Made by a program: the position numbers and the translations under genes
Part shown: positions 1-64,000 of the stretch, piece by piece
How positions within the stretch are numbered: the first letter of the stretch is position 1
How the letters are laid out: the number at the start of each line of letters is the position of its first letter
Source: Flavobacteriales bacterium
GTDB taxonomy: Bacteria; Bacteroidota; Bacteroidia; Flavobacteriales_F; PHOS-HE28
Reading direction: 5' to 3'
Assembly: GCA_019638085.1 (NCBI GenBank)
Contig: JAHBUL010000013.1
Location: forward strand, 1-64,000
Length of the DNA: 64,000 nt
The notes under the pieces: generated by a model
Databases searched by the model: none
The model's input: only the letters and a program-made list of their open reading frames with translations
What the model was told of the DNA's origin: nothing

Positions 1-124
1 GCACCTATAAGAAATTGGCGGTTCAGTGGTTAAATGAAGTTCAGTTTTTCAATCAAACTTTTGTGCTGGTTGACAGTTTTGTGCTTCGAAATCGCCAACT
101 TCTTATAGCTGCAACACGTTGTGG
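1..124 (+). repeat. attC-like palindromic site 1 (left edge)
   Basis: An imperfect palindrome whose outer arms are CTATAAGAAATTGGCGGTT (5-23) and its near-complement at 90-108. Inside lies a 24-nt block at 68-91 that recurs with two mismatches at 1865-1888. It ends in ACGTTGTG (116-123). Long stem, conserved inner block and a terminal GTT box resemble an integron attC site. The family name is inference; the palindrome and the shared block are seen directly. The left end may be cut by the window edge. Confidence 0.5.
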
Positions 125-821
125 AAATACAAAGTCAATTCAACCAGGCGACAGAATTTTTTTACTCAAAGTTGGGACAGAACCAAAAGGTATTATTGCA
201 GCAGGATTTTCGACCTCGACACCATTTTACGAAAAACATTGGAGTGGAGAAAATAAAGACACATTATACATTGACGTTGACTTTGAAGTCTTACTCAATC
301 CAGACCAAGAACCAATCTTAACAGTTGACATATTAAAAACTGGAAATTTAGCTCAACAAAATTGGCGACCTATGGCTTCTGGAATTTCCGTTAGACCTGA
401 ACTTGTTGACGAACTTGAAGCTGTTTGGTTTGACTTTTTGACAACTCAAAAAATTAGACACAACCCTTTTATTCCGACAGACAATAACTCTCAAAAGACT
501 TACACCGAATGAACACCAAATCAAATTTCAGTAACAAAATATGAACGAAATCCTTTCGCAAGAAAAAAGTGTTTAGAGCATTTCGGTTACGCTTGTGTCG
601 TTTTCGACTTCAATTTTGAGAAAACATACGGACAAATAGGAAAAGGTTTTATTCACGTTCATCATTTGACACAAGTTACAACTGTTGGACAGACTTATGA
701 AATTGACCCAATAAAGGATTTACGACCTGTTTGCCCAAACTGTCATTCAATAATTCACCGACAAAAAACACCTTTGACAATAGATGAAGTAAGAATATTA
801 ATTAACGAAAATGCAGACTGA
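15..821 (+). pseudogene. EVE-domain/HNH endonuclease gene, broken
   Basis: The first part reads as an EVE-type module (CGNTKSIQPGDRIFLL and following), as in EVE-HNH proteins thought to act against modified DNA. A TGA at 510-512 stops the frame. The same frame then runs on from 513 to a stop at 819-821 and encodes an HNH nuclease with VHHL, DLRPVCPNCH and IIHR motifs. The first zinc-binding CxxC of this family appears here as CVVF, so the second Cys is lost. The start of the EVE domain is missing: the reading frame enters it straight from the attC-like palindrome. Base composition is AT-rich, unlike the rest of the window. In-frame stop, lost Cys and missing N-terminus point to a decayed, acquired gene. 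Stop-codon readthrough is possible but less likely. Confidence 0.7.
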
Positions 822-837
822 AAACAGAACACCAGCC

Positions 838-1794
838 CATAATCGAGTAGGCGGCCCCGCCGCAAAATAGCGACCGGGTGCGCCTCTCACACCACTGTAC
901 GTACGGGCCTCGTATACAGCGGTTCGTTGAGATGTGGAGCGACTTTCCGGTAGTGATCGAGCAAGGCTTCGTAGCCGCGTTTCGCCAGACGGGACAAGGT
1001 GATCGTGGTGCTTAGGATGGGACTTTGGGCGATGGCCCAGCCACCTTTGCGCGTGCGGCTCCAAGCATAGGCATGGTGCTGGTCTACACCCAAGCGGATC
1101 AGGTTCTTCCGTTTCCGTTCGGGCTTCTTCCAGTCCTTCCAGATGCAGTACCGCAGCCGATTGCGCACCCAGCCATCCACATCGCGCAGTTTGCCGGTCA
1201 TACTTGCCAAGCGGAAGTAGTTCAACCAGCCGCGTTGCACGGTCTTCAGGCGGGTAATGCGCTCGGCCAGCGGTAGCGGAGCCGTTTTGCGCGTAATGGC
1301 TTTCACCTTCCGCTTATCACTGGGCTTCCCCGCCTTACGGAGGGCGATCCCAGCGGCATTTGGAACACCTCAACGTTCGGTCCTTCATGGGCTTGTGAGA
1401 CCTCCGCCTTTATCCTTGCGGTGACGGCTCGTATCCACCCACTACTACGACCTCTGCTGACCTCTCCACTACGCCACACGTGGCCATGGAGATCTCCCCG
1501 GGTAAGGGTCATATCCTTCGGTCCATCCCCGCCGCATCTACCGCTCTGGGTTTGTTGCCTGCGGGCTTTGCTGTGCTGTGCCAGCTTACCCACCCAATGC
1601 GGCCTCGGTATGCGGTTCCTGTTCGTCGGTACGGACCTTTGCAGTCGCGCTTCCTTCAGTGCAGGGGTCGCCCCCTACCACCTTGCGCCTTGCTGACCGG
1701 CTTCGACAACTCGCCGGTAAGGGACTTGCACCCTCTGGATATTCAAAGAACGATGCTACCTTGCAGTAGACTTCTTGACCCATGCTGGGCACAC
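838..1794 (-). mobile_element. Group II intron, internally deleted
   Basis: Read on the minus strand, the element opens at 1794 with GTGTGCCCAGCATGGG, which fits the GUGYG 5' end of group II introns, and carries the domain I-like string GGGTGCAAGTCCC further on. Near the other end, 923-891 folds as a domain V hairpin: nine outer base pairs, a two-base CG bulge and a short inner stem. It is followed by a domain VI-like stem and CTACTCGAT. At about 955 bp the element is far shorter than a full intron of roughly 2 kb or more, because the reverse-transcriptase part of its protein is absent. The 3' boundary near 838-842 is approximate. The intron class was not assigned. Confidence 0.75.
887..1306 (-). 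pseudogene. Group II intron maturase, C-terminal remnant
   Basis: About 139 residues match the C-terminal maturase (GIIM) region of intron-encoded proteins: GWLNYFRLASMTGKLRDVD, then WVRNRLRYCIWKDWKKP, ending EPLYTRPVRTVV. No reverse-transcriptase blocks, including the YxDD site, are found upstream in any frame before the intron 5' end, so the protein lost its N-terminal two thirds. The stop codon lies next to domain V, as is usual for compact bacterial introns. The remnant could not drive retromobility. The RNA might still splice with a maturase supplied in trans, but the sequence does not show this. Confidence 0.8.
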
Positions 1795-1799
1795 ACACG

Positions 1800-1921
1800 G
1801 GTTTTGCGTCAGGCGGGTTGACGTGCAAACTTGAAGCTTTGTGCTTCTATTCAAGTGTAGTGCAGGTTGACAGCTTTGTGCTCCGAAACCCGCCCGAACG
1901 CAAAGCCCGAAAACGTTGAAC
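1800..1921 (+). repeat. attC-like palindromic site 2
   Basis: This site has the same plan and orientation as the one at the left edge but different outer arms: TTTTGCGTCAGGCGGGTT (1802-1819) pairs with 1887-1905. The inner block 1865-1888 is nearly identical to 68-91. It ends with GTTGAAC (1915-1921), an exact match to the integron core GTTRRRY. Conserved inner sequence with divergent but still complementary arms is what attC sites show. The group II intron lies just outside it. Confidence 0.5.
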
Positions 1922-1954
1922 GCTATTCCGCGAAAGCACGGAACAGCGTTCAAC
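1915..1954. repeat. Inverted repeat
   Basis: GTTGAACGCT (1915-1924) is perfectly complementary to AGCGTTCAAC (1945-1954), and TTCCG pairs with CGGAA inside. It overlaps the last bases of attC-like site 2. No T-run follows on either strand, so a terminator role is uncertain. The remainder of 1955-2017 shows nothing recognisable. Confidence 0.6.
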
Positions 1955-2017
1955 TAGGAAATGACCACCCTATACAAGGAACTCGCGCAGTCCCAACGCC
2001 CGATACCTAGGATTTGA

Positions 2018-2461
2018 TCAACGTCCCCACTCCGCCCAACTCGTAGCGGTCTCTTGCAGGCGCACCGCATAGAGCGCCTCCTTTTCCGGTAAGGCGTTCT
2101 GCAAGCGCTCTACAATATCCAATAGCACATTTTCGCAACTGGGCTGCCACGGCGTAAAGCGCGTCCGGCCGAACAGTTCATGGCCCGAAGAGGCTTGGTC
2201 ACGATCACTTTCGTGCAGCACCAGCGCATGATCGTAATGGTCCACCACGCTCTTGTTCACCAGCTTCTTCAGCTCGGAGAAGTCGATCACCATCCCGTTC
2301 TTCGGATGGTTCTCTTCCTGCCGTGGACGGCCGATCAGGGTAACGTCCAATATGTAGGAATGCCCATGGATGCGTGCGCAGAGGCCATCATGGCATCGGA
2401 GCGCGTGGGCCATTTCGAAGTGGAACCGCTTGGTGACGCGAACAGGTTGGTTGAAGCTCAT
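2018..2461 (-). CDS. queD: 6-pyruvoyl/6-carboxy-tetrahydropterin synthase family (QueD-like)
   Basis: A 147-residue protein of the PTPS/QueD fold, the usual size of the family. It has the zinc-site histidines in FEMAHAL and RIHGHSY, a Cys after the first His, and a conserved DFSELK segment. QueD makes 6-carboxy-5,6,7,8-tetrahydropterin from dihydroneopterin triphosphate for queuosine; true PTPS enzymes make tetrahydrobiopterin precursors, and the sequence alone does not separate them. Its ATG overlaps the stop of the upstream tryptophanase gene (ATGA at 2461-2458), so the two are probably translationally coupled. No other queuosine gene is nearby, so the role here stays open. Confidence 0.8.
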   Translation of the reverse strand: MSFNQPVRVTKRFHFEMAHALRCHDGLCARIHGHSYILDVTLIGRPRQEENHPKNGMVIDFSELKKLVNKSVVDHYDHALVLHESDRDQASSGHELFGRTRFTPWQPSCENVLLDIVERLQNALPEKEALYAVRLQETATSWAEWGR

Positions 2462-3834
2462 GGCAACGTTTCGAAGTGTGCGGTAAAGTGACGCAGGAAT
2501 TTCGGTTCCTTCACGATCCGCATTCCTTTCACGCCTTCGCGCTCCTTCATGATGCCTTCAAAGGTCTCGGCCACGTACTCGATGTGGCTCTGCGTATACA
2601 CTCGCCGGGGGATGGCCAAGCGTACCAGTTCCATACGCGAAGGGTTCAGCGAACCGTCCTCGGCATAGGTGCCGAACATCACCGATCCGATCTCCACACT
2701 GCGGATGCCGCCCAAGCGGAACAGCTCACTCACCAAGGCCTGGCCGGGGTACTGGGAGGGCGGTATGTGCGGGTAGAGCTTCTTCGCATCGATGTATACC
2801 GCGTGGCCGCCGATGGGGAGCATGAGCGGCACGCCCAGCTTGTGCAGCTGTTCACCCAGGAAGGTCGTGCTCCGGATGCGGTAGTTCAGGTAGTGTGGAT
2901 CGAAGACCTCCTCCAGGCCGATGGCGATGGCTTCCATATCGCGCCCGGCCAATCCGCCGTAGGTGGTGAATCCCTCGGTGATGATGAGCAGGTTGATGCA
3001 GGCCTCGGCCAGCGCTTCGTCGCGGAAGGAAAGAAAGCCCCCGATGTTGGCGAAGGCATCCTTTTTGGCGCTCATCACGGCACCATCAGCCAAGGCGAAC
3101 ATGCGCTGTGCGATCTCGCGATAGGTGAAGCCTTCCATCCCTTCCTCGCGGTGTTTCACGAACCAGCTGTTCTCCGCGATGCGGCAGCAATCCAGCATCA
3201 GGATCACGCCGTGGCGCTTGCAGATGGCGGAGACGCCTTCGGCATTGGCCATGCTCACCGGTTGCCCACCGCCACTGTTGTTGGTCACGGTAAGGATCAC
3301 CGCGCCAATGTGCCCTTTGTGCTCCTTCAGCAGGCGGTCCAGTTCACCCACATCCATATTGCCTTTGAAGGGATGTTGCAGCGCGGTATCCTGCCCTTCA
3401 ACGATGGGGATGTCGATCGCCGTGGCGCCGCTGAATTCGATATTGGCCCGCGTGGTATCGAAGTGGGTGTTGCTGATGAAGACCTTGCCCGGCCCACCGA
3501 GGTGCCCATAGATGATCCGTTCCGCCGCTCGCCCTTGATGGGTGGGTAGTATGTGCTGCATCCCGGTAAGGTCCTGCACTTCATTTTCCATCCGCATCCA
3601 GGAGCGGGAACCCGCATAGGCCTCATCTCCTTCCATGATGCCGGCCCATTGGTGGGCGCTCATGGCACTGGTGCCACTGTCGGTCATCAGGTCGATGATC
3701 ACATCCCGCGAGCGCAGCAGGAACGGATTGTAATGTGCTTCCTTCAGCAGCTTCACCCGTTCGGTTTCGGTACTGAGGCCGATGGGTTCCACGCTCTTGA
3801 TGCGGAAGGGTTCGATGATGGTTCTGTGTTGCAT
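2458..3834 (-). CDS. tnaA: Tryptophanase
   Basis: A 458-residue PLP-dependent beta-eliminating lyase that splits L-tryptophan into indole, pyruvate and ammonia. The PLP lysine lies in MSAKKDA. Two positions known to separate tryptophanase from tyrosine phenol-lyase read as tryptophanase: Asp in HFDTTR (Asp137 in E. coli) and VEIGS, where phenol-lyases carry MERG. The end (EPKFLRHFTAHFE) is typical. The stop overlaps the start of the QueD-like gene. A second, related lyase lies upstream on the same strand with about 190 bp between. No TnaC-like leader peptide is evident upstream. Confidence 0.9.
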   Translation of the reverse strand: MQHRTIIEPFRIKSVEPIGLSTETERVKLLKEAHYNPFLLRSRDVIIDLMTDSGTSAMSAHQWAGIMEGDEAYAGSRSWMRMENEVQDLTGMQHILPTHQGRAAERIIYGHLGGPGKVFISNTHFDTTRANIEFSGATAIDIPIVEGQDTALQHPFKGNMDVGELDRLLKEHKGHIGAVILTVTNNSGGGQPVSMANAEGVSAICKRHGVILMLDCCRIAENSWFVKHREEGMEGFTYREIAQRMFALADGAVMSAKKDAFANIGGFLSFRDEALAEACINLLIITEGFTTYGGLAGRDMEAIAIGLEEVFDPHYLNYRIRSTTFLGEQLHKLGVPLMLPIGGHAVYIDAKKLYPHIPPSQYPGQALVSELFRLGGIRSVEIGSVMFGTYAEDGSLNPSRMELVRLAIPRRVYTQSHIEYVAETFEGIMKEREGVKGMRIVKEPKFLRHFTAHFETLP

Positions 3835-4021
3835 TTTTTGAGTGTCGGGGATCTGTCTGGATCAGACGATCAGAAAATCAGATGATTCCGCCGAAGCTTT
3901 AGCGAAGGAGGATGATCGGAAAATGAAATGCCATTGCCGCGACGTGCATTCGATGACGGTGCTTTCGCAACACGCTCTACCCTTGGCGTTCCGGCGGTAG
4001 AGCCCGGTGTGATGGGGCGTT
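3835..4021. other. Spacer between the two lyases
   Basis: About 190 bp without a gene. It holds short purine-rich strings but no clear -7 element, operator or terminator. Confidence 0.5.
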
Positions 4022-5404
4022 TCACAGCTTCTCGAACTTGGCTTGGAAGAAGCGCAGGTACTTCGGCTCATAGGTCATGCGTAGCCCCTTGATCCCGTTG
4101 CGCCTTTCATATACCCGTTGGACGCTTTCCGCCACCACGTCCATGTGCGCTTGGGTGTATGCGCGACGCGGTATGGTAAGGCGGACGAGCTCCAACTTCG
4201 GCAGGTAATTTTCACCCGTATCCTTATTGCGTCCCGCACTTACGATGCCGCGTTCCATGGCGCGGACACCCGCATCCAAGTACAACTCCGCCGACAAGGC
4301 CTGGGCCGGGAATGCGACCTGTGGCACGTGGGGCAGGAAGGCCTTCGCATCCAGGAAAACACCGTGTGTGCCGATCGGCTTCACCATCGGGATGCCCGCG
4401 TCCAGCAGCTTCTGCCCGAGATAGAACACTTGCCCCACCCGCGCGCGGATGTGGTCCTCATCCACCGATTCCGAGATGCCGATCGCCATGGCCTCCATGT
4501 CGCGCCCGGCCAATCCGCCGTAGGTGTGCAGGCCCTCGAAGATCACCACTTGGTTGCGCGCCTCCTCGAAAATATCCCATTCGTTCAGCGCCAGGAAACC
4601 GCCGATGTTCACCAGCGCATCCTTCTTCGCGCTCATGGTGGCGCCATCGGTGAGCGAGCAGAGCTCCTTCACGATGTCAGCCGTGGACCGCTGTTCCTGA
4701 CCTTTCTCCAAGAGTTTGATCATGTACGCGTTCTCGGCAACGCGCGTCATGTCGTGGATGATGCGGATCTTGTGCTTCGCCGTGAGCGCACGTAGGTCCT
4801 TCATGTTCTGCAGGGAAATGGGTTGGCCACCCGCCATGTTCACCGTGGTGGCGATGGAGACGTAGGGGATCTTCGCGGCGCCGTGCTCCTTGATCACCGC
4901 TTCCAGCTTCTTCAGGTCCACGTTGCCCTTGAACGGGAAGGTATTGTTGGGATCATGCGCCTCGTCCACGATGATGTCAATGAAGGTACCACCTGCCATT
5001 TCCTGGTGCAGCCTCGTGGTGGTGAAGTACATGTTGCCGGGCACTACGTCGCCGGGCTTGATCAGGATCCGCGAGATCAGGTTCTCCGCCCCGCGTCCTT
5101 GGTGCGTGGGGATCACATGCTTGTAGCCGTAGTACTTCTGGATGGCCGCTTCAAGGTTATAGAAGTTGCGACTGCCCGCGTAGGCCTCGTCGCCGAGCAT
5201 CATGCCCGCCCACTGGCGATCGCTCATGGCGCTGGTACCACTGTCGGTGAGCAGGTCGATGTAAACGTCCTCGGACTTCAGCAGGAACGTGTTGTAACCG
5301 GCTTCCTCCAAGGCCTTCTCGCGGTGTTCGCGCGTGGTCATGAAGAGCGGTTCGATCATCTTGATCTTGTAGGGCTCGGCCCAGGAAATACGCGGTTCGG
5401 TCAT
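4022..5404 (-). CDS. tpl: Tyrosine phenol-lyase
   Basis: A 460-residue PLP enzyme expected to convert L-tyrosine into phenol, pyruvate and ammonia; known enzymes have about 456 residues. The PLP lysine is in MSAKKDA. The two substrate-deciding residues are those of phenol-lyases: Thr in MYFTTTRLHQ (Thr124) and Arg in MERGIVSAGR (Arg381). The start MTEPRISW is chosen because 28 further upstream codons have no family resemblance. A -7-like CACTTTTG lies at 5469-5462 and an inverted repeat at 5494-5512. Together with the neighbouring tryptophanase it suggests fermentation or scavenging of aromatic amino acids with release of indole and phenol. Confidence 0.9.
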   Translation of the reverse strand: MTEPRISWAEPYKIKMIEPLFMTTREHREKALEEAGYNTFLLKSEDVYIDLLTDSGTSAMSDRQWAGMMLGDEAYAGSRNFYNLEAAIQKYYGYKHVIPTHQGRGAENLISRILIKPGDVVPGNMYFTTTRLHQEMAGGTFIDIIVDEAHDPNNTFPFKGNVDLKKLEAVIKEHGAAKIPYVSIATTVNMAGGQPISLQNMKDLRALTAKHKIRIIHDMTRVAENAYMIKLLEKGQEQRSTADIVKELCSLTDGATMSAKKDALVNIGGFLALNEWDIFEEARNQVVIFEGLHTYGGLAGRDMEAMAIGISESVDEDHIRARVGQVFYLGQKLLDAGIPMVKPIGTHGVFLDAKAFLPHVPQVAFPAQALSAELYLDAGVRAMERGIVSAGRNKDTGENYLPKLELVRLTIPRRAYTQAHMDVVAESVQRVYERRNGIKGLRMTYEPKYLRFFQAKFEKL

Positions 5405-5461
5405 GGAATGGATGATGGATGTATGTATGAAGCGTTCAAGGCATGAATGGTGAACGGCGCG

Positions 5462-5512
5462 CAAAAGTGCGGTTATGCACCGAGGCAAATCCTGTCGAAA
5501 ATCATATTCGAC
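5462..5512 (-). promoter_or_regulatory. Putative tpl promoter and inverted repeat
   Basis: CACTTTTG (5469-5462) matches the Bacteroidota -7 consensus TAnnTTTG at five of six fixed positions. GTCGAA-N7-TTCGAC (5494-5512) sits about 38 bp upstream of it and could bind a regulator. No such regulator is known here. Confidence 0.35.
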
Positions 5513-5572
5513 CTATCCGCACGCTTCAGCGACATACCGGCACCGGGCAAGCGGCGACTGGTCTGCGCCAGC

Positions 5573-6532
5573 TCAGTGGTTCACCCCCTTCTTGCCGGGG
5601 AAATAGCTGGATGAGGAACGGATCGCTCTCCGGCTCCAGTTCCAGATCACCACTTGGTAACCGCGCCAGATGTAGTCCACCGGGGCCACGAGGAAGTGCA
5701 TGAAACGGGTGAAGGGAATGATCGCCACGATGAAGAACGCCGAGAACATGTGCATCTTCACCGTCCATGGCAAGGCGCTGACCTCCGCGACATCGGGATT
5801 GAACGCAAAGAGGGAGCGCAGGTAGGGCGTGATCGCGGAAGCGAACCAGGACGAGCCCCAGTTATTGGCCACGGCGACGATCAATCCGGTGAGTATCTGT
5901 ACCAGAAGGACCACATATACGAGCATGTCCATGCGGTTGGTCACCATCATCACCCTGCGGCTTCCTAGCCGGCGGCGGATCAGGAGCACCAAGCCGAGCA
6001 AGGTGGCCAGGCCGAAGATGAAGGCGCTCATCTCCAGGATCAACAACCGCACCGGTTCGCCGTTCCATGCCAGTACGCTCTTGGGGAACAGGAACGCGAT
6101 CAAATGGCCGAAGAAGAGCCACATCAATCCGTAGTGGAACGGCTGGCTCCCCCAGAAGAGCTTCTTGCGTTCCAGGAATTCGGAGGAAAGCGAGGAGACC
6201 TGGAAGCCCCGGTTCTTGTACCGGTATATCGAACCGATCAGGAAGATCGCCAGTGCGATGTACGGGAACGCAACGAGCGTCAACATGTTCATCACCGCGC
6301 CGCCCGCATCCCAACCGACCTTGAGCGCCCACGCCACCAGCAGCGCCACGCCCAGCATCACCAGGAACACCATGACATAATTGGGCCTTGAGGTCCTGGG
6401 TGCGATCCCCAGTTCCAGAATGGTGTTCTTCGCCTTGAAATAGGTGGTGATGACGAAATACAGCACAACGGCCCCCACCAAGATCGCCAAGGGCAGGAGA
6501 TAACCTTCGAATTGCGCGGTGAGCATATACAT
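5573..6532 (-). CDS. narI: Respiratory nitrate reductase gamma subunit (cytochrome b)
   Basis: A membrane di-heme b subunit that passes electrons from quinol to NarH. Histidines likely to bind heme lie in PFHYGLMWLFFGHL and in KMHMF...TRFMHFL. At 319 residues it is about 90 longer than E. coli NarI (225); the extra part is N-terminal and includes at least one more membrane span (LAILVGAVVLYFVITTYF). The start MYML at 6532 is chosen because it begins a clean membrane protein; an open frame running further upstream is a shadow of narJ. It is the last gene of the nar operon, with 2 bp between narJ and narI. Confidence 0.9.
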   Translation of the reverse strand: MYMLTAQFEGYLLPLAILVGAVVLYFVITTYFKAKNTILELGIAPRTSRPNYVMVFLVMLGVALLVAWALKVGWDAGGAVMNMLTLVAFPYIALAIFLIGSIYRYKNRGFQVSSLSSEFLERKKLFWGSQPFHYGLMWLFFGHLIAFLFPKSVLAWNGEPVRLLILEMSAFIFGLATLLGLVLLIRRRLGSRRVMMVTNRMDMLVYVVLLVQILTGLIVAVANNWGSSWFASAITPYLRSLFAFNPDVAEVSALPWTVKMHMFSAFFIVAIIPFTRFMHFLVAPVDYIWRGYQVVIWNWSRRAIRSSSSYFPGKKGVNH

Positions 6533-6534
6533 GG

Positions 6535-7224
6535 TCAGGTCGTTTTGAGGGTCTTGTGATGCGGGGTGCTGCAGGTTCCGCACGTGGCAGCCCCATGGAT
6601 GAATGCTTGTGATGCCGGAAGTTCGTTCACGTGGTTTTCCACTTCGATGTGCTCGCTGAGCAACAGGGTGAGCAGGGCGCTGAGCGCATTGCCATAGATG
6701 TTCCCATCCTTGGTCCCTTGGAGAACGATGGCCTTGTGCTTGCGCATCAGCATCTTCTCCCGCAGGTCCAAGCGGCCCTGATCGAATTCCTTGAGCATGA
6801 TGCGGAGCGCGGGCAGCACGATGCGCACGCAGAGCTCGTCCCGGAGGGCGTGATCCTTCATCAAGGGCAACAAGGTCAACACGTTCACCAGGTTGTCCGG
6901 TAGCTCGCCGCCACAGTCGTTCTGCGCCTCGGCCTGCTCGCGCTGCATGTTCACCAGGAACTCGCCGCGCTTGTAATCCTCCCCGAAGATCACATAGCCG
7001 AGGTCCGGGAAGCAGATGGCCTGCACGTGGAAGGTGCGGGTGAAGATCTCCTCCTGGTCGTACAGTGATGTATGCTCCACCCAGTGGGCGAAACGCTCCA
7101 GGTCCGGCAGTGCCTCCGGGCAGTCGGTATGCAGCATCGCACGGCAATCCCGCACGGCCTGGGGCAGCGCGGGCCCGGGGTAGCGGAACAGTCCGGCCAT
7201 CACGGCATAGCGTTCGGCTTTCAT
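6535..7224 (-). CDS. narJ: Nitrate reductase molybdenum cofactor assembly chaperone
   Basis: A 229-residue NarJ/DMSO-reductase-type chaperone that keeps NarGH competent for cofactor insertion and membrane docking. Recognisable parts are the helical N-terminus (LFRYPGPALPQAV), the YDQEEIFTRTF region and LPDNLVNVLTLLPLM. The C-terminal tail is His/Cys-rich (HGAATCGTCSTPHH), which might bind a metal. It lies between narH and narI with only 2 bp on each side, so it is part of one transcript. Confidence 0.85.
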   Translation of the reverse strand: MKAERYAVMAGLFRYPGPALPQAVRDCRAMLHTDCPEALPDLERFAHWVEHTSLYDQEEIFTRTFHVQAICFPDLGYVIFGEDYKRGEFLVNMQREQAEAQNDCGGELPDNLVNVLTLLPLMKDHALRDELCVRIVLPALRIMLKEFDQGRLDLREKMLMRKHKAIVLQGTKDGNIYGNALSALLTLLLSEHIEVENHVNELPASQAFIHGAATCGTCSTPHHKTLKTT

Positions 7225-7226
7225 GA

Positions 7227-8720
7227 TCAGAGCCCGCGTGCGGGTTTCATTTTGAATCCGAACCCGGTCTCGCCTTTCACATCGGCGGTGGCCTCGATCA
7301 TCTCGATGCTCTCTTCGCGGTGTGCGGGTGGGATCACGAAGCGTTCGTTGAAGGTGGCCAGGGAGGTCAGGCGGAAGATGGCATCCGCTTGGGCGGGGTC
7401 GGTACGGCCCAGTTCCATGGCCTCTTCGACCTCCTCCTTGGTGAGGTCGCCCACGGTGGCATCGCGACGATGGATCTTCACCGCGGTAAGCTTGCGCAAT
7501 ACCTCGCGCACCTTCTCCTCATTGCCCGCCGTGAAGAGGCTGGCGAGGTACTTCATCGGCAGGCGCGCCGATTCCACCCCGCCCCACAAGGATTTCGTGG
7601 TGGAGTCGTACGTGCCATCGCTGTTCACGCTGGCCATGGCCGGCAGCATCGGCGGCACATAGAAGAGGTTCGGCAACGTGCGGTACTCGGGGTGCAGCGG
7701 AAGGGCGATGCCCCATTCCTTCACGAACTTGTAGACGGGTGACTGCTGTGCCGCGCGGATCGTGGAGTCGGCGATGCCGTTGGCCTTGGCGTCCGCGATC
7801 ACCTGCGGATCGTTCGGGTCCAGGTAGATGGCGATGTGGCGGTCCACCAGCTCGCTTTCCGGGGCTGCGGCCACGGCCTCGATCTGGTCCGCATCATAGA
7901 GCATCACGCCGAGGTAGCGGATGCGGCCCACGCAACTGTGCATGCAAGCGGGGGCCTGGCCGGATTCCAATCGCGGGTAGCAGAGAATGCACTTCTCGGA
8001 TTTCCCGGTGCTCCAGTTGTAGTAACTCTTCTTGTACGGGCACGCGGTAACGCACATGCGCCATGCGCGGCAGCGCTCCTGGTTCAGCAGCACGATGCCG
8101 TCCTCACCGCGCTTGTACAAGGCGCCCGATGGGCACGAACCCACGCAGGCCGGGTTGAGGCAGTGGTTGCAGATGCGCGGCAGGTAGAACATCATCATCC
8201 GCTCCAGCTGGAACATGCTCTCCTGCTCCACCGGTGAAAGGTCCTTGAAGTTCACATCGTTGCGCGCGTAGTCCGGCGAGCCGCCCAGGTCATCGTCCCA
8301 GTTGGGACCGGCCTTCACGTCGATATGCTCGCCGGTCACCAGGGAAACGGGGCGTGCCGTGGGCTGGTCATTCCCCTCCGGTGCGGTGAAGAGGTCCGTG
8401 TACTTGTAGGTCCACGGCTCGTAGTAATCCTCCAGCACGGGCATGTTCGGGTTGTGAAAGATGTTCTTCAGGCCCTTCCATTTGCCGGCACCGCGCAACG
8501 AGACGGAGTTGCCGTCCTTCACCCAGCCGCCCTTGTAGATGTCCTGGTCCTCCCACTTGGTCGGGTAACCGGTGCCGGGCTTGGTCTCCACGTTGTTCCA
8601 CCACATGTATTCCGCACCGCGACGATCGGTCCAGATGTTCTTGCAGGCGATCGAACAGGTATGGCACCCGATGCATTTATCGAGGTGGAACACCATCGTT
8701 ATCTGTGATCTGACGTTCAT
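7227..8720 (-). CDS. narH: Respiratory nitrate reductase beta subunit (Fe-S)
   Basis: A 497-residue electron-transfer subunit with four ferredoxin-like Cys groups: CIGCHTCSIACKNIW near the N-terminus, CNHCLNPACVGSCPSGAL in the middle, then CRAWRMCVTACPYKK and CILCYPR with a last CMHSC. The Trp in CRAW replaces a Cys, which marks the [3Fe-4S] cluster as in known NarH; the other three groups carry [4Fe-4S]. It relays electrons from NarI to the molybdenum site in NarG. Confidence 0.93.
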   Translation of the reverse strand: MNVRSQITMVFHLDKCIGCHTCSIACKNIWTDRRGAEYMWWNNVETKPGTGYPTKWEDQDIYKGGWVKDGNSVSLRGAGKWKGLKNIFHNPNMPVLEDYYEPWTYKYTDLFTAPEGNDQPTARPVSLVTGEHIDVKAGPNWDDDLGGSPDYARNDVNFKDLSPVEQESMFQLERMMMFYLPRICNHCLNPACVGSCPSGALYKRGEDGIVLLNQERCRAWRMCVTACPYKKSYYNWSTGKSEKCILCYPRLESGQAPACMHSCVGRIRYLGVMLYDADQIEAVAAAPESELVDRHIAIYLDPNDPQVIADAKANGIADSTIRAAQQSPVYKFVKEWGIALPLHPEYRTLPNLFYVPPMLPAMASVNSDGTYDSTTKSLWGGVESARLPMKYLASLFTAGNEEKVREVLRKLTAVKIHRRDATVGDLTKEEVEEAMELGRTDPAQADAIFRLTSLATFNERFVIPPAHREESIEMIEATADVKGETGFGFKMKPARGL

Positions 8721-8741
8721 GGTCTTCGCTATTATCGTGGT

Positions 8742-11700
8742 TCAGAATTCGACCTTCTCCATTTTGCGCACCAGCACGTGCGTGTCCCTGTTCGCACCCA
8801 CCGGTCCCCAGTAGTTGTGGTGGTAGGTGAATTGGCCGTAGCCACCCACCAGCAAGCTGGGTTTCAGGTGTACGCGGGTGAAGCTGTTGTGCCCACCGGC
8901 CCTGCGCCCTCCCCGCTCCTGGGACTTGGGCACCGAGTAGGTCCGCTCCGGTGAGTGGTACACGATGCAGACACCGCGCGGGATCCGCGAGCTGACGCAG
9001 GAGCGGGTGCAGTACACGCCGTGGTCGTTGTACACTTCCACCCAATCATTGTCCTTGATGCCGAGTTCCTCCGCATCCTTCTCATTGATCCAGCACGGCT
9101 CCATGCCGCGCGAGAGGGTGAGCATCCGCAGGGTATCGCCGTAGGTGGAGTGGATGTGCCACTTGCCGTGCGGTGTGAGGCAGTTGAGCATCTTCGCCTT
9201 CCCGTCGTTCACCGTCTGGCGCAGGTCGCCGTATACCTGCGGCAACGGTGACGGTTTGTACGTGGTGAAGTGCTCGCCGAACATGATATAGCCGTCGTGG
9301 TCGAGGTAGGTGGACTGGCGCCCGGTCATCGTGCGCCAGGGCATCAGGCGGTCCACGTTGTAGGTATAGGCGGCATAAGCACGGCCGTCGTTCATCAGGC
9401 CCGACCACAAGGGTGAGGTGTTGTAGCGCCGCACCTGGGCCTGCAGGTCCTTGTAGTCGATCCGCACATCCTTGCTGCCCTCACCGAGATCGGCCAGCAC
9501 CATGCCGGCCTTCACCTCCATGTTCTGGTAGGCGCGGTAGTTCAGCTTTCCATTGGTGAGCGTGGAGAGCCTCAGCACGGCGTTCACGGCCTCCACATCC
9601 TCCTTGAGCGAGGGCAGGTCATGGCCGTCGATCTGCTGCACGTGCCGCTTGTCCTCCTTCATCGCGGCATACTCGTCATCGGCCATGTAGGCATTGCCGT
9701 GGGCACCCAGGGGCTTGGTGAGCAGGTTGGGGCCCAGTGAGATGTACTTATCGTAGATCTTGGTGTAATCGCGCATTTCGGGCACGATCTTGTGCATCGT
9801 CCTGCCGGGGATCGGCTCACATTCCCCCTTGCTCCAGTCCTGTATGTGGGTCTGGCTGATCTCATCCGCGCTGTCGTGCTGCAGCGGCACGTTCACCAGG
9901 TCCATCACGGGCAAGGGCATGTGGCGTTCCGCGAGCTCACTGACCTTCTTGGCGATCAGCTGGAAGATCTGCCAATCGGTCTTGGACTCCCACACCGGGG
10001 GCACGGCCTCGGAGAGCGGATGGATGAAGGAGTGCATGTCCGTGCTGTTGAGGTCCGCCTTCTCGTACCAGGAGGCCGTGGACAGCACGATGTCCGAGTA
10101 GAGCGCGGAGGTGTCCATGCGGAAGTTGATGTCCACCACCAGGTCCAACTTGCCCGAGGGGGCATCCTTGCGATAGACGATGTCCTTGACCATGGGACCG
10201 GCCACCTCGTCGGCAATGTCGTTGTGGTGGGTGCCGAGGTAGTGGTTCAGCATGTATTCGTGGCCCTTGGCGCTTGACATCAGGGCGTTGCCGCGCCAGA
10301 TGAACCACATCCGCGGGAAGTTCACCGGGGCGTCCGGGTCCACCACCGAATGCTGCAGGTCACCGCTCTTCAGGCGTGCCACCACGTGGTCGGCGATCTC
10401 TCCGGCGGTGCTCGCACCGGCGGCCTGGGCCTCCTTGGCGATCTCCAGGTTGCTCTTGTTGTACTGCGGGTAGAACGGCATCCAGCCGTTGCGCACGGAC
10501 TTCACGATCCAGTCCGCCGCGTGCATCCGCGTCATCGGGTTGGCATCCTCGGGGATGCTGTTGTAGTCGGCGTGGCAGCCGTCGTAGCGCCATTGATCGG
10601 AATTGATGTAATGCCAGATGGGCGCCTGTTGCAAGCGGTTGGCGCCTACCCAATCCTTCGCGGCCATGATCGTTCCCCAGGAATCCACGGGTGCCAGCTT
10701 CTCCTGGCCCACGTAGTGGTTCATGCCCCCGCCGTTCTTGCCGTTGCAACCGGTGAGCAGCTGCGCCATGATGGCCGAGCGGTACATCAGGTTGCCGTGG
10801 AACCAGTGGTTGATCCCCGCACCGGTGATCACCATGCACTTGCCCTCCGTGGCTTCCGCGGTGGTGGCCCACTCCCTGGCGAACTTGATCACCGTCTTCT
10901 TGCCGATGCCGGTGAAGATCTCCTGCCACGCGGGCGTGTAGGCCTGCTCCTTGTCCTCATAGTCCTGCGGGTACTCACCGGAAAGACCGCGGCTCACGCC
11001 ATAGTGGCCCATGGTCAGGTCGTAGATGGTGGTCACCGCGATCCGCTTGCCGTCCGCACCGGCGAGGTACTTCACCGGGATGCCGCGCATCACCTTCTTC
11101 TTCAGGCCGTACTCCACGAACTCCACTTGCAGCACTTCGTCACAGTTCTCCAGAAAGGTGAGCTCGGGGTCGTAGGCCGCATTGTCCGTACCGCTCTCGT
11201 ACTTCAGGTTCCAGTTGCCCTTTTCCTTGTCCCAGCGGTGCCCCATCGTGCCTTTGGGCGTTACCGGTCGGCCGCTTTCCGCATCGAGGCAGAGGAACTT
11301 CCAGTCGCCGTTGCTGATGTCCTTGAACTGCCCCAGCCGGTTGGCACGCACCATCTTCATGGGCCTGAAGTGCTCCCCGTTGGGCTCCAGTTCCACCAGG
11401 AACGGCATGTCCGTGTAGCGTTTCACGTACTCATGGAAATAGGGTGTGCGCTTGTCCGCGTGCCATTCCTTCAGGATCACATGGGTAACGGCCATCCAGA
11501 ACGCGCCGTCGCTACCGGCATGGCAGGGGATCCATTGGTCGGCGTGCTTGGCCACCATGCTGAAGTCCGGCGACATCACCACGGTCTTGGTGCCGTTGTG
11601 CCGGGCCTCGGAGAAGAAGTGGATGTCGGGCGTGCGGGTCATGCCGAGGTTGGCGCCCATGCTCACGCAGAACTTGGAGTTGAACCAGTCGGCGCTCTCG

Positions 11701-12368
11701 CAGACATCGGTCTGCTCACCCCATACCTCCGGGAACGCCGGGGGCAGGTCGCAATACCAATCGTAGAAACTGAGGATCCCACCGCCCATGAGCTGCAGGT
11801 AGCGCGCGCCGGAAGCAAAGCTCAACATGCTCATCGCCGGGATGGGCGAGAAGCCGACGATCCGGTCGGGCCCGTACTTCTTCACGGTGTAGATGTTGGA
11901 CGCGGCGATCAGCTCCAGCACCTCGTCCCAATGCGCCCTGCGGAAACCGCCCTTTCCCCGGGCGCGCTGGTAGCGCTTGCGCTTCTCCGGGTCTTCCTGG
12001 ATGTTCGCCCAGGCCTGCACCGGGTCGTTGCTTGTGCGTTCCTTTTCCTTGCGGAACAGGTCCATCAGCGCACCGCGCATCAGCGGGTACTTCACGCGGA
12101 TCGGGCTGTACAGGTACCATGAGTAGGAGATCCCCCGCTGGCAGCCGCGCGGCTCATAGGGCGGGATCCCTTCCTCCAACAACGGATAATCCAAGGCCTG
12201 CATCTCCCACACGACGATACCGTCCTTCACGTGGATGTTCCAGGAACAGCCGCCGGTGCAGTTCACGCCGTGCGTGCTGCGCACCACCTTGTCATACTGC
12301 CAGCGGTTGCGGTAGAACTCCTCCCATTGACGGGACTTGGGCGAAATGATGTCTTCTATCCAGCTCAT
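8742..12368 (-). CDS. narG: Respiratory nitrate reductase alpha subunit (Mo-bisMGD)
   Basis: A 1208-residue catalytic subunit that reduces nitrate to nitrite. The N-terminal [4Fe-4S] ligands are His33, Cys37, Cys41 and Cys76 ([10 protein letters not shown] ... EPRGC), the NarG pattern with His in place of the first Cys. The molybdenum-ligand Asp lies in [13 protein letters not shown]. There is no twin-arginine signal at the start, so the active site is most likely cytoplasmic, which agrees with a NarK-type transporter at 40.2 kb. Length is close to E. coli NarG (1247). It is followed by narH after 21 bp. Confidence 0.95.
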
Positions 12369-12384
12369 GGTGTTCCGGTTTTCT

Positions 12385-13227
12385 TCAGTTGGATCGCAGT
12401 TGTCGAGCGAAAATGTCGCGTTTCACGGGCTGCTTGATGCGCCCGCGCCAGTGGATGCCGATCACCAGCATCAGCGCGATCAGCCCCCCTCCCCCATAGA
12501 TGACGAAGGGCTTATAGAGTGATCTGGCGGTTTGGTCCGCGCTCACCTTGTCGGCATGCTCCAGGAAGGCCGTAAGGGCATGGACCTCCTGCTCGGTGAG
12601 CGGCGCGTTGGCATAGCTGGTGGCCATGGCCGGGAAGGGCGGCGCCCCGATGATGCCCGCCACGCCGGCGGAACCCATCCGGCCGTACACGCCGGTAAGG
12701 TCCTTCGCAAAATGGCCCCCCAGCATCACCTGGTCGTTGGTCACATTATGGCAGGAAATGCATGCGGCGCCCTTGTTCGCGAAGCGTGTGCGGCCCGTGA
12801 AAAGTGCCTGCCCCGTTTCGCGGTCCGCATCGGTGAACACCATCGGTGCTTCGGGAGCGGCCGGTTCCGCAGCCGTGGCCGCCGGTGCGCTGAAACCCTT
12901 CAGGTATTCGATGATCTGATCGATCTCCGCCACGCTCAGGTCCTGGTCCGGCATCACCATTTCATTGAACTCCTTGAACCGGGCCACCGCCTCCGGATCA
13001 CCCGCCTTGATCATTGTCTGGGACGACTTGACAAAGGACTCGATCCACGCTTTCGGCTGCCGATCGGTGATCCCGGTAAGGTCCGGCCCCACCAATCGCT
13101 TCCCCATCTGGTGGCAGGCCCCGCAATTCTGCTTGAACAATTTCTCACCCTCCTGTGCCATCGCCGGGTTCCGGACCAGCGGCTGTGTGATCAACAGGAG
13201 CCAAAAGATCTTTTTCAGGTGTTGCAT
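12385..13227 (-). CDS. Di-heme cytochrome c, first gene of the nar operon
   Basis: A 280-residue protein with a signal peptide ending PAMAQ, two heme-binding motifs (CGACH near residue 35 and CISCH near residue 160) and a C-terminal membrane helix ([20 protein letters not shown]) followed by a basic tail. Axial Met candidates lie in VMPDQD and later. It is therefore a membrane-anchored periplasmic di-heme cytochrome c. Its place directly before narG recalls the narC genes of Thermus and some other nar operons, where a cytochrome c serves the nitrate reductase complex; it is not a sequence match I can verify. An FNR-type box lies 109-120 bp upstream. Confidence 0.85.
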
Positions 13228-13335
13228 GGTGGGTGGTTGGTGTGATCGATCCGTATCCGTGGTCCTTCATCCGCCCGGGTGGTCGGCCCTGGGCTTTGTT
13301 GCCGTAATGTTCAGGGGCAGCTGGAAACCGGTATA

Positions 13336-13347
13336 TGATATATGTCA
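13336..13347. promoter_or_regulatory. FNR/CRP-type box A (nar operon)
   Basis: TGATATATGTCA, within the near-perfect palindrome ATGATATATGTCAT (13335-13348), between the divergent nar operon and the moa genes. No convincing -7 element is visible at the distance seen for the other boxes, so the direction of control is less certain here. Confidence 0.5.
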
Positions 13348-13628
13348 TATTCATGTCACATCCACCGGGGTCCGTCGGGTGCAAACCGATCGCTCATCGC
13401 CCGGTCCAACCCCTCGTCCGCTCCCCTCAATGGAGCCATGCCGCACGCAAAGGAGAACGCTTGGACCCGCTATTAGCAAGGCCTTCGGAAGGTTCGCAGC
13501 CGGCCATCCCTCCTTCCCGAAGCTGACCAAGCTCATGGAACACCACCGTTCCCGATCCTACTTTGCAGCGTTATTCCCGTACAGCTATGACGGTACCTTG
13601 TTCATCGCCCTCCTCCAGCTATGCCATC

Positions 13629-13949
13629 ATGGGCAGCATCTGGATCGTGTGCGACGGCCACGCCTTCCTGGGCCGGGGCCGGGTCTCCCTCCTGGAGGAG
13701 ATCGACACCACCGGCTCCATCAGCCAGGCGGCACGGCACATGGGCATGTCCTACAAAAAGGCGTGGCGGCTGGTGCAGGCGATGAACGAGCTGGCCGGCG
13801 ACCCCTTGGTGGTACGCACCAGCGGAGGGACCGGCGGCGGCGGAACGGTGCTGACGCCGAAGGGCCGCGAGATGATCGCTACCTTCCGTGCCATCGATGC
13901 GCAATACCGCGCCTTCCTGGACGAGGTAATGCGAAGGACCGAACTTTAG
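13629..13949 (+). CDS. ModE-type winged-helix regulator, DNA-binding domain only
   Basis: A protein of about 106 residues resembling the N-terminal LysR-like winged helix of ModE: LLEEIDTTGSISQAARHMGM, then SYKKAWRLVQAMNELAGDP and a TPKGREMI wing. The C-terminal Mop molybdate-binding domains of full ModE are missing, so it either senses something else or acts without molybdate. The start at MGSIWIV is preferred, since the 22 codons before it do not resemble the family. It stands directly before moaE, which suggests control of molybdopterin or nitrate reductase genes. Confidence 0.75.
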   Translation: MGSIWIVCDGHAFLGRGRVSLLEEIDTTGSISQAARHMGMSYKKAWRLVQAMNELAGDPLVVRTSGGTGGGGTVLTPKGREMIATFRAIDAQYRAFLDEVMRRTEL

Positions 13950-13964
13950 CACCATCAGTTGCAC

Positions 13965-14408
13965 ATGAAGACCATCAAGATCAGGAACATCTTCGTTCAA
14001 GGAGCGATAACGCCCGAGCGCATCGCCACCTCCATCGCCAACCACCAGAGCAAGACGGAGATCGGTGCCCACGACATCTTCCTCGGCCAGGTGCGTGCGG
14101 ATACCATCGGCACATCCACGGTGGCCGCCATAGCATACAGCGCGCATGAGGAGATGGCCAACGCCGTGATGGCCGAGATCCGCGAGGAGGCCTTCGCGCG
14201 CTTCGAGCTCACCTGCATGCATGTGTACCATAGCATTGGGGCGGTGCCGGCCGGTGGCATCTGCCTGTTCGTGTTCGCTTCCTCCCCGCACCGGCAGGCC
14301 GCATTCGATGCCTGCCGATACCTGGTGGAACAGATCAAGGAACGCCTACCGATCTTTGGCAAGGAATTGTTCGCTGCGGGCGGGCACCAATGGAAAGAGA
14401 ACCAGTGA
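13965..14408 (+). CDS. moaE: Molybdopterin synthase catalytic subunit
   Basis: A 147-residue MoaE, the large subunit that transfers sulfur from MoaD to cyclic pyranopterin monophosphate. Typical segments are FLGQVRAD, HEEMANAVMAEI, HVYHSIGAVPAG and a conserved PIFGKELF with the active-site Lys. A MoaD gene is not present in the window. It follows the ModE-like gene after 15 bp and precedes the moaC-moaB fusion. Confidence 0.9.
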   Translation: MKTIKIRNIFVQGAITPERIATSIANHQSKTEIGAHDIFLGQVRADTIGTSTVAAIAYSAHEEMANAVMAEIREEAFARFELTCMHVYHSIGAVPAGGICLFVFASSPHRQAAFDACRYLVEQIKERLPIFGKELFAAGGHQWKENQ

Positions 14409-14455
14409 GCGAGGATGCTGGGCAGCAAGCATGATCCCGCGCAGACCGAAGAACC

Positions 14456-15367
14456 ATGATCGACATCACACATAAGGTGAGCACGCTAAGGGAGGCCACC
14501 GCACAAGCGATCGTGCGCACCAGCTCCGCCGCGACCATCGAGGCCATCCGCAACAGGGCCGTACCGAAGGGCGACGTGTTCGAGATGGGCAAGGCCGCCG
14601 GGCTGCTGGGCGTGAAGAAGACGGCCGACCTGCTGCCCGACTGCCACCCGATGCCGGTGGAATGCGCCAAGGTGGACTATGCGATCGAAGGCCTGGACGT
14701 GATCATCACCATGTACGTGAAGACGATCTACAAGACCGGCGTGGAAGTGGAAGCGATGCACGGCGCTTCGGTGGTGGCCCTCACCCTGTACGACATGCTG
14801 AAGCCGATCGACAAGGGCATCGAGATCCACAGCATCAAACTGCTGGAAAAGAAAGGTGGCAAGAGCGACTACACCGACCGCTTCCGGCGCGACCTGAAGG
14901 CCATGGTGGTGGTCTGCTCGGACACCATCGCCGCCGGCAAGAAGGAGGACCGCGCGGGAAAGGCCATCGTGGCCAAACTGGAACAGAGTGCAGTGGCGAT
15001 CGAGGAATACGTGGTGATCCCCGATGAAGTGGAACGGATCCAGGCGAAGGTGAAGGAGGCCGTGGCGCGGGGTACGGACATGATCATCTTCACCGGAGGC
15101 ACCGGCCTGTCCGTGCGCGACGTAACGCCGGAAGCCCTGCGGCCACTGATCGAGCGGGATATCCCCGGGGTCAGCGAGGCCATCCGCGCCTACGGCCAGC
15201 AGCGCACCCCCTACTCCATGCTCTCGCGCTGCGTCTCGGGCGTGATCGGCGGCACGCTCGTGCTGGCCCTGCCGGGATCCACGCGCGGAGCGGCGGAATC
15301 CATGGACGCGGTGTTCCCCCACCTGCTCCATGTGTTCAACATCCTCATCGGCGCACGGCACGAGTGA
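14456..15367 (+). CDS. moaCB: MoaC-MoaB fusion protein
   Basis: A 303-residue fusion. Residues about 1-145 are MoaC, which with MoaA forms cyclic pyranopterin monophosphate (DCHPMPVECAKVDY, MHGASVVALTLYDMLKPID). Residues about 150-300 are MoaB/MogA-like and would adenylylate molybdopterin before Mo insertion (FTGGTGLSVRDVTPEAL, SRCVSGVIGGTLVLALPGS). Such fusions are known in Bacteroidota. It lies 47 bp after moaE and feeds cofactor to NarG. Confidence 0.92.
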   Translation: MIDITHKVSTLREATAQAIVRTSSAATIEAIRNRAVPKGDVFEMGKAAGLLGVKKTADLLPDCHPMPVECAKVDYAIEGLDVIITMYVKTIYKTGVEVEAMHGASVVALTLYDMLKPIDKGIEIHSIKLLEKKGGKSDYTDRFRRDLKAMVVVCSDTIAAGKKEDRAGKAIVAKLEQSAVAIEEYVVIPDEVERIQAKVKEAVARGTDMIIFTGGTGLSVRDVTPEALRPLIERDIPGVSEAIRAYGQQRTPYSMLSRCVSGVIGGTLVLALPGSTRGAAESMDAVFPHLLHVFNILIGARHE

Positions 15368-15386
15368 CCGACATTCCCGGAAGGCG

Positions 15387-15782
15387 ATGTTCAGCTACAA
15401 CAGCTCCCATAAGGTGATCATCGGGATCATCATCGTCCTCTGGGCGGCCTTCCACTTCACCGCACGCAACGAGGACCCCGGCCGCTACCCGAACGGCCAG
15501 GCCAAGTACAGCGGCAGCCTGGTGGACAACCAGAACCATGGCCGATGGACCTGGTACTACGAGAACGGCAAGCGCCGGATGGAAGGCCAGTTCGACCGGG
15601 GAAAGCGGCAAGGCCTATGGACCACCTGGGCCAGCGACGGCACCAAGCGCAGCGAAGGCCTGTACGTGAACGATCGGCTCAACGGGGAATACACCATGTG
15701 GAACGAACAAGGGAAGGAGATCTCGCGCACCCGCTATGTGAACGACGTGCCGGTGAAGACCGACACCATCGCGGCCCCGTGA
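15387..15782 (+). CDS. MORN-variant repeat protein, membrane-anchored
   Basis: A 131-residue protein with one N-terminal membrane helix (VIIGIIIVLWAAFHF) followed by about four MORN-variant/YwqK-type units: YPNGQAKYSGSL, NHGRWTWYYENGK, RQGLWTTWASDGT and NGEYTMWNEQGK. These repeats form beta-hairpin stacks with unclear function. It follows the moaCB gene after 19 bp and may ride on the same transcript, but no functional link to molybdopterin is evident. Confidence 0.75.
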   Translation: MFSYNSSHKVIIGIIIVLWAAFHFTARNEDPGRYPNGQAKYSGSLVDNQNHGRWTWYYENGKRRMEGQFDRGKRQGLWTTWASDGTKRSEGLYVNDRLNGEYTMWNEQGKEISRTRYVNDVPVKTDTIAAP

Positions 15783-15784
15783 AG

Positions 15785-15804
15785 CCGGGTCGGGCCGCAC
15801 CCGG
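15785..15804. terminator. Hairpin between convergent genes
   Basis: CCGGGT (15785-15790) pairs with ACCCGG (15799-15804) in the 26-bp gap between two convergent genes. There is no clear T-run, so a bidirectional terminator is only likely by position. Confidence 0.35.
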
Positions 15805-15808
15805 AGGT

Positions 15809-16273
15809 TCAGGGCAGCTCGAAGCGCGTGCTCCACTCCTTCCCCGAAACCGTCTCCCGCGCCAGCACCATCAGGAAGGCATCCTTGCCCTCCTTCTCGA
15901 TCTTCCGCGCGATCACCGTGGACGCCGCGCCGTCCGCTGACCGGATGGGATCCCCCGGCCGCGGCATGAAGGGATAGCCGATGGTGATCCGCTGCTCGGG
16001 ATCGCTCGCCAGTTCCATGGCACAGGTGAAGATGATCTCCTCGATCTTTTCGCCGACCACCTCATTGTCCACCTCGCCCTGGGCCTTGGGATCAAGCAGG
16101 TTCACCCACTTGTGGAACCGCAATGCGGCCTGCTCGGTCAACGCCTCCTTGATCGCTGGCGGGAACGGCGACCGCAAATGGTCCTGGTCCTTGAACCAGA
16201 ACGCGATCGTTTCTTGAAGCGCCGGGCTCTCACGGACGGCCTCCATGGAGACCTGCTCTTTTGCTTCCGTCAT
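15809..16273 (-). CDS. Protein of unknown function, 154 aa
   Basis: A soluble, acidic protein of 154 residues that I do not recognise. It has no signal peptide or membrane span. The first half is helical (SPALQETIAFWFKDQDHL), and the C-terminal half (residues about 90-154) looks like strands. An FNR-type box at 16409-16420 with TACTTTTC (16385-16378) 33 bp downstream of the box centre suggests anaerobic or nitrate-linked control, with a leader of about 105 nt. Confidence 0.6.
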   Translation of the reverse strand: MTEAKEQVSMEAVRESPALQETIAFWFKDQDHLRSPFPPAIKEALTEQAALRFHKWVNLLDPKAQGEVDNEVVGEKIEEIIFTCAMELASDPEQRITIGYPFMPRPGDPIRSADGAASTVIARKIEKEGKDAFLMVLARETVSGKEWSTRFELP

Positions 16274-16377
16274 GGTTGGTGGGCTGTTTGGTCCGGATGC
16301 TTTGTTCGGTGCGTACAGGGAGGAATGGTACGTCCGCTGGCGGATAGCACCGAGGGTTTCCCTGTCCGATCGAAGGC

Positions 16378-16420
16378 GAAAAGTATTCCGGGTGGCACTC
16401 CCACCATATGACCCTCGTCA
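16378..16420 (-). promoter_or_regulatory. FNR/CRP-type box I with -7 element
   Basis: TGACCCTCGTCA (16409-16420), embedded in ATGA...TCAT, and TACTTTTC (16385-16378), a five-of-six match to TAnnTTTG, are 33 bp apart centre to centre, as in the other boxes of this window. Confidence 0.5.
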
Positions 16421-17105
16421 TTTCCGCGCTCATTGCATGGCGGTGCCTACCCCCACACCGTGCATGCTCGTCCTTGATCGCTTCGGCAGCCCGCCCCCCT
16501 TCGGGTTGCGGGCGTCCTCGCAACAACGCGCATTTTGATGCGCGTTGGAAACCGCCGGAGGCGCACCGGCTTGCTGGCACTCGGCAGTCCATCGAGATCA
16601 CGGGGCAAGCCGAGCGCCGCGGTTGAAAGGCGCACAGTGCAAGGAGGCTCCCGCCAGCGTGGGGTTGAAACCTTCCACCACCCACCGCAGTACAAAAGCT
16701 TCCATTTTTCATGTTGGTTTTCACAACGCCTGTCGGCCTCGCCGATGGGCGTTCGTGTTTCCGGGCCTTTGGCTTTAAAGGCGAAGGGCTTCAGCCGCTT
16801 TCGGCGTATTTCGGCCCAGGCGGTCCCAGGCCTCTTGGCTGTTCAGGCCTCCAGGCATCAACGCTATTCAAGCGCGGTCAGCCTGACAACTAGCAACTGA
16901 CAACTCCCGATGCACCCCGATATGTATCGGGGCGGGACAACTGCCCCAACGATCCCAAGCCTTTTGGTCTCTTCAGGCCATTTGGCTCTTCGGCCTATTC
17001 AGGCTTTCGGCTCAGTGGTGTCGGCAGCATCGCGTGCAAGCTGGACGCGGCGTGGTCCGATATGCATCGGACGCACGCTCGAGATTTGGGCACGGCTCTC
17101 ATGGC
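16421..17105. repeat. Gene-free region made of degenerate repeat words
   Basis: About 680 bp with no plausible gene. From 16481 a string of about 30 bases (GGCAGCCCGCCCCCCTTCGG and on) recurs at 39993. From about 16780 to 17025 the sequence is built of the words CAGGCCT, CTTTTGG/CTCTTGG and TTCGGC in loose order. The same vocabulary fills 22600-22745 and, reversed, 36600-36800. Palindromes CCCCGATATGTATCGGGG (16915-16932) and GTCCGATATGCATCGGAC (17055-17072) also lie here. Near 17100 the reverse strand carries the first codons of the neighbouring secreted-protein family without the rest of a gene. Confidence 0.6.
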
Positions 17106-18503
17106 CTATCGCGTGGGGACCAATCGCGTGGTCATTTGGTCGTCCACGTTCAGCAGGTACACGGCCATGCTCCGGTCCGCGAAACGCACCACCTCGCTGC
17201 GCCCTCCTTGGCTACGCACCTTTTGCTCTAACACAAGGCGACCTAACGGGTCCATGATCCGCAGTTGATGGTGTCCATCGCCCAAGCCCAAGAGCGTGAT
17301 CTCGCCGGAAGGATCCCACGCTACTTGGAAACCGGCTTCCACCCCATCTGCTTCCGGCACAGCCAGTGTGCTGCACTCCACTTGGTATTCGCCCAGGTAG
17401 CGCACCAACCCTTGGCCCACTTGGGCAAAAGGGGAAGTGCCCACATACAGTGTATCGTGGTAGAAATCCATCCCGGTGCACCAATCGGTAAACGCCCCAC
17501 CTTCCAAGGTGCAGAAATCCGTGCCATCCCAGGTTACGATACCCGAGGCGGTCATGTGGTTGGCGAAGCTGAATTCCCCAGCGAGGAACAGTAAACCGGC
17601 ACGCTCCTGCATCTTCAGCACGCTGGGTGAATATTGGTCCGAGTAGTTGATCGTCTGCAGCCCACCTCCCACGGGGCCCAGCCCATACCACTGCTCCCCA
17701 TCCCAGCGCATGATCCCTTGGCCCGCGTTGCCACCGCTGTAGAAATACCGCCCGGCCATGTACAACTGGTCCTTGTAAATGATCAGTTGATAGGCGCCAT
17801 CCATTCCTCCACTCAAGCATCCGTCGCACACGGGGACCCAGTTTATACCATCGTACTGCAGGATGTCCTTTTGGGAGAAGTCCGGTGAATTGAAATTCCC
17901 GCACACGATCAGCCTGCCTTGGAAACGAATGATGTCCGTTACCCAAGGGGTTCCCATAAAGTTCAAGGAAGGCCACCCGGGCACGGGCATCCACTGCCCG
18001 CCCACCCGCTTGGCCACCCCGTTGCAAAGCTGGCCATCCGCGTTGCAGAACGCGCCCAAGGCATAGAGTTCACCGTCCAGTATGCGCAGGCGGTTGATGT
18101 GCGCTGCATTAATGCCGCAATCGAACACACCATAAGGCAGCCACTCGCCGTTCACGTAGCAGGCTATGTCCGCGATGGGTGCATCATGCACGGTGTTGAA
18201 TGCACCCGCCACGATCAGGGTGTCATTATACACCACTGCGGAAAGGATCTTGTTCCCGAACAGGCCCAAGGTGTCCCAGTGGGAGCCGTCGTAGCGGAAC
18301 AGAGGCATGTAGGCATGTAAGCTGTCCAAGAATAAAGGAGACTGCCCGGCTACAATAAGCTGATCATGTAGGGTATCGGTAAAGCATACCGTAGGCGATG
18401 GCGTGTAGCGGGGCAGCCCCGCATCCTCCCAGTACTGGGAGGATGCGGACTGCACCATGAGTGTTACTTGCGCCGCTAAAAACCACTTGATCGCTTTCTT
18501 CAT
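17106..18503 (-). CDS. Secreted beta-propeller-like protein, duplicate 1
   Basis: A 465-residue exported protein. The signal peptide is about residues 1-23 (MKKAIKWFLAAQVTLMVQSASSQ). The body consists of repeated short strand units such as TLIVAGAFNTVHD and ELYALGAFCNADG with paired Cys, suggesting a Kelch-like propeller. The last 70 residues (HHQLRIMDPLGRLVLEQ ... STAVYLLNV-type strands) resemble a T9SS sorting domain, though the PNP motif is absent. It is very similar to the next gene upstream, with which it forms a tandem pair 3 bp apart. Function is unknown; cell-surface or secreted location is inferred. Confidence 0.75.
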   Translation of the reverse strand: MKKAIKWFLAAQVTLMVQSASSQYWEDAGLPRYTPSPTVCFTDTLHDQLIVAGQSPLFLDSLHAYMPLFRYDGSHWDTLGLFGNKILSAVVYNDTLIVAGAFNTVHDAPIADIACYVNGEWLPYGVFDCGINAAHINRLRILDGELYALGAFCNADGQLCNGVAKRVGGQWMPVPGWPSLNFMGTPWVTDIIRFQGRLIVCGNFNSPDFSQKDILQYDGINWVPVCDGCLSGGMDGAYQLIIYKDQLYMAGRYFYSGGNAGQGIMRWDGEQWYGLGPVGGGLQTINYSDQYSPSVLKMQERAGLLFLAGEFSFANHMTASGIVTWDGTDFCTLEGGAFTDWCTGMDFYHDTLYVGTSPFAQVGQGLVRYLGEYQVECSTLAVPEADGVEAGFQVAWDPSGEITLLGLGDGHHQLRIMDPLGRLVLEQKVRSQGGRSEVVRFADRSMAVYLLNVDDQMTTRLVPTR

Positions 18504-18506
18504 GGC

Positions 18507-19919
18507 TTATCGAGTGGGGACCAACCGTGTGGTCATTTGGTTATCCACGTTCAGCAGATAGACGGCCATGCTCCGGTCTGCGAACCGCACCACCTCGCTG
18601 CGCCCTCCTTGGCTACGCACCTGTTGCTGTAGCACAAGGCGACCTAACGGGTCCATGATCCGTAGTTGATGGTGTCCATCGCCCAAGCCCAAGAGCGTGA
18701 TCTCGCCGGAAGGATCCCATGCTACTTGGAAACCGGCTTCCTCCCCATCTGCTTCCGGCACAGCCAGCGTGCTGCACTCCACTTGGTATTCGCCCAGGTA
18801 GCGCACCAACCCTTGGCCCACTTGGGCGAAGGGGGAAGTGCCCACATAGAGCGTGTCGTGGTAGAAATCCATTCCGCTACACGCATCGGTAAAGGCCCCG
18901 CCTTCCAATGTGCAGAAATCCGTGCCATCCCAGGTAACGATACCCGAGGCGGTCATGTGGCTGGCGAAGCTGAATCCTCCGGCGATGAACAACAGCCCAT
19001 CACGGACCAGCATTTTCAGGATGCTGGGGGAGTATTGGTCTGAGTAATTGATGGTCTGTAACCCACCACCTATGGGGCCCAGTGAATACCACTGCTCTCC
19101 ATCCCAGCGCATGATCCCTTGGCCCGCGCTACCACCGCCATATACGAATCTCCCTCCCAAGTATAGTTGATCTTGATAAATGATCAACTCAGTGGCGCTA
19201 TCCATACCCCCGCCCAAGCATCCATCGCACACGGGGACCCAGTTTGTACCATCGTACTGCAGGATGTCCTTTTGAGCGAAGTCCGGTGAATTGAAATTTC
19301 CGCACACGATCAGCCTACCTTGAAATCGGATGATGTCCGTTACCCAAGGGGTTCCCATAAAGTTCAAGGAAGGCCACCCGGGCACGGGCATCCACTGCCC
19401 GCCTACCCGCTTGGCCACCCCGTTGCATGGCTGCCCATCTGCGTTGCAGAACGCGCCCAAGGCATAGAGTTCGCCGTCCAGTATGCGCAGCCGGTTGATC
19501 TTCGCTGCATTATTACCGCAATCGAACACACCATAGGGTAGCCACTGGCCGTTCACGTAGCAGGCTATGTCTGCGATGGGTTGGTCGTGCACGGTGTTGA
19601 ATGCACCCGCCACGATCAGTGTATCGTTATACACCACTGCGGAAAGGATCTTGTTCCCGAACAGGCCCAAGGTGTCCCAGCTGGTACCGTCGTAGCTGTA
19701 CAAGGGACAATAGGTATGGAGTTGGTAGGGTGGAGGAAGGCTATCAAAGTACTGTCCCTGACCCGCAAGGATCAGCCTATCATGTACAGTATCGGCGAAG
19801 CAGATCGTGGGCGATGGCGTGTAGCGTGGCAGCCCTGCATCCTCCCAATATTGGGGGGATGCAGGTTGCGCCATTAGTAGCACTTGGGTAGCAAAGACCC
19901 ATTTGAGCACGGCTCTCAT
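18507..19919 (-). CDS. Secreted beta-propeller-like protein, duplicate 2
   Basis: A 470-residue close paralog of the gene that follows it on the same strand, with long identical stretches in the middle and at the C-terminus and most differences in the first 60 residues. The signal peptide (MRAVLKWVFATQVLLMAQPASPQ) differs clearly, while the mature N-terminus YWEDAGLPRYTPSPT is conserved. The C-terminal sorting-like region is nearly the same as in both neighbours. This pattern points to a recent tandem duplication with later exchange. No catalytic motif is visible. Confidence 0.75.
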   Translation of the reverse strand: MRAVLKWVFATQVLLMAQPASPQYWEDAGLPRYTPSPTICFADTVHDRLILAGQGQYFDSLPPPYQLHTYCPLYSYDGTSWDTLGLFGNKILSAVVYNDTLIVAGAFNTVHDQPIADIACYVNGQWLPYGVFDCGNNAAKINRLRILDGELYALGAFCNADGQPCNGVAKRVGGQWMPVPGWPSLNFMGTPWVTDIIRFQGRLIVCGNFNSPDFAQKDILQYDGTNWVPVCDGCLGGGMDSATELIIYQDQLYLGGRFVYGGGSAGQGIMRWDGEQWYSLGPIGGGLQTINYSDQYSPSILKMLVRDGLLFIAGGFSFASHMTASGIVTWDGTDFCTLEGGAFTDACSGMDFYHDTLYVGTSPFAQVGQGLVRYLGEYQVECSTLAVPEADGEEAGFQVAWDPSGEITLLGLGDGHHQLRIMDPLGRLVLQQQVRSQGGRSEVVRFADRSMAVYLLNVDNQMTTRLVPTR

Positions 19920-19922
19920 GGC

Positions 19923-22462
19923 TTATCGCGTCGGGATCAACCGCGTGGTCATCTGGTTATCCACGTTCAGCAGGTACACGGCCATGCTCCGGTCCGCGAA
20001 ACGCACCACCTCGCTGCGACCTCCCTGGCTACTCACTTCTTGTTTTAGCACAAGGCGACCGGTGGGATCCATGATCCGCAGTTGATGGTAACCATTCGCG
20101 AGACCCCACAGCGTGAGCTCACCGGAAACGGACCAAGATGCCCGAAAGTCATTTTGTTCCCGGTGCACCTCAGGCGTACCGGTGGGCATCTCGTGACAGA
20201 ACTCCGTGATGAAGCCATCCGAGAAATCCCCCTGCTGCCCGCTGTAATTGTAGTTCGGGTTGAAGAAGTAACCGGCATTGATCATGCCATCCAGCGGGAA
20301 GTAGTTGGTGGGCGCATCGGGCGGCATGGTGGTATAGCCCACCGCGTAGATGGAACCACCGGCTTCGTGCAGTGCCCGGATGTTCTGTGGCTGTGCCAAA
20401 CCACCCGCGTTACCGCCGAAGAGCGTGCTCCAAACGCGCTCTTCATTTTGGTCGAACCGCACCAGGAACGCGTCCTGGTCCAAGTTGCCCAGGTCCGGCT
20501 CATAGTCCGGTTGGAAGTAGTAGCCGGGCCACTGTAGCGCATCGAAACCGGGATCATTGGTGTAGCCTCCAACAGTAACATTGCCATGGTTGTCCGCTGT
20601 AATGCAATAAGGAGAATGGTTGGTGCCCTCCCCCAGGTAGGTGATCCACATGGGCCGACCCTCATCATCAAAGCGGGCCAGAAAGCCATTATCACCGCTG
20701 GTGGCCGTTACACCATCGAACCAACCTGAATTACCCGGCTCCAGACTGGGTAATGGACCTGACTTCCCCACCAGGAACAGGTCCTTGTTCACATCGATCC
20801 CTTGCGGTGCGAGGGTGTCATTTTCTTCCCCGCCGAAGTATGTGGCCCACTGTACATGCCCGGTCAATGATAACTGGGCGATGAACACATCCGTACCGCC
20901 ATGATATGCTTCAACAAAGGAGGGTGTCGATCCCACCAACGGAATATCCGTGCTTTCGGTGTTCCCGGCCAGTACGATGTAGTTCGTGCCGACACGGACC
21001 AAGGCGCGATGCTCCCGGTCCTGACCGCCATAGCATGCGCTCCACGCCACATTGTCGTTAGGGTTGAACAAGGCCACGAAGGCATCCCCACCTCCATGGT
21101 AATAGAAATGTTGGCCATTGGCCGGAGGCAATCGGTTGGGCAAAAGCAAGGTATCCTGCATAATGCCGGCAATTACGAACTGTTCATCACCGGGTACAAC
21201 GTCGATCGCTTGCACCTGCACGTTGAGCATGCCGACATAGGTGGACCAGAGCAATTCTCCGGATGCACCATACTTACTGATGAAGCCCTTATCGCCTTCC
21301 AATTCATTGGTCAGTTCGTTATAGGCTCCGGCTTGGAACTGTGTAAAGAAGTCGAAGGCATTGGTGCGGCCCACCATGTAGATCTCGGTGGGTGTGTTCT
21401 TCACCGCAATGGCCGCAGCGGCCGTGTAGCTGTAGTCCACTTCCGGGCCACCCCCTTGGAAGACGGTCCATTGTAATACGTGCGAGGCACTGAATTTCGT
21501 CAGGGTCGCCACGCTTGAACCGGCGACAGATGTGGAAGTCCCAGGAAAGTGAGGGAAATTCGCCCAGCCGGATTCCGATCTTCCTGCTACGTAGAAATTA
21601 CCGTTCATGTCCGATTGCACATCAGAGAGCATATCAAAATCCTCAGCACCGTAGTACGTGCTCCAGCAAAGGCCATTCTCGTCGTAGCTCTGGCCACCCA
21701 TGGCGGGTGGGCCTATGAGGAAGATAAGCGGCCGGGTGTGGTCGAACGCCTCAAAATCAAAATAGACCCTGCCAACGTTATTGTAGGCGTTGAAGCTGGC
21801 CGTCCAGTTCACGGGTAAGATGCTCCCACTGGGTTCCACCTGATAGGCAATGGCCTCCGGCAACACCACCCACTTGCCATCGATCAGCAATTTGAGGTTG
21901 CCGTAGATATCCACATCCATGTAGTCCTGGCCCTCGAACTGGAGCGTAATGTCCTTGGGGTCACCACCGGGGTTGATCACAAAAGCGAGCTTTTGGCTGA
22001 TGCTACCGCTATACACGTGCATGTCGATGTAGTTGTAGATCTCCGGATAGATCACCCGGTGATACGGATGCACGTTCTGTGCTCCCGTGGGGCCACACTG
22101 GGGCAGGTAGAAATTCGCGTACTGGTTCTTCATCATCCAGGATATCGGATCCGGATAATTGGCGTTCTGTCCCACGCAGGTGATATCGAGGCGCCGCAGG
22201 GTATCAATGCCGGCCAAGGTGTCAGTAGTGGAAACAACGAGTGAGAAGGAAGCATCCTTTCGGAAAAAGGCCCTGGGCAATGCTCCCGATGTATAGAACA
22301 TGATATCGGGCTCGGGGTTGCCGAGATCATTTACAACCTGTCCGACATTGGGCCAGATCCCATAGGTCTCCTTCTGTGTATCATTATAGGGGTCCGGCGG
22401 GATGTACTGGGAGAAGGCCGACGCAACGAACAGGGTGATGCTGGAAGTACGGAGTATCTCAT
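19923..22462 (-). CDS. SBBP beta-propeller protein, probable frameshift in the signal peptide
   Basis: About 840 residues in the main frame, with an N-terminal domain shared with the 896-residue protein encoded at 23.6 kb (ending near AFDHTRPLIFLIGPP) and then SBBP-type propeller units (CWSTYYGAEDFDM, WSTYVGMLNVQVQAI, WATYFGGEENDT and so on). The C-terminal 70 residues are nearly the same as in the two genes downstream. The main frame has no start codon upstream of a good signal-peptide core (SSITLFVASAFSQYIPPDP). An ATG at 22462 with MRYSVL is one frame off: one missing T near 22445 would join them. TTCGTTTG (22487-22480) is a near match to the -7 element and supports this start. Expression depends on whether the frameshift is real. 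Confidence 0.7.
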
Positions 22463-22487
22463 GATGGTTTGGGTTTGGTCAAACGAA

Positions 22488-23010
22488 TGTAACCGGATAT
22501 TTGATGATTACTGTTTTTTAACAAGCGGCATGGAGAGAAATGTCTATGGCCTTCCTCGCTCTGGTATGGATGGACAGGTGTGCGCTGTTCCGGCTCCTCG
22601 GCACATGTAGGCATTCGGCCCAGTCCGCTTCAGTCGGGTTCGCTTTTCGCCTCTTCAGGCGCTTCGGTAGTTGCGATGCGTATCGGCTCAGGTGGTTTCA
22701 GGCCTCTTGGTTTCTTCAGGCCTCTAAGCGATCAAGCGCATAGGTCATCGGCATTGAGGCATCAAACGCTGGCACCTATCACAGCAGCAATGACGGTCCT
22801 CATTTCGGCGGAGCACGCCACCTTTCGGAGGCTTCCTAGAACCGACGACTGTCCGCCATTGGATGCGAAGTGTCCGAGGTCGTTGGGTGGGTGGCGAATG
22901 GGTGTTGGATCTGTCAAAACCCGAAAAATGCACTCGGTCGGTGTGAAGCCTTGGCACCGGAAGGACAGGCGTCATACCTCCCGCCGTTAAAGTGCCACCT
23001 GAACTTTTCT
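22488..23010. repeat. Gene-free region with word-like and dispersed repeats
   Basis: About 520 bp without a gene. 22600-22745 contains repeated TTCAGGC, CTCTTGG and TTCGG words as in two other intergenic regions. From 22815 to about 22870 lies a block of about 55 bp that recurs at 27716-27770 with few changes (CGGAGGCTTCCTAGAACCGA is in both). Confidence 0.6.
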
Positions 23011-23433
23011 CTATTGACGAGATCTATCAGGCCGTTCGTCTAACAGATCGATTAAACGATCCGTCAGTTTGTGCAATATTTCTATATGTGCGCTGTATTG
23101 CGCACTCAGCCTTTCCAGCAACTCCTCGGAAACTCCATTCATATTGTTGTGAACATTGTTAGCGACCTTCACTACTTTGGTACCATGCATGGGTAGCGAA
23201 CCGTGATCAGAGCTAAGTAACCACTCCATTTCCACATGGTAGAACTCCGCGATCTGGCGGAGTTTCCCAATACAGATCTTATCATCATCCTTCTCCCACC
23301 GACTGAGCGTGGAGGCATCAACCCCCAAGGAGTCCGCCACGTATTGCTGGGTCATGTGCCGTTCCAGCCGAAGGGTCAAGAGCTTATTGCTTCGTAAAGC
23401 AACTTGCCCGCGTGCAGGGGATGTTTCATGCAT
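23011..23433 (-). CDS. XRE-family helix-turn-helix regulator
   Basis: A 140-residue DNA-binding protein. Residues about 15-75 form an XRE/Cro-type HTH (LRLERHMTQQYVADSLGVDA, STLSRWEKDDDKI), with an IAEFYHVEMEWLL segment after it. The C-terminal part is a coiled-coil-like helix (LERLSAQYSAHIEILHKL) probably used for dimerisation. It is transcribed away from the secreted-protein gene at 23606 and may control it, but no operator is recognised in the 170-bp gap. Confidence 0.8.
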   Translation of the reverse strand: MHETSPARGQVALRSNKLLTLRLERHMTQQYVADSLGVDASTLSRWEKDDDKICIGKLRQIAEFYHVEMEWLLSSDHGSLPMHGTKVVKVANNVHNNMNGVSEELLERLSAQYSAHIEILHKLTDRLIDLLDERPDRSRQ

Positions 23434-23605
23434 GGTTTCCCAAAAATATGCAAGGATGCCCGATTGTTTGCACCAAATCGCCTAATCGGGTAATCAGCCG
23501 AGTCTAGGTTCGTTCCGCAGATCCGCAAGTAGGAGTGATGAGGTATGCCGAACCGCCTACATTCGGCTATGGCATTTGTAGGTGTAACGCAAAACCCAGG
23601 AGGCG

Positions 23606-26296
23606 ATGAGAAAAGAGATGACCCTTTCAGGCTATGTCCTGTTTGTGCTCGGCACAAGCAACTATTGTATGGCACAAGAGCCTTACATCCCCAAGGACTT
23701 GAACAATGAACCTTATTCTCACGCGTGGACCTACGTTCCGAACAATGGGCAGGTCTTTGATCTAGATGGTAATTATCGCGAGGATGTCATGTACCACAGT
23801 GTGGGTACGATGCCGACGGTCTACATGCAAAGGAATGCAAGGACCGCCATCACGTTCCCGGATATCCATGCGGAGGACAGCACGTTGGACCGGTTGATCC
23901 GCATTGACATGTCCTTGGAAAATTCGAGTGCCAAGCCGCCTGTTCTGAAGGACCCAGTACCCATGCGCTATAACTTTTATGAGCAGTACACGCCTGATGG
24001 CATCACAGATGTTACAGGCGGCAAGCGCATAATTTATCAGGAGGTCTATCCTGCCATCGACTACCACATCTTCAGCAACGAGAACGGTCCCAAGTTCCTG
24101 ATCGTGGTCAATCAGGATGGGGACCCGGAAGACATTGTCTTCAATTTCAGTGGGCAGGACAGCCTGAAGGTGGACATTGACGGTTTCCTGAAACTGCATG
24201 CTGATGATAAGGTACTCGTCTTTCCGGAAGGATTGGTCTATCAGCAGCAGGACCAGACAGTGATCCCCATAACATGGGTCGCACATTATGATCTGCAAAC
24301 ACAAACAACGGTAAAGCTGGAACTGGGAGCCTACAACCACGACCTGCCCCTGATGATATTGATCCAACCCTTGGCCGGAATGGGCGGCGGTGGCGGTGGC
24401 CAAGCAGTCACCCCGCCGGAGTGGAGCACCTACATGGCAGGTACGGGATACGATGATATGATCAACGATATGACCCATGATCAGGACGGCAACCTGTATT
24501 TTATAGGAGCTTCGCGCAGTACAAGCGGTTTGCCGACCACTCCAGGATTGATTCAAATTCCGGCGGGATGGTTAGACGTTATTTTGGGACGCGTGAACCC
24601 CCATTACGAAGTCCAAGCGCCAGAGACTTGGATGACATACTATGGCGGCAGTAATGCTGATGCGGGCACCGCGATTGCATACGATCAGGCGAACGCGCGG
24701 TTGGTGACCTGCGGCACGTCGGATTCGCCGGCCGGCCAATTGATCTTTCAAGGAACCTACAGCACTCCTCAGAACGGTTCCGGCCTCGTTGCCCTCTTCG
24801 ACCTGGACGGCCACCGAACGTATAGTACCCGGCTCGGGGCAACCCCTGGGTTGGACGCGAACGATCTGGACGTGGACGAAGCTGGCAATACCTATGTAGT
24901 GGGCCATGGGCTGTTCGACTCGGGATTCCCGATCGTTGATCCATCCGGAAACGATGACTACACGGCCCAACAAGGTCCGCAGACCCCTGGAGGATTGTAC
25001 TTTGATGCCTTTGTCCGGCGTTATAGCGCTACAATGAACCTGACCTGGAGCACGGCCTTGGGCGGTCCGGGTGATGAAACGGGCCGAGCCTGCGCAGTGG
25101 ACCACTATACGCATACCTTGTACGTAGTGGGTTCAACAAATACGCCGAATGATCTATCCCGTCCTGATTGCCCGTCCTCCGGTTCATTCGATTTCCCATT
25201 ATGCAACGAGGTGAATGGTTATTACCAAGATCTCCTGAACGGGGTCAACGACCCTTATTTCGAGCAAGATGCCTTCGTCACGGCCTTCGACCTCAATAAC
25301 CTACATATGAAATGGTCTACCTACTTGGGCAGTTTGGCGCAGATCGAAAGCGCAACTGATGTGGCGGTGGATGCGAAGGGCAGTGTTTACATCACAGGAT
25401 TTACCAATATGGGTTGGTGTACCAACTATTGCATCTGGGAGCCCACGCATTTCACCGGTTGCGAAAACGGGCAGTACTACAATGCTTCCCCCAACGGATA
25501 CGGTGCTTCCCATTTCATCTACCGGTTCGACGAGTATCAACAGATGACCTGGGGCACCTTGATCGGTGGGCAGCATTCCGAGTATTATGGCAACCTCAGC
25601 AGAGCGCGTGTAACATGCGATGAGAACGATAACGTTCATCTCTTTGGCTCCAGCAATTCCGCTGTGTATCCCCCCGAAGCTCCGGTGCTACCGCCGGTGT
25701 CCAACAACTTGTTCTACGACCAAGGGGGCCACGCAGATGCTCCGCAACCGTTCGCGGCGGTGCTGCCGTGGGATACTTATATCGGGGGCTTTACACCCGA
25801 AGGCGATCTGTTCTATTCCACCTATTTCGGAGGCTGGGGCAACGATTATGCAGGGGCCGTGGAGGCGTTCAACGGCCGGGTCTATATATGCGGCAGCACG
25901 GCCTCGGCCTTGAATTTCCCAACGCATGCCCCGGTACTTACTGGCTACACGCCTTATCTAAACCCCACGCCATCAGCAGCCACCACTGACCTGGACGCCT
26001 TTTTGGCACAGATCAAGTTCGACTTCACCATCGGTGTGCAGGAACTGGGTGTCACGGAGGAATTGGCGCCGCTTCTTCTTTCCCCAAATCCCACGAACGA
26101 TTTCCTGACCGTGCGAACCGAGCTTATGGACCTGGACCGGGTGGAAGTGCTGAATGCGTTGGGTCAGTTGGTGCTGTCCCTGCCGCTACACCAAGGTCTG
26201 TTACGCATGGATGTGTCGCATCTGCCGGCTGCCACGTACATCATTCGGGCAACCGGCACGGGGCGCAGTGCTTACACACGTTTCATCAAGCAGTAG
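23606..26296 (+). CDS. Secreted SBBP beta-propeller protein with T9SS sorting domain
   Basis: An 896-residue exported protein. The signal peptide is about residues 1-23 (ending CMAQ). It is followed by a conserved N-terminal domain to about residue 260, a Gly-rich linker (GMGGGGGGQ), SBBP propeller units (EWSTYMAGTGYDDM, WSTALGGPGDETG, WSTYLGSLAQIES, YSTYFGGWGNDYA) and a type A T9SS sorting domain at about 825-896 (LLLSPNPTNDFLTV, GQLVLSLPLHQG, AATYIIRATG). An AGGAGG lies 2 bp before the first ATG and 14 bp before the second, so the exact start is open. Likely surface-attached or secreted; ligand unknown. Confidence 0.82.
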   Translation: MRKEMTLSGYVLFVLGTSNYCMAQEPYIPKDLNNEPYSHAWTYVPNNGQVFDLDGNYREDVMYHSVGTMPTVYMQRNARTAITFPDIHAEDSTLDRLIRIDMSLENSSAKPPVLKDPVPMRYNFYEQYTPDGITDVTGGKRIIYQEVYPAIDYHIFSNENGPKFLIVVNQDGDPEDIVFNFSGQDSLKVDIDGFLKLHADDKVLVFPEGLVYQQQDQTVIPITWVAHYDLQTQTTVKLELGAYNHDLPLMILIQPLAGMGGGGGGQAVTPPEWSTYMAGTGYDDMINDMTHDQDGNLYFIGASRSTSGLPTTPGLIQIPAGWLDVILGRVNPHYEVQAPETWMTYYGGSNADAGTAIAYDQANARLVTCGTSDSPAGQLIFQGTYSTPQNGSGLVALFDLDGHRTYSTRLGATPGLDANDLDVDEAGNTYVVGHGLFDSGFPIVDPSGNDDYTAQQGPQTPGGLYFDAFVRRYSATMNLTWSTALGGPGDETGRACAVDHYTHTLYVVGSTNTPNDLSRPDCPSSGSFDFPLCNEVNGYYQDLLNGVNDPYFEQDAFVTAFDLNNLHMKWSTYLGSLAQIESATDVAVDAKGSVYITGFTNMGWCTNYCIWEPTHFTGCENGQYYNASPNGYGASHFIYRFDEYQQMTWGTLIGGQHSEYYGNLSRARVTCDENDNVHLFGSSNSAVYPPEAPVLPPVSNNLFYDQGGHADAPQPFAAVLPWDTYIGGFTPEGDLFYSTYFGGWGNDYAGAVEAFNGRVYICGSTASALNFPTHAPVLTGYTPYLNPTPSAATTDLDAFLAQIKFDFTIGVQELGVTEELAPLLLSPNPTNDFLTVRTELMDLDRVEVLNALGQLVLSLPLHQGLLRMDVSHLPAATYIIRATGTGRSAYTRFIKQ

Positions 26297-26299
26297 CAC

Positions 26300-27673
26300 A
26301 TGCTTATTCCGCGCCTCGCCACTCTTTTCATCGCCAGCTTGACTGCGGCTGGTGGCTTTGGGCAGTGGCAGTCCGTTGGCGGCGGAGTGGATGGTGGTGT
26401 TTTTTGTTTCGAGTACGATTCGGATACCACTGCGTTGATCGTGGCAGGTCCATTCGTATATACCAATGCGGGCGGTCTAAGGGCCAATTCAATGGCGAAG
26501 TGGGATGGTACAAATTGGAGCACCGAAGGGCTGGGCAACGGCAGTGGTGATACCTCCGCCATCACTAGCGCGAACCCGATAAATTCCCTCGCCCTGTTCC
26601 ATGACACGCTGTTCGTGGGGACAGGCTATACGATGTGGCACTATGACCCGGCCATGGGCCTAGGGGCTTATTTGGTGAATGACCAATGGCATCCCTGCGG
26701 AAGCCCGGAGAACTGGTTCTTTGTAATGAAGGCCAACGGACGGCTCTTTGCCGGGGGACGGGCCGATACACTGTATGGTATGTACATGCCGGGGCCGAAG
26801 GAATGGGTGGGCGGGGCATGGCAGGCACTTCCCAATACGCCGTTCGGCACGCTGGGTACCATTTATGACGCCACCTATTGGCAGGGCGATTACTATTTCT
26901 CGGGTTCCATCGCGGTGGACGATGCTTTGGGGGTGATCCGCTTCGATGGTGTGGACCAGTGGAGTGCTCTGGGTGAAGGCGTGGGTGGCTTGTGGACCAG
27001 CCACATCCGAGGCTATGGGGATTCGCTGTACGCAGGGGGCTTCTTTCAGCCAGGCCCGCAGGTGCAGTCCCAACATATCCAGCTATGGGACGGACAGGCA
27101 TGGAAGCCCTTCTTTCCTCAGGTTGAGTTTATCAGCCAAGTGACAGACCTGCAGGTGCATGAAGGTATGCTATACATCGTGGGCATCTACCGTTTCGCCG
27201 GAGGATCCACTACATATGGTATCCTGAGGTATGACGGACATGAGTTATGCGCCATTGGAGGTCCCATGGAAGCGGACAACACACGACTTGCCTTTTTCAA
27301 AGGTGATCTCTACTTTGGAATGACCACCATATTCCCCGGGCCATTCTACCAAGAGTTCATCGTCAAGCAGCCTTTGGAAAGTATTGTGCCGGACACCTGT
27401 GTGAGCGTACCGGTGGTAGGGATGGTTGAACATGCTGCGCGTTCACCGCTCCTGCTTTCCCCAAATCCCGCGAAAGATATCCTGAGCGTGCGAACCGAGC
27501 TTATGGGCCTGGATCGGGTAGAATTGCTGAATGCGTTGGGTCAGTTGATGCTGTCCCTGCCGCTACACCAAGGTGTGGTACGCATCGATGTGGCGCATCT
27601 GCCTGCTGCCACATACATCATTCGGGCAACAGGCACGGGGCGCAGTGCTTACACCCGTTTCATCAAGCTGTAG
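26300..27673 (+). CDS. Secreted beta-propeller-like protein with T9SS sorting domain
   Basis: A 457-residue exported protein that follows the previous gene after 3 bp. The signal peptide is about residues 1-21 (MLIPRLATLFIASLTAAGGF). The body has repeated units (MAKWDGTNWSTEGLG, IRFDGVDQWSALGEG, LRYDGHELCAIGG) of the type also found in the duplicated pair at 17-20 kb. The C-terminal about 75 residues form a type A T9SS sorting domain that is almost the same as in the preceding gene. The shared tail suggests duplication or gene conversion of the sorting signal. Confidence 0.8.
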   Translation: MLIPRLATLFIASLTAAGGFGQWQSVGGGVDGGVFCFEYDSDTTALIVAGPFVYTNAGGLRANSMAKWDGTNWSTEGLGNGSGDTSAITSANPINSLALFHDTLFVGTGYTMWHYDPAMGLGAYLVNDQWHPCGSPENWFFVMKANGRLFAGGRADTLYGMYMPGPKEWVGGAWQALPNTPFGTLGTIYDATYWQGDYYFSGSIAVDDALGVIRFDGVDQWSALGEGVGGLWTSHIRGYGDSLYAGGFFQPGPQVQSQHIQLWDGQAWKPFFPQVEFISQVTDLQVHEGMLYIVGIYRFAGGSTTYGILRYDGHELCAIGGPMEADNTRLAFFKGDLYFGMTTIFPGPFYQEFIVKQPLESIVPDTCVSVPVVGMVEHAARSPLLLSPNPAKDILSVRTELMGLDRVELLNALGQLMLSLPLHQGVVRIDVAHLPAATYIIRATGTGRSAYTRFIKL

Positions 27674-27712
27674 CACATGTTTGTTCCGCGCCTCGCCATT
27701 CTTTTCACCGCT
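27674..27712 (+). pseudogene. Remnant of a further T9SS gene copy
   Basis: After the stop at 27673 the sequence repeats the junction seen after 26296: GCACATG followed by codons for MFVPRLAILFTA, nearly the signal-peptide start of the preceding gene. It breaks off into the dispersed repeat at 27716. A third tandem copy was probably removed. Confidence 0.6.
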
Positions 27713-27715
27713 ACC

Positions 27716-27770
27716 ACGCCACCTTGCGGAGGCTTCCTAGAACCGACGACTGACCGGCATTGGATGCGAA
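27716..27770. repeat. Dispersed repeat of about 55 bp, copy 2
   Basis: Nearly identical to 22815-22870, including GGAGGCTTCCTAGAACCGAC and CATTGGATGCGAA. The two copies flank the T9SS gene pair at 23.6-27.7 kb in the same orientation, so recombination between them could remove the pair. Confidence 0.65.
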
Positions 27771-27792
27771 AGAAATAGCCGGGAGACAGCCG

Positions 27793-27928
27793 GAGGCGGA
27801 TGGGTGGCGGGCACATCCCTACGGCATGCAGGCTCGGGAAACACCCGAGCGCCGGAATGGGAGGCGGATGGGGTAGCGGGCACAACCCTACGGCATGCAG
27901 GCTCGGGAAACAACCGAGCGCCGGATGG
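27793..27928. repeat. 68-bp tandem repeat, two copies
   Basis: Units 27793-27860 and 27861-27928 share the order GGCGGATGGG, GCGGGCACA, CTACGGCATGCAGGCTCGGG. Each holds a GCTCGGG/CCCGAGC hairpin. The remaining bases up to 28018 show no gene. Confidence 0.7.
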
Positions 27929-28018
27929 GGGGGGCACACACAGACGGCATTCGCGTTGTTCGTACTCCGTCACGTGCTGTTGCGATGCCGGGTCTCCGCC
28001 CGGCAGGCAACCTTGGGG

Positions 28019-28306
28019 TTACCCCCTCACCGCTGCCAGCAGCGCCTGCACCTTCCCCTCCTTCACCACCATCACATCATAGGAGGAGTAGTAGGTCAGC
28101 AGCTTCCGGCCTGCGGCGGTGGGTTGGTACTCCAGCATTTCGGCCGTACTCTGCAAGGGCTTCTGCTCCAATAGCCCGGCGCTTTCCAGGTCGGGCCATT
28201 GCAAGCCGTGCTGCTCCAGCACTTTCTCCACATCCATACAGCCCTTGGCGGCCAGCGCTTCATACAGGGCGCTGCGGGCTTGGGCGTATGCAAAGGTTAA
28301 GGACAT
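28019..28306 (-). CDS. Small protein of unknown function, 95 aa
   Basis: A 95-residue protein, helical in its first half (SLTFAYAQARSALYEALAA) with a winged-helix-like end (LLEQKPLQSTAEMLEYQPTA, GRKLLTYYSSYDVM). I do not recognise the family. The start MSLTF at 28306 is chosen; 26 further codons upstream look non-coding. It is divergent from the restriction-modification gene, which fits a small controller, but that is only inference. Confidence 0.5.
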   Translation of the reverse strand: MSLTFAYAQARSALYEALAAKGCMDVEKVLEQHGLQWPDLESAGLLEQKPLQSTAEMLEYQPTAAGRKLLTYYSSYDVMVVKEGKVQALLAAVRG

Positions 28307-28411
28307 TTGGTGGTTGAAACTCGTGGAGGCAGGCGATGAATATATGAACCACAAGTTCCTACTTTGAGCCGCAACGCCTGCCACTTTTTATAGCAACCCT
28401 TCCACCTGTTC

Positions 28412-31400
28412 ATGCGCGCTGAATATTCCACCATCTCCAAAGCTGTCCGCCACTTGCAGCAATTGCGGCCTACCAAGGAGGAGTTCAACCTCTTCCGCAG
28501 GAACCTGGGGCAGCTTATCAGCAAGACGGAAGAGGTGCGCAAGACCAGTTCCAGCGGTGCGCTGGAGGAGACCGAGAAGGGTTTGCTGAAGGATTTTTTG
28601 CGCGACACCTTCTATAAGCACCTGAGCGTGGGCAACCTCAATTACCGGGGGAACACCGGGGCCGATCTTACCATCCGCAGCGCGAAGAACAACACCTTGG
28701 TGCTGTTCGAGTGCAAGGCCGGGAACAACCCGGAGGAGATGCCCACGCCCGAGAAGCTTTTGGGCAAGGCCTTTCTGGAAGCGGTGGCCTACTACTGCTT
28801 CGAGAAGGATGTGCTGCACAACGACCACATGAAGCACGTGGTGGTCACCAACGTCCGCGAATGGTACGTGTTCGATGCGGCGGACTTCCGGGCCGCCACC
28901 CACGGCAAGGCGAAGGTCCGCGATGCCTTCAAAAGCTGGAACAAGGGGAATTGGGACAACAGTTCCACCGCCGCGCTGCACAAGCGCATCGCCGAACTGC
29001 TCAGCGACGGGGACGATGTGCTCCACGGAGTGCATGTGGACCTCTGGTCGTTCAAGAAGTACTTGGACCGCGACGATGAACAGGCGCTCACCGAGCTGCT
29101 GAAGCTCTACCGTTTCCTAAGCCCCGGCTATCTGCTGAAGGAAGGCACCGGCAAGGACAACAACACGCTCAACAAAGGCTTTTACAATGAGCTGCTGCAC
29201 ATCCTTGGCCTGCATGAGAGCAAGGAGAAGGGCGTGAAGCGGATCAAACGGCTGCCCGAGGATAAGCGCCATCAAGGCATGCTTATCGAGAACACCATCG
29301 TGCGCCTGAAGAACGACGGATGCCTCGCCCGGCTGGAGCATAAGGAGCAGTATGGGGATACGGAGGACGAGCAGCTCTTCGCCGTCGCCATGGAACTGTG
29401 CATCACGTGGCTGGACCGCATCCTCTTCCTCAAGTTGCTGGAAGCCCAACTGCTGCGCTATCACGATGGCGACCGACTGCACGCCTTCCTCGCGCCCACC
29501 GATGAAGGGCAGCAATACGATTACCTGAACACGCTCTTCTTCGATGTGATGGCCCGCGAGAACAGCGAGCGCGAACCGGAAGTGCGCAAGCAGTTCGGCC
29601 ATGTACCCTACCTCAACAGCACGCTCTTTGAACCCAGCGAACTGGAAGGCCGCACCATGCGCATCAACGGCCTGCGGGACGGCTTGCGCATACCGCTGCA
29701 CCCCAAAAGCATCCTGATCCAGCGGAAACTGTTCACGCAGGACCTGCAAGCACTGGATTACCTGTTGCGCTTTCTGGATACCTACGATTTCGGCAGCAAA
29801 CCCGGTGAGGTCTTTACCGATGACGACCGACCCCTGATCACCGCCAGCGTGCTCGGACTCATCTTCGAGAAGCTGAACGGATACAAGGACGGCAGCTTCT
29901 ACACGCCCGGTTTCATCACCATGTACATGTGCGGCGAAACGCTGCGCCCCGCCGTGGTGCAGCGCTACAACGAGCGCTTCGGGCTTGCGCTCTCCGGCTT
30001 CGAGGCACTGCGGAACCATTGCGCCAAGCTGAACGAGCACGAAGAGATCGCCGCCGCCGAGGCCGTGGTCGATAGCATAAGGGTATGCGACCCGGCCGTA
30101 GGCAGCGGCCACTTCCTGGTAAGCGCGCTCAACGAACTGCTCTGCATCAAGAGCGACCTGGGCCTGCTTACCGATGTGGAAGGCAAACCCCTGCACGGCT
30201 GGACGGTGAGCTTGGCGAACGACGAGATCACCGTAACGGACCGCACCACGGACGCGCCCTTCAAATACTTGGTACCACCCGACGGCAAGCCCATACCGGC
30301 GGAGATGCAACGGGTGCAACGCGCCCTCTTCGAGCAGAAGCGCAAGCTGATCGAAGGCTGCCTCTTCGGCGTGGACATCAACCCCAACAGCGTGAAGATC
30401 TGCCGCCTCCGCCTGTGGATCGAACTGCTGAAGAACGCTTACTACCTCAAGGCCGACGGAGAAGACCTGCGCACTCTGCCCAACATCGACATCAACATCA
30501 AGCGCGGCAACTCGCTCTACTCCCGCTTCGCACTGAGCGAGAACATCGAGCGCATCATGCAGCGCACCAGCTATACGGCAGAGCAGTACCGGGGCTTCGT
30601 GCAGGACTACAAGGGGGCCAGCAACCGCGAAGAGCGGGCCGGCCTCAAGACCATCCTGAATGGCATCGAGGCGCAATTCCTGGCCTACTCCCAGAACCGG
30701 GACCCGCGCGTGCTACGGCGCAACACCCTGGTGAACGAACTGGAAAAACTGACCGGGAGCCTCTTTGGCGGCGGGCAGGGCTACAGCACGGCAGCAGCGA
30801 AAGCAAAGGCCAAAAAGCGCATCGGCCTGCTGGAAAAGCACATCAATGCCGTAAGCGAAGAACTGACGCGCGAAATGGGCGGCCGGGCCTACGGCGGCGC
30901 CTTTGAATGGCGCTACGCCTTCCCGGAAGTGCTGGACGACACCGGCGATTTCCGCGGCTTCGATGTGGTGTTCGGCAACCCGCCCTATATCGACATTAAG
31001 GAGATGGCGGCGACTGATGCCAGGATGTTGTTTAAGCACTTTACCACGGCCCAAAAGCGGATCAACCTATACGCTTTGTTCATTGAGCGTGGCTTGGAGC
31101 TGCTTGAGCCAACAGGTCGCTTGGCCTTCATCGTCCCCAATTCACTTCTCGTCAATGAATCCTACTCCAATTTGCGCAAGAAACTCGTCAAGGACCTTCA
31201 TCGCCTTGTTAAGTTACCCGATGGCATTTTCGAGGAGGCAGCAGTTGAGACGATGTTGCTCTTCGTTCAAAAAGGAGCAGACGGTCCAATACAAGCCAAA
31301 GTTTTCGCAAATGACGAGGAGCCGGTGTTCACTGATATTGCCTTCCGTGCCTTCGACCGGAGAGTTTGGGAAAAAGATCCCGAACACCGCTTTGCGATTT

Positions 31401-32119
31401 ATGCAACTGCTGCGTCCACCGCCGTATGCTTGAAAATCGAGGCAGAGTCGATTCCTCTCGGAACGCTCTGTGATTTTACGTTAGGAATAACGCCATACGA
31501 TAAGGCACGAGACCAGAGCAAAGAGCTAATTCGAAGTCGAGGGTTTCATTCCAGCACTCAGCTTACGGAGGAGTATGTGCCTCTCATAGACGGAGGAAGC
31601 ATCACACGCTATCGGATAGAGACGACTCCAAAAGAATGGTTGAAATATGGCCCGTGGCTTGGTGCCCCCCGCGAACGGAGGTTCTTTACTTCCGAGCGGT
31701 TGATCGCGCGGCAAATAGTCTCGGGTGACCCGCCTCGGATCTATGTTGGTTACACCGATGCGGAAGTCTATCATACCCAGATCGGTTTTGCGATAATACC
31801 AAAGCCGGAAGTTGACCTCGGACTGAAGTATCTTTTAGGGGTGCTAAACTCCACGCTCATGAACTACTATCATCAAGAACGGTTCTTGGACAAGGAGAAA
31901 GTCACGTTCCAAAAGTTCCTTATAGCTAACTGCAAACGATTGCCTATTCGAATACCGTCTAACGTGGCGAAGGACCATTTGGAAGCATTGGTGGAGCAGC
32001 GGCTCAAGTTAGAAGATGACAGCCCAGAAGTTGCCATCGTGGAGGCAGCGATCGATGCGGTGGTGTATGGGGTGTATGGGCTTACGGCGGATGAGGTGGG
32101 GGTTGTGGAGGGGAAGTGA
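28412..32119 (+). CDS. Type IIG restriction-modification enzyme (Eco57I/PglX-like)
   Basis: A 1235-residue single-chain protein. Residues about 84-102 hold a PD-(D/E)xK nuclease core (GADLTI ... LVLFECKAG: Asp85, Glu100, Lys102). An N6-adenine methyltransferase follows with motif I DPAVGSGHFL near residue 560 and motif IV NPPY near 855, and the last third is the target-recognition region. Such enzymes cut DNA and methylate the same site, acting as stand-alone phage defence. No BREX genes (pglZ, brxC) are present, so type IIG is preferred over PglX. From about 31000, just after NPPY, codon use turns from GC-rich to clearly more AT-rich. Confidence 0.85.
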   Translation: MRAEYSTISKAVRHLQQLRPTKEEFNLFRRNLGQLISKTEEVRKTSSSGALEETEKGLLKDFLRDTFYKHLSVGNLNYRGNTGADLTIRSAKNNTLVLFECKAGNNPEEMPTPEKLLGKAFLEAVAYYCFEKDVLHNDHMKHVVVTNVREWYVFDAADFRAATHGKAKVRDAFKSWNKGNWDNSSTAALHKRIAELLSDGDDVLHGVHVDLWSFKKYLDRDDEQALTELLKLYRFLSPGYLLKEGTGKDNNTLNKGFYNELLHILGLHESKEKGVKRIKRLPEDKRHQGMLIENTIVRLKNDGCLARLEHKEQYGDTEDEQLFAVAMELCITWLDRILFLKLLEAQLLRYHDGDRLHAFLAPTDEGQQYDYLNTLFFDVMARENSEREPEVRKQFGHVPYLNSTLFEPSELEGRTMRINGLRDGLRIPLHPKSILIQRKLFTQDLQALDYLLRFLDTYDFGSKPGEVFTDDDRPLITASVLGLIFEKLNGYKDGSFYTPGFITMYMCGETLRPAVVQRYNERFGLALSGFEALRNHCAKLNEHEEIAAAEAVVDSIRVCDPAVGSGHFLVSALNELLCIKSDLGLLTDVEGKPLHGWTVSLANDEITVTDRTTDAPFKYLVPPDGKPIPAEMQRVQRALFEQKRKLIEGCLFGVDINPNSVKICRLRLWIELLKNAYYLKADGEDLRTLPNIDINIKRGNSLYSRFALSENIERIMQRTSYTAEQYRGFVQDYKGASNREERAGLKTILNGIEAQFLAYSQNRDPRVLRRNTLVNELEKLTGSLFGGGQGYSTAAAKAKAKKRIGLLEKHINAVSEELTREMGGRAYGGAFEWRYAFPEVLDDTGDFRGFDVVFGNPPYIDIKEMAATDARMLFKHFTTAQKRINLYALFIERGLELLEPTGRLAFIVPNSLLVNESYSNLRKKLVKDLHRLVKLPDGIFEEAAVETMLLFVQKGADGPIQAKVFANDEEPVFTDIAFRAFDRRVWEKDPEHRFAIYATAASTAVCLKIEAESIPLGTLCDFTLGITPYDKARDQSKELIRSRGFHSSTQLTEEYVPLIDGGSITRYRIETTPKEWLKYGPWLGAPRERRFFTSERLIARQIVSGDPPRIYVGYTDAEVYHTQIGFAIIPKPEVDLGLKYLLGVLNSTLMNYYHQERFLDKEKVTFQKFLIANCKRLPIRIPSNVAKDHLEALVEQRLKLEDDSPEVAIVEAAIDAVVYGVYGLTADEVGVVEGK

Positions 32120-32170
32120 AGAGCTTTGCTAACTGATCAGAGACTTAATAGTACCAAAGCACAAGTGACC

Positions 32171-32830
32171 ATGGCAACAAAAGTTGGTGCAAAACAGAAA
32201 CGTCCGCTAAAAGGGCTGTTGAACAGTTCGACGAAGCGCATGATGACCCAAGCCGGTATGGAACTGCGGTCATTCGTGCTTCATACAGCGCTTCAACTTG
32301 AGTGGTATTCAGTGCGAATGCTGGCTATCCTACTAGATGTGGATAGAAATAATTCGGTCGTATGCGGCAACACGTCGAGATCACTAAGCTTTGATGCACG
32401 AATGCAGCTTCTCATGGAGATGCGTGCATGGGGTCCAGAGCACAAAACCAAGCTGTTGTGGTTTATGCAGCTCAGGAACCAAATGATGCACAATTATGAC
32501 GCACGGACAATGGTTGAATGCATGTCTTTCACGCAAGTCAAACCCAAGGAGCTGTTGAAGGCCTTCCCACAAGAACACTCCCTTCCGGAAGAAGAACAGT
32601 TGACCAGGGCTTTGTTGAGTTTAAGCGACTATGTTCTGCAAAGCTCGAATGAATTAATGATCGCAGCTTTGGACAAGATGATGCTACAGAGTCATCTACA
32701 GATGGGGATAATTGACGAGATCGCAAAGAATCACCTGGCTGGAGTGTATGATGCACGTCGCGCACGACCTGTCGCAGCTGCCCCCTCACAAAGTTCAGAA
32801 GCAAGGAAGGATGAAAAAGGAACTCCGTAG
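32171..32830 (+). CDS. HEPN-like protein of unknown function
   Basis: A helical protein of 219 residues with LRNQMMHNY, which fits the R-x4-6-H motif of HEPN nucleases and toxins; the family assignment is tentative. The start at 32171 (MATKVGAKQ) is preferred to a TTG 45 bp upstream. The gene is AT-richer than the window average, follows the restriction-modification gene after about 50 bp and overlaps the next start by 20 bp. HEPN proteins are frequent in defence islands, where they cut RNA or partner with a toxin. Confidence 0.6.
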   Translation: MATKVGAKQKRPLKGLLNSSTKRMMTQAGMELRSFVLHTALQLEWYSVRMLAILLDVDRNNSVVCGNTSRSLSFDARMQLLMEMRAWGPEHKTKLLWFMQLRNQMMHNYDARTMVECMSFTQVKPKELLKAFPQEHSLPEEEQLTRALLSLSDYVLQSSNELMIAALDKMMLQSHLQMGIIDEIAKNHLAGVYDARRARPVAAAPSQSSEARKDEKGTP

Positions 32831-33290
32831 TTGGTTCGGCCAATCCATCGTGGAAAAACTAGTCACTGGCGGCGTGGCCATGTTAGGGCTGGTAGCAACA
32901 ACGATGTCAACGCAGGTGACATCCGAGGTACTCCAACATGCCTTTATGATAGCGGCAATTGCAGGTGGATGTACACTCATAGTATTGATCTACCTGAATC
33001 GGCGTCTGGCGAAAATAGACGCCGAGCATCAACGCTATGACAACCTCTTTGCTGTGGTCGGCTACATCATACGACACCGAATCCATGAGCATCCACGAAC
33101 CGATCTGGATCGGCACGTTCAAATCTTCGACACTAAGAAACGAGAACGCGCTGTGTCAGATACCATTGACGCACATTGCGAGGAGTTACGAAAGTGGATC
33201 AACGAGGAACACCCGGAAGTCTCCGTCAAAGAAATCGAAGACCTTCTATGTGTATTCTACGATTTTCAACCCAAAGATGAACATCTCTAA
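32811..33290 (+). CDS. Small two-TM protein with soluble C-terminal part
   Basis: A 159-residue protein that starts at 32811 right after a strong ribosome binding site (AAGGAAGG, 32803-32810). Two membrane segments lie at about residues 14-30 and 38-57 (AFMIAAIAGGCTLIVLIYL), followed by about 100 soluble residues rich in charged helices. The start codon is inside the preceding gene, so the two are translationally coupled. I do not recognise the family. Small membrane effectors of defence systems have this build, but no known motif supports such a role. Confidence 0.6.
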   Translation: MKKELRSWFGQSIVEKLVTGGVAMLGLVATTMSTQVTSEVLQHAFMIAAIAGGCTLIVLIYLNRRLAKIDAEHQRYDNLFAVVGYIIRHRIHEHPRTDLDRHVQIFDTKKRERAVSDTIDAHCEELRKWINEEHPEVSVKEIEDLLCVFYDFQPKDEHL

Positions 33291-33399
33291 CGTGAAACTA
33301 TAATCTCGGCTATAGCCATGTCGGAACGCATTCGAACCGGTGAAATCGGATCACGCTCGATATCTATATTACCGACGCATGCTTGACAGAAATGCTGAC

Positions 33400-33819
33400 A
33401 TGAAAAATAGCCTAACACCCAAGTCCATGAGCGAAAGCAACACATTCCCACATACAACTGTTTTGAAGGAAGTGGAGGCAGTGAACAGCGTTTTGGCCGA
33501 AATCCAGAAAAATCTACCAAAGGGTAGTTTTCGGATCTTGCGTGTAGAGATCAATGATGCGGCTATTCCATGGGTGACAGAAGAACTATACAGAAGACAA
33601 GGTATGATAGGAACCTTGGAGGAGTTTACGGATGACTTTAAGCGGCATCTGGAGAACGGCCAGCACTTCGACATCTTTGGATGGAAATATTTCCCCGATC
33701 GTGGGCAAGGCCAAGTAGGTGTCATTCTTAGCCCCAAGGAGGAGACGTTCTACTTTGGTATCATTCCTGACGAAAGCGGAAAGCGCATCCTTCGGTATCG
33801 ATACATTGCTTACAAATAA
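33400..33819 (+). CDS. Protein of unknown function, about 139 aa
   Basis: A soluble, mixed alpha/beta protein (LKEVEAVNSVLAEIQKNL, then strands FRILRVEIND and GQVGVILSPKEETFYFGII). Start candidates are 33340, 33400 and 33427; 33400 is chosen without strong evidence. The composition is AT-rich like its neighbours. It lies 9 bp before the next gene, so the two are probably cotranscribed. No family recognised. Confidence 0.55.
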   Translation: MKNSLTPKSMSESNTFPHTTVLKEVEAVNSVLAEIQKNLPKGSFRILRVEINDAAIPWVTEELYRRQGMIGTLEEFTDDFKRHLENGQHFDIFGWKYFPDRGQGQVGVILSPKEETFYFGIIPDESGKRILRYRYIAYK

Positions 33820-33828
33820 AAATGTTGC

Positions 33829-34821
33829 ATGCTGGGTGATCTCGAAAAGCTGCTCGTTTCCATTCGGGGGCAACAGAGTATGATAGAAAAATTGAGTGGA
33901 ACGCAGCTGCCTTTCCATATCGCGCGGTCGTTTGGGAACCAAATATTGGAAAACAACATCGCAAGGATGATGACTGGTGGAATGAGCGGGATGATGGGAG
34001 CAATGAACTTCGCGCAAAGCTTCCAAAAGCAGCTTCTTGACCAACAGTCCGCATGGACTGGAATTTCAGGTTCTCTAAATCATCTCGTAGCCGCAAAGGC
34101 GATCAGTGAGGATCTGGGTCGGTCGGCATTTCTAAGCCAACTTGGATTACAGAATAGCTTGAAGACACTTGCGGAGCAGTATACGACACCCCTGTATAAC
34201 CCTTTCTCAGTGCTGAATGCCGCCTTTCTTGGAATATCGGATCGAGCGTACAGACGGCTTTCGGTGGATCACTCGCAGGATGAAGTGGAGGAACTGAACC
34301 AAATCGTCCAAGGTCTCGAGGCCATTGCAGCAGAACAAGCTGGATTGGACAGACCGGTGACAATACGTGATCTTGAAAAATTCAAGGCGGAGGTGGTGGA
34401 TGCACTCGTAGCAGCAGTGAGTCGCTCGAAGACTGCTATAGCGATCGAAGTCATACTTGCGCTGATCACCTTTATCAGTTTTGCGTTGCAACTGCGTGAA
34501 ATGTCTTGGACGAAAAGCGACATTACCAATAGAGAGGTGTTGGAGCAAACAAAGCTCTATGCCGAATCTTTAGTATTAGCTGCGTCGACTGTACAGGTGT
34601 CTGGTCGTGATTTTCGGTGGAACACGCGCATTGCCAATCATAATGTCCGCTTACGCAGTAAAACAAGCACACACAGCGAAGTCCTCGCCTTGATCGAGGA
34701 AGGACAACAGGTAGTAGTTATCACCGTGAAGAAAAAGTGGCTCTACATCAGCTACGTGGAAAACGCCACCGGCGAACCCAGATCTGGCTATGCCTATAAG
34801 AAGTACTTCGACAGAGAGTGA
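33829..34821 (+). CDS. Membrane protein with C-terminal SH3-like domain
   Basis: A 330-residue protein. Residues 1-110 are Met/Gly/Ser-rich helices (GGMSGMMGAMNFAQSF); about 145-200 form a coiled region (EVEELNQIVQGLEAIAAEQ); one membrane segment lies at about 205-222 (AIEVILALITFISFALQL); and about 270-330 form a bacterial SH3-like domain (NVRLRSKTSTHSEVLALIEE, WLYISYVENATGE). SH3 domains often bind peptides or cell-wall material. It closes the low-GC cluster; neither neighbours nor motifs fix a function. Confidence 0.65.
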   Translation: MLGDLEKLLVSIRGQQSMIEKLSGTQLPFHIARSFGNQILENNIARMMTGGMSGMMGAMNFAQSFQKQLLDQQSAWTGISGSLNHLVAAKAISEDLGRSAFLSQLGLQNSLKTLAEQYTTPLYNPFSVLNAAFLGISDRAYRRLSVDHSQDEVEELNQIVQGLEAIAAEQAGLDRPVTIRDLEKFKAEVVDALVAAVSRSKTAIAIEVILALITFISFALQLREMSWTKSDITNREVLEQTKLYAESLVLAASTVQVSGRDFRWNTRIANHNVRLRSKTSTHSEVLALIEEGQQVVVITVKKKWLYISYVENATGEPRSGYAYKKYFDRE

Positions 34822-34855
34822 AGGGAGAACTGGAGTCCAACCGGTCTGCTAACCC

Positions 34856-35848
34856 ATGTGGTTCCAAGAACTCTTCGGCTTCGAGGAAGAAACACCCGAT
34901 CAGGTCCGGGAGAACTTGGTGCTGCGAGGTGAAGTGCTACATTCCAACGTGAACGGGCGCAGCTTCCAATGTGGCACCTTGGAGATAGCGACCTTGGAAG
35001 AGCTGAGCGCCAAGGCACCACGACCAGCGAGTTTCACTGATGTCATCCGCGTCCGGGAATTCGTGGGCGATGTGCAGGACCTGCACTGCATCAAAGGAAG
35101 CCGCCATGCTTTGTTCCAAGCGGCCTCCCAGTTCAACCTGCTGGAAATGGTCAGTCCGCAGGTGACCCCGGAGCAAGGCATAGGCCGCTACGGGTACGAC
35201 CGGACGCAAGGGCCTGCGTGTGCCATCGCCTGTGGGGCGGGCACGGCCTACCGGAACTATTTCGTGCCCGTGAATGGCCAACTGGGGCAGACCAAGGACG
35301 AGCAGATCGATTGCCTGGACCTGATCGGCGAGGCGCTGGGCAACAAGCAGCTTGCGTTGTGGAAAATGAGCAATGGCTACGTGATGTCCAATGAAGCGGG
35401 CTTGCAGCACATCGGCAAGCGGCTCAACGAAATGGGGCCGTACGGCAGGGAACAGGTGAAAGGAAAATTGAAGATCGGTTTGCAATGGGACACGGAAGTG
35501 ACCCTGATAGGCAACGGGCAACGCGTTTCACAGGCCTACTGCTCGGCACTGCCGGTTGCCTATTCGCATGTGGCAGCAGACCGTTGGGAACCCTTTGCCC
35601 GGCTGGTACTGGAGGCCACCTACGAGGCAACACTTTACGCGGCGCTGATCAACATGGAGATGAGCGGCTCGAACATCTTATACCTCACCTTGGTGGGTGG
35701 CGGTGCGTTCGGCAATGACCCCACTTGGATCATGGACGCCCTTTGCAGGGCGTTAGCGCAATTCCGGAACACGCCATTGGATGTGCGGGTGGTGAGCTAC
35801 GGAAGCTCTGACCCGCTGGTGCAGGCGTTGGTGAGGTTAGGTTCTTAA
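34856..35848 (+). CDS. Conserved protein with macrodomain-like C-terminal region
   Basis: A 330-residue cytosolic protein with conserved-looking blocks: SRHALFQAASQFNLLEMVSP, TQGPACAIACGAGTAYRNYF, GQTKDEQIDCL and, near the end, LTLVGGGAFGNDPTWIMDAL. The last block recalls the GGGVFG loop of macrodomains, which bind ADP-ribose. This likeness is weak and the assignment is tentative. Composition is GC-rich again, so the low-GC patch ends before it. A role in ADP-ribose or NAD metabolism is possible but unproven. Confidence 0.55.
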   Translation: MWFQELFGFEEETPDQVRENLVLRGEVLHSNVNGRSFQCGTLEIATLEELSAKAPRPASFTDVIRVREFVGDVQDLHCIKGSRHALFQAASQFNLLEMVSPQVTPEQGIGRYGYDRTQGPACAIACGAGTAYRNYFVPVNGQLGQTKDEQIDCLDLIGEALGNKQLALWKMSNGYVMSNEAGLQHIGKRLNEMGPYGREQVKGKLKIGLQWDTEVTLIGNGQRVSQAYCSALPVAYSHVAADRWEPFARLVLEATYEATLYAALINMEMSGSNILYLTLVGGGAFGNDPTWIMDALCRALAQFRNTPLDVRVVSYGSSDPLVQALVRLGS

Positions 35849-35929
35849 TGCACACCAGCGTCCACACTGGTCATGCGCACGTTCATTAAGAAACCCTCCT
35901 CACATCCTCCCATCCGCTACCTTCCCCCC

Positions 35930-36469
35930 ATGGACCGCTCCACCTTCCTGAAAACCATGCTGGGCAGCACCGCTTTGCTCACCCTGCCCCCTTGGGCCAT
36001 GCTCAACGCCAAGGAGCAAGTCCGATAGGCATCGGACCGCTTGGCGTGGACGCAGGATTGCCACGGCGTCTTCGTCTTCGATGCCTTTGTGAAGGGCTTC
36101 CGCTTCCACAAGGGGCCGGAGTTGTTGCCGCGCATAAAGGCCGAAGACCCCTTGGACCTGGTGCGTGAGCACGACAATGCGCACGACCCCAATGCTGTGG
36201 CCGTGTATTGGGAGGGACAGAAGCTGGGCTACCTGCCCATGGGCGAGAACCTCTGCCTGGCCTACATGTTGGACTATGGCCTGCTGCTGGAGGCCGAAGT
36301 GGTGTACACCGCGCCGGATGAAGAGCCGTGGGCGCAATGCTTCATCGCGGTACACCTGTTGATGCCGAGCAACACTTCGTTCGATGCGTACATCACGCAC
36401 TATATGGCTCGGCCGGATGCGGGATATAAGATGAGGCCTGAGTACGGGGGTGAGGAGAATGGCTTGTGA
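35930..36469 (+). pseudogene. Exported HIRAN-domain protein, in-frame stop
   Basis: A frame opens at 35930 with a signal-peptide-like start (MDRSTFLKTMLGSTALLTLP), stops at TAG 36026-36028, and continues in the same frame to 36469. The second part is a HIRAN domain (VFDAFVKGFRFHKGPELLPR, LVREHDNAHDPNAVAVYW, KLGYLPMGENLCLAY). The stop lies inside the palindrome GTCCGATAGGCATCGGAC (36020-36037), of a family found elsewhere in this window, so a small palindrome insertion probably broke the gene. A shorter product might start at a TTG/GTG near 36041. HIRAN domains bind DNA 3' ends in helicases; secreted forms are unexplained. Confidence 0.65.
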
Positions 36470-36902
36470 GTAACTTGGGTAGTTGTCAGCCTGCCCGGAG
36501 TTGAGCGGGTTGTCAGTTGTCCGTTGTCCGCCTGCCCCGGACTTGTTCGGGGGCTTGGACGCATTGGTTCCGCTGAGCCTAAGGCCGATGAGCCAATTGA
36601 CTGAATGCTCCTGAAGGCCTGACCGACCAAAAGGCCTGTCATGCCGCCGGTCCCACATAGCCTGAGCCAAGAGCCGATGGCCTAAGCCAAAGAATGCACG
36701 GCCTGTATTCGCCTGAAGGCCGAACACAACAAGAGGCCTGGAATCGCCTGGGCCGAAAAACGCCGAAGAGCCTGAAACGCCGAAGAGCCAAAAGGCCTTT
36801 CCAACCCTTCAGGGATCTTGCTTTGGGCCGCAAGCCCTTTGCCATGCCCCTGCAGCTTTTAGCCGTTGACAAATGAATAAACACAGCTGATCCGGCAAGC
36901 CT
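36470..36902. repeat. Gene-free region of AGGCCT-type repeat words
   Basis: About 430 bp without a gene. 36484-36540 repeats GTTGTCAGTTGTC-like words. 36600-36800 is rich in AGGCCT, GCCGAAGAGCC and CCAAAAGGCC strings, the reverse complement of the words at 16.8-17.0 kb and 22.6-22.7 kb. Confidence 0.6.
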
Positions 36903-36989
36903 ATGTGGATAACCTGTGGGGTAGTGATGGATCGGGTGAAGGGAAAAGCGGCCATCTTTCTGGAACATGAACAAACCCCTCGTAACATC

Positions 36990-37691
36990 ATGGCAAAGAG
37001 CAAACTGGATAAGCCACCACCGGTGGCGGTGGCCCTTTTGGATTCGCACTGGTTGATCCGCGAAGCCATCGGGTGTTGGTTGAAGGAATGCGTAGGCTAC
37101 CAAGTGGTCTGGAAAGGCAACACGCGGGCGGAGCTGGAACAAGCGCTGGACGCCGGCCTGCAGGTGAAGCTGGTGGTAGTGGCGGTGGCCATCGGGGAGG
37201 ATGAAGGCCACCTGGCGGTTAAGTGGTTGCGTGAGGAATGGCCCGCCCTGTACTGTGTGGCCTATGCCCACCGGCATGATGAGCTGACGATGTTGCGGGT
37301 ATACCGGAAGGGGGTGCAGGTGTTCCTGCACGATACGGTGGAGGGCGATGCGGTGCTTTGCGCACTGAACGCGGCCTTGGTGGGCGGGGTGTTCCACTCG
37401 GCGGTGAGCCAGCAGCTGCTGCTGGAGAACCCGGATGGGCTAACGGAGAAGGAACGGGAGCGGGAGCGGCTGAAAGCGAGGATGACCCGGAAGGAGCTGG
37501 AAGTGCTACAGGCCATGGGGAAATTTCCGGACCACACGGTGGGCAGGCTGGCCAGGCAATTGGGTATATCGCCGAACACGGTGGATTCCCATCTCAAACG
37601 GTTATACGAGCTTTTCAAGCTGCGGTCTAAGCCCGGCGTACTAATGGAGGCGGTGCGTCTTGGGCTGTTACCAGGCAAGGTTCAGGCATAG
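36990..37691 (+). CDS. LuxR-type response regulator with degenerate receiver
   Basis: A protein of about 233 residues from MAKSKLDK. The N-terminal part is receiver-like (VAVALLDSHWLIREAIGCWL). The strand that normally ends in the phosphorylated Asp reads VKLVVVAVAIGEDEG, so the acceptor Asp is not in its usual place. The C-terminal LuxR helix-turn-helix is intact (MTRKELEVLQAMGKFPDHTV, GRLARQLGISPNTVDSHLKR). A charged linker (EKERERERLKAR) joins them. No histidine kinase is adjacent. It may work without phosphorylation. Confidence 0.8.
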   Translation: MAKSKLDKPPPVAVALLDSHWLIREAIGCWLKECVGYQVVWKGNTRAELEQALDAGLQVKLVVVAVAIGEDEGHLAVKWLREEWPALYCVAYAHRHDELTMLRVYRKGVQVFLHDTVEGDAVLCALNAALVGGVFHSAVSQQLLLENPDGLTEKERERERLKARMTRKELEVLQAMGKFPDHTVGRLARQLGISPNTVDSHLKRLYELFKLRSKPGVLMEAVRLGLLPGKVQA

Positions 37692-37729
37692 GGCAGGCAG
37701 TCTCTGAAGCCTCCCGGAGTGCCATTTTG

Positions 37730-37759
37730 TGCACCCTATATATATAAGGTATAGGTGCA
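37730..37759. terminator. Hairpin after the LuxR-type gene
   Basis: TGCACC-C-TATA (37730-37740) pairs with TATAGGTGCA (37750-37759) with one bulge and an AT-rich loop, about 40 bp after the stop. No T-run follows, so termination is uncertain. Confidence 0.4.
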
Positions 37760-37891
37760 GCCGTTTTTGGCCCGGCCGGTCAGGAGTCGTGTCGCATCCA
37801 AGTTGCACGAAGGATCCAAGGCTGGAAGAAGGGCAGTGCTCAGGTGCGCCATGCTGCCCCCTGCGCATAGGGTGCTGACTGTTACTAGAGC

Positions 37892-38200
37892 GCTGGCTAT
37901 ACATGTTGAGGTGCTGGCAATGCATGATCAGGCGCTGGCAACGCATGATCAGGAGCTGACAACGCATGATCAGGAGCTGGCAACGCATGACCAGGAGCTG
38001 GCAATGCATGATCAGGAGCTGACAACGCATGATCAGGAGCTGACAACGCATGATCAGGAGCTGACAACGCATGATCAGGAGCTGGCAATGCATGATCAGG
38101 AGCTGACAACGCATGATCAGGAGCTGGCAATGCATGATCAGGAGCTGACAACGCATGATCAGGAGCTGACAACGCATGATCAGGAGCTGACAATGGCATG
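37892..38200. repeat. 21-bp minisatellite
   Basis: Thirteen full 21-bp units from 37914, each with GCATGATCAGGAGC and the word CTGRCAAYG, plus a partial last unit and at least one decayed unit before them (37893-37913). Because 21 is a multiple of three, all frames stay open; one frame reads L-x-x-HDQE heptads, which could form a coiled coil. The units vary at only three positions. No ribosome binding site or conserved flank supports a gene, so it is listed as a repeat. Direct repeats without unique spacers exclude CRISPR. Confidence 0.8.
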
Positions 38201-38519
38201 ATGCAGTGCTCGCATCTGGTCCCGCGGCCGTCCCACACAGCTATGGAATAGGCTTCCGGCCGCTATTCCGATCCACTGCCAGTGCATGGATCCGGCACAT
38301 GAAATACTGTTTTTCCATCGGTCTGCACGGAAAATAAGTCCTGCATTAAATATTTTGGATCTTGAATTAATCAAGCAGCATCATGCATTACAGACGTTTT
38401 ATCACACATTTGTGTGAGGATCCTCTCACACAACTAAAATGATGAAAGTGTCACCTTTTCCTTTCGAGTCACGAATAAGGGGTCGTGCCATAAAACTAAC
38501 GGCACTAACACGCAGTAAA
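38201..38519 (+). promoter_or_regulatory. AT-rich leader with inverted repeats before the FN3 gene
   Basis: About 320 bp, AT-rich. TTGTGTGAG (38410-38418) and CTCACACAA (38425-38433) are perfectly complementary around GATCCT. They overlap TCACACATTTGTGTGA just upstream, so two hairpins are mutually exclusive. This could be an operator or a leader switch. Start codons at 38439 and 38520 are both possible. Confidence 0.45.
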
Positions 38520-39149
38520 ATGCAGAAACAGGAGAATGCGAAATTAGGCCTCGCAAGCCTCACCCCAACGGCCCTGGTGGAAAAGGGACGGAACCATGTG
38601 GAAAGCTGCACCGGGAATCCGGACATAACGCTGCCCACAGACTTTCTGAAGGAGCTGGGCGATGCCTGCGATGCTCTGGATGCTGCCAACATCGCCGTGC
38701 AGAACAACGGTGGTAAGCAGGACCGTAGCCGACGCGCCGCCAGAGTGACGGAGCTGGAGGCGATCATCCGGCTCTTGGCCAAGCATGTGGAGGTGCAGTG
38801 CGGAGGAATTGCTGAGAAGATCCTCAGCACAGGCTTCGACCTGCGCAAGCCCCGCCAGCCCGTGGGTGTACTGGATGCGCCCCCCAACCTGCGCGCCGAA
38901 CGCGGCAAGCAGCGCGGCGATGTGGTGCTCCGCTGGGGTGCCAAGCGCGGCCGCACCACGTACAGCTTGCAGGTGAACTCCGGTGACCCGAAGCTGGAGG
39001 AAGACTGGAGGTGGGCCGCAAGCACCACGCGTAACACCTACACCCTCACCGGGCTGGAAACGGATAAGCAATACTATTTCCGCGTCCGTGCCAACAGCAC
39101 CGCCGGTGCAGGGAAGTTGAGCGACGTAGCCGCCAGCAAGGCAGCTTGA
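38520..39149 (+). CDS. Fibronectin type III domain protein
   Basis: A protein of about 209 residues from MQKQENAK (236 if started at 38439). Residues about 1-90 form a helical region (LVEKGRNHVESCTGNPDITL, RAARVTELEAIIRLLAKHV). Residues about 120-209 form one fibronectin type III domain (APPNLRAERGK, VLRWGAKRGRTTYSLQV, YTLTGLETDKQYYFRVRANS). There is no signal peptide. Similar helix-plus-FN3 proteins occur widely in Bacteroidota with unknown function. The shorter start is preferred because the first 27 codons do not look conserved. Confidence 0.7.
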   Translation: MQKQENAKLGLASLTPTALVEKGRNHVESCTGNPDITLPTDFLKELGDACDALDAANIAVQNNGGKQDRSRRAARVTELEAIIRLLAKHVEVQCGGIAEKILSTGFDLRKPRQPVGVLDAPPNLRAERGKQRGDVVLRWGAKRGRTTYSLQVNSGDPKLEEDWRWAASTTRNTYTLTGLETDKQYYFRVRANSTAGAGKLSDVAASKAA

Positions 39150-39358
39150 AGCAGCCACGATCCGCAGGCCCTTGCCCCGCCACCACCCCGATACGCTCGG
39201 GGGGTGTGCGGGGACGGGGCGTTAGAGAGAACCGGTTTTTTGGGTCTTGAGTCTATGAGTCCTGAGTCGTGAGTCCTGAGTCTTGAGTCCGAGTTCTCTG
39301 GTCACCTCCCGATACACCCCGATATGTATCGGGGCGGGACACCAATCACCAATCAACA
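39150..39358. repeat. Spacer with TGAGTCN microsatellite and palindromes
   Basis: No gene. 39246-39288 is a run of TGAGTC words at 7-9 bp spacing. CCCCGA-N5-TCGGGG lies near 39187-39203 and CCCCGATATGTATCGGGG at 39317-39334, identical to 16915-16932 including flanking CA and CGGGACA. Confidence 0.65.
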
Positions 39359-39796
39359 ATGTCAAACCGCCAACACCTCCCTCGCACCGATTACTCCCGG
39401 ATGACCCCGGAAGCCCGCGCCGCGCTGTTGGCTGAGCTGGAGCAGCATTACTTCACCTCGCGCTATGAGCAATTGCCCTTTGATCCCTCGGATCTGGTGG
39501 TGTTGGCGCAGCAGCAATTGCCCCGGAGCCCGCAGGTGGCCGAGGCCTTGGCCCGCTGCACACAGCAGTGGGTGGAGAGCGAGTTCTACAGCTATTTCAT
39601 GGACCCCCATGCGCCGGACCGCAGCCACTGCGCGGGCGGTTTCCTCCTGCACTGCCCCGTGCTCGGGATGTTGCTTTTTGATACCGATGCGCAAGGCGGC
39701 ATCGTAGGCGTGGAATACCTCTCCCTTGTACTGCAAGGGGAGCAGCCACATGAGCGGCCACCCTCGCCCGCGCTACGGAGCGAATATTGGAAGTAG
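39359..39796 (+). CDS. Protein of unknown function, 145 aa
   Basis: A soluble 145-residue protein with helices in the first half (MTPEARAALLAELEQHYF, LVVLAQQQLPRSPQVAEALA) and strands in the second (GGFLLHCPVLGMLLFDTD, GGIVGVEYLSLVL). I do not recognise the family. It is followed after about 45 bp by a good terminator, which supports a real transcribed gene. Confidence 0.6.
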   Translation: MSNRQHLPRTDYSRMTPEARAALLAELEQHYFTSRYEQLPFDPSDLVVLAQQQLPRSPQVAEALARCTQQWVESEFYSYFMDPHAPDRSHCAGGFLLHCPVLGMLLFDTDAQGGIVGVEYLSLVLQGEQPHERPPSPALRSEYWK

Positions 39797-39840
39797 GAGC
39801 GGTACACCGCGCACTGGATACATCCTTCTGCAAAGCACTG

Positions 39841-39864
39841 GCCCCCGGGAAACCGGGGGCTTTT
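39841..39864 (+). terminator. Rho-independent terminator
   Basis: GCCCCCGG (39841-39848), GAAA loop, CCGGGGGC (39853-39860) and TTTT: a textbook hairpin and T-run after the preceding gene. Confidence 0.8.
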
Positions 39865-39909
39865 GCGTTCGGGCCGGGGCTGCGGGTCGAACGGGGGTCC
39901 CTTCAGCGC

Positions 39910-40050
39910 ACGTCATTGCGAGGGCGTTGGGGCGCACGGCAGTGCGGGCTACCAGACCGTGCCTACTGGCCTGACCCCGCTATCTATCGGGTCGCTTCGG
40001 CAGCCCGCCCCCCTTCGGGTTGCGGGCTTCCTCGCAATGCCGTGCGATGT
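39910..40050. repeat. REP-like inverted repeat element
   Basis: TCATTGCGAGG (from about 39914) and GCGCACGGCAGTGCG are mirrored by CCTCGCAATGCCGTGCG ending near 40050. Between them lie GACCCCGCTATCTATCGGGTC and a GC-rich string shared with 16481-16520. It resembles a palindromic extragenic element. Confidence 0.5.
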
Positions 40051-40111
40051 GGTGGGTGTTGTGGTGGACTGCGGAAGTCGAGGCGTATACCTCCTCGTAG
40101 ATCCACTTGTA

Positions 40112-40153
40112 TGATTTACGTCATATTATCATTTCCAGTGATCTCTAACATTG
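40112..40153 (+). promoter_or_regulatory. FNR/CRP-type box B with -7 element (narK)
   Basis: TGATTTACGTCA (40112-40123), inside ATGA...TCAT, and TAACATTG (40146-40153), a five-of-six match to TAnnTTTG, are 32 bp apart centre to centre. The narK start lies about 55 bp further on. Confidence 0.6.
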
Positions 40154-40207
40154 TCTTATGGAACGTGGCCTTCTTCATCCCTGACGACCGATCAACCGCT
40201 TCACCCC

Positions 40208-41713
40208 ATGAACAAGGCCACTGGCAAGTCGCATCGGATGCTCCTGCTGAGCACGCTTGCCTTTACCATGTCCTTCGCCGCATGGATGGTCAATGGCGTG
40301 CTGGTGACCTACCTGACGAACAACGGCATCTTCAACTGGACCCCGGTGCAGACGGGCTGGCTGCTCGGGGTGCCGGTGCTGATCGGTTCCGTGTTCCGCT
40401 TGCCCGTGGGCATGCTCACGGACAAGTTCGGCGGCAAACGGGTGATGATCGCCTTGCTCCTGCTGAGCGCGCTGCCGATGTATTTCCTGTCCTGGGCCAA
40501 TAGCTACGGCGCTTTTCTGTTGCTGAGCTTCGCTTTCGGTATCTCCGGAAGTTCGTTCGCTGCGGGGGTGGCCTATGTATCGCTCTGGTACCCCAAGGAA
40601 AAGCAGGGCACCGCGCTCGGCATATTCGGTGCCGGCAACGCCGGGGCGGCCTTGACCACGCTGTTCGCTCCGCGCATCCTCACCTGGCTGACGGATGGGA
40701 ACACGGTATTGGAGGGGTGGCGGCACCTTCCCAAGCTCTATGCGGCCCTCCTGGTCCTTATGGCGGTGATCATGCTGCTCTTTGCCGAGAACCGGACCCC
40801 CGGGCTTGTGAAGACACTTGGGCAGCGGCTCCGGCCCTTGCAGGAGCTCCGGGTCTGGCGGTTCGGCCTGTACTACTTCTTTGTTTTCGGCAGCTTCGTG
40901 GCGCTTTCGCAATGGCTGATCCCGTATTACGTGAACGTCTATTCGCTCTCCATCGTGAGCGCGGGGATGATGACCACGGCGTTCAACCTGCCGGCAGGCC
41001 TGTTGCGCATTGTGGGCGGCGTGCTTTCCGACAAGGTGGGTGCGCGGATGGTGCTCTACCGGGTCTTCGGTGTTTCGCTCGTAGGCCTGCTTTTTCTGCT
41101 GCCCCCGCGGGTGGAGCTGCAAACCCCCGGGCAGGGGGTCATGGCTTCCAGGTCCGGGATCGTGGAGGCCATCACCAGCACGGAGATCATCATTGCCAAC
41201 GGGACGGACCCTTCCGACAGGACCACATACACGCTGCTCGCCGCCGAGCACACGGACATCCGGTTCGGTATTCATTCCGATGGCGAAGGATTCCAGCCGA
41301 TGCCCTCCACGGCCGAGTGGCAGAAGCCGCAAGTGGGCGTGGGCGATCGCGTGAGCAAGGGGGACCTGCTGGCGAAGGGCACCACCCACATCTATTTCCA
41401 GGCGAACAAATGGATCTTTTCGGCGCTGGTGTTCCTGATCGGTGCCATGATGGGGCTGGGCGGCGCTGCGGTGTTCAAGCACATTTCGACCTACTATCCC
41501 GATGAGGTGGGTACGGTGGGTGGCATCGTGGGCGTGCTGGGCGGGCTCGGCGGATTCGCTGGTCCGATCCTTTTCGGTTACCTGCTGAAAGCGACCGGCG
41601 TCTGGACCAGCTGCTGGGCGCTGCTCTTTGTTGTTGCACTGCTCGCCCTGATCTGGATGCGCTTGGCCATCCGGCGTTCCACGCGGGCCACGGCCCCGAC
41701 CAGCCCGCAATGA
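40208..41713 (+). CDS. narK: Nitrate/nitrite transporter (NNP family MFS) with inserted domain
   Basis: A 501-residue major-facilitator protein of the nitrate/nitrite porter type. Evidence: GMLTDKFGGKRVM after the second helix, GAGNAGAALTTL, GVLSDKVGAR and the Gly-rich GGIVGVLGGLGGFAGPI. It would import nitrate or exchange it for nitrite for the cytoplasmic NarG. Between two helices, residues about 300-400 form a soluble insert (RSGIVEAITSTEIIIAN ... VGVGDRVSKGDLLAKG) whose motif resembles a lipoyl/HlyD-type hybrid barrel. The start MNKATGK is chosen from the ATG that begins the first helix; an upstream extension is not conserved-looking. Confidence 0.88.
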   Translation: MNKATGKSHRMLLLSTLAFTMSFAAWMVNGVLVTYLTNNGIFNWTPVQTGWLLGVPVLIGSVFRLPVGMLTDKFGGKRVMIALLLLSALPMYFLSWANSYGAFLLLSFAFGISGSSFAAGVAYVSLWYPKEKQGTALGIFGAGNAGAALTTLFAPRILTWLTDGNTVLEGWRHLPKLYAALLVLMAVIMLLFAENRTPGLVKTLGQRLRPLQELRVWRFGLYYFFVFGSFVALSQWLIPYYVNVYSLSIVSAGMMTTAFNLPAGLLRIVGGVLSDKVGARMVLYRVFGVSLVGLLFLLPPRVELQTPGQGVMASRSGIVEAITSTEIIIANGTDPSDRTTYTLLAAEHTDIRFGIHSDGEGFQPMPSTAEWQKPQVGVGDRVSKGDLLAKGTTHIYFQANKWIFSALVFLIGAMMGLGGAAVFKHISTYYPDEVGTVGGIVGVLGGLGGFAGPILFGYLLKATGVWTSCWALLFVVALLALIWMRLAIRRSTRATAPTSPQ

Positions 41714-41858
41714 ACACAGCCGCCACCCGCCGGATGAGCCGCCCGATGAGCCGCGCCAAGGAAGCCTGCAGCCGGGGAACAGCCTCTTCGCTCCTGCACG
41801 GAATGCTCCCGGTCCCGACCGTGCCCCGATCAACAAGACCGCTCAGACCGGGTAGGCC

Positions 41859-42932
41859 ATGAAAAGGCTCCTGATCGCAGCGGTCCGCGACCTGTCCCCG
41901 GCATACTTCGCCATGGTGATGGCCACCGGCATCGTGTCCAGTGCCTCCTTCTTTCTGGACCTGCAATGGATCGCCTATCCCCTGTTCGTGGTCAATGTTC
42001 TTTTCTACGTGGTGCTCTGCGTGCTTGCGATCCTCAGGCTGCTGTTCTTCCTCCCCCGGGTGATGGATGACCTTTTCGATCACGTGCGGGGCATGGGCTT
42101 CTTCACCGCGCCCACCGCGACCGCCGTGCTGGGGGCGCAGTTCATCCTTTTGGAGGATATGCACGGGATCGCGCTGGTGCTCTGGTTCGTTTCCGTGCTG
42201 CTGTGGACGGTGATCACGTTCACGGTGTTCACGAACCTCACGGTAAAGGCTGAGAAACCCTCCTTCTCGGAGGGGCTCAATGGCGCTTGGCTCTTGTCGG
42301 TGGTCTCCACGCAAAGCTTGGCGGTGCTCAGCGCCAAGCTGTCCATGCATTACGTGGACTACAAGCTGATGCTGAACTTCTTCAGCTTCTCCATGTGGCT
42401 GTGGGGCGGCATGCTCTACATCTGGATGATCTCCCTCATCTTCTATCGGTACACGTTCTTCAAATTCGCGCCCAGCGACCTTACCCCGCCCTATTGGATA
42501 AACATGGGCGCCATGGCCATTTCCACCTTGGCCGGCTCGCTGCTCATCCTCAATACCCCGCACGCGCCGTTCCTGCTTTCCACCCTCCCCTTTCTCAAGG
42601 GGTTCACCATCTTCTACTGGGTAACCGGCACATGGTGGATCCCGATGCTCTTCATCCTGGCCATCTGGCGGCACGGCTACAAACGCTTCCCGCTCACGTA
42701 TGATCCGCTGTACTGGGGAGCTGTTTTCCCCTTGGGCATGTACACGGCGGCCACGTTCGAGATGGCGAAGGCCATGGACCTGGAATTCCTGCTCCCCATC
42801 CCGCGGTTCTTCATCTATCCGGCATTGGCCGCATGGGGGCTCACGTTCATCGGCTTCCTCCGTGCTGTGGCAAGGCACTTCCTGACCAAGAGGAAGTACG
42901 AGGTCCCAAGCCACGATGCCGAACGCGGTTGA
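41859..42932 (+). CDS. TDT-family transporter (TehA/SLAC1-like)
   Basis: A 357-residue protein with about ten membrane helices. The opening LSPAYFAMVMATGIVSSASF and the later GMYTAATFEMAKAMD match the tellurite-resistance/dicarboxylate transporter family. Bacterial members move small anions such as C4-dicarboxylates, sulfite or tellurite-related substrates; the substrate cannot be read from the sequence. It lies 145 bp after narK on the same strand and before the hemerythrin gene, so an anion link to nitrate respiration is possible. Confidence 0.82.
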   Translation: MKRLLIAAVRDLSPAYFAMVMATGIVSSASFFLDLQWIAYPLFVVNVLFYVVLCVLAILRLLFFLPRVMDDLFDHVRGMGFFTAPTATAVLGAQFILLEDMHGIALVLWFVSVLLWTVITFTVFTNLTVKAEKPSFSEGLNGAWLLSVVSTQSLAVLSAKLSMHYVDYKLMLNFFSFSMWLWGGMLYIWMISLIFYRYTFFKFAPSDLTPPYWINMGAMAISTLAGSLLILNTPHAPFLLSTLPFLKGFTIFYWVTGTWWIPMLFILAIWRHGYKRFPLTYDPLYWGAVFPLGMYTAATFEMAKAMDLEFLLPIPRFFIYPALAAWGLTFIGFLRAVARHFLTKRKYEVPSHDAERG

Positions 42933-42933
42933 A

Positions 42934-42976
42934 TGATATTCATCATTTGCGTTCTGCACGCGATCACTGTCCTTTA
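42934..42976 (+). promoter_or_regulatory. FNR/CRP-type box C (hemerythrin-moaA)
   Basis: TGATATTCATCA (42934-42945), the closest match in the window to the FNR core TGAT-N4-ATCA. GTCCTTTA lies 33 bp downstream centre to centre but matches the -7 consensus poorly. Confidence 0.55.
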
Positions 42977-43029
42977 GACACTATACGGTACATATCCGCA
43001 ATGATCCCTTCCCTATCCCTCACTGAGCC

Positions 43030-43731
43030 ATGAAGATCATCGACCCCGAGACCGGAAAACGATTGGACAACAAAGGCCCCAAGCTGGACCCGAGCCTGAA
43101 AAAGACCGACCCGCTGAAACTGAATGCGGAGAAGGGCATGGAGGGTGAGGAAAGTTCACCGATGGACCCACCTGACGCGTATGGCGGGGCGGTGATCGAG
43201 GATGTGCCCTACGAGGCCATGCACCCGTTCCTGCAGCGCTACATGGACGACCACAAGAAGGCGGTGGAGATGATCGAACGGTTCGACAAGGCCCTTTCGA
43301 AATTCAAGGAACAGCAGTACCGGATCGACGAGGAGACCAACGGCGCGTTCCACGACTTCTTCGAGTACTTCGATGACCACCTGCTGGACCACAACCGGCG
43401 CGAAGAAAGGCAGTTCTTTCCCCTGTTACACGACAAGCTCGTCGCCTCCGGCGAGCACAGTATCGACAAGAAGCCGCGCACGGCGATCGACCTGATGGAG
43501 GACGACCATGTGAAATTCATCCAGCTCGGCTCGCTCTGCTTCAATCTGCTCGGACTTGCCGCACGCCTGCCCGATGCCCGCTCGGCCGGCTTCGTGCTGG
43601 ACACCTCCTTCAACACGGGCAGGGAATTGACCGAAATGCTCCGCCTCCACATCCATCGCGAGGACAATATCCTGTTCCCGCTGGCGCATAAACTGATCAC
43701 CACGGAGGAATTCGACCGGATCGCAAACTGA
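43030..43731 (+). CDS. Hemerythrin HHE-domain protein
   Basis: A 233-residue soluble protein with a four-helix hemerythrin-like domain at about 60-230. Candidate di-iron ligands lie in YMDDHKKAVE, HDFFEYFDDHLLDHNRREE, MEDDHVKFIQ and LHIHREDNILFPLAHKL. Such proteins bind O2 or NO, or repair iron centres damaged by NO (YtfE/Ric). The first 50 residues are charged and probably disordered. The FNR-type box upstream and moaA 6 bp downstream tie it to nitrate respiration, where NO is formed. Confidence 0.85.
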   Translation: MKIIDPETGKRLDNKGPKLDPSLKKTDPLKLNAEKGMEGEESSPMDPPDAYGGAVIEDVPYEAMHPFLQRYMDDHKKAVEMIERFDKALSKFKEQQYRIDEETNGAFHDFFEYFDDHLLDHNRREERQFFPLLHDKLVASGEHSIDKKPRTAIDLMEDDHVKFIQLGSLCFNLLGLAARLPDARSAGFVLDTSFNTGRELTEMLRLHIHREDNILFPLAHKLITTEEFDRIAN

Positions 43732-43737
43732 CCCCCG

Positions 43738-44745
43738 ATGGATGAGCCACGCACCGCGTTGACGGACACCTTCGGAAGGAAGCACGATTACCTACGCATC
43801 TCGCTCACGGAGCGCTGCAACATGCGCTGCTTCTATTGCATGCCCGAGGAAGGGATACCGCTGCGGCCCCGGGAGGAATTCATGCGGCAGGAGGAACTGC
43901 TTTCCATCGCCGGCACCTTCGTTTCCATGGGCGTGCGCAAGATCCGCCTCACCGGAGGCGAGCCCTTGGTGCGCCGTGATGCGGCCGCGATCATCGAGGG
44001 CCTGTCCAAGCTGCCGGTGGAGCTCGCGATCACCACGAACGGCGTCCTGGTGGACCGCTTCATCGACGTGTTCCACCGTTCGGGTCTCCGGAACGTGAAC
44101 GTCAGCCTGGATTCCTTGGATGCCGAACGCATGAACCGGATCGCACGGCGCGACCATTTCGAGCAGATCACGGCGAACATCCGCCTGCTCATGCGCGAAG
44201 GCTTCGATGTGAAGGTGAACACGGTGCTGATCCGCGGCACCAATGAGGATGAGATCGGCGACTTCGTGCAATGGACGGCGCAGGAGAACATCCACGTCCG
44301 CTTCATCGAGTTCATGCCCTTCGATGGGAACAAGTGGGACTGGAGCAAGGGCATCTCCTTGCAGGAGGTCCTCGGCGCGGTGGGTGCGCGGTTCGGAGCG
44401 GGGAACATCGAACGCATGATCGACGGCCCGCACGACACGGCCAAGCACTACCGGATCCACGGGCACAAGGGAAGCTTCGCGGTGATCAGCACGGTGACCA
44501 ACCCGTTCTGCGACTCGTGCAACCGGCTTCGGCTGACCGCCGACGGCCGCATGAAGAACTGCTTGTTCTCCGGCACGGAGACCGATCTGTTGACCGCGTT
44601 CCGCAAGGGTAAGGACATCACCGCACTGATCCGCGATACGGTGCTGCACAAGAAGAAGGCACGCGGCGGAATGGAGACCATGGAGGAATTCCGCAAGCCG
44701 GAGAACCATGCGGGAAACCGGGCCATGCAGGCCATCGGCGGCTGA
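43738..44745 (+). CDS. moaA: GTP 3',8-cyclase
   Basis: A 335-residue radical-SAM enzyme that with MoaC starts molybdopterin synthesis from GTP. The SAM cluster is CNMRCFYCMPEEGI near residue 26. The second [4Fe-4S] site is near the C-terminus (CDSCNRLRLTADGRMKNCLF). The usual C-terminal double Gly is present as AIGG. It is probably cotranscribed with the hemerythrin gene and completes the pathway with moaCB and moaE at 14 kb. Confidence 0.95.
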   Translation: MDEPRTALTDTFGRKHDYLRISLTERCNMRCFYCMPEEGIPLRPREEFMRQEELLSIAGTFVSMGVRKIRLTGGEPLVRRDAAAIIEGLSKLPVELAITTNGVLVDRFIDVFHRSGLRNVNVSLDSLDAERMNRIARRDHFEQITANIRLLMREGFDVKVNTVLIRGTNEDEIGDFVQWTAQENIHVRFIEFMPFDGNKWDWSKGISLQEVLGAVGARFGAGNIERMIDGPHDTAKHYRIHGHKGSFAVISTVTNPFCDSCNRLRLTADGRMKNCLFSGTETDLLTAFRKGKDITALIRDTVLHKKKARGGMETMEEFRKPENHAGNRAMQAIGG

Positions 44746-44817
44746 TCCGGGCACTTGGCCGTGCTACCCCCCGGCCCATGGCAGCCACGGACGGATGGTT
44801 CAGCGGTATCGTTGCTG

Positions 44818-46632
44818 TTAGGCCAACACCGGCTCCGGCAGCAGCATGGCCTTCACTTCGGCGGCATGATGTTCAAGGTCCTTCCGGAACCGTTGCAGCT
44901 GTGTAACTGCCTGCTGGTGCAGTACCGGCGCGAGCTCCTCATAGTACCGGATACCATTGAGCATGTTCTCCTTGAAGGTCTCGATGTACCGCCGCTGTTT
45001 GGTCGTGGCAGCGTGCTTCACGGCTTCGAACTCCCGCTTGAGATAGTCCACATACAGTTTCATCTCGTTGATGAACATGTGGGCACGGTCGTTCTCGTTC
45101 AGCAGGGAAATGCGGCCCTGGATATGTTCCACCATGGTCCTCAATGAAACGATCCTGGAGAAGTAGGCGAGGTTGGGCCCGGGGCAAATGGCCACGGCCT
45201 CCAGCTTATGGGCCGGCGTCATATTGCTCTTCAGGAGCACGCTGGCCCCCAGCCCTTCGCACAGGCAGTCCTTCTCGGTGATGCGCGCCACGGCCACCGC
45301 ATGGCTGATCGGGTCGAGTTGTTGCTCATCGAGTTGCTTGAGCTTCAGGTTCTGGTACTGGCGCGAGGCGGTGCAAATGGGAATTTCCGTGAACTCGGTA
45401 TTGGTGCTCAGGAATTTCTTGTAGCACGCGCTTCCGGGCCTGTTCTTGGCAATGCGGGCCTTGCGCTGTGCCTCGGAGGTGCTGGGCCGGAAGTTGTGGA
45501 ACGGGATCCCCAGCGGGGAAGCCCAGCTCATGTAGTAGTCGTCCTTCTTCGCCACGGTGATCTGCTGGAGTGTCTTGTCATCCACATTGGTGGCTTCGGG
45601 TACCAAGAGGAAGGGACTGCCCCAGCCCGTACCATCCACACCGTAGTGCTCGCGCAGGAACCGATCCTCCGTGGCGGTGCCGATACCACCCTGCACGGTT
45701 ACCCGGATCTCCGGGGAAGCAGGCAGCGGATGGTGTCCACTTTCGGCGAGCGAGCTGCTGCACAGCTCATATAATTCCGCTGTCACCGCTTCCCGCTTAT
45801 CCTTGAAATCCTCGAGAATAGGCCCCATTAGCACGCCGTCCGTGGCGAACGCATGCCCACCACAATTCAATCCGGATTCGATGCGGAACTCGGAGACCCA
45901 AATGCCCTTCTTGGCCAGGATCTTTCCTTGGATCAAGGCCGAGCGCAGGTCGCTCACTTTCAGTATCACCCGCTTACGGATCTGTCCATCCGCGTCCGGG
46001 TAGAAGTCCGGGAACGTGGCGATATAGCTGTAGATCCGGGGGTTGTAGCCGGCACTGATCACGATGGAGGAATGCAACGAACTCAATGCAAACCCACGGA
46101 ACGCGGCCATGCCCTCGGCGTATTCCACCGGCAACTTGGTGCCGTCCTTGGCATGTACCTCGCGATCGATCTTGGCCATGATGTTCACGTCAATGGCCCC
46201 CGGAACGATCGCTTGGCGCAGCTCTTCCTGCATCAGGCGGCGCATTTCGCCTTCGGGCCACGCTTTCATCAGCTCGAATTCGATGCGCAACGGATGTTCC
46301 TCGGGGAGCAGCAGGAAATACTTCTCGATGTCAGAACCTTCGGTGAACGCCTCAGCGCGCAGGGTTTCGGTATTCCGGGTGACGATCCGTTGTACCAGGT
46401 CCAGATAGGCCGTGATCCGCTGGGCCCGGTGGTCGATCTCCGTCAAGGGGATCTCCGTGTAGGGTTCACCGGCGTTCCTGCTATGGAATTCGCGCATGCG
46501 TTCCACCAATTCATCCTCGATGATGGAGATCACGGACGAAATGCCGAAATGGGCGACCTTCACGGGTGTGTCGATGGTATATCCAAGGCCCATCACGGGG
46601 ATGTGGAAGGTATGCGGGGAGGGTTGAGGCAT
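44818..46632 (-). CDS. Conserved protein of unknown function, about 604 aa
   Basis: A large soluble protein with no signal peptide. Striking blocks are MGLGYTIDTPVKVAHFGISS (N-terminus), SAGYNPRIYSYIATFPDFYP, VSDLRSALIQGKILAKKG and FRIESGLNCGGHAFATDG, then GPILEDF. These recall a family I have seen in other Bacteroidota, with no known function. Gly-rich stretches such as RVTVQGGIGTATEDRFL might suit an FMN or nucleotide site, but this is speculative. The start at 46632 is chosen over one 22 codons upstream. An FNR-type box with a perfect -7 element lies upstream, so it belongs to the inferred nitrate regulon. Confidence 0.65.
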   Translation of the reverse strand: MPQPSPHTFHIPVMGLGYTIDTPVKVAHFGISSVISIIEDELVERMREFHSRNAGEPYTEIPLTEIDHRAQRITAYLDLVQRIVTRNTETLRAEAFTEGSDIEKYFLLLPEEHPLRIEFELMKAWPEGEMRRLMQEELRQAIVPGAIDVNIMAKIDREVHAKDGTKLPVEYAEGMAAFRGFALSSLHSSIVISAGYNPRIYSYIATFPDFYPDADGQIRKRVILKVSDLRSALIQGKILAKKGIWVSEFRIESGLNCGGHAFATDGVLMGPILEDFKDKREAVTAELYELCSSSLAESGHHPLPASPEIRVTVQGGIGTATEDRFLREHYGVDGTGWGSPFLLVPEATNVDDKTLQQITVAKKDDYYMSWASPLGIPFHNFRPSTSEAQRKARIAKNRPGSACYKKFLSTNTEFTEIPICTASRQYQNLKLKQLDEQQLDPISHAVAVARITEKDCLCEGLGASVLLKSNMTPAHKLEAVAICPGPNLAYFSRIVSLRTMVEHIQGRISLLNENDRAHMFINEMKLYVDYLKREFEAVKHAATTKQRRYIETFKENMLNGIRYYEELAPVLHQQAVTQLQRFRKDLEHHAAEVKAMLLPEPVLA

Positions 46633-46695
46633 GTAGTGTTCGGTCAAAGGGGTTGGATCATCCGTTGTGCTGCGGAACGCGCCACAACATCCGAT

Positions 46696-46738
46696 CAAAT
46701 GTACCGGGATGATGAGTTCCGAGAGGTGACACAGATCA
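46696..46738 (-). promoter_or_regulatory. FNR/CRP-type box D with perfect -7 element
   Basis: On the minus strand TGATCTGTGTCA (46738-46727) is followed by TACATTTG (46703-46696), an exact TAnnTTTG match, 33 bp away centre to centre. Confidence 0.65.
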
Positions 46739-46851
46739 GGAAATGCCGTGAGGCCCCATACCTGCGCACGATTTTCACTGTGGATCCGAACGCTCGCGGT
46801 GCTGCTCCCGGATCTTCCGAAGGAGCGGGAACGGAAACGTTGTTGGATCGT

Positions 46852-48423
46852 TCAATTCATGCGCACGGTAGCCAGTGAGTGATCGTCGTTTGCATCGGCG
46901 TTCCAATGGGTTCCGGCATTGCGGGGCTCCTCTATGGCCTGCCCGCAGATGGCACGGGCCACCATCACCAGGTCGCGCAGGTCGAACAACTCCATGGAGC
47001 GCTCTCCAGAAGCCCATGCCCGTTCCATGTCCTGTCGTATTTTCTTCAGGTCCCTCCATGCAGCGTGCAGTCCGGCGTCCTCACGCACGATGCCCACCTG
47101 GTCCATCATGCGATCGCGCAAGGTCTTCATGGTGGTGATGGTGAGGAATGAAGGTCCGGTGAAGTGATAACGCCCCGTCACGGCATCGTGCGGCAAGGCA
47201 TTTTGCACGCCGGAGCTCATCACCGAGTTGGCTGCATGCTTCGGGATCACCAAGGCCTCCAACAAGGAATTGCTGGCCAGGCGGTCGGCTCCGTGCAGGC
47301 CGCTACCTGCGCATTCCCCCAATGCATACAGGCCATCCAGGCCCGTGCGTCCTTGTGCATCGGTGCGTATACCTCCGCAGATGTAGTGCGCTGCGGGCAT
47401 CACAGGGATCGGCTCCCGTGCCGGATCCAGGCCGAGGGACCAGCAATGCGCTTGGATCATGGGGAATTCCCGGGCGAAACGGGCTTCACGGATCAACGTG
47501 GCATCCAGCCATACATGTGGTGCGTTCTGCTGGCGCATCACCGCATGGATGGCCCGGGCAACCACATTGCGAGGGGCCAGATCGCCCATGTGATGCACGC
47601 CGTCCATCAGCCGTTCGCCATTGGGTTGCAGGAGCACGGCCCCTGCACCACGTACGGCTTCGCTGACCAGGAAGGTAGCCTCCTGCTCCGGCGCATACAA
47701 CGCCGTTGGATGGAATTGCACAAAGGCCATATCGCGCAGGGGTACGCCTGCCCGCATGGCCATCGCCACGCCGCTGCCGGTGGCACCTGCGGGATTGGTG
47801 GTATGGCGATAGACCTGCCCTGCGCCGCCGGTGGCCAGCACGACCACATCGGCATGGTGCAGCTTGATCTCCCCCGATCCGACGTCGATGGTACGAATGC
47901 CATTGCAGCGCCTGCCAAGCCGATCATCGGTCACCAACAGGTCCAGCGCCATAAGCGTTTCGGTCACGGAGATGTTGGGGTTCAGTTTCACTTGGGCCTG
48001 TAGCACCCGTACCAGTTCGGCACCGGTGCGGTCGCCGCGATGGACGACCCGCGCTGCACTGTGGCCGCCTTCCCTGGCGGCATTCAACCCTCCGCGATCA
48101 TCGGTATCAAAGCGTGCGCCTTGGTCAAGCAATTCGCGTATGCACGCCGCACCTTCCTTCACTACCAGCTCCACCACCGCTGGTTCACAGCGCCCACCAC
48201 CCACTTCCAAGGTATCGTCCCGATGCTGCTCCCAGGAATCCAGGGGGTGGATCACCGCAGCCACGCCTCCTTGCGCGGCATTGGAGTTGCTGTATTCCGG
48301 ACCGGTCCTGGACAACATGTGAATAGCCACGCCTTCGGTCTTCATCCGGTCCGCTAAGCGGAGTGCGAAGGACATGCCCGCCACGCCGTTCCCCACGACG
48401 ATCACTTTCAGTTTTCGTTTCAT
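46852..48423 (-). CDS. nadB: L-aspartate oxidase
   Basis: A 523-residue FAD enzyme that oxidises L-aspartate to iminoaspartate, the first step of NAD synthesis. FAD-binding GNGVAGMSFALRLAD is at the N-terminus. Family motifs are NSNAAQGGVAAVI, GGHSAARVVHRGDRTGAEL, QFHPTAL and GLYALGECAGSGLHGADRLA. Such enzymes can use O2 or fumarate as acceptor, which suits anaerobic growth. Its ATG overlaps the nadA stop (ATGA), so the two are coupled. Confidence 0.95.
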   Translation of the reverse strand: MKRKLKVIVVGNGVAGMSFALRLADRMKTEGVAIHMLSRTGPEYSNSNAAQGGVAAVIHPLDSWEQHRDDTLEVGGGRCEPAVVELVVKEGAACIRELLDQGARFDTDDRGGLNAAREGGHSAARVVHRGDRTGAELVRVLQAQVKLNPNISVTETLMALDLLVTDDRLGRRCNGIRTIDVGSGEIKLHHADVVVLATGGAGQVYRHTTNPAGATGSGVAMAMRAGVPLRDMAFVQFHPTALYAPEQEATFLVSEAVRGAGAVLLQPNGERLMDGVHHMGDLAPRNVVARAIHAVMRQQNAPHVWLDATLIREARFAREFPMIQAHCWSLGLDPAREPIPVMPAAHYICGGIRTDAQGRTGLDGLYALGECAGSGLHGADRLASNSLLEALVIPKHAANSVMSSGVQNALPHDAVTGRYHFTGPSFLTITTMKTLRDRMMDQVGIVREDAGLHAAWRDLKKIRQDMERAWASGERSMELFDLRDLVMVARAICGQAIEEPRNAGTHWNADANDDHSLATVRMN

Positions 48424-49385
48424 CCCAATTGCATCATGCGCCGTAAGGCGATCTCCGCGCGAGCACGGACCTGTTCCTCCAAGACGATCTCCGGCGTACT
48501 GTTCAGCAGTGCATCATGCACCTTCTGCAGCGTGTTCATCTTCATGTACGGACACTCGGCGCACGCGCAGGAATTTTCCGCATTGGCAGGCGCGGCGATC
48601 AAGTTCTTTCCCGGTACGGCCGCGCGCATCTTGTGCAGGATGCCGCCTTCGGTGGCCACGATGAAGGTGGTGCCGGGATCGCGTTGCACGAAGTCCAAAA
48701 GCGAGGTGGTACTGCCCACGTGATCGGCCTCCGCGAGGATGTGCGGCGGGCATTCCGGGTGCGCCACCAGCTTGGCATCGGGATGTTTTCCCAGCAGGAA
48801 TTTCATCTTGTCCAAACTGATGTCCACATGCACTTCGCACACGCCGTCCCACAGCACGAGCTCGCGCCCTGTCATGCGTTGCACGTAGGCACCCAAGTGC
48901 TTGTCCGGCGCGAAGATCACTTTGCGGTCGGCGGGGATGCTGTTCACCACGCGCACGGCATTGCTGCTGGTGCAGATGATGTCGCTCATCGCTTTCACCT
49001 CGGCGCTGCAGTTGATGTAGCTCACCACCACATGATCGGGATGTTGGTCCAGGAAGGCACGGAATTTCTCCGGTGGGGCGCTGTCGGCAAGTGAGCAACC
49101 GGCATTGAGGTCGGGCAACAGCACCGTGCGCTTCGGGTTCAGGATCTTCGCCGTTTCCGCCATGAAGTGTACGCCCGCGAAGAGGATCGTCTGCGCACCG
49201 GTCTTGTCCGCGGCCTGTGCCAAGCCGAGGCTGTCGCCGACGAAATCAGCGAGTTCCTGGATCTCCGGCTGCTGATAGTAGTGCGCGAGGATGATGGCGT
49301 TGCGCTCCTTCTTCAGGCGGTGGATGGCCTCCACGAGCTCATAATCTGAAAGTTCCGCTGTGCGGGACTCCACGGTTCCGATCAT
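48420..49385 (-). CDS. nadA: Quinolinate synthase
   Basis: A protein of about 321 residues that condenses iminoaspartate with dihydroxyacetone phosphate to quinolinate, using an oxygen-sensitive [4Fe-4S] cluster. Typical segments are NAIILAHYYQQPEIQELADF, VGDSLGLAQ, PDLNAGCSLAD, and a C-terminal CACAECPYMKMN. The start MIGTVESR at 49385 fits a leader of about 18 nt from the -7 element. It is the first gene of the nadA-nadB operon. Confidence 0.95.
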   Translation of the reverse strand: MIGTVESRTAELSDYELVEAIHRLKKERNAIILAHYYQQPEIQELADFVGDSLGLAQAADKTGAQTILFAGVHFMAETAKILNPKRTVLLPDLNAGCSLADSAPPEKFRAFLDQHPDHVVVSYINCSAEVKAMSDIICTSSNAVRVVNSIPADRKVIFAPDKHLGAYVQRMTGRELVLWDGVCEVHVDISLDKMKFLLGKHPDAKLVAHPECPPHILAEADHVGSTTSLLDFVQRDPGTTFIVATEGGILHKMRAAVPGKNLIAAPANAENSCACAECPYMKMNTLQKVHDALLNSTPEIVLEEQVRARAEIALRRMMQLG

Positions 49386-49406
49386 TCGGTTCGATCTAAT
49401 GAACCA

Positions 49407-49449
49407 CAAACGTATCGGACCTTGTTGTCCTGAATACTGACACAGGTCA
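49407..49449 (-). promoter_or_regulatory. FNR/CRP-type box E with perfect -7 element (nadAB)
   Basis: On the minus strand TGACCTGTGTCA (49449-49438) is followed by TACGTTTG (49414-49407), an exact TAnnTTTG match, 33 bp away centre to centre. nadA starts 22 bp after it. Confidence 0.65.
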
Positions 49450-49523
49450 TATTCAGGAGCGATTGGATGCCTTCGGCTTTTCCAGCGGAATGACGGAACA
49501 GATCCCCATTCAACCGGATCCGC

Positions 49524-52500
49524 TTACGCTTCCTTCAGTTCCGATCCCTTTCGCTTTTGGCTCCAGTTGGCCAGCCTCTCCTTCAGCGCATCCACCACAT
49601 AGTACACCACCGGCACAAGGAACACGGTGAGGATCATGGAACTGGTGAGGCCGCCGATCAAGGCCCAGCCCAGTCCGTTCTTCCATTCACTGGCCGTGCC
49701 TGTGGCCAAGGCGATGGGCAACATGCCGAAGACCATGGCGAAGGTGGTCATCATGATGGGCCGCAAGCGCGTGCGCCCCGCGTCCACCAAGGCCTCGCTG
49801 AAGTGGATCCCCTGCGCCTTCAATTGGTTGGTGCGGTCCACGATGAGGATGGCGTTCTTGGAGACCAGGCCCAGCAGCATGATCATGCCCAGCAAGGTGA
49901 ACAGGCTGAGCGTGGACATGGAAAGGTTGAGCGCGAGGAAGGCACCGATGATGGCCACCGGAATGCTGAAGAGCACCACGAAGGGATAGAGGAAACTGTC
50001 GTACAAGGCGACCATGATCAGGTAGACCAGGACCAAGGAGATGACCAAGGCCCCGCCCAACGCGCCGAAGCTGTCGTTCTGCCGCTTGATGTCGCTGCCC
50101 CATGCCATGTGGACGCCGGGTGGCAAAGGGTTGCTTTTCACGTACGCCACCACGTCATCCGCCACGGTCCCGCTGCCCCTGCCCAAGGCATCGGCGGTGA
50201 GGGTCACGGCGTTCTGCCGGTCCATGCGCTCCACCATCGCGTGCGGCTCGCGGCGCACCACCTCGGCGAACTGGTCCAGCTGCACCGAGGAGCCGGTGGA
50301 TGTGATGAAGCGGATCCTGGATACATCCTGCTCGTGCCGACGGTCCATGCCGTCCAACCGGATGCGGATAGGGAACTCCGTGCCTCCCTCGAAGAGCTTG
50401 GCATCATCGTTTCCGGCCAAGGCATTGCGCAGGGTGGCCCCTACCACCGCCACGTCCAGTCCAAGCCGGGCCATGCGGTCGCGGTCCAGTTCCACCTGCA
50501 GTTCGGGGCTTCCCGCCTCGATGCTCAGGCGCACGTTGTTCGCGCCGGGAATGCCGATCAGCGTGTCCTTCAAGGTGTTCGCGGTGCGCATCAACTGCGC
50601 TGGGTCGGCGCCGCTCAAGGTGATCTCCACCGGCGCTGTCCGGGGGATCAATCCGATGGCGGACATGGTGAAGTCGATCCCCGGAAAACTGTCCTGCAAA
50701 GCCTCACGCACATCCTTCATGTAGGCGTCGGTGCGGATGCCCTCCCGTTCGTCATTCGGCACCAAGGAGATGGTGAGCTCGGTCTTGTTCTCAGCCCCCA
50801 CGCCCATGCTTCCGATGCCGGTGCTGGGGCCGCCCACGTTGCTGAACACGGAGGCCACCTCGCGTTGAGCGAGCAGGTAACGTTCCACCGCAAGTGAATG
50901 CAGGTTGTTCTCCTTCAGGGCGGTGCTCTTGTCGAACTCCAAGGCCAGCATGAACTTTCCTTGGTCGCCGGTGGCGATGAGCTCCTTGCCCATGATCCCC
51001 TGCCGCATCATGATGGCCGTCCCAGCGAACAGCGCGAGGATGATACCCATGAATGCAAGCTTGTGGCGGAGCACCCAGCGCAAGGCACCTTCATACCATT
51101 CGCTCAGATCTTCCACACCCCTTTCGAAGCGCATGAGCACGCGTCCGTAGAGACTGGTCGGCTTCAGCTCGCTCTTCTTGCCCATGCGGGATGCGAGCCA
51201 CGGCGTAAGGGTGAAGCTGACGAAGAGGCTCATCAGCGTGCTCACCACCACCACCACACTGAACTGCTTCAAGAGGTCGGCCACGAAGACCTGTACGAAG
51301 ATGATGGGCAGGAAGACCACCACGTCCACCAAGGTGATGGAGAGCGCACTGAAGCCGATCTCCGCACGTCCTTCGATCGCGGCCGTCACCTTGTCGTGGC
51401 CCTTGTCCAAGTAGCGCTGGATGTTCTCCAAGATCACGATGGAGTCGTCCACGAGGATGCCGATGATGAGCGACATCGCCAGCAGCGTCATCAGGTTCAA
51501 GGTGTAGCCGAAGAGGCCCATGGCGAGGAAGGCGCTGATCAGCGAAGCGGGGATCGCCACCAGCACAATGAGCGCATTGCGCAGGCTATGAAGGAAGATC
51601 AGCATGATGAAGGAGACGAGCAGCACGGCCAGCCCCAGGTCGAACAGCACGCCGTTCACGGCTTCGATGGTGATGTCGGTGCTGTCATCGGCCAGAATGA
51701 AGCGCATATCCGAGGCCTGCTGCTCCTGTTCGATCCGCGTGAACTCCTCGCGCACGGCACGGCTTACCTCCACGGCATTGGCGTCCCCTTGCTTTTTGAT
51801 CAGCAGGCCGATGCCCTCCTCGCCGTTATATCGGTTCACCGACCCGATCTCTGCGATGCCGTCCACCACGGTGGCCACATCCTTCACCCGAACCACGGAG
51901 CCCGGTTGGGGCATGGCCACCACCACGTTCTCCAACTCTTGCACGGTGTGGATCTTGCCGGCCAGCTTCACGGTGATCCGGTCGCGCTCCGTGCGCACGT
52001 TGCCTGCAGGCACTTCCCTTCCAGCGCGCAGGATGGCCTCCGTTACCCGGGGCAGCGGCACGCGGTAATGCATCAGCTTCGCTTGGTCCACTTGCACCTG
52101 TACCTCGCGCTGTTCGCCGCCGAGCAGCGTGATCTCCGCCACGCCCTTCAGCTGTTGAAAGCGGGGCAGCAGCTCATTGTGCATCAACTGATAAAACTCC
52201 GGCGCGGGCAGCTTGCTCAACGCCGTCACGCTCATGATCGGCAGGTCGTTCGGGGACACCTTGGTCATCACCGGGGGCTGCAAGCCATCCGGCAGGTCCT
52301 TGCGGATGTTGTCGATCTGGCGTTGCGCATCCTGCATGGCCAGGTCCAGGTTCGCACCGTACTTGAAGTTGACGATGATGATGGAGGCGTTGGCCACCGA
52401 GCGGCTCGCGATGTAGTCCACGTGCTCCAAGGCGCTCAGCGCGTCCTCCACCGGGCGGGTCACCGTGTTGGCCACCTCTTCCGGCGCGGCACCGGGGTAC

Positions 52501-52649
52501 ATCGTGCGGATGGTGATCACCGGCTGGTTGAAGTCCGGCATCAACTCCACGCCGAGCCCCCTAAAGGCCACAATGCCGCCCAACAGCAACACGCCGAAGA
52601 TGACGATGATCAACGAGGGGCGTTTGATCGCGAGCTCTGTGATGGTCAT
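49524..52649 (-). CDS. RND efflux pump, inner-membrane permease (HAE1 type)
   Basis: A 1041-residue proton-driven exporter of the AcrB/Mdt group, full length. It begins MTITELAIKRPSLIIVIFGV with the first helix, followed by a large periplasmic loop (PGAAPEEVANTVTRPVEDAL). The fourth helix holds the Asp pair for proton transfer (SLIIGILVDDSIVILENI). The second half repeats the layout (LLGLVSKNAILIVDRTNQLK). It is the last gene of an operon with TetR, TolC and adaptor genes. Substrates are probably drugs, dyes or detergents, not known here. Confidence 0.93.
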   Translation of the reverse strand: MTITELAIKRPSLIIVIFGVLLLGGIVAFRGLGVELMPDFNQPVITIRTMYPGAAPEEVANTVTRPVEDALSALEHVDYIASRSVANASIIIVNFKYGANLDLAMQDAQRQIDNIRKDLPDGLQPPVMTKVSPNDLPIMSVTALSKLPAPEFYQLMHNELLPRFQQLKGVAEITLLGGEQREVQVQVDQAKLMHYRVPLPRVTEAILRAGREVPAGNVRTERDRITVKLAGKIHTVQELENVVVAMPQPGSVVRVKDVATVVDGIAEIGSVNRYNGEEGIGLLIKKQGDANAVEVSRAVREEFTRIEQEQQASDMRFILADDSTDITIEAVNGVLFDLGLAVLLVSFIMLIFLHSLRNALIVLVAIPASLISAFLAMGLFGYTLNLMTLLAMSLIIGILVDDSIVILENIQRYLDKGHDKVTAAIEGRAEIGFSALSITLVDVVVFLPIIFVQVFVADLLKQFSVVVVVSTLMSLFVSFTLTPWLASRMGKKSELKPTSLYGRVLMRFERGVEDLSEWYEGALRWVLRHKLAFMGIILALFAGTAIMMRQGIMGKELIATGDQGKFMLALEFDKSTALKENNLHSLAVERYLLAQREVASVFSNVGGPSTGIGSMGVGAENKTELTISLVPNDEREGIRTDAYMKDVREALQDSFPGIDFTMSAIGLIPRTAPVEITLSGADPAQLMRTANTLKDTLIGIPGANNVRLSIEAGSPELQVELDRDRMARLGLDVAVVGATLRNALAGNDDAKLFEGGTEFPIRIRLDGMDRRHEQDVSRIRFITSTGSSVQLDQFAEVVRREPHAMVERMDRQNAVTLTADALGRGSGTVADDVVAYVKSNPLPPGVHMAWGSDIKRQNDSFGALGGALVISLVLVYLIMVALYDSFLYPFVVLFSIPVAIIGAFLALNLSMSTLSLFTLLGMIMLLGLVSKNAILIVDRTNQLKAQGIHFSEALVDAGRTRLRPIMMTTFAMVFGMLPIALATGTASEWKNGLGWALIGGLTSSMILTVFLVPVVYYVVDALKERLANWSQKRKGSELKEA

Positions 52650-52687
52650 CCTGCTATGCGTGTTTTTTGATCAATGACTTCCATCGT

Positions 52688-53734
52688 TCAGCGGAATTTC
52701 ACGGGTGCGCCATCGGCCAGACTGATGAAGCCACTGGTGATCACCACATCGCCTGTGGCCAGCCCTTCGGTGACCGCTACCATGCCTGCATCCCTGTCGC
52801 CTGTTCCGATGCGCTTTCGCTTCGCGATGCCATTCTCCACCACGTACACCTCGGGATCCAACGAGGAGCCGATGATCGCGCTGGAAGGGATGGTCAACGA
52901 TGCACTTTTACTATCCGGAATAGAGAGGACCGTGGCAGCCATGCCGGGTTTCACCCTGTGGTCGGGATCGGCCTGAAGCGTGATCCGCACCGGGAAATTG
53001 TGGGCCATGTCGCCGCGACTGCCGATACTTTCCACCGTTCCGGACACTTGGCTTGCTTCGCTCTCCAGGCTCACCCGTACGGATTGCCCCTTGGTGAAAG
53101 CGGCCAGTTCCGTGCCGGGTACCGCAACCACCAGTTCCAAGGCGCGATCATCGGTGATCATGGCCACCGGCATCGAGGGGTTCAACACCGTACCCACTTC
53201 CACGCCGAGCTGGGTGACGTGGCCGCTGAACGGAGCAGTGATGGCGGTGCGCTGCACTTGCTCCTTCAATGTGTTCACCTGGATCCGCGCACCACGCAAC
53301 GCCAGTTCCGTTTTCTCCAATTGGATCCCCTGAACGGCATCGGCTCCGGTGAGGACCGTGTAGCGCTGCTGGTCCTTCTCCAAGCCTTCCAACTGCACTT
53401 GCGCGGCTTCCAGCTGCAAGCGCAACAGGTCGCCGTCCAAGCGCATCATTACTTGACCCTTCTCCACCCATTGGCCTTCACTCACTTCCAAAGCCACTAC
53501 CCTGCCGGGCACTTCCGCCATCACCTTGCCTTCGCGCAGGGAGCTGATGGCGCCGCTGTAGCGCACGCCGTCGGTGAATGCGCGTTGCCGCACGGAGTCC
53601 ACCGTTACGTGAACGGCGGCATTGCGATCATGCCGGTAGACGCGCTCCTTCTGAACGCTCTTGTTGCTGGCAAGCTTCCAAACCGTCAAGGCAAGAAGCG
53701 CGATGAGGATGATCCATACGATGCTGCGTTTCAT
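52688..53734 (-). CDS. RND efflux periplasmic adaptor (HlyD/AcrA family)
   Basis: A 348-residue membrane-fusion protein with one N-terminal membrane helix (IVWIILIALLALTVWKLAS). A split lipoyl barrel (GKVMAEVPGRVVALEVSEGQ ... ITAPFSGHVTQLGVEVGTVL) encloses a short helical hairpin (LEAAQVQLEGLEKDQQRY), followed by beta-barrel and proximal domains. It links the RND permease with the outer-membrane channel; the genes are 38 bp and 7 bp away. Confidence 0.92.
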   Translation of the reverse strand: MKRSIVWIILIALLALTVWKLASNKSVQKERVYRHDRNAAVHVTVDSVRQRAFTDGVRYSGAISSLREGKVMAEVPGRVVALEVSEGQWVEKGQVMMRLDGDLLRLQLEAAQVQLEGLEKDQQRYTVLTGADAVQGIQLEKTELALRGARIQVNTLKEQVQRTAITAPFSGHVTQLGVEVGTVLNPSMPVAMITDDRALELVVAVPGTELAAFTKGQSVRVSLESEASQVSGTVESIGSRGDMAHNFPVRITLQADPDHRVKPGMAATVLSIPDSKSASLTIPSSAIIGSSLDPEVYVVENGIAKRKRIGTGDRDAGMVAVTEGLATGDVVITSGFISLADGAPVKFR

Positions 53735-53741
53735 GGTCTGT

Positions 53742-55070
53742 TCATTTCATTAGTTCACCTTGCAGGCGTTGCAGTTCCAATTGTGCTTTGCGCAGGTCCA
53801 CCAAGGCGTCCAGGTAGTTCTGCTGGGCTTCCCAGTGGGCTTGGTGTACCATTACCAGATCGGTGACGGCGGCTGTTCCCTGCTGATGCTGGGCCACGGT
53901 GCTGCTCCGTATGCGGCTCGCGAGGTCCAGTTGTGCCTCGGCGTTCACCACGGTCTGCTTTGCCACTGTGAACTGCCGCTCCGCCGTTCGCAGCTCCATC
54001 CCTTCGCGGTCCTTCAAGGCTTCGCGCTGCTGCTCCGCCTTTTCCATCTCGAGCCGTTCCGCCCTGATCTTGTGCTGCACCACGGTGCCCTGGAAGATCG
54101 GGACCTGTAATTGCAGGCCGAGGAAGCTCATCGGATAGTAGTCAAAGTGGTCGTCCGTACCGATGGGCCCGAAGCCCGTGGTGCCGTAGAACCCTTGCCC
54201 GCTCAAGCTCGGCAGGCGCGCCTGCTGCATCAGGCTCAGCTTCGCGGAACGTACACGTAGTGCTTGATCGGCGTACCGCATCGCAGTAGTGGTGCCGGCG
54301 TCGGCGACCGGTTCCACGATGGTCGGCTCCACGGGTTCGACGGCCAACGGCGTTCCCGCCGGCATTCCGGTAAGGATGCGAAGCACATCAAGCACTTGCT
54401 CCTGCTGGGACAGCACCTGTGCCTTTTTGGTCCGCAACTGGTCCCGCTGCAGCTTCATGCGGTCCACATCGGTACCGCGCGCGAGGGCCTGTTCCTGCAA
54501 CAGGGTCATCGTTCGCACCAGTTCCTCCGCGTTCACCAGGTTGCTGTCCAGAAAGGCTGCACGGCTTTGGAGGATCTGAGCGTTGTAGTAAACCGCGCTC
54601 ACTTCAAGCACTACATCCTCGCGCGTTCGTTCACCTTGTATCCCGGCCAAGGCCGCAGCCTCCTTGTTGACGCGGATGGCACCGATCGCGGTGGGGTCGT
54701 ACAGCGGGACCTGCAACGCCAAGTTGGCCGATACGTTCTGCGGCGTGCCGAACTGGATGGCGCGATAGGTATCCGCAGGTCCGCCGAAAATGGAGGCGGG
54801 CATCAGCTGGTAAGGCAGGTCGGCGAAATACTTGTACTCGGCACCGGCACGCAGTTTCGGGATCATCATGCCCCGGGCCTCGCGCACCCGTTCCTGGGCG
54901 ATGCGCTCATCCGTGCCCGCCATTTGGATGCGGCGCTCATGTACCATCGCGGAATCGATGCACTGTTGCAACGATCGCGCCTGTCCATGGAGAAGCCCGG
55001 CGGATCCAAGGAAAACAAGGAAGGCAGCGCCTTTCCATGCGTGGTGTGCGATGTGCGCGATGCTGTTCAT
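53742..55070 (-). CDS. Outer-membrane efflux channel (TolC family)
   Basis: A 442-residue outer-membrane protein with signal peptide (about residues 1-31, AFLVFLGSAGLLHGQA) and two TolC-type repeats of long helices with strands (SLQQCIDSAMVHERRIQMAG; LRVRSAKLSLMQQARLPSLS). The last helix ends ALVDLRKAQLELQRLQGELM. It forms the exit duct for the RND pump encoded by the next two genes. Confidence 0.9.
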   Translation of the reverse strand: MNSIAHIAHHAWKGAAFLVFLGSAGLLHGQARSLQQCIDSAMVHERRIQMAGTDERIAQERVREARGMMIPKLRAGAEYKYFADLPYQLMPASIFGGPADTYRAIQFGTPQNVSANLALQVPLYDPTAIGAIRVNKEAAALAGIQGERTREDVVLEVSAVYYNAQILQSRAAFLDSNLVNAEELVRTMTLLQEQALARGTDVDRMKLQRDQLRTKKAQVLSQQEQVLDVLRILTGMPAGTPLAVEPVEPTIVEPVADAGTTTAMRYADQALRVRSAKLSLMQQARLPSLSGQGFYGTTGFGPIGTDDHFDYYPMSFLGLQLQVPIFQGTVVQHKIRAERLEMEKAEQQREALKDREGMELRTAERQFTVAKQTVVNAEAQLDLASRIRSSTVAQHQQGTAAVTDLVMVHQAHWEAQQNYLDALVDLRKAQLELQRLQGELMK

Positions 55071-55113
55071 GGCCGATGTTCCCTGCGATTTGAAATAGTT
55101 CCCGTGGCTGTGC

Positions 55114-55533
55114 TCATGTGATCACTACGGGAGTTGGGTTCTGTTTCCCCAGCCAGTACGCGACCAGGAAGAAGACCGCCGTAAGCGAAGTGCGAAAGAC
55201 CAGGGCTCCGATGGTATGTTGCTCGTGGATCCCGCCGCCACTGATGTGGAAAGCGAGGCCGACTGCGGTAACGATCAACATCACGGTGGCAAAAAGCAAG
55301 AGTCGGCCCGGCCCGATGGTTTTCCTCCTCAGCAAACCGAGGGCGGCCAACAGGTAGGCCAACGATGCAATGAAATTGGCCCACACCACGAAGTTCACGT
55401 AGTTGCCCTCCTTGGCGCGCATGCCGAACAGATCGAGGATCACGGCGCTGCTCAGGAACAGCGTGAGCGCTCCGAAGGCGATCAGGATCGCAGCCAAAGC
55501 GTAGCGGATGATGGATCTCCTTCGTGCGGTCAT
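55114..55533 (-). CDS. Four-TM membrane protein, paralog of the 57.3-kb gene
   Basis: A 139-residue protein with four membrane helices (YALAAILIAFGALTLFLSSA; VNFVVWANFIASLAYLLAAL; LLFATVMLIVTAVGLAF; LVFRTSLTAVFFLVAYWL). Conserved points are GNYVNFVVWANF and the loop HISGGGIHEQHTIGALVFRT. A second copy with the same plan is encoded at 57275-57682. Its start overlaps the TetR stop by 4 bp, so it belongs to the efflux operon. Function unknown. Confidence 0.7.
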   Translation of the reverse strand: MTARRRSIIRYALAAILIAFGALTLFLSSAVILDLFGMRAKEGNYVNFVVWANFIASLAYLLAALGLLRRKTIGPGRLLLFATVMLIVTAVGLAFHISGGGIHEQHTIGALVFRTSLTAVFFLVAYWLGKQNPTPVVIT

Positions 55534-56123
55534 CGGGAAGTACCGATCAGGGAGATCACCGCATCCATCAGGCTTCGACCTTTCCGGGTAATGTCGAAAC
55601 CACGCCCGCTGATGCGCCATTGCAGCATGTGCAGCCGGAAGGTTCCCATTACGATATGGACCAGCATATCGGTCGGGATGGCTTTGGTGAAGACACCGCT
55701 CTTTTGCCCTTCGCTTACCACGGCCCGCAGGTGCTGCCGCATCACTTCCATCAATTCCTTTATCGCCCGATCACTGGCCGGTGACGACTCCATGAAGTTG
55801 GTGGCGAAAATGGCCATCAGGTACTCCGGGTGCGCCTTGAAGTAGCTGAAGTGACTGTCGAACATGGCCCGCAGCCGCGGCTCGGGCAGTTCCTCCTTCC
55901 GGGCCACTTCCTCCATGCGCTGCTTCACCGATGCGGTGAGGTGCTCTATCATGCTCACCAGGATCGCTTCCTTGCTGGCGAAGTGGCGGTAGAGGGCGGC
56001 TTCGCTGAACTGCATGCGCTCGGCCAACCGCTTGGTGGTCAGCATCGCGTATCCGTCCTCGGTGATCAAGCGCCCGGCGGCCTCTATGATCTCCAATTGT
56101 CTCGGGGTGATGTCCGTCTTCAT
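55530..56123 (-). CDS. TetR-family repressor of the efflux operon
   Basis: A 197-residue regulator. The N-terminal TetR helix-turn-helix is clear (IIEAAGRLITEDGYAMLTTK, RLAERMQFSEAALYRHFASK). The C-terminal ligand-binding helices are divergent. It is the second gene of the run from the 4-TM gene at 56.2 kb to the RND pump. The palindrome at 56612-56629, which overlaps the promoter of this run, is a fitting operator, so it probably represses its own operon until an inducer binds. Confidence 0.85.
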   Translation of the reverse strand: MKTDITPRQLEIIEAAGRLITEDGYAMLTTKRLAERMQFSEAALYRHFASKEAILVSMIEHLTASVKQRMEEVARKEELPEPRLRAMFDSHFSYFKAHPEYLMAIFATNFMESSPASDRAIKELMEVMRQHLRAVVSEGQKSGVFTKAIPTDMLVHIVMGTFRLHMLQWRISGRGFDITRKGRSLMDAVISLIGTSR

Positions 56124-56167
56124 CGTTGAATGGTTCTTAGCGTTCCGACGCATGTCGGTACTGATCA

Positions 56168-56587
56168 TCAGTTCGCCTCCTTCAAGGTGAGCTTCATGGT
56201 GTAGAACGAAATGCCGAGCCAGATCACGGAGGCGGTCATGGCAATGGCTCCCACGAGCACCAATGCTGGCGGGACACCGAAGTAGACCTCCGCGAGGATC
56301 CCCACGGGCATCAGCAAGCCCGCCATGGCCAACAAGGAGATCGCTTTGGAATGGTTCAGCTTCCCATGGAAGTGCAACAGCAGATAACCGATGATCACGT
56401 TCAGCACGGCGAAGAGGTTGCCATGCACGTGCGCCAATCGCGATTCGAAGTGCTTCCCCACCGAGTAGCTGTCCACCCAAGCCTCCTTGTCGGGTGCGAA
56501 ATCCCGCAGCCAGATCAAGAGGAATCCGTAAAGCATGAAGCCGCCCATGATGAGAAAGCCGATCGCGATGTTGTTCTTGCCGTTCAT
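56168..56587 (-). CDS. Four-TM membrane protein with HVHGNL motif
   Basis: A 139-residue protein with four membrane helices (NIAIGFLIMGGFMLYGFLLI; NLFAVLNVIIGYLLL; ISLLAMAGLLMPVGILAEVY; LVLVGAIAMTASVIWLGI). His residues cluster in KHFESRLAHVHGNL, near a membrane face, where they could bind heme or metal; this is only a possibility. It heads the TetR-efflux gene run, 45 bp before the TetR gene, and carries both an FNR-type box and a TetR-type operator in its promoter. Confidence 0.65.
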   Translation of the reverse strand: MNGKNNIAIGFLIMGGFMLYGFLLIWLRDFAPDKEAWVDSYSVGKHFESRLAHVHGNLFAVLNVIIGYLLLHFHGKLNHSKAISLLAMAGLLMPVGILAEVYFGVPPALVLVGAIAMTASVIWLGISFYTMKLTLKEAN

Positions 56588-56608
56588 GATATCATCCTTT
56601 GATATGAA

Positions 56609-56652
56609 CAAAGTTAGTGATTACTAACTAACATTGAATGTGACTTTTATCA
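56609..56652 (-). promoter_or_regulatory. Promoter with FNR/CRP-type box F, perfect -7 element and TetR-type operator
   Basis: On the minus strand TGATAAAAGTCA (56652-56641) is followed by TAACTTTG (56616-56609), an exact TAnnTTTG match, 34 bp away centre to centre. Between and over the -7 element lies the perfect palindrome AGTTAGT-N4-ACTAACT (56612-56629). With a start site about 4 bp after the -7 element the FNR box is centred near -41.5, while a repressor on the palindrome would block polymerase. Confidence 0.65.
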
Positions 56653-56719
56653 CACAGGCTGTTCGGGGGTTCAGCCCTGACCTTCGGAGATCTCCTCACC
56701 GCTCCTGAGCACCATGAAA

Positions 56720-56759
56720 AAGGTCCCCGTTGGATGCGATCGCATCCAACGGGGACCTT
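56720..56759. terminator. 40-bp perfect palindrome, terminator
   Basis: 56720-56739 and 56740-56759 are exact reverse complements (AAGGTCCCCGTTGGATGCGA is the left half). On the minus strand it is followed by a T-run (TTTTT), so it should terminate the lipoprotein gene just upstream. Confidence 0.8.
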
Positions 56760-56791
56760 GTACAGTGTTGCCGGCCTGCTGCCGGGCAGGC

Positions 56792-57259
56792 TCAATGGAA
56801 GTAGTTCGGGTAGGTCTTCAAGTAATCACCGAGCTCGGCAAGTTCGGCAGCGGAGGGCTCCGGGCTCAGCTTGTCCAACATCTTATGGATCGGAATGAGG
56901 TAATTGTGGAGCTGGTCGTGCGCCTCGCCGGTCATGGTGCATTTGGCGAAGATGTCCTTGAACTCCGCCTCGAGTTCCTCCTTGAACACGGCTCCATCCC
57001 CGGTTGCGGGATCGAAGCCGGCCACGATGGCCTGCATGCTCTTCACTCCTTCGGTGGTTTCCACATTGGCCTCCCAGGTCTTTCCATTGTCCAGCTGCAC
57101 GGCACTGCCATCGGCGCTGGTGTGCTCGTCCTGTTCCGGGGCTTCCATTGCCGCATGATCGTGGTCCTGGGCTTCATTGGCATTCCCCGAGGTGCCACAG
57201 GCTGTGCCCATCAGTGCGATAAGAAGAAAGGAAAAGATGGTGTTCTGCTTCATGTTCAA
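56792..57259 (-). CDS. Lipoprotein of unknown function
   Basis: A 155-residue exported lipoprotein with lipobox LMGTACGTSG near residue 17-26. After the Cys comes a His/Asp/Glu-rich stretch (EAQDHDHAAMEAPEQDEHTS) that may bind metal. The C-terminal part is helical (VFKEELEAEFKDIFAKCTMT, LHNYLIPIHKMLDKL), of the type seen in four-helix periplasmic proteins. It lies 16 bp downstream of the 4-TM gene on the same strand and is closed by the 40-bp palindrome. Confidence 0.75.
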   Translation of the reverse strand: MNMKQNTIFSFLLIALMGTACGTSGNANEAQDHDHAAMEAPEQDEHTSADGSAVQLDNGKTWEANVETTEGVKSMQAIVAGFDPATGDGAVFKEELEAEFKDIFAKCTMTGEAHDQLHNYLIPIHKMLDKLSPEPSAAELAELGDYLKTYPNYFH

Positions 57260-57274
57260 GTTCTTTTGTAAGGG

Positions 57275-57682
57275 TTATTTCGGTGGTAAGGTCCGCACGT
57301 AGTAACGCGCCGCTGCGTACAACATGGCGGTGACGAAGATGCGGAAAACAAGCGCACCAATGGTGCGAGGCTCATATTCGCCCCCACTGCGGACGTGGAA
57401 ATAGAAGCCGATGGCGGCTATCGCCATCAGGATGAGGGCAATGGCGAGGATCGTTGGCGTCCATGCCTGACGGAAGATGAAGCCGTAGGTGGCGATGAGG
57501 TACAGGATGGATGCGAAGAAATTCATCCAGACCACCACGGGAACGTAGTGGCCGGCCTCTTCCCCCATCCCGCCGATGTTGAAAATGATGGAGGCACTGG
57601 CCACCAAGGTCATGAGGCCGAACAGGCCCAATACACCAGCCGTGACCTGCGATCCGCGCGGTAAACCGTTCTGCTGTTTCAT
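57275..57682 (-). CDS. Four-TM membrane protein, paralog of the 55.1-kb gene
   Basis: A protein of about 135 residues with four membrane helices and the same signature as its paralog: GHYVPVVVWMNFFASILYLI and FHVRSGGEYEPRTIGALVFR. The start MKQQNG at 57682 is chosen because the -7-like CAACTTTG (57698-57691) would place transcription only about 5 bp upstream, so the message may be nearly leaderless. An FNR-type box lies upstream. Function unknown; cotranscription with the lipoprotein gene is likely. Confidence 0.7.
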   Translation of the reverse strand: MKQQNGLPRGSQVTAGVLGLFGLMTLVASASIIFNIGGMGEEAGHYVPVVVWMNFFASILYLIATYGFIFRQAWTPTILAIALILMAIAAIGFYFHVRSGGEYEPRTIGALVFRIFVTAMLYAAARYYVRTLPPK

Positions 57683-57690
57683 AGCGCCCC

Positions 57691-57733
57691 CAAAGTTGCT
57701 CACCGGGTCGCCCGGAATAACTGACCCTTATCA
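57691..57733 (-). promoter_or_regulatory. FNR/CRP-type box H with -7 element
   Basis: On the minus strand TGATAAGGGTCA (57733-57722) is followed by CAACTTTG (57698-57691), a five-of-six match to TAnnTTTG, 33 bp away centre to centre. Confidence 0.55.
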
Positions 57734-57768
57734 GTGAAACCAATGGCGCTCCGGATAGTTCGGTAGTG

Positions 57769-58233
57769 CTACGCGCTTTCCACCACCTCCGGCTTGTTAT
57801 TGAAGACCTGCTTACCATTGTACTGCACCTCCCAGGTCACCGGCACCACCTTCTTCAGCATATAACTTACTCCACAGAGTTCGTTCTGCGAACGTTGCAC
57901 CATCTTCAGTGCCTGTTCCTGATGTTCGTCATCCCCGTGAATATCGTAAGTAACGTGGATATTGGTGTATGCGATCGGTGGTGCCTTGCTGATCTCGCCA
58001 CTTACCCCGACGTCAAAACGCTCCAAGGTGATATCCGCACGACGCAAGAGTGCCACCACGTCCATGCCGGTACACCCGGCCAAGGCACTCAGCACAAAAG
58101 GCTTGGGGATAGGCCCCATGTCCTCCCCACCTGCTCGTTCCGGTGCATCCATCACCACCGTGTGGCCGCCAACCAGTGCGTTGAACTGCATCTTCCCCAT
58201 CCATACTGCTTCCACTTCGTGTGTCATGATCAT
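57769..58233 (-). CDS. OsmC-family peroxiredoxin-like protein
   Basis: A 154-residue OsmC/Ohr-like protein. The two redox Cys are in ALAGCTGMDVVALLR and NELCGVSYMLKK, the usual positions. Members reduce organic hydroperoxides or other thiol-reactive compounds in the cytosol. ATG codons at 58233 and 58227 both fit. A hairpin (58265-58290) and an FNR-type box (58305-58316) lie upstream, so it may be switched with the anaerobic genes. Confidence 0.85.
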   Translation of the reverse strand: MIMTHEVEAVWMGKMQFNALVGGHTVVMDAPERAGGEDMGPIPKPFVLSALAGCTGMDVVALLRRADITLERFDVGVSGEISKAPPIAYTNIHVTYDIHGDDEHQEQALKMVQRSQNELCGVSYMLKKVVPVTWEVQYNGKQVFNNKPEVVESA

Positions 58234-58264
58234 TTTGATTTAATGGGCTGGTGGTACGTCCACC

Positions 58265-58290
58265 GTTCCGGGTGCAAGGTGCCCCGGAAC
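58265..58290. promoter_or_regulatory. Hairpin upstream of the OsmC gene
   Basis: GTTCCGGG (58265-58272) and CCCGGAAC (58283-58290) are perfectly complementary around a 10-base loop, between the FNR-type box and the OsmC start. It could affect transcription start or leader folding. Confidence 0.4.
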
Positions 58291-58304
58291 TGACCCACAA
58301 AGAG

Positions 58305-58316
58305 TGAGATATATCA
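58305..58316 (-). promoter_or_regulatory. FNR/CRP-type box G (OsmC)
   Basis: TGAGATATATCA, inside GTGA...TCAC. Only a weak -7 candidate (GCACCTTG, 58282-58275) lies at the expected distance. The site is shared by the divergent NRDE-protein gene at 58429. Confidence 0.4.
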
Positions 58317-58428
58317 CACTTCGTGCTACCCCTGCTGGAAGATCGCGCCTCATACCGGAAAGGGCGCGTGACGGCTGAACGGCGAGAGCGATACATCAGC
58401 GCCATTCGCGAGAGGGTAACTTTGCCGT

Positions 58429-59163
58429 ATGTGCCTCATCTCTCTCGCCTATAAGACCCACCCCCGCTATCTGCTGATCGTTGCGGCCAACCGGGATGAG
58501 TTTCTCGATCGTCCTGCGGAACCTGCTCACTTCTGGGAAGATGCACCTGATATCCTGGCCGGTCGCGACAAGCGTGCCGGTGGAACTTGGCTTGGCATTA
58601 CCCGTACCGGGAGGTTCGCCGCCATCACCAACTACAGGGACATGCGGATGAGCTTTCCTCCGGGACCTTCACGGGGAATTTTGGTTCGCCAGGCCTTGGA
58701 ACAGGGTATCGATACGAGTACCACAGGAGTGTATGCCGGGTTCAATCTGCTCCATGGAACCGTTGATGCACTCCGCTATCACAACAACATCCAAGGCATT
58801 GACATTGCGCTCCAATCTGGCATCCATGGCCTGAGCAACCACTTTCTGGATACCCCGTGGCCCAAGGTCGTGAAAGCAAAGCACGAGATGGAGCGATTGC
58901 TGGATTCGCCGGAGGCCGAGATCGTGAATGGACTCTTCAGTCTGCTCGCCGATGATGGAACAGCACCGGACGAGGCGTTACCGGATACTGGGCTCCCACT
59001 GGAAATGGAACGTGCGGCATCGTCCATCTTCATCCGATCACCGGGCTACGGCACCCGCTGCAGCACTGTGGTGCTGGTGGATGTGAACGGCAATGCCTAT
59101 TTCGAGGAGCGAAGCGTAACCCAAGGTTCTGTAGTAGAGAAAGTCCGCATTGAGATGCCGTAG
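58429..59163 (+). CDS. NRDE-family protein (TANGO2-like)
   Basis: A 244-residue protein starting with the Ntn-like MCLISLAYKTHP and the name-giving NRDE motif in IVAANRDEFLDRPAEPAHFW, followed by ILAGRDKRAGGTWLGITRTG and FAAITNYRD. A Cys directly after the start Met is typical and suggests a possible N-terminal nucleophile. The family is widespread; eukaryotic TANGO2 is linked to heme or lipid handling, but the bacterial role is unsettled. Length is normal. Confidence 0.88.
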   Translation: MCLISLAYKTHPRYLLIVAANRDEFLDRPAEPAHFWEDAPDILAGRDKRAGGTWLGITRTGRFAAITNYRDMRMSFPPGPSRGILVRQALEQGIDTSTTGVYAGFNLLHGTVDALRYHNNIQGIDIALQSGIHGLSNHFLDTPWPKVVKAKHEMERLLDSPEAEIVNGLFSLLADDGTAPDEALPDTGLPLEMERAASSIFIRSPGYGTRCSTVVLVDVNGNAYFEERSVTQGSVVEKVRIEMP

Positions 59164-59767
59164 GACCAGGAACGGTGGATTCCAGGGCTGGACCAATTTC
59201 CGCTGTCTTCTCCACACTTCCCACTCCATCCACTGCTGCTTAAAGGGTACCTCGAAGAACCTCGAACGGGTGACGCAAGCGCGTATCGTTCAGGGCAGAC
59301 AAGGTGCGACGCAAGGCAGTTATCCGTGTATGGTGCAATGAGGAGTAACTGGCACATCCCGTATTGATGGGAGCCGGATGACCGAACGAGAATGCTTGCC
59401 CGCAGGACCGGCCGTTGTACGGCTGACAGATGGCACCGGAGCGAGGTTCATCGAGGTACCGACATGCTCACCGTCCAGTGCATCCGCGTTGCACAGGCAT
59501 TCATCACGGAGGATGCAATGGTTTTTATTACGGTCCGAAATCGCCGTGGCATCATCCCCTTCTCCCACTTTCCATGCGGAGGAACGTCCTGGGGTATTCT
59601 TTCCCAGTGAAAGCATTGCTGCTATAGCGCTTTCGATCTTCGCAGTGAACCCTGTTTCTTCATTCGGATCCGGAGAATATTTTTTTGTTTATTCCAAGTT
59701 TTATCAACAAATCCGACCCAGATATCAATATATTTTTACATTTAATCCTTGGTTCGACCAATGAACG
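59164..59767. other. Intergenic region, no convincing gene
   Basis: About 600 bp. Short open frames exist between 59378 and 59764 but have no recognisable product or consistent codon use. From about 59640 the sequence turns AT-rich (runs of T near 59680 and 59730), which fits a promoter region for the next gene, although no exact TAnnTTTG element is seen. Confidence 0.5.
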
Positions 59768-61765
59768 ATGCCCATGGAGGATCTTCATCAAACAGGGCCG
59801 AAGTCCACTCCACTGCCTTCGAGGTCACGGACCCAAACTAGGCAAGTAGACCCGGGGTCCGATCTTGACCTTGCCGGGCTTATTGTCATGTACGGCTTGT
59901 CCATACGTGCATTCAACGTGTGTAGAACAGCACAGCTCGATCGTCTCTCTTCGATACGTCAGTTCAAGGAACGCCATGGCGGCTTCCATAAGTTACGGAA
60001 TTGTGGCACGAAGACAATGAAGGAATTGGAAGATCTTCTTGTGCAATGCCATCCGGACGCACGCATCTCAACGAGCTCCACGGAAGAAGTTCTATCCCCT
60101 GAGCAGATCCAGCAGATTTACCTGCAATGCTTCTCGCAACTGGGTTCAAGGTCCCGGGAAGCATTGACCGCATTGACCGGTCCTCCTGCAGCTCGTGCAG
60201 GTATTGACCTGTTCCTTCGCGCCGGTGAAGCCTTGCGTGAGTTCGAGGATCAGCCTTCCCCGGTCCGGAAGGAACTACGACAAATGCGTCGAACATTGTT
60301 CCAAGAATTGGATCACCGGAGGCATGCGCTTCGGGTGGAGAAATTGAAATCCGCAGGTCTTACACTTGATCAGTGGTTCAAATTCCATGATCTATCGGAA
60401 TTCGCCCGTTCTCAACTGTTCGCGCATGATGGAAGAATGACGCTGCTTCGATTCATGGATCACTATTTGGAGCAATTCGACGACCACAAGGCGTATCGAC
60501 TCTTGTTGCATCGCTTACACAAGGACGGATATGCCTGCAGCACTGTTCAATTGGCTCGGCGGTTCGAGTTCACACCCGAACGGGTCAGGCAGATCCTGGC
60601 CTCAGAGGAAGCGCGGCTTCGGGCGCCTTTCGAAGTGATCGCCGACCTACCCGATGTAAAATTCCACTACCCGGAGTTGCTTACGGATGGCCCCATCTTC
60701 ATGGTGACCGAGGAGTTGATCGATGGGCTCAATGCACGGGATAAAACCCAATTCGCCCCTGTGGCTGTGTTACACATAGCCCATGCGGTAGATCCACAAG
60801 GGCTTGTCATCGGTTCTTGGACAGCACTGTTCGGCCATGATAAGGTTTCCAATGCACTGAATAATGAGAAGTTGTTCTTGATCGACCCACACATGGTGGA
60901 ACCCGTTCAAAGGATGATCGCATCACTCTCCAATTTGCTCAAAAGGAAGCGCAAGAATCAGGAAGGGATCCATGCAGAGGAGCTCATGCCGGAACTTGAC
61001 CCATCGTTACGCTCCCGGAGCTTGAGCTTGTTCAAGCAGCTCGTTGCTGTCCGATGGCCTGAGCTGGAAATCAGGGATCATCAATTCATCCTTCCGGCAA
61101 ACCGGATGAAATCCAATGATGATCGCCTTAAGGAACTTCTGGAGAGTTTGAATGAACCGAGCCACGTAAGTGTGATCTTGGAGGCGTGGGAGCGAAGATT
61201 CCCGACCCACTCCATAACCGCCCAGGCGATCAGCAACATGGTAGCGCATAAGAGAGCGCTCTTCATGTCCATTGGGCATACAAGTACATATGCCCTCCGG
61301 AACTGGGAAAAGGAACGGCCGGGGCTGAACGCGGGAAGTATCCGTTCCATGGTCGCAGCATTATTAGGGTCCGCTCCGATGCCGCTAAACCGGGACGATC
61401 TGGCGAAGGCGATAAAACGGGAGCGGCCACGTGTAACGGGCCTCGGGATCATACACAACCTGAAATTGGACAAGTCCGGGACCTTCTGCTTCTTTCCAGG
61501 TGGGTATGTAGGCCTTGCCCGGAAGCATTACGACCATGTTCCTTCCCCTCGTGTGAACGTACCTGGCCACTTGCTGCGGCATACCAACCTCGTCCGGTTC
61601 ATCGGAAAAACGCGCAGCGATCTCTTTGACCATCTGACCGCCTCATGTGATGCCTCTCCAGACAGCATCGAGTGCGTGATCGACAAGGCCGTCGCGGCAG
61701 GACGATTGGTGGTGAGCGCGGAAGGGGTCATCCGGAGCGCGCATATGAGAGCTAAGCAATCCTAA
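59768..61765 (+). CDS. Large protein with alpha-CTD-like and sigma-4-like segments
   Basis: A 665-residue protein. Residues about 35-95 (GLSIRAFNVCRTAQLDRLSS, FHKLRNCGTKTMKELEDLL) resemble the helix-hairpin-helix C-terminal domain of RNA polymerase alpha. Residues about 255-280 (TVQLARRFEFTPERVRQILA) match the DNA-recognition helices of sigma-70 region 4. Near 535-590 a HARE-HTH-like segment is possible (PLNRDDLAKAIKRERPRVTG, GTFCFFPGGYVGL). No sigma region 2 is seen, so it is not a normal sigma factor. Best guess: a DNA- or RNA-polymerase-binding protein of unknown role. It stands alone. Confidence 0.6.
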   Translation: MPMEDLHQTGPKSTPLPSRSRTQTRQVDPGSDLDLAGLIVMYGLSIRAFNVCRTAQLDRLSSIRQFKERHGGFHKLRNCGTKTMKELEDLLVQCHPDARISTSSTEEVLSPEQIQQIYLQCFSQLGSRSREALTALTGPPAARAGIDLFLRAGEALREFEDQPSPVRKELRQMRRTLFQELDHRRHALRVEKLKSAGLTLDQWFKFHDLSEFARSQLFAHDGRMTLLRFMDHYLEQFDDHKAYRLLLHRLHKDGYACSTVQLARRFEFTPERVRQILASEEARLRAPFEVIADLPDVKFHYPELLTDGPIFMVTEELIDGLNARDKTQFAPVAVLHIAHAVDPQGLVIGSWTALFGHDKVSNALNNEKLFLIDPHMVEPVQRMIASLSNLLKRKRKNQEGIHAEELMPELDPSLRSRSLSLFKQLVAVRWPELEIRDHQFILPANRMKSNDDRLKELLESLNEPSHVSVILEAWERRFPTHSITAQAISNMVAHKRALFMSIGHTSTYALRNWEKERPGLNAGSIRSMVAALLGSAPMPLNRDDLAKAIKRERPRVTGLGIIHNLKLDKSGTFCFFPGGYVGLARKHYDHVPSPRVNVPGHLLRHTNLVRFIGKTRSDLFDHLTASCDASPDSIECVIDKAVAAGRLVVSAEGVIRSAHMRAKQS

Positions 61766-62053
61766 TGACCTGGCTTGTGTTGCATCATGCGCTGTGGGTG
61801 AGCGCGGGGTCCATTCCGGTTCGAGCTTCACATTGCCTACCGGCATCGGTAGGTTTCGCTCAGCTCGCAACACGGAAACAATTGCTCCTACAGCGAGGTC
61901 ATCAGAGATGCCGATCTCCGATGAGATCCGTTCACCTACCGGGATCAAGCTATTGGAGCCCGGAGCGTCCTTGGCAGAATTGATCTTTCAAGGTGAACGG
62001 TGGATCGATTATTCGGAGTTCCATGTGGGGCAATTATCCCGTCCGAATAGCGA
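61766..62053. other. Intergenic region with one hairpin
   Basis: About 290 bp between convergent genes. CCTACCG-GCAT-CGGTAGG (61838-61855) forms a clean hairpin without a T-run. Nothing else recognised. Confidence 0.5.
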
Positions 62054-62626
62054 TCATCTTCCGAGGTCGTGTTCGGGGCAATCCGTGCGCAGCTCAGCGA
62101 TGGATAAATCCTGCTGCAACAGCATGCACCGATGCTTGTTCTTCTTGTCACCCCGGTAATGCTTGCACGTCCAGCACATCCGTTGAACATTCATATCACC
62201 CGTGCTGAACAAGCCTTCCAGGATGCCGAGCAGACCGAGCATCATGGCCTTTTTATCGTCCGCGGAAAGGACTGAAACGGCTTTGTCCAATGGCGACTGC
62301 GGGGCCAATTCATTCATACCTGAAGTGGTGATCTTCAAGTTGTGTGCTCTTGCATCCCCTTTATCGGCAATGCGCACCAAACGCTTTCGATCCACCAAGA
62401 GCTTCACGCTATCACTGATCGTGGGCTTGCTCACTTGCAGTTCCTCCGCCAATCGGGCCACACCTACTTGCTCCTCCGCATGATCCTTCACGAAACCCAA
62501 GATGCGCAATTGCAACAAGCTCAGGTCAGTGGCCTGTTTCCTTCGCATCGCGAGCGAAACCTCACCAATGCGTTCCAGCACTTTCGCGATATGTGCGTCC
62601 AACCCAGGTTCCTTGTTCACGGCCAT
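62054..62626 (-). CDS. MarR-family regulator with C-terminal Cys cluster
   Basis: A 190-residue regulator from MAVNKEPG. A MarR winged helix lies at about 35-110 (LLQLRILGFVKDHAEEQVGV, ARLAEELQVSKPTISDSVKL, KGDARAHNLKITTSG). The last about 45 residues add CWTCKHYRGDKKNKHRC and a final DCPEH: four Cys and nearby His that could hold zinc or an Fe-S cluster and sense redox or metal state. A thioredoxin-like gene with a palindromic operator lies just upstream on the same strand and is a likely target. Confidence 0.8.
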   Translation of the reverse strand: MAVNKEPGLDAHIAKVLERIGEVSLAMRRKQATDLSLLQLRILGFVKDHAEEQVGVARLAEELQVSKPTISDSVKLLVDRKRLVRIADKGDARAHNLKITTSGMNELAPQSPLDKAVSVLSADDKKAMMLGLLGILEGLFSTGDMNVQRMCWTCKHYRGDKKNKHRCMLLQQDLSIAELRTDCPEHDLGR

Positions 62627-62691
62627 TTGATCTGGCAGGAAAGGTAGCGTACACAAAGATCCGACCGGTTGACGCTCTTCATTCACCGAAA

Positions 62692-62733
62692 CCCTAAGCC
62701 CCCTCTCCGAAACGGAGAGAGGACTTAAGGGTG
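62692..62733. repeat. Long imperfect hairpin
   Basis: ACCCTAAG-CCCCCTCTCCG (from 62692) pairs with CGGAGAGAGG-ACTTAAGGGT (to 62733) around a short A-rich loop, just after the thioredoxin-like gene. It may be a terminator or a small mobile palindromic element. Confidence 0.55.
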
Positions 62734-62737
62734 AGGC

Positions 62738-62974
62738 TTAGCCTTTCACTTCCGCCATGCTTGCACCATGGTTGATGTGGAGCACATCACTGTTCAGCAC
62801 AAGCGCGGGCACGCTCTTCACGCCGGCAGCCTCCGCTTCGGCAATGCGGCCCTTATTTTCACCGAGATGGACGATCTCCACGTCGTATCTACTGCGATCC
62901 ACGATCTCGGTGATGCGCTCTTCGGCGTTCACGCAAACGGGGCATCCGGCATGGTAGAAAACTGCTTTGTTCAT
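62738..62974 (-). CDS. Thioredoxin-like small protein
   Basis: A 78-residue thioredoxin/glutaredoxin-fold protein from MNKAVFYHAG with active site GCPVC, a cis-Pro in KSVPALVL and GENKGRIAEAEAAG between them. It would reduce or shuttle thiols in the cytosol. Its promoter has an exact -7 element overlapped by a palindrome, so it is likely repressed by the MarR-family protein encoded about 110 bp downstream. Confidence 0.8.
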   Translation of the reverse strand: MNKAVFYHAGCPVCVNAEERITEIVDRSRYDVEIVHLGENKGRIAEAEAAGVKSVPALVLNSDVLHINHGASMAEVKG

Positions 62975-63001
62975 GGTGTTGGGGTTTAATTGGTTCGGCG
63001 A

Positions 63002-63026
63002 CAAATATAGTAAGGTTTCCTAACTA
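63002..63026 (-). promoter_or_regulatory. Promoter and operator of the thioredoxin-like gene
   Basis: On the minus strand TATATTTG (63009-63002) is an exact TAnnTTTG match. TAGTAAGG-TTT-CCTAACTA (63008-63026) is a 19-bp palindrome with one mismatch that touches the -7 element, a position suited for repression. Confidence 0.6.
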
Positions 63027-63049
63027 ATTAAATTTCGATGTGATATGAA

Positions 63050-63136
63050 CGGTACAGAGTACAGGGTAATGGATACCGGGTACGATGCCGTAGCACGTCC
63101 CGGTACCTATTACCCTGTACTCAATACCCTGTACCG
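63050..63136. repeat. Nested palindrome built from GTACAGGGTA words
   Basis: Three nested arm pairs: CGGTACAG (63050-63057)/CTGTACCG (63129-63136), AGTACAGGGTAAT (63058-63070)/ATTACCCTGTACT (63109-63121) and TACCGGG (63074-63080)/CCCGGTA (63099-63105). It lies just after the ribonucleotide reductase gene. The T-run on the minus strand comes before, not after, the hairpin. Confidence 0.7.
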
Positions 63137-63143
63137 AAAAAAC

Positions 63144-64000
63144 TCACCCGCACTTCGAGCTCCCGCAGCTCCTGCACTTCAGGCAGCCTTCCTCGTAGTA
63201 TACGCCTTCGCTGTCGCCGCAGTCGTTGCACTTGCGACCGCTGGCGCTGGTGCCGTCCGCGATGTAGCGTGAGAGTGCGCGGGCGATACCGTTCTTCCAC
63301 GTGTTCAGTGTAGCGTCGTAGAGGTTGAGGTTCACTACAGTGTCCACTACGTGTGGCACGGATACTCCTTGGCGCAGCATGCCGCTGATCAGGATCGCGT
63401 AGTTCCAGTACTCCTTGTCGAAGCTGCGGCTGAGGCCTTGGATGGTCACGCGATAGTCATCGCTATCGGCATATTCCAAGTCGTAAATGTTCTTTCCGCT
63501 CTTCTTGTCCTTGCGCTTATTCACCCATCCCTTCTCCACCCAATTGGGCAGTTGGAACACACCTTCGGCCTTACCCGTGAAGATCTCGTACGGTTTGCCA
63601 TCAAGTAGGCCCACCACGGCGATCCACGGCTCAAGTTCATTGTTGAAGCGGATCACATCGGCCTCCAGGACTTCCGGGCGCTTCATGTGCGGTACCGTGG
63701 CATCCTCCTTCTTGTCATTGGAGATGAGCACTCCGCTACGCGAACCATCGCGATACACGGTAACCCCCTTCAGGCCCATGTGCCATGCTTCGCGATAAAT
63801 GTTCCCCACCAGTTCGGCGCTCACGTCCGAAGGCAGGTTGATGGTACTGCTGATGCTGTGTGTGGTGTATTTCTGCACGGCGGCCTGTAGGCGTATGCGG
63901 TGATGCCAATCGATATCGTTGGCGGTGCTATTGGCATATGGGCTCTCCTTAATGTCGCTCTTGCCCGTGGCATTCATCCAGTCCACCAGCCGTGGGTGAT
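63144..64000 (-). CDS. nrdJ: Class II (B12-dependent) ribonucleotide reductase, C-terminal part
   Basis: The last about 285 residues of an adenosylcobalamin-dependent ribonucleotide reductase; the frame stays open through the window edge, so the gene is partial. Typical parts are YTTHSISSTINLPSDVSAEL, HMGLKGVTVYRDGSRSGVL and a C-terminal zinc-ribbon-like tail (RKCNDCGDSEGVYYEEGCLK, CRSCGSSKCG). The class II enzyme makes deoxyribonucleotides with or without oxygen, which suits a facultative nitrate respirer. Confidence 0.88.
   Translation of the reverse strand, partial: HPRLVDWMNATGKSDIKESPYANSTANDIDWHHRIRLQAAVQKYTTHSISSTINLPSDVSAELVGNIYREAWHMGLKGVTVYRDGSRSGVLISNDKKEDATVPHMKRPEVLEADVIRFNNELEPWIAVVGLLDGKPYEIFTGKAEGVFQLPNWVEKGWVNKRKDKKSGKNIYDLEYADSDDYRVTIQGLSRSFDKEYWNYAILISGMLRQGVSVPHVVDTVVNLNLYDATLNTWKNGIARALSRYIADGTSASGRKCNDCGDSEGVYYEEGCLKCRSCGSSKCG

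Follow-up and report, generated by a model that had tools for sequence, protein, structure and literature searches.

The window analyzed here, i.e., the first 64,000 nucleotides of contig C5 from a Flavobacteriales genome (G000), opens with an attC site (P1), followed by a truncated HNH cassette, a second attC site (P2) that bears an intron, an array-end hairpin, and the chromosomal queD gene (Table 1). An earlier note, made from the letters of this stretch, had pointed to two same-strand palindromes with a common 24-nt block. These are indeed present: the block is found at 68–91 and 1865–1888 on the same strand with two differences, and zero matches are expected in shuffled sequence. The reading of both palindromes as attC sites is borne out by R1, a covariance model built from 49 related sites. 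P2 folds better than its shuffles on either strand (z −2.9 and −3.4) and ends, as the earlier note had it, with GTTGAAC (1915–1921), which is its R' box and fits the integron core GTTRRRY. The R' box of P1 reads GTTGTGG (118–124). Base 1 of the window is also base 1 of the contig, so that the R'' box at the 5' end of P1 is cut off.

Table 1. Features at the start of the window.
Feature	Position	Strand	Basis
attC site P1	1–124	+	R1 match 1–125, model positions 9–133, 110.6 bits, E 6.8e-25; arms 1–23/90–112
Gene cassette, intron-disrupted	119–1915 (after G118|TT to G1915)	+	attC boundaries and boundary letters
HNH endonuclease remnant	121–818	+	open in frame 3, one TGA at 510–512
First part of P2 R'' box (GCCCATA)	835–841	+	comparison with other copies
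Group II intron, 953 nt	842–1794	−	RF02001 at 1507–1677; GIIM domain 890–1306; ends by comparison with copies
attC site P2	1795–1921	+	R1 match 1790–1922, 137.1 bits, E 1.7e-31
Array-end element	1910–1990	+	hairpin GTTGAACGC...GCGTTCAAC (1915–1954) plus conserved stretch
queD-like gene (6-pyruvoyl tetrahydropterin synthase)	2018–2461	−	PF01242

The AT-rich gene expected between the two palindromes is present, but merely as the remnant of an HNH endonuclease gene—no start codon lies near the cassette start in frame 3, and an internal TGA interrupts the frame. The cassette starts with GTTGTGG, which does not match its own R'' box (GCCCATAAC); because of this mismatch, the 5' part of the cassette has probably been lost. 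A cassette with an HNH-like gene also follows an attC site on another contig of the genome (C36, 192640–193391), which stops just before the R'' of this cassette.

The group II intron lies between the palindromes as well, yet not merely beside P2: it is located inside the R'' box of this site and splits GCCCATA from the remaining ACA (1795–1797). The insertion point is TGT|T on the bottom strand of the box, and the intron runs opposite to the cassettes. The reverse-transcriptase region is lost, and only the maturase domain is left of the encoded protein. The junctions, TGT|GTGTGCCC and CGAT|T followed by what remains of an R'' box, recur in other intron copies of the genus. Group IIC-attC introns are known to insert in the bottom-strand R'' of attC at TTGT/T, opposite to the cassettes (PMC7923331), and the window intron and several other copies are placed in just this way. 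The insertion in the R'' box of P2 supports the suspicion that the intron is of an attC-targeting kind. Besides the TGT|T target and the orientation, the ends GTGTG...AT are shared with this intron class, whereas the targets here are Bacteroidota-type attC sites, and the window copy has lost most of its reverse transcriptase. Rfam at gathering thresholds gives the intron as its sole match.

Directly 3' of attC sites, the hairpin that follows P2 (1915–1954) recurs in the genus of the window, and the array-end element closes the array in two relatives (G023 and G033). Beyond it, the queD region represents ordinary chromosome, which is kept in relatives without a hairpin at this place. The hairpin as a native queD terminator was considered and rejected: it is absent from relatives that share the queD neighborhood and have no array there. 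Very probably, positions 1–1990 form the distal end part of a chromosomal integron, and integrons of this type are widespread in Bacteroidota. Further into the window, the minus strand of 2458–5404 holds a tandem of two genes for tryptophanase-like beta-eliminating lyases, with stretches that are 74–78% alike.

Species-level genomes were scanned with an exact 18-base piece of the 24-nt block as seed, which gave more than 119 matching stretches, nearly all from Bacteroidota and relatives and often at contig ends. The aligned sites open with RYYYAAC (R'') and close with GTTRRRY (R'), and compensatory changes occur in 14 of 14 consensus pairs. The 49-site alignment bears all that characterizes the attC site of an integron—R'', R', and a conserved hairpin. 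The covariance search proposed in the earlier note yields four sites in the genome of the window and is positive for 44 of 58 relatives. The outcome which that note had named as speaking against its integron-like cassette array—no further copies—is not what was found, because attC copies occur in the genome and in many relatives; the array reading stands. Across the phylum, R1 sites are present in 144 of 297 genomes—a sample under strict filters with many metagenome-derived assemblies, searched with a model that leans to one attC subtype because the first sites were found via the exact 18-base block. Other attC types are present in the genome of the window besides this subtype. Cassettes carry their attC site, about 120–133 nt long, at the 3' end. 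They often start alike after the R' box (GGCAATnnTAnGACGACA, e.g., GTTAGCGGCAATGGTAGGACGAAAC in L059), and this common start might serve as a promoter or as a signal for translation. A P1-type attC site is also present on a contig that is classified as viral (IMGVR_UViG_3300001533_000607).

As the earlier note had stated, no integrase is visible in the window. The genome, however, encodes three short integrases, on C14, C32, and C10, none of which is IntI and each of which comes with an attI site and the start of a first cassette. Several contig ends fall precisely on the R'' letters TAACA: the sequences of C14, C10, and C36 stop right before these letters, and those of C5 and C19 start right behind them. 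In the relative G033, a single integron lies between the genes of C32 and those of C19; these contigs are therefore two sides of one integron. C5 is probably the distal end of another one, with its integrase on either C14 or C10. Alternatively, the piece in the window could be a dead relic—an attC cluster of an old integron, disconnected from any integrase of the genome. The truncated cassette gene with its stop, the mismatch between cassette start and R'', and the intron without its reverse-transcriptase region would all fit a relic, as would the ambiguity of the integrase contig that joins C5: the neighbors of C14 are not found beside queD in any relative examined. We consider this rather improbable, since the contigs meet at TAACA as if the assembly broke the arrays at attC, and since C32 and C19 do belong to one integron in G033.

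In about 18 genomes, a short integrase lies on the upstream (attI) side of the array. Fourteen of these are SSA2, Pelobium, Cecembia, Epilithonimonas, Moheibacter, and nine more; within the genus of the window, this arrangement is seen in G023, G033, G037, and G002. The array integrase is a tyrosine recombinase, whose best NCBIfam match is XerA (NF040815; 233 bits, cut-off 220) with IntI in second place. The IntI profile TIGR02249 matches the array integrases below its cut-off and leaves profile positions of about 180–238 unmatched. The spacing from GKGxKDR to HxLRH amounts to 65–66 residues in the array integrases versus 107 in ten IntI and 69–73 in Xer; the array integrases do not carry the IntI-specific extra domain by which the integrase of an integron is recognized. 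In a tree that contains no XerA reference, array integrases and IntI group together, apart from XerC/XerD (100/100); the array integrases might form one clade beside IntI. Most array integrases bear an extra 70–140 N-terminal residues before the SAM-like domain. This extension matches DUF5710 weakly (E 3e-5, below cut-off), and the N-terminal domain might help to bind branched or single-stranded DNA.

An attI site follows 33–135 bp after the integrase stop codon in most arrays. It reads ATATAAACRAG|TT in many of them and ACAACCGACTAG|TT in two integrons of the genome of the window, and in most genomes examined the first cassette after it matches its own R'' over nine letters. The position of the short integrase strongly suggests that it is the enzyme that moves the cassettes. 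The competing explanation would be that ordinary attC sites are moved in trans by true IntI, the short integrase being an unrelated XerA-like recombinase. True IntI does exist in 84 of the 297 phylum genomes, some of which also have R1 sites, and four genomes outside the class of the window (G373, G096, G087, and G118) combine such arrays with a true IntI elsewhere in the genome; moreover, IntI is defined by the very domain that is missing here (PMC9024848). Yet, no IntI above the NCBIfam cut-off was detected in the genome of the window or in ten array-rich genomes, nor any true IntI among the 54 site-bearing genomes listed in the class of the window, and it is the short integrase that sits at the attI end of the arrays examined—action of IntI in trans is hence unlikely.

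The cassettes themselves provide the strongest result of the analysis. An integron predicts that the R'' box pairs with the starting R' letters of its own cassette and not with those of the adjoining cassette. The array of Bacteroidota bacterium SSA2 (CP058707.1, one contig) offers at least 341 sites, with 341 of 341 on one strand, spread over 3475209–3982499 at a median site spacing of 852 bp; an insertion lies between its integrase and the first detected site. Here, R'' and own cassette match in five of five letters for 88% of 305 cassettes, versus 6.6% with the adjoining cassette and 4.6% after shuffling (maximum 7.9%). In 14 further array genomes, all 79 sites share one orientation, and the full match with the own cassette is found in 72% of their 57 cassettes versus 6.9% shuffled. 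Such a match is the mark that integron cassettes bear when crossover takes place at G|TT; one orientation and R''/R' complementarity within the own cassette are what integrons display. That the palindromes are a REP- or MITE-like repeat family or terminators without cassette function, whose hairpins the intron merely uses, is scarcely credible and contradicted by this test: IIC introns also insert after terminators (PMC7923331) and a terminator-like hairpin adjoins P2, but own-cassette complementarity, one-strand arrays, and attI have no reason in a repeat family, and the arrays hold distinct single genes, the longest frame running in the direction of attC in 192 of 213 cassettes. In a sample, the cassette proteins include restriction, DRT-type, and other defense-like families.

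Known integrons suggest how such a system might work. The bottom strand of attC would fold into a hairpin, a tyrosine recombinase would cut the R' box between G and TT and free the cassettes as circles, and these would go back in at attI. The recombinase would here be a relative of IntI that lacks the IntI-specific insertion and in most cases has an additional N-terminal domain, and from the same analogy we infer that it acts on folded single strands. In the genus of the window, arrays terminate in the conserved hairpin, and the group II intron would have targeted the folded bottom strand of P2. We favor the view that Bacteroidota probably have an integron lineage of their own. Its integrase would recombine folded attC sites although the IntI-specific domain held necessary for this is missing, perhaps by means of the N-terminal domain instead. 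The lineage would account for the largest known cassette arrays and would have handed resistance genes such as tet(X3) and blaVEB on to Gammaproteobacteria.

With sedentary chromosomal integrons of the Vibrio type, these systems share hairpin attC sites with an R''/R' core, arrays in one orientation, an attI that adjoins the integrase, and hundreds of cassettes with mostly unknown or defense-like genes. In contrast to these, the Bacteroidota integrase lacks the IntI-specific insertion and mostly has the N-terminal extension, most integrase genes point toward attI and array, and attC shows strong sequence conservation in its inner part. The largest array seen in this analysis also stands apart in size, with 341 sites, 507 kb, and 11.9% of the chromosome; known integrons reach up to 301 cassettes and up to 3% of the genome (PMC11023631). 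Taken alone, the window would count as a CALIN, unlike which it has integrases (not IntI) and attI on other contigs of its genome and adjoining the arrays of relatives. XerA-type recombinases (NF040815) are the best profile match of the array integrase, which nevertheless has an array and an attI as partner and groups with IntI, not with XerC/XerD. From Bacteroidetes, IntegronFinder 2.0 names a single complete integron, that of Salinibacter (PMC9024848). A search of the open-access literature gave no account of short-integrase integrons in Bacteroidota, which by its scope does not prove that they are new.

Traces of these integrons are also found beside resistance genes. On an Acinetobacter plasmid (NZ_CP041297.1; L219:5028–7222), an integrase remnant of 55% identity lies 190 bp before tet(X3) and an R1-type site (E 3e-8) just after it; from this arrangement, tet(X3) looks like a captured Bacteroidota cassette. 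What has been called 'xerD' at this place is hence a gene for a truncated member of the short Bacteroidota integrase family. On a Klebsiella plasmid (CP006657.1; L220:4001–4875), a 44% identical remnant directly precedes blaVEB-3, with an attI-like GAG|TTAGCGG junction between the two. R1 sites also lie in the midst of resistance genes on plasmids of Myroides, Empedobacter, and Riemerella. In Myroides p63039 and Empedobacter pSE1-3-20kb, such genes (blaOXA, blaMYO-1, aadS; arr, lnu(H), tet(36)) stand in cassette-like rows, several of them separated by an R1 site. In the genome of the window, the first cassette after attI on C32 (L208:1386–2189, minus strand) codes for a dihydropteroate synthase. 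Its Sul3 score (352 bits, below cut-off) exceeds the one reached with the general family model (258 bits), which makes this a Sul-like cassette in an environmental Bacteroidota integron.

Integron surveys recognize integrons by an IntI with the extra domain. If roughly every second genome of the phylum bears attC arrays of the present kind, a large pool of mobile genes has been missed. If our reading is true, folded single strands could recombine without the domain that is regarded as defining this reaction, and both a source and a mechanism would be at hand for the 'xerD' next to tet(X3).
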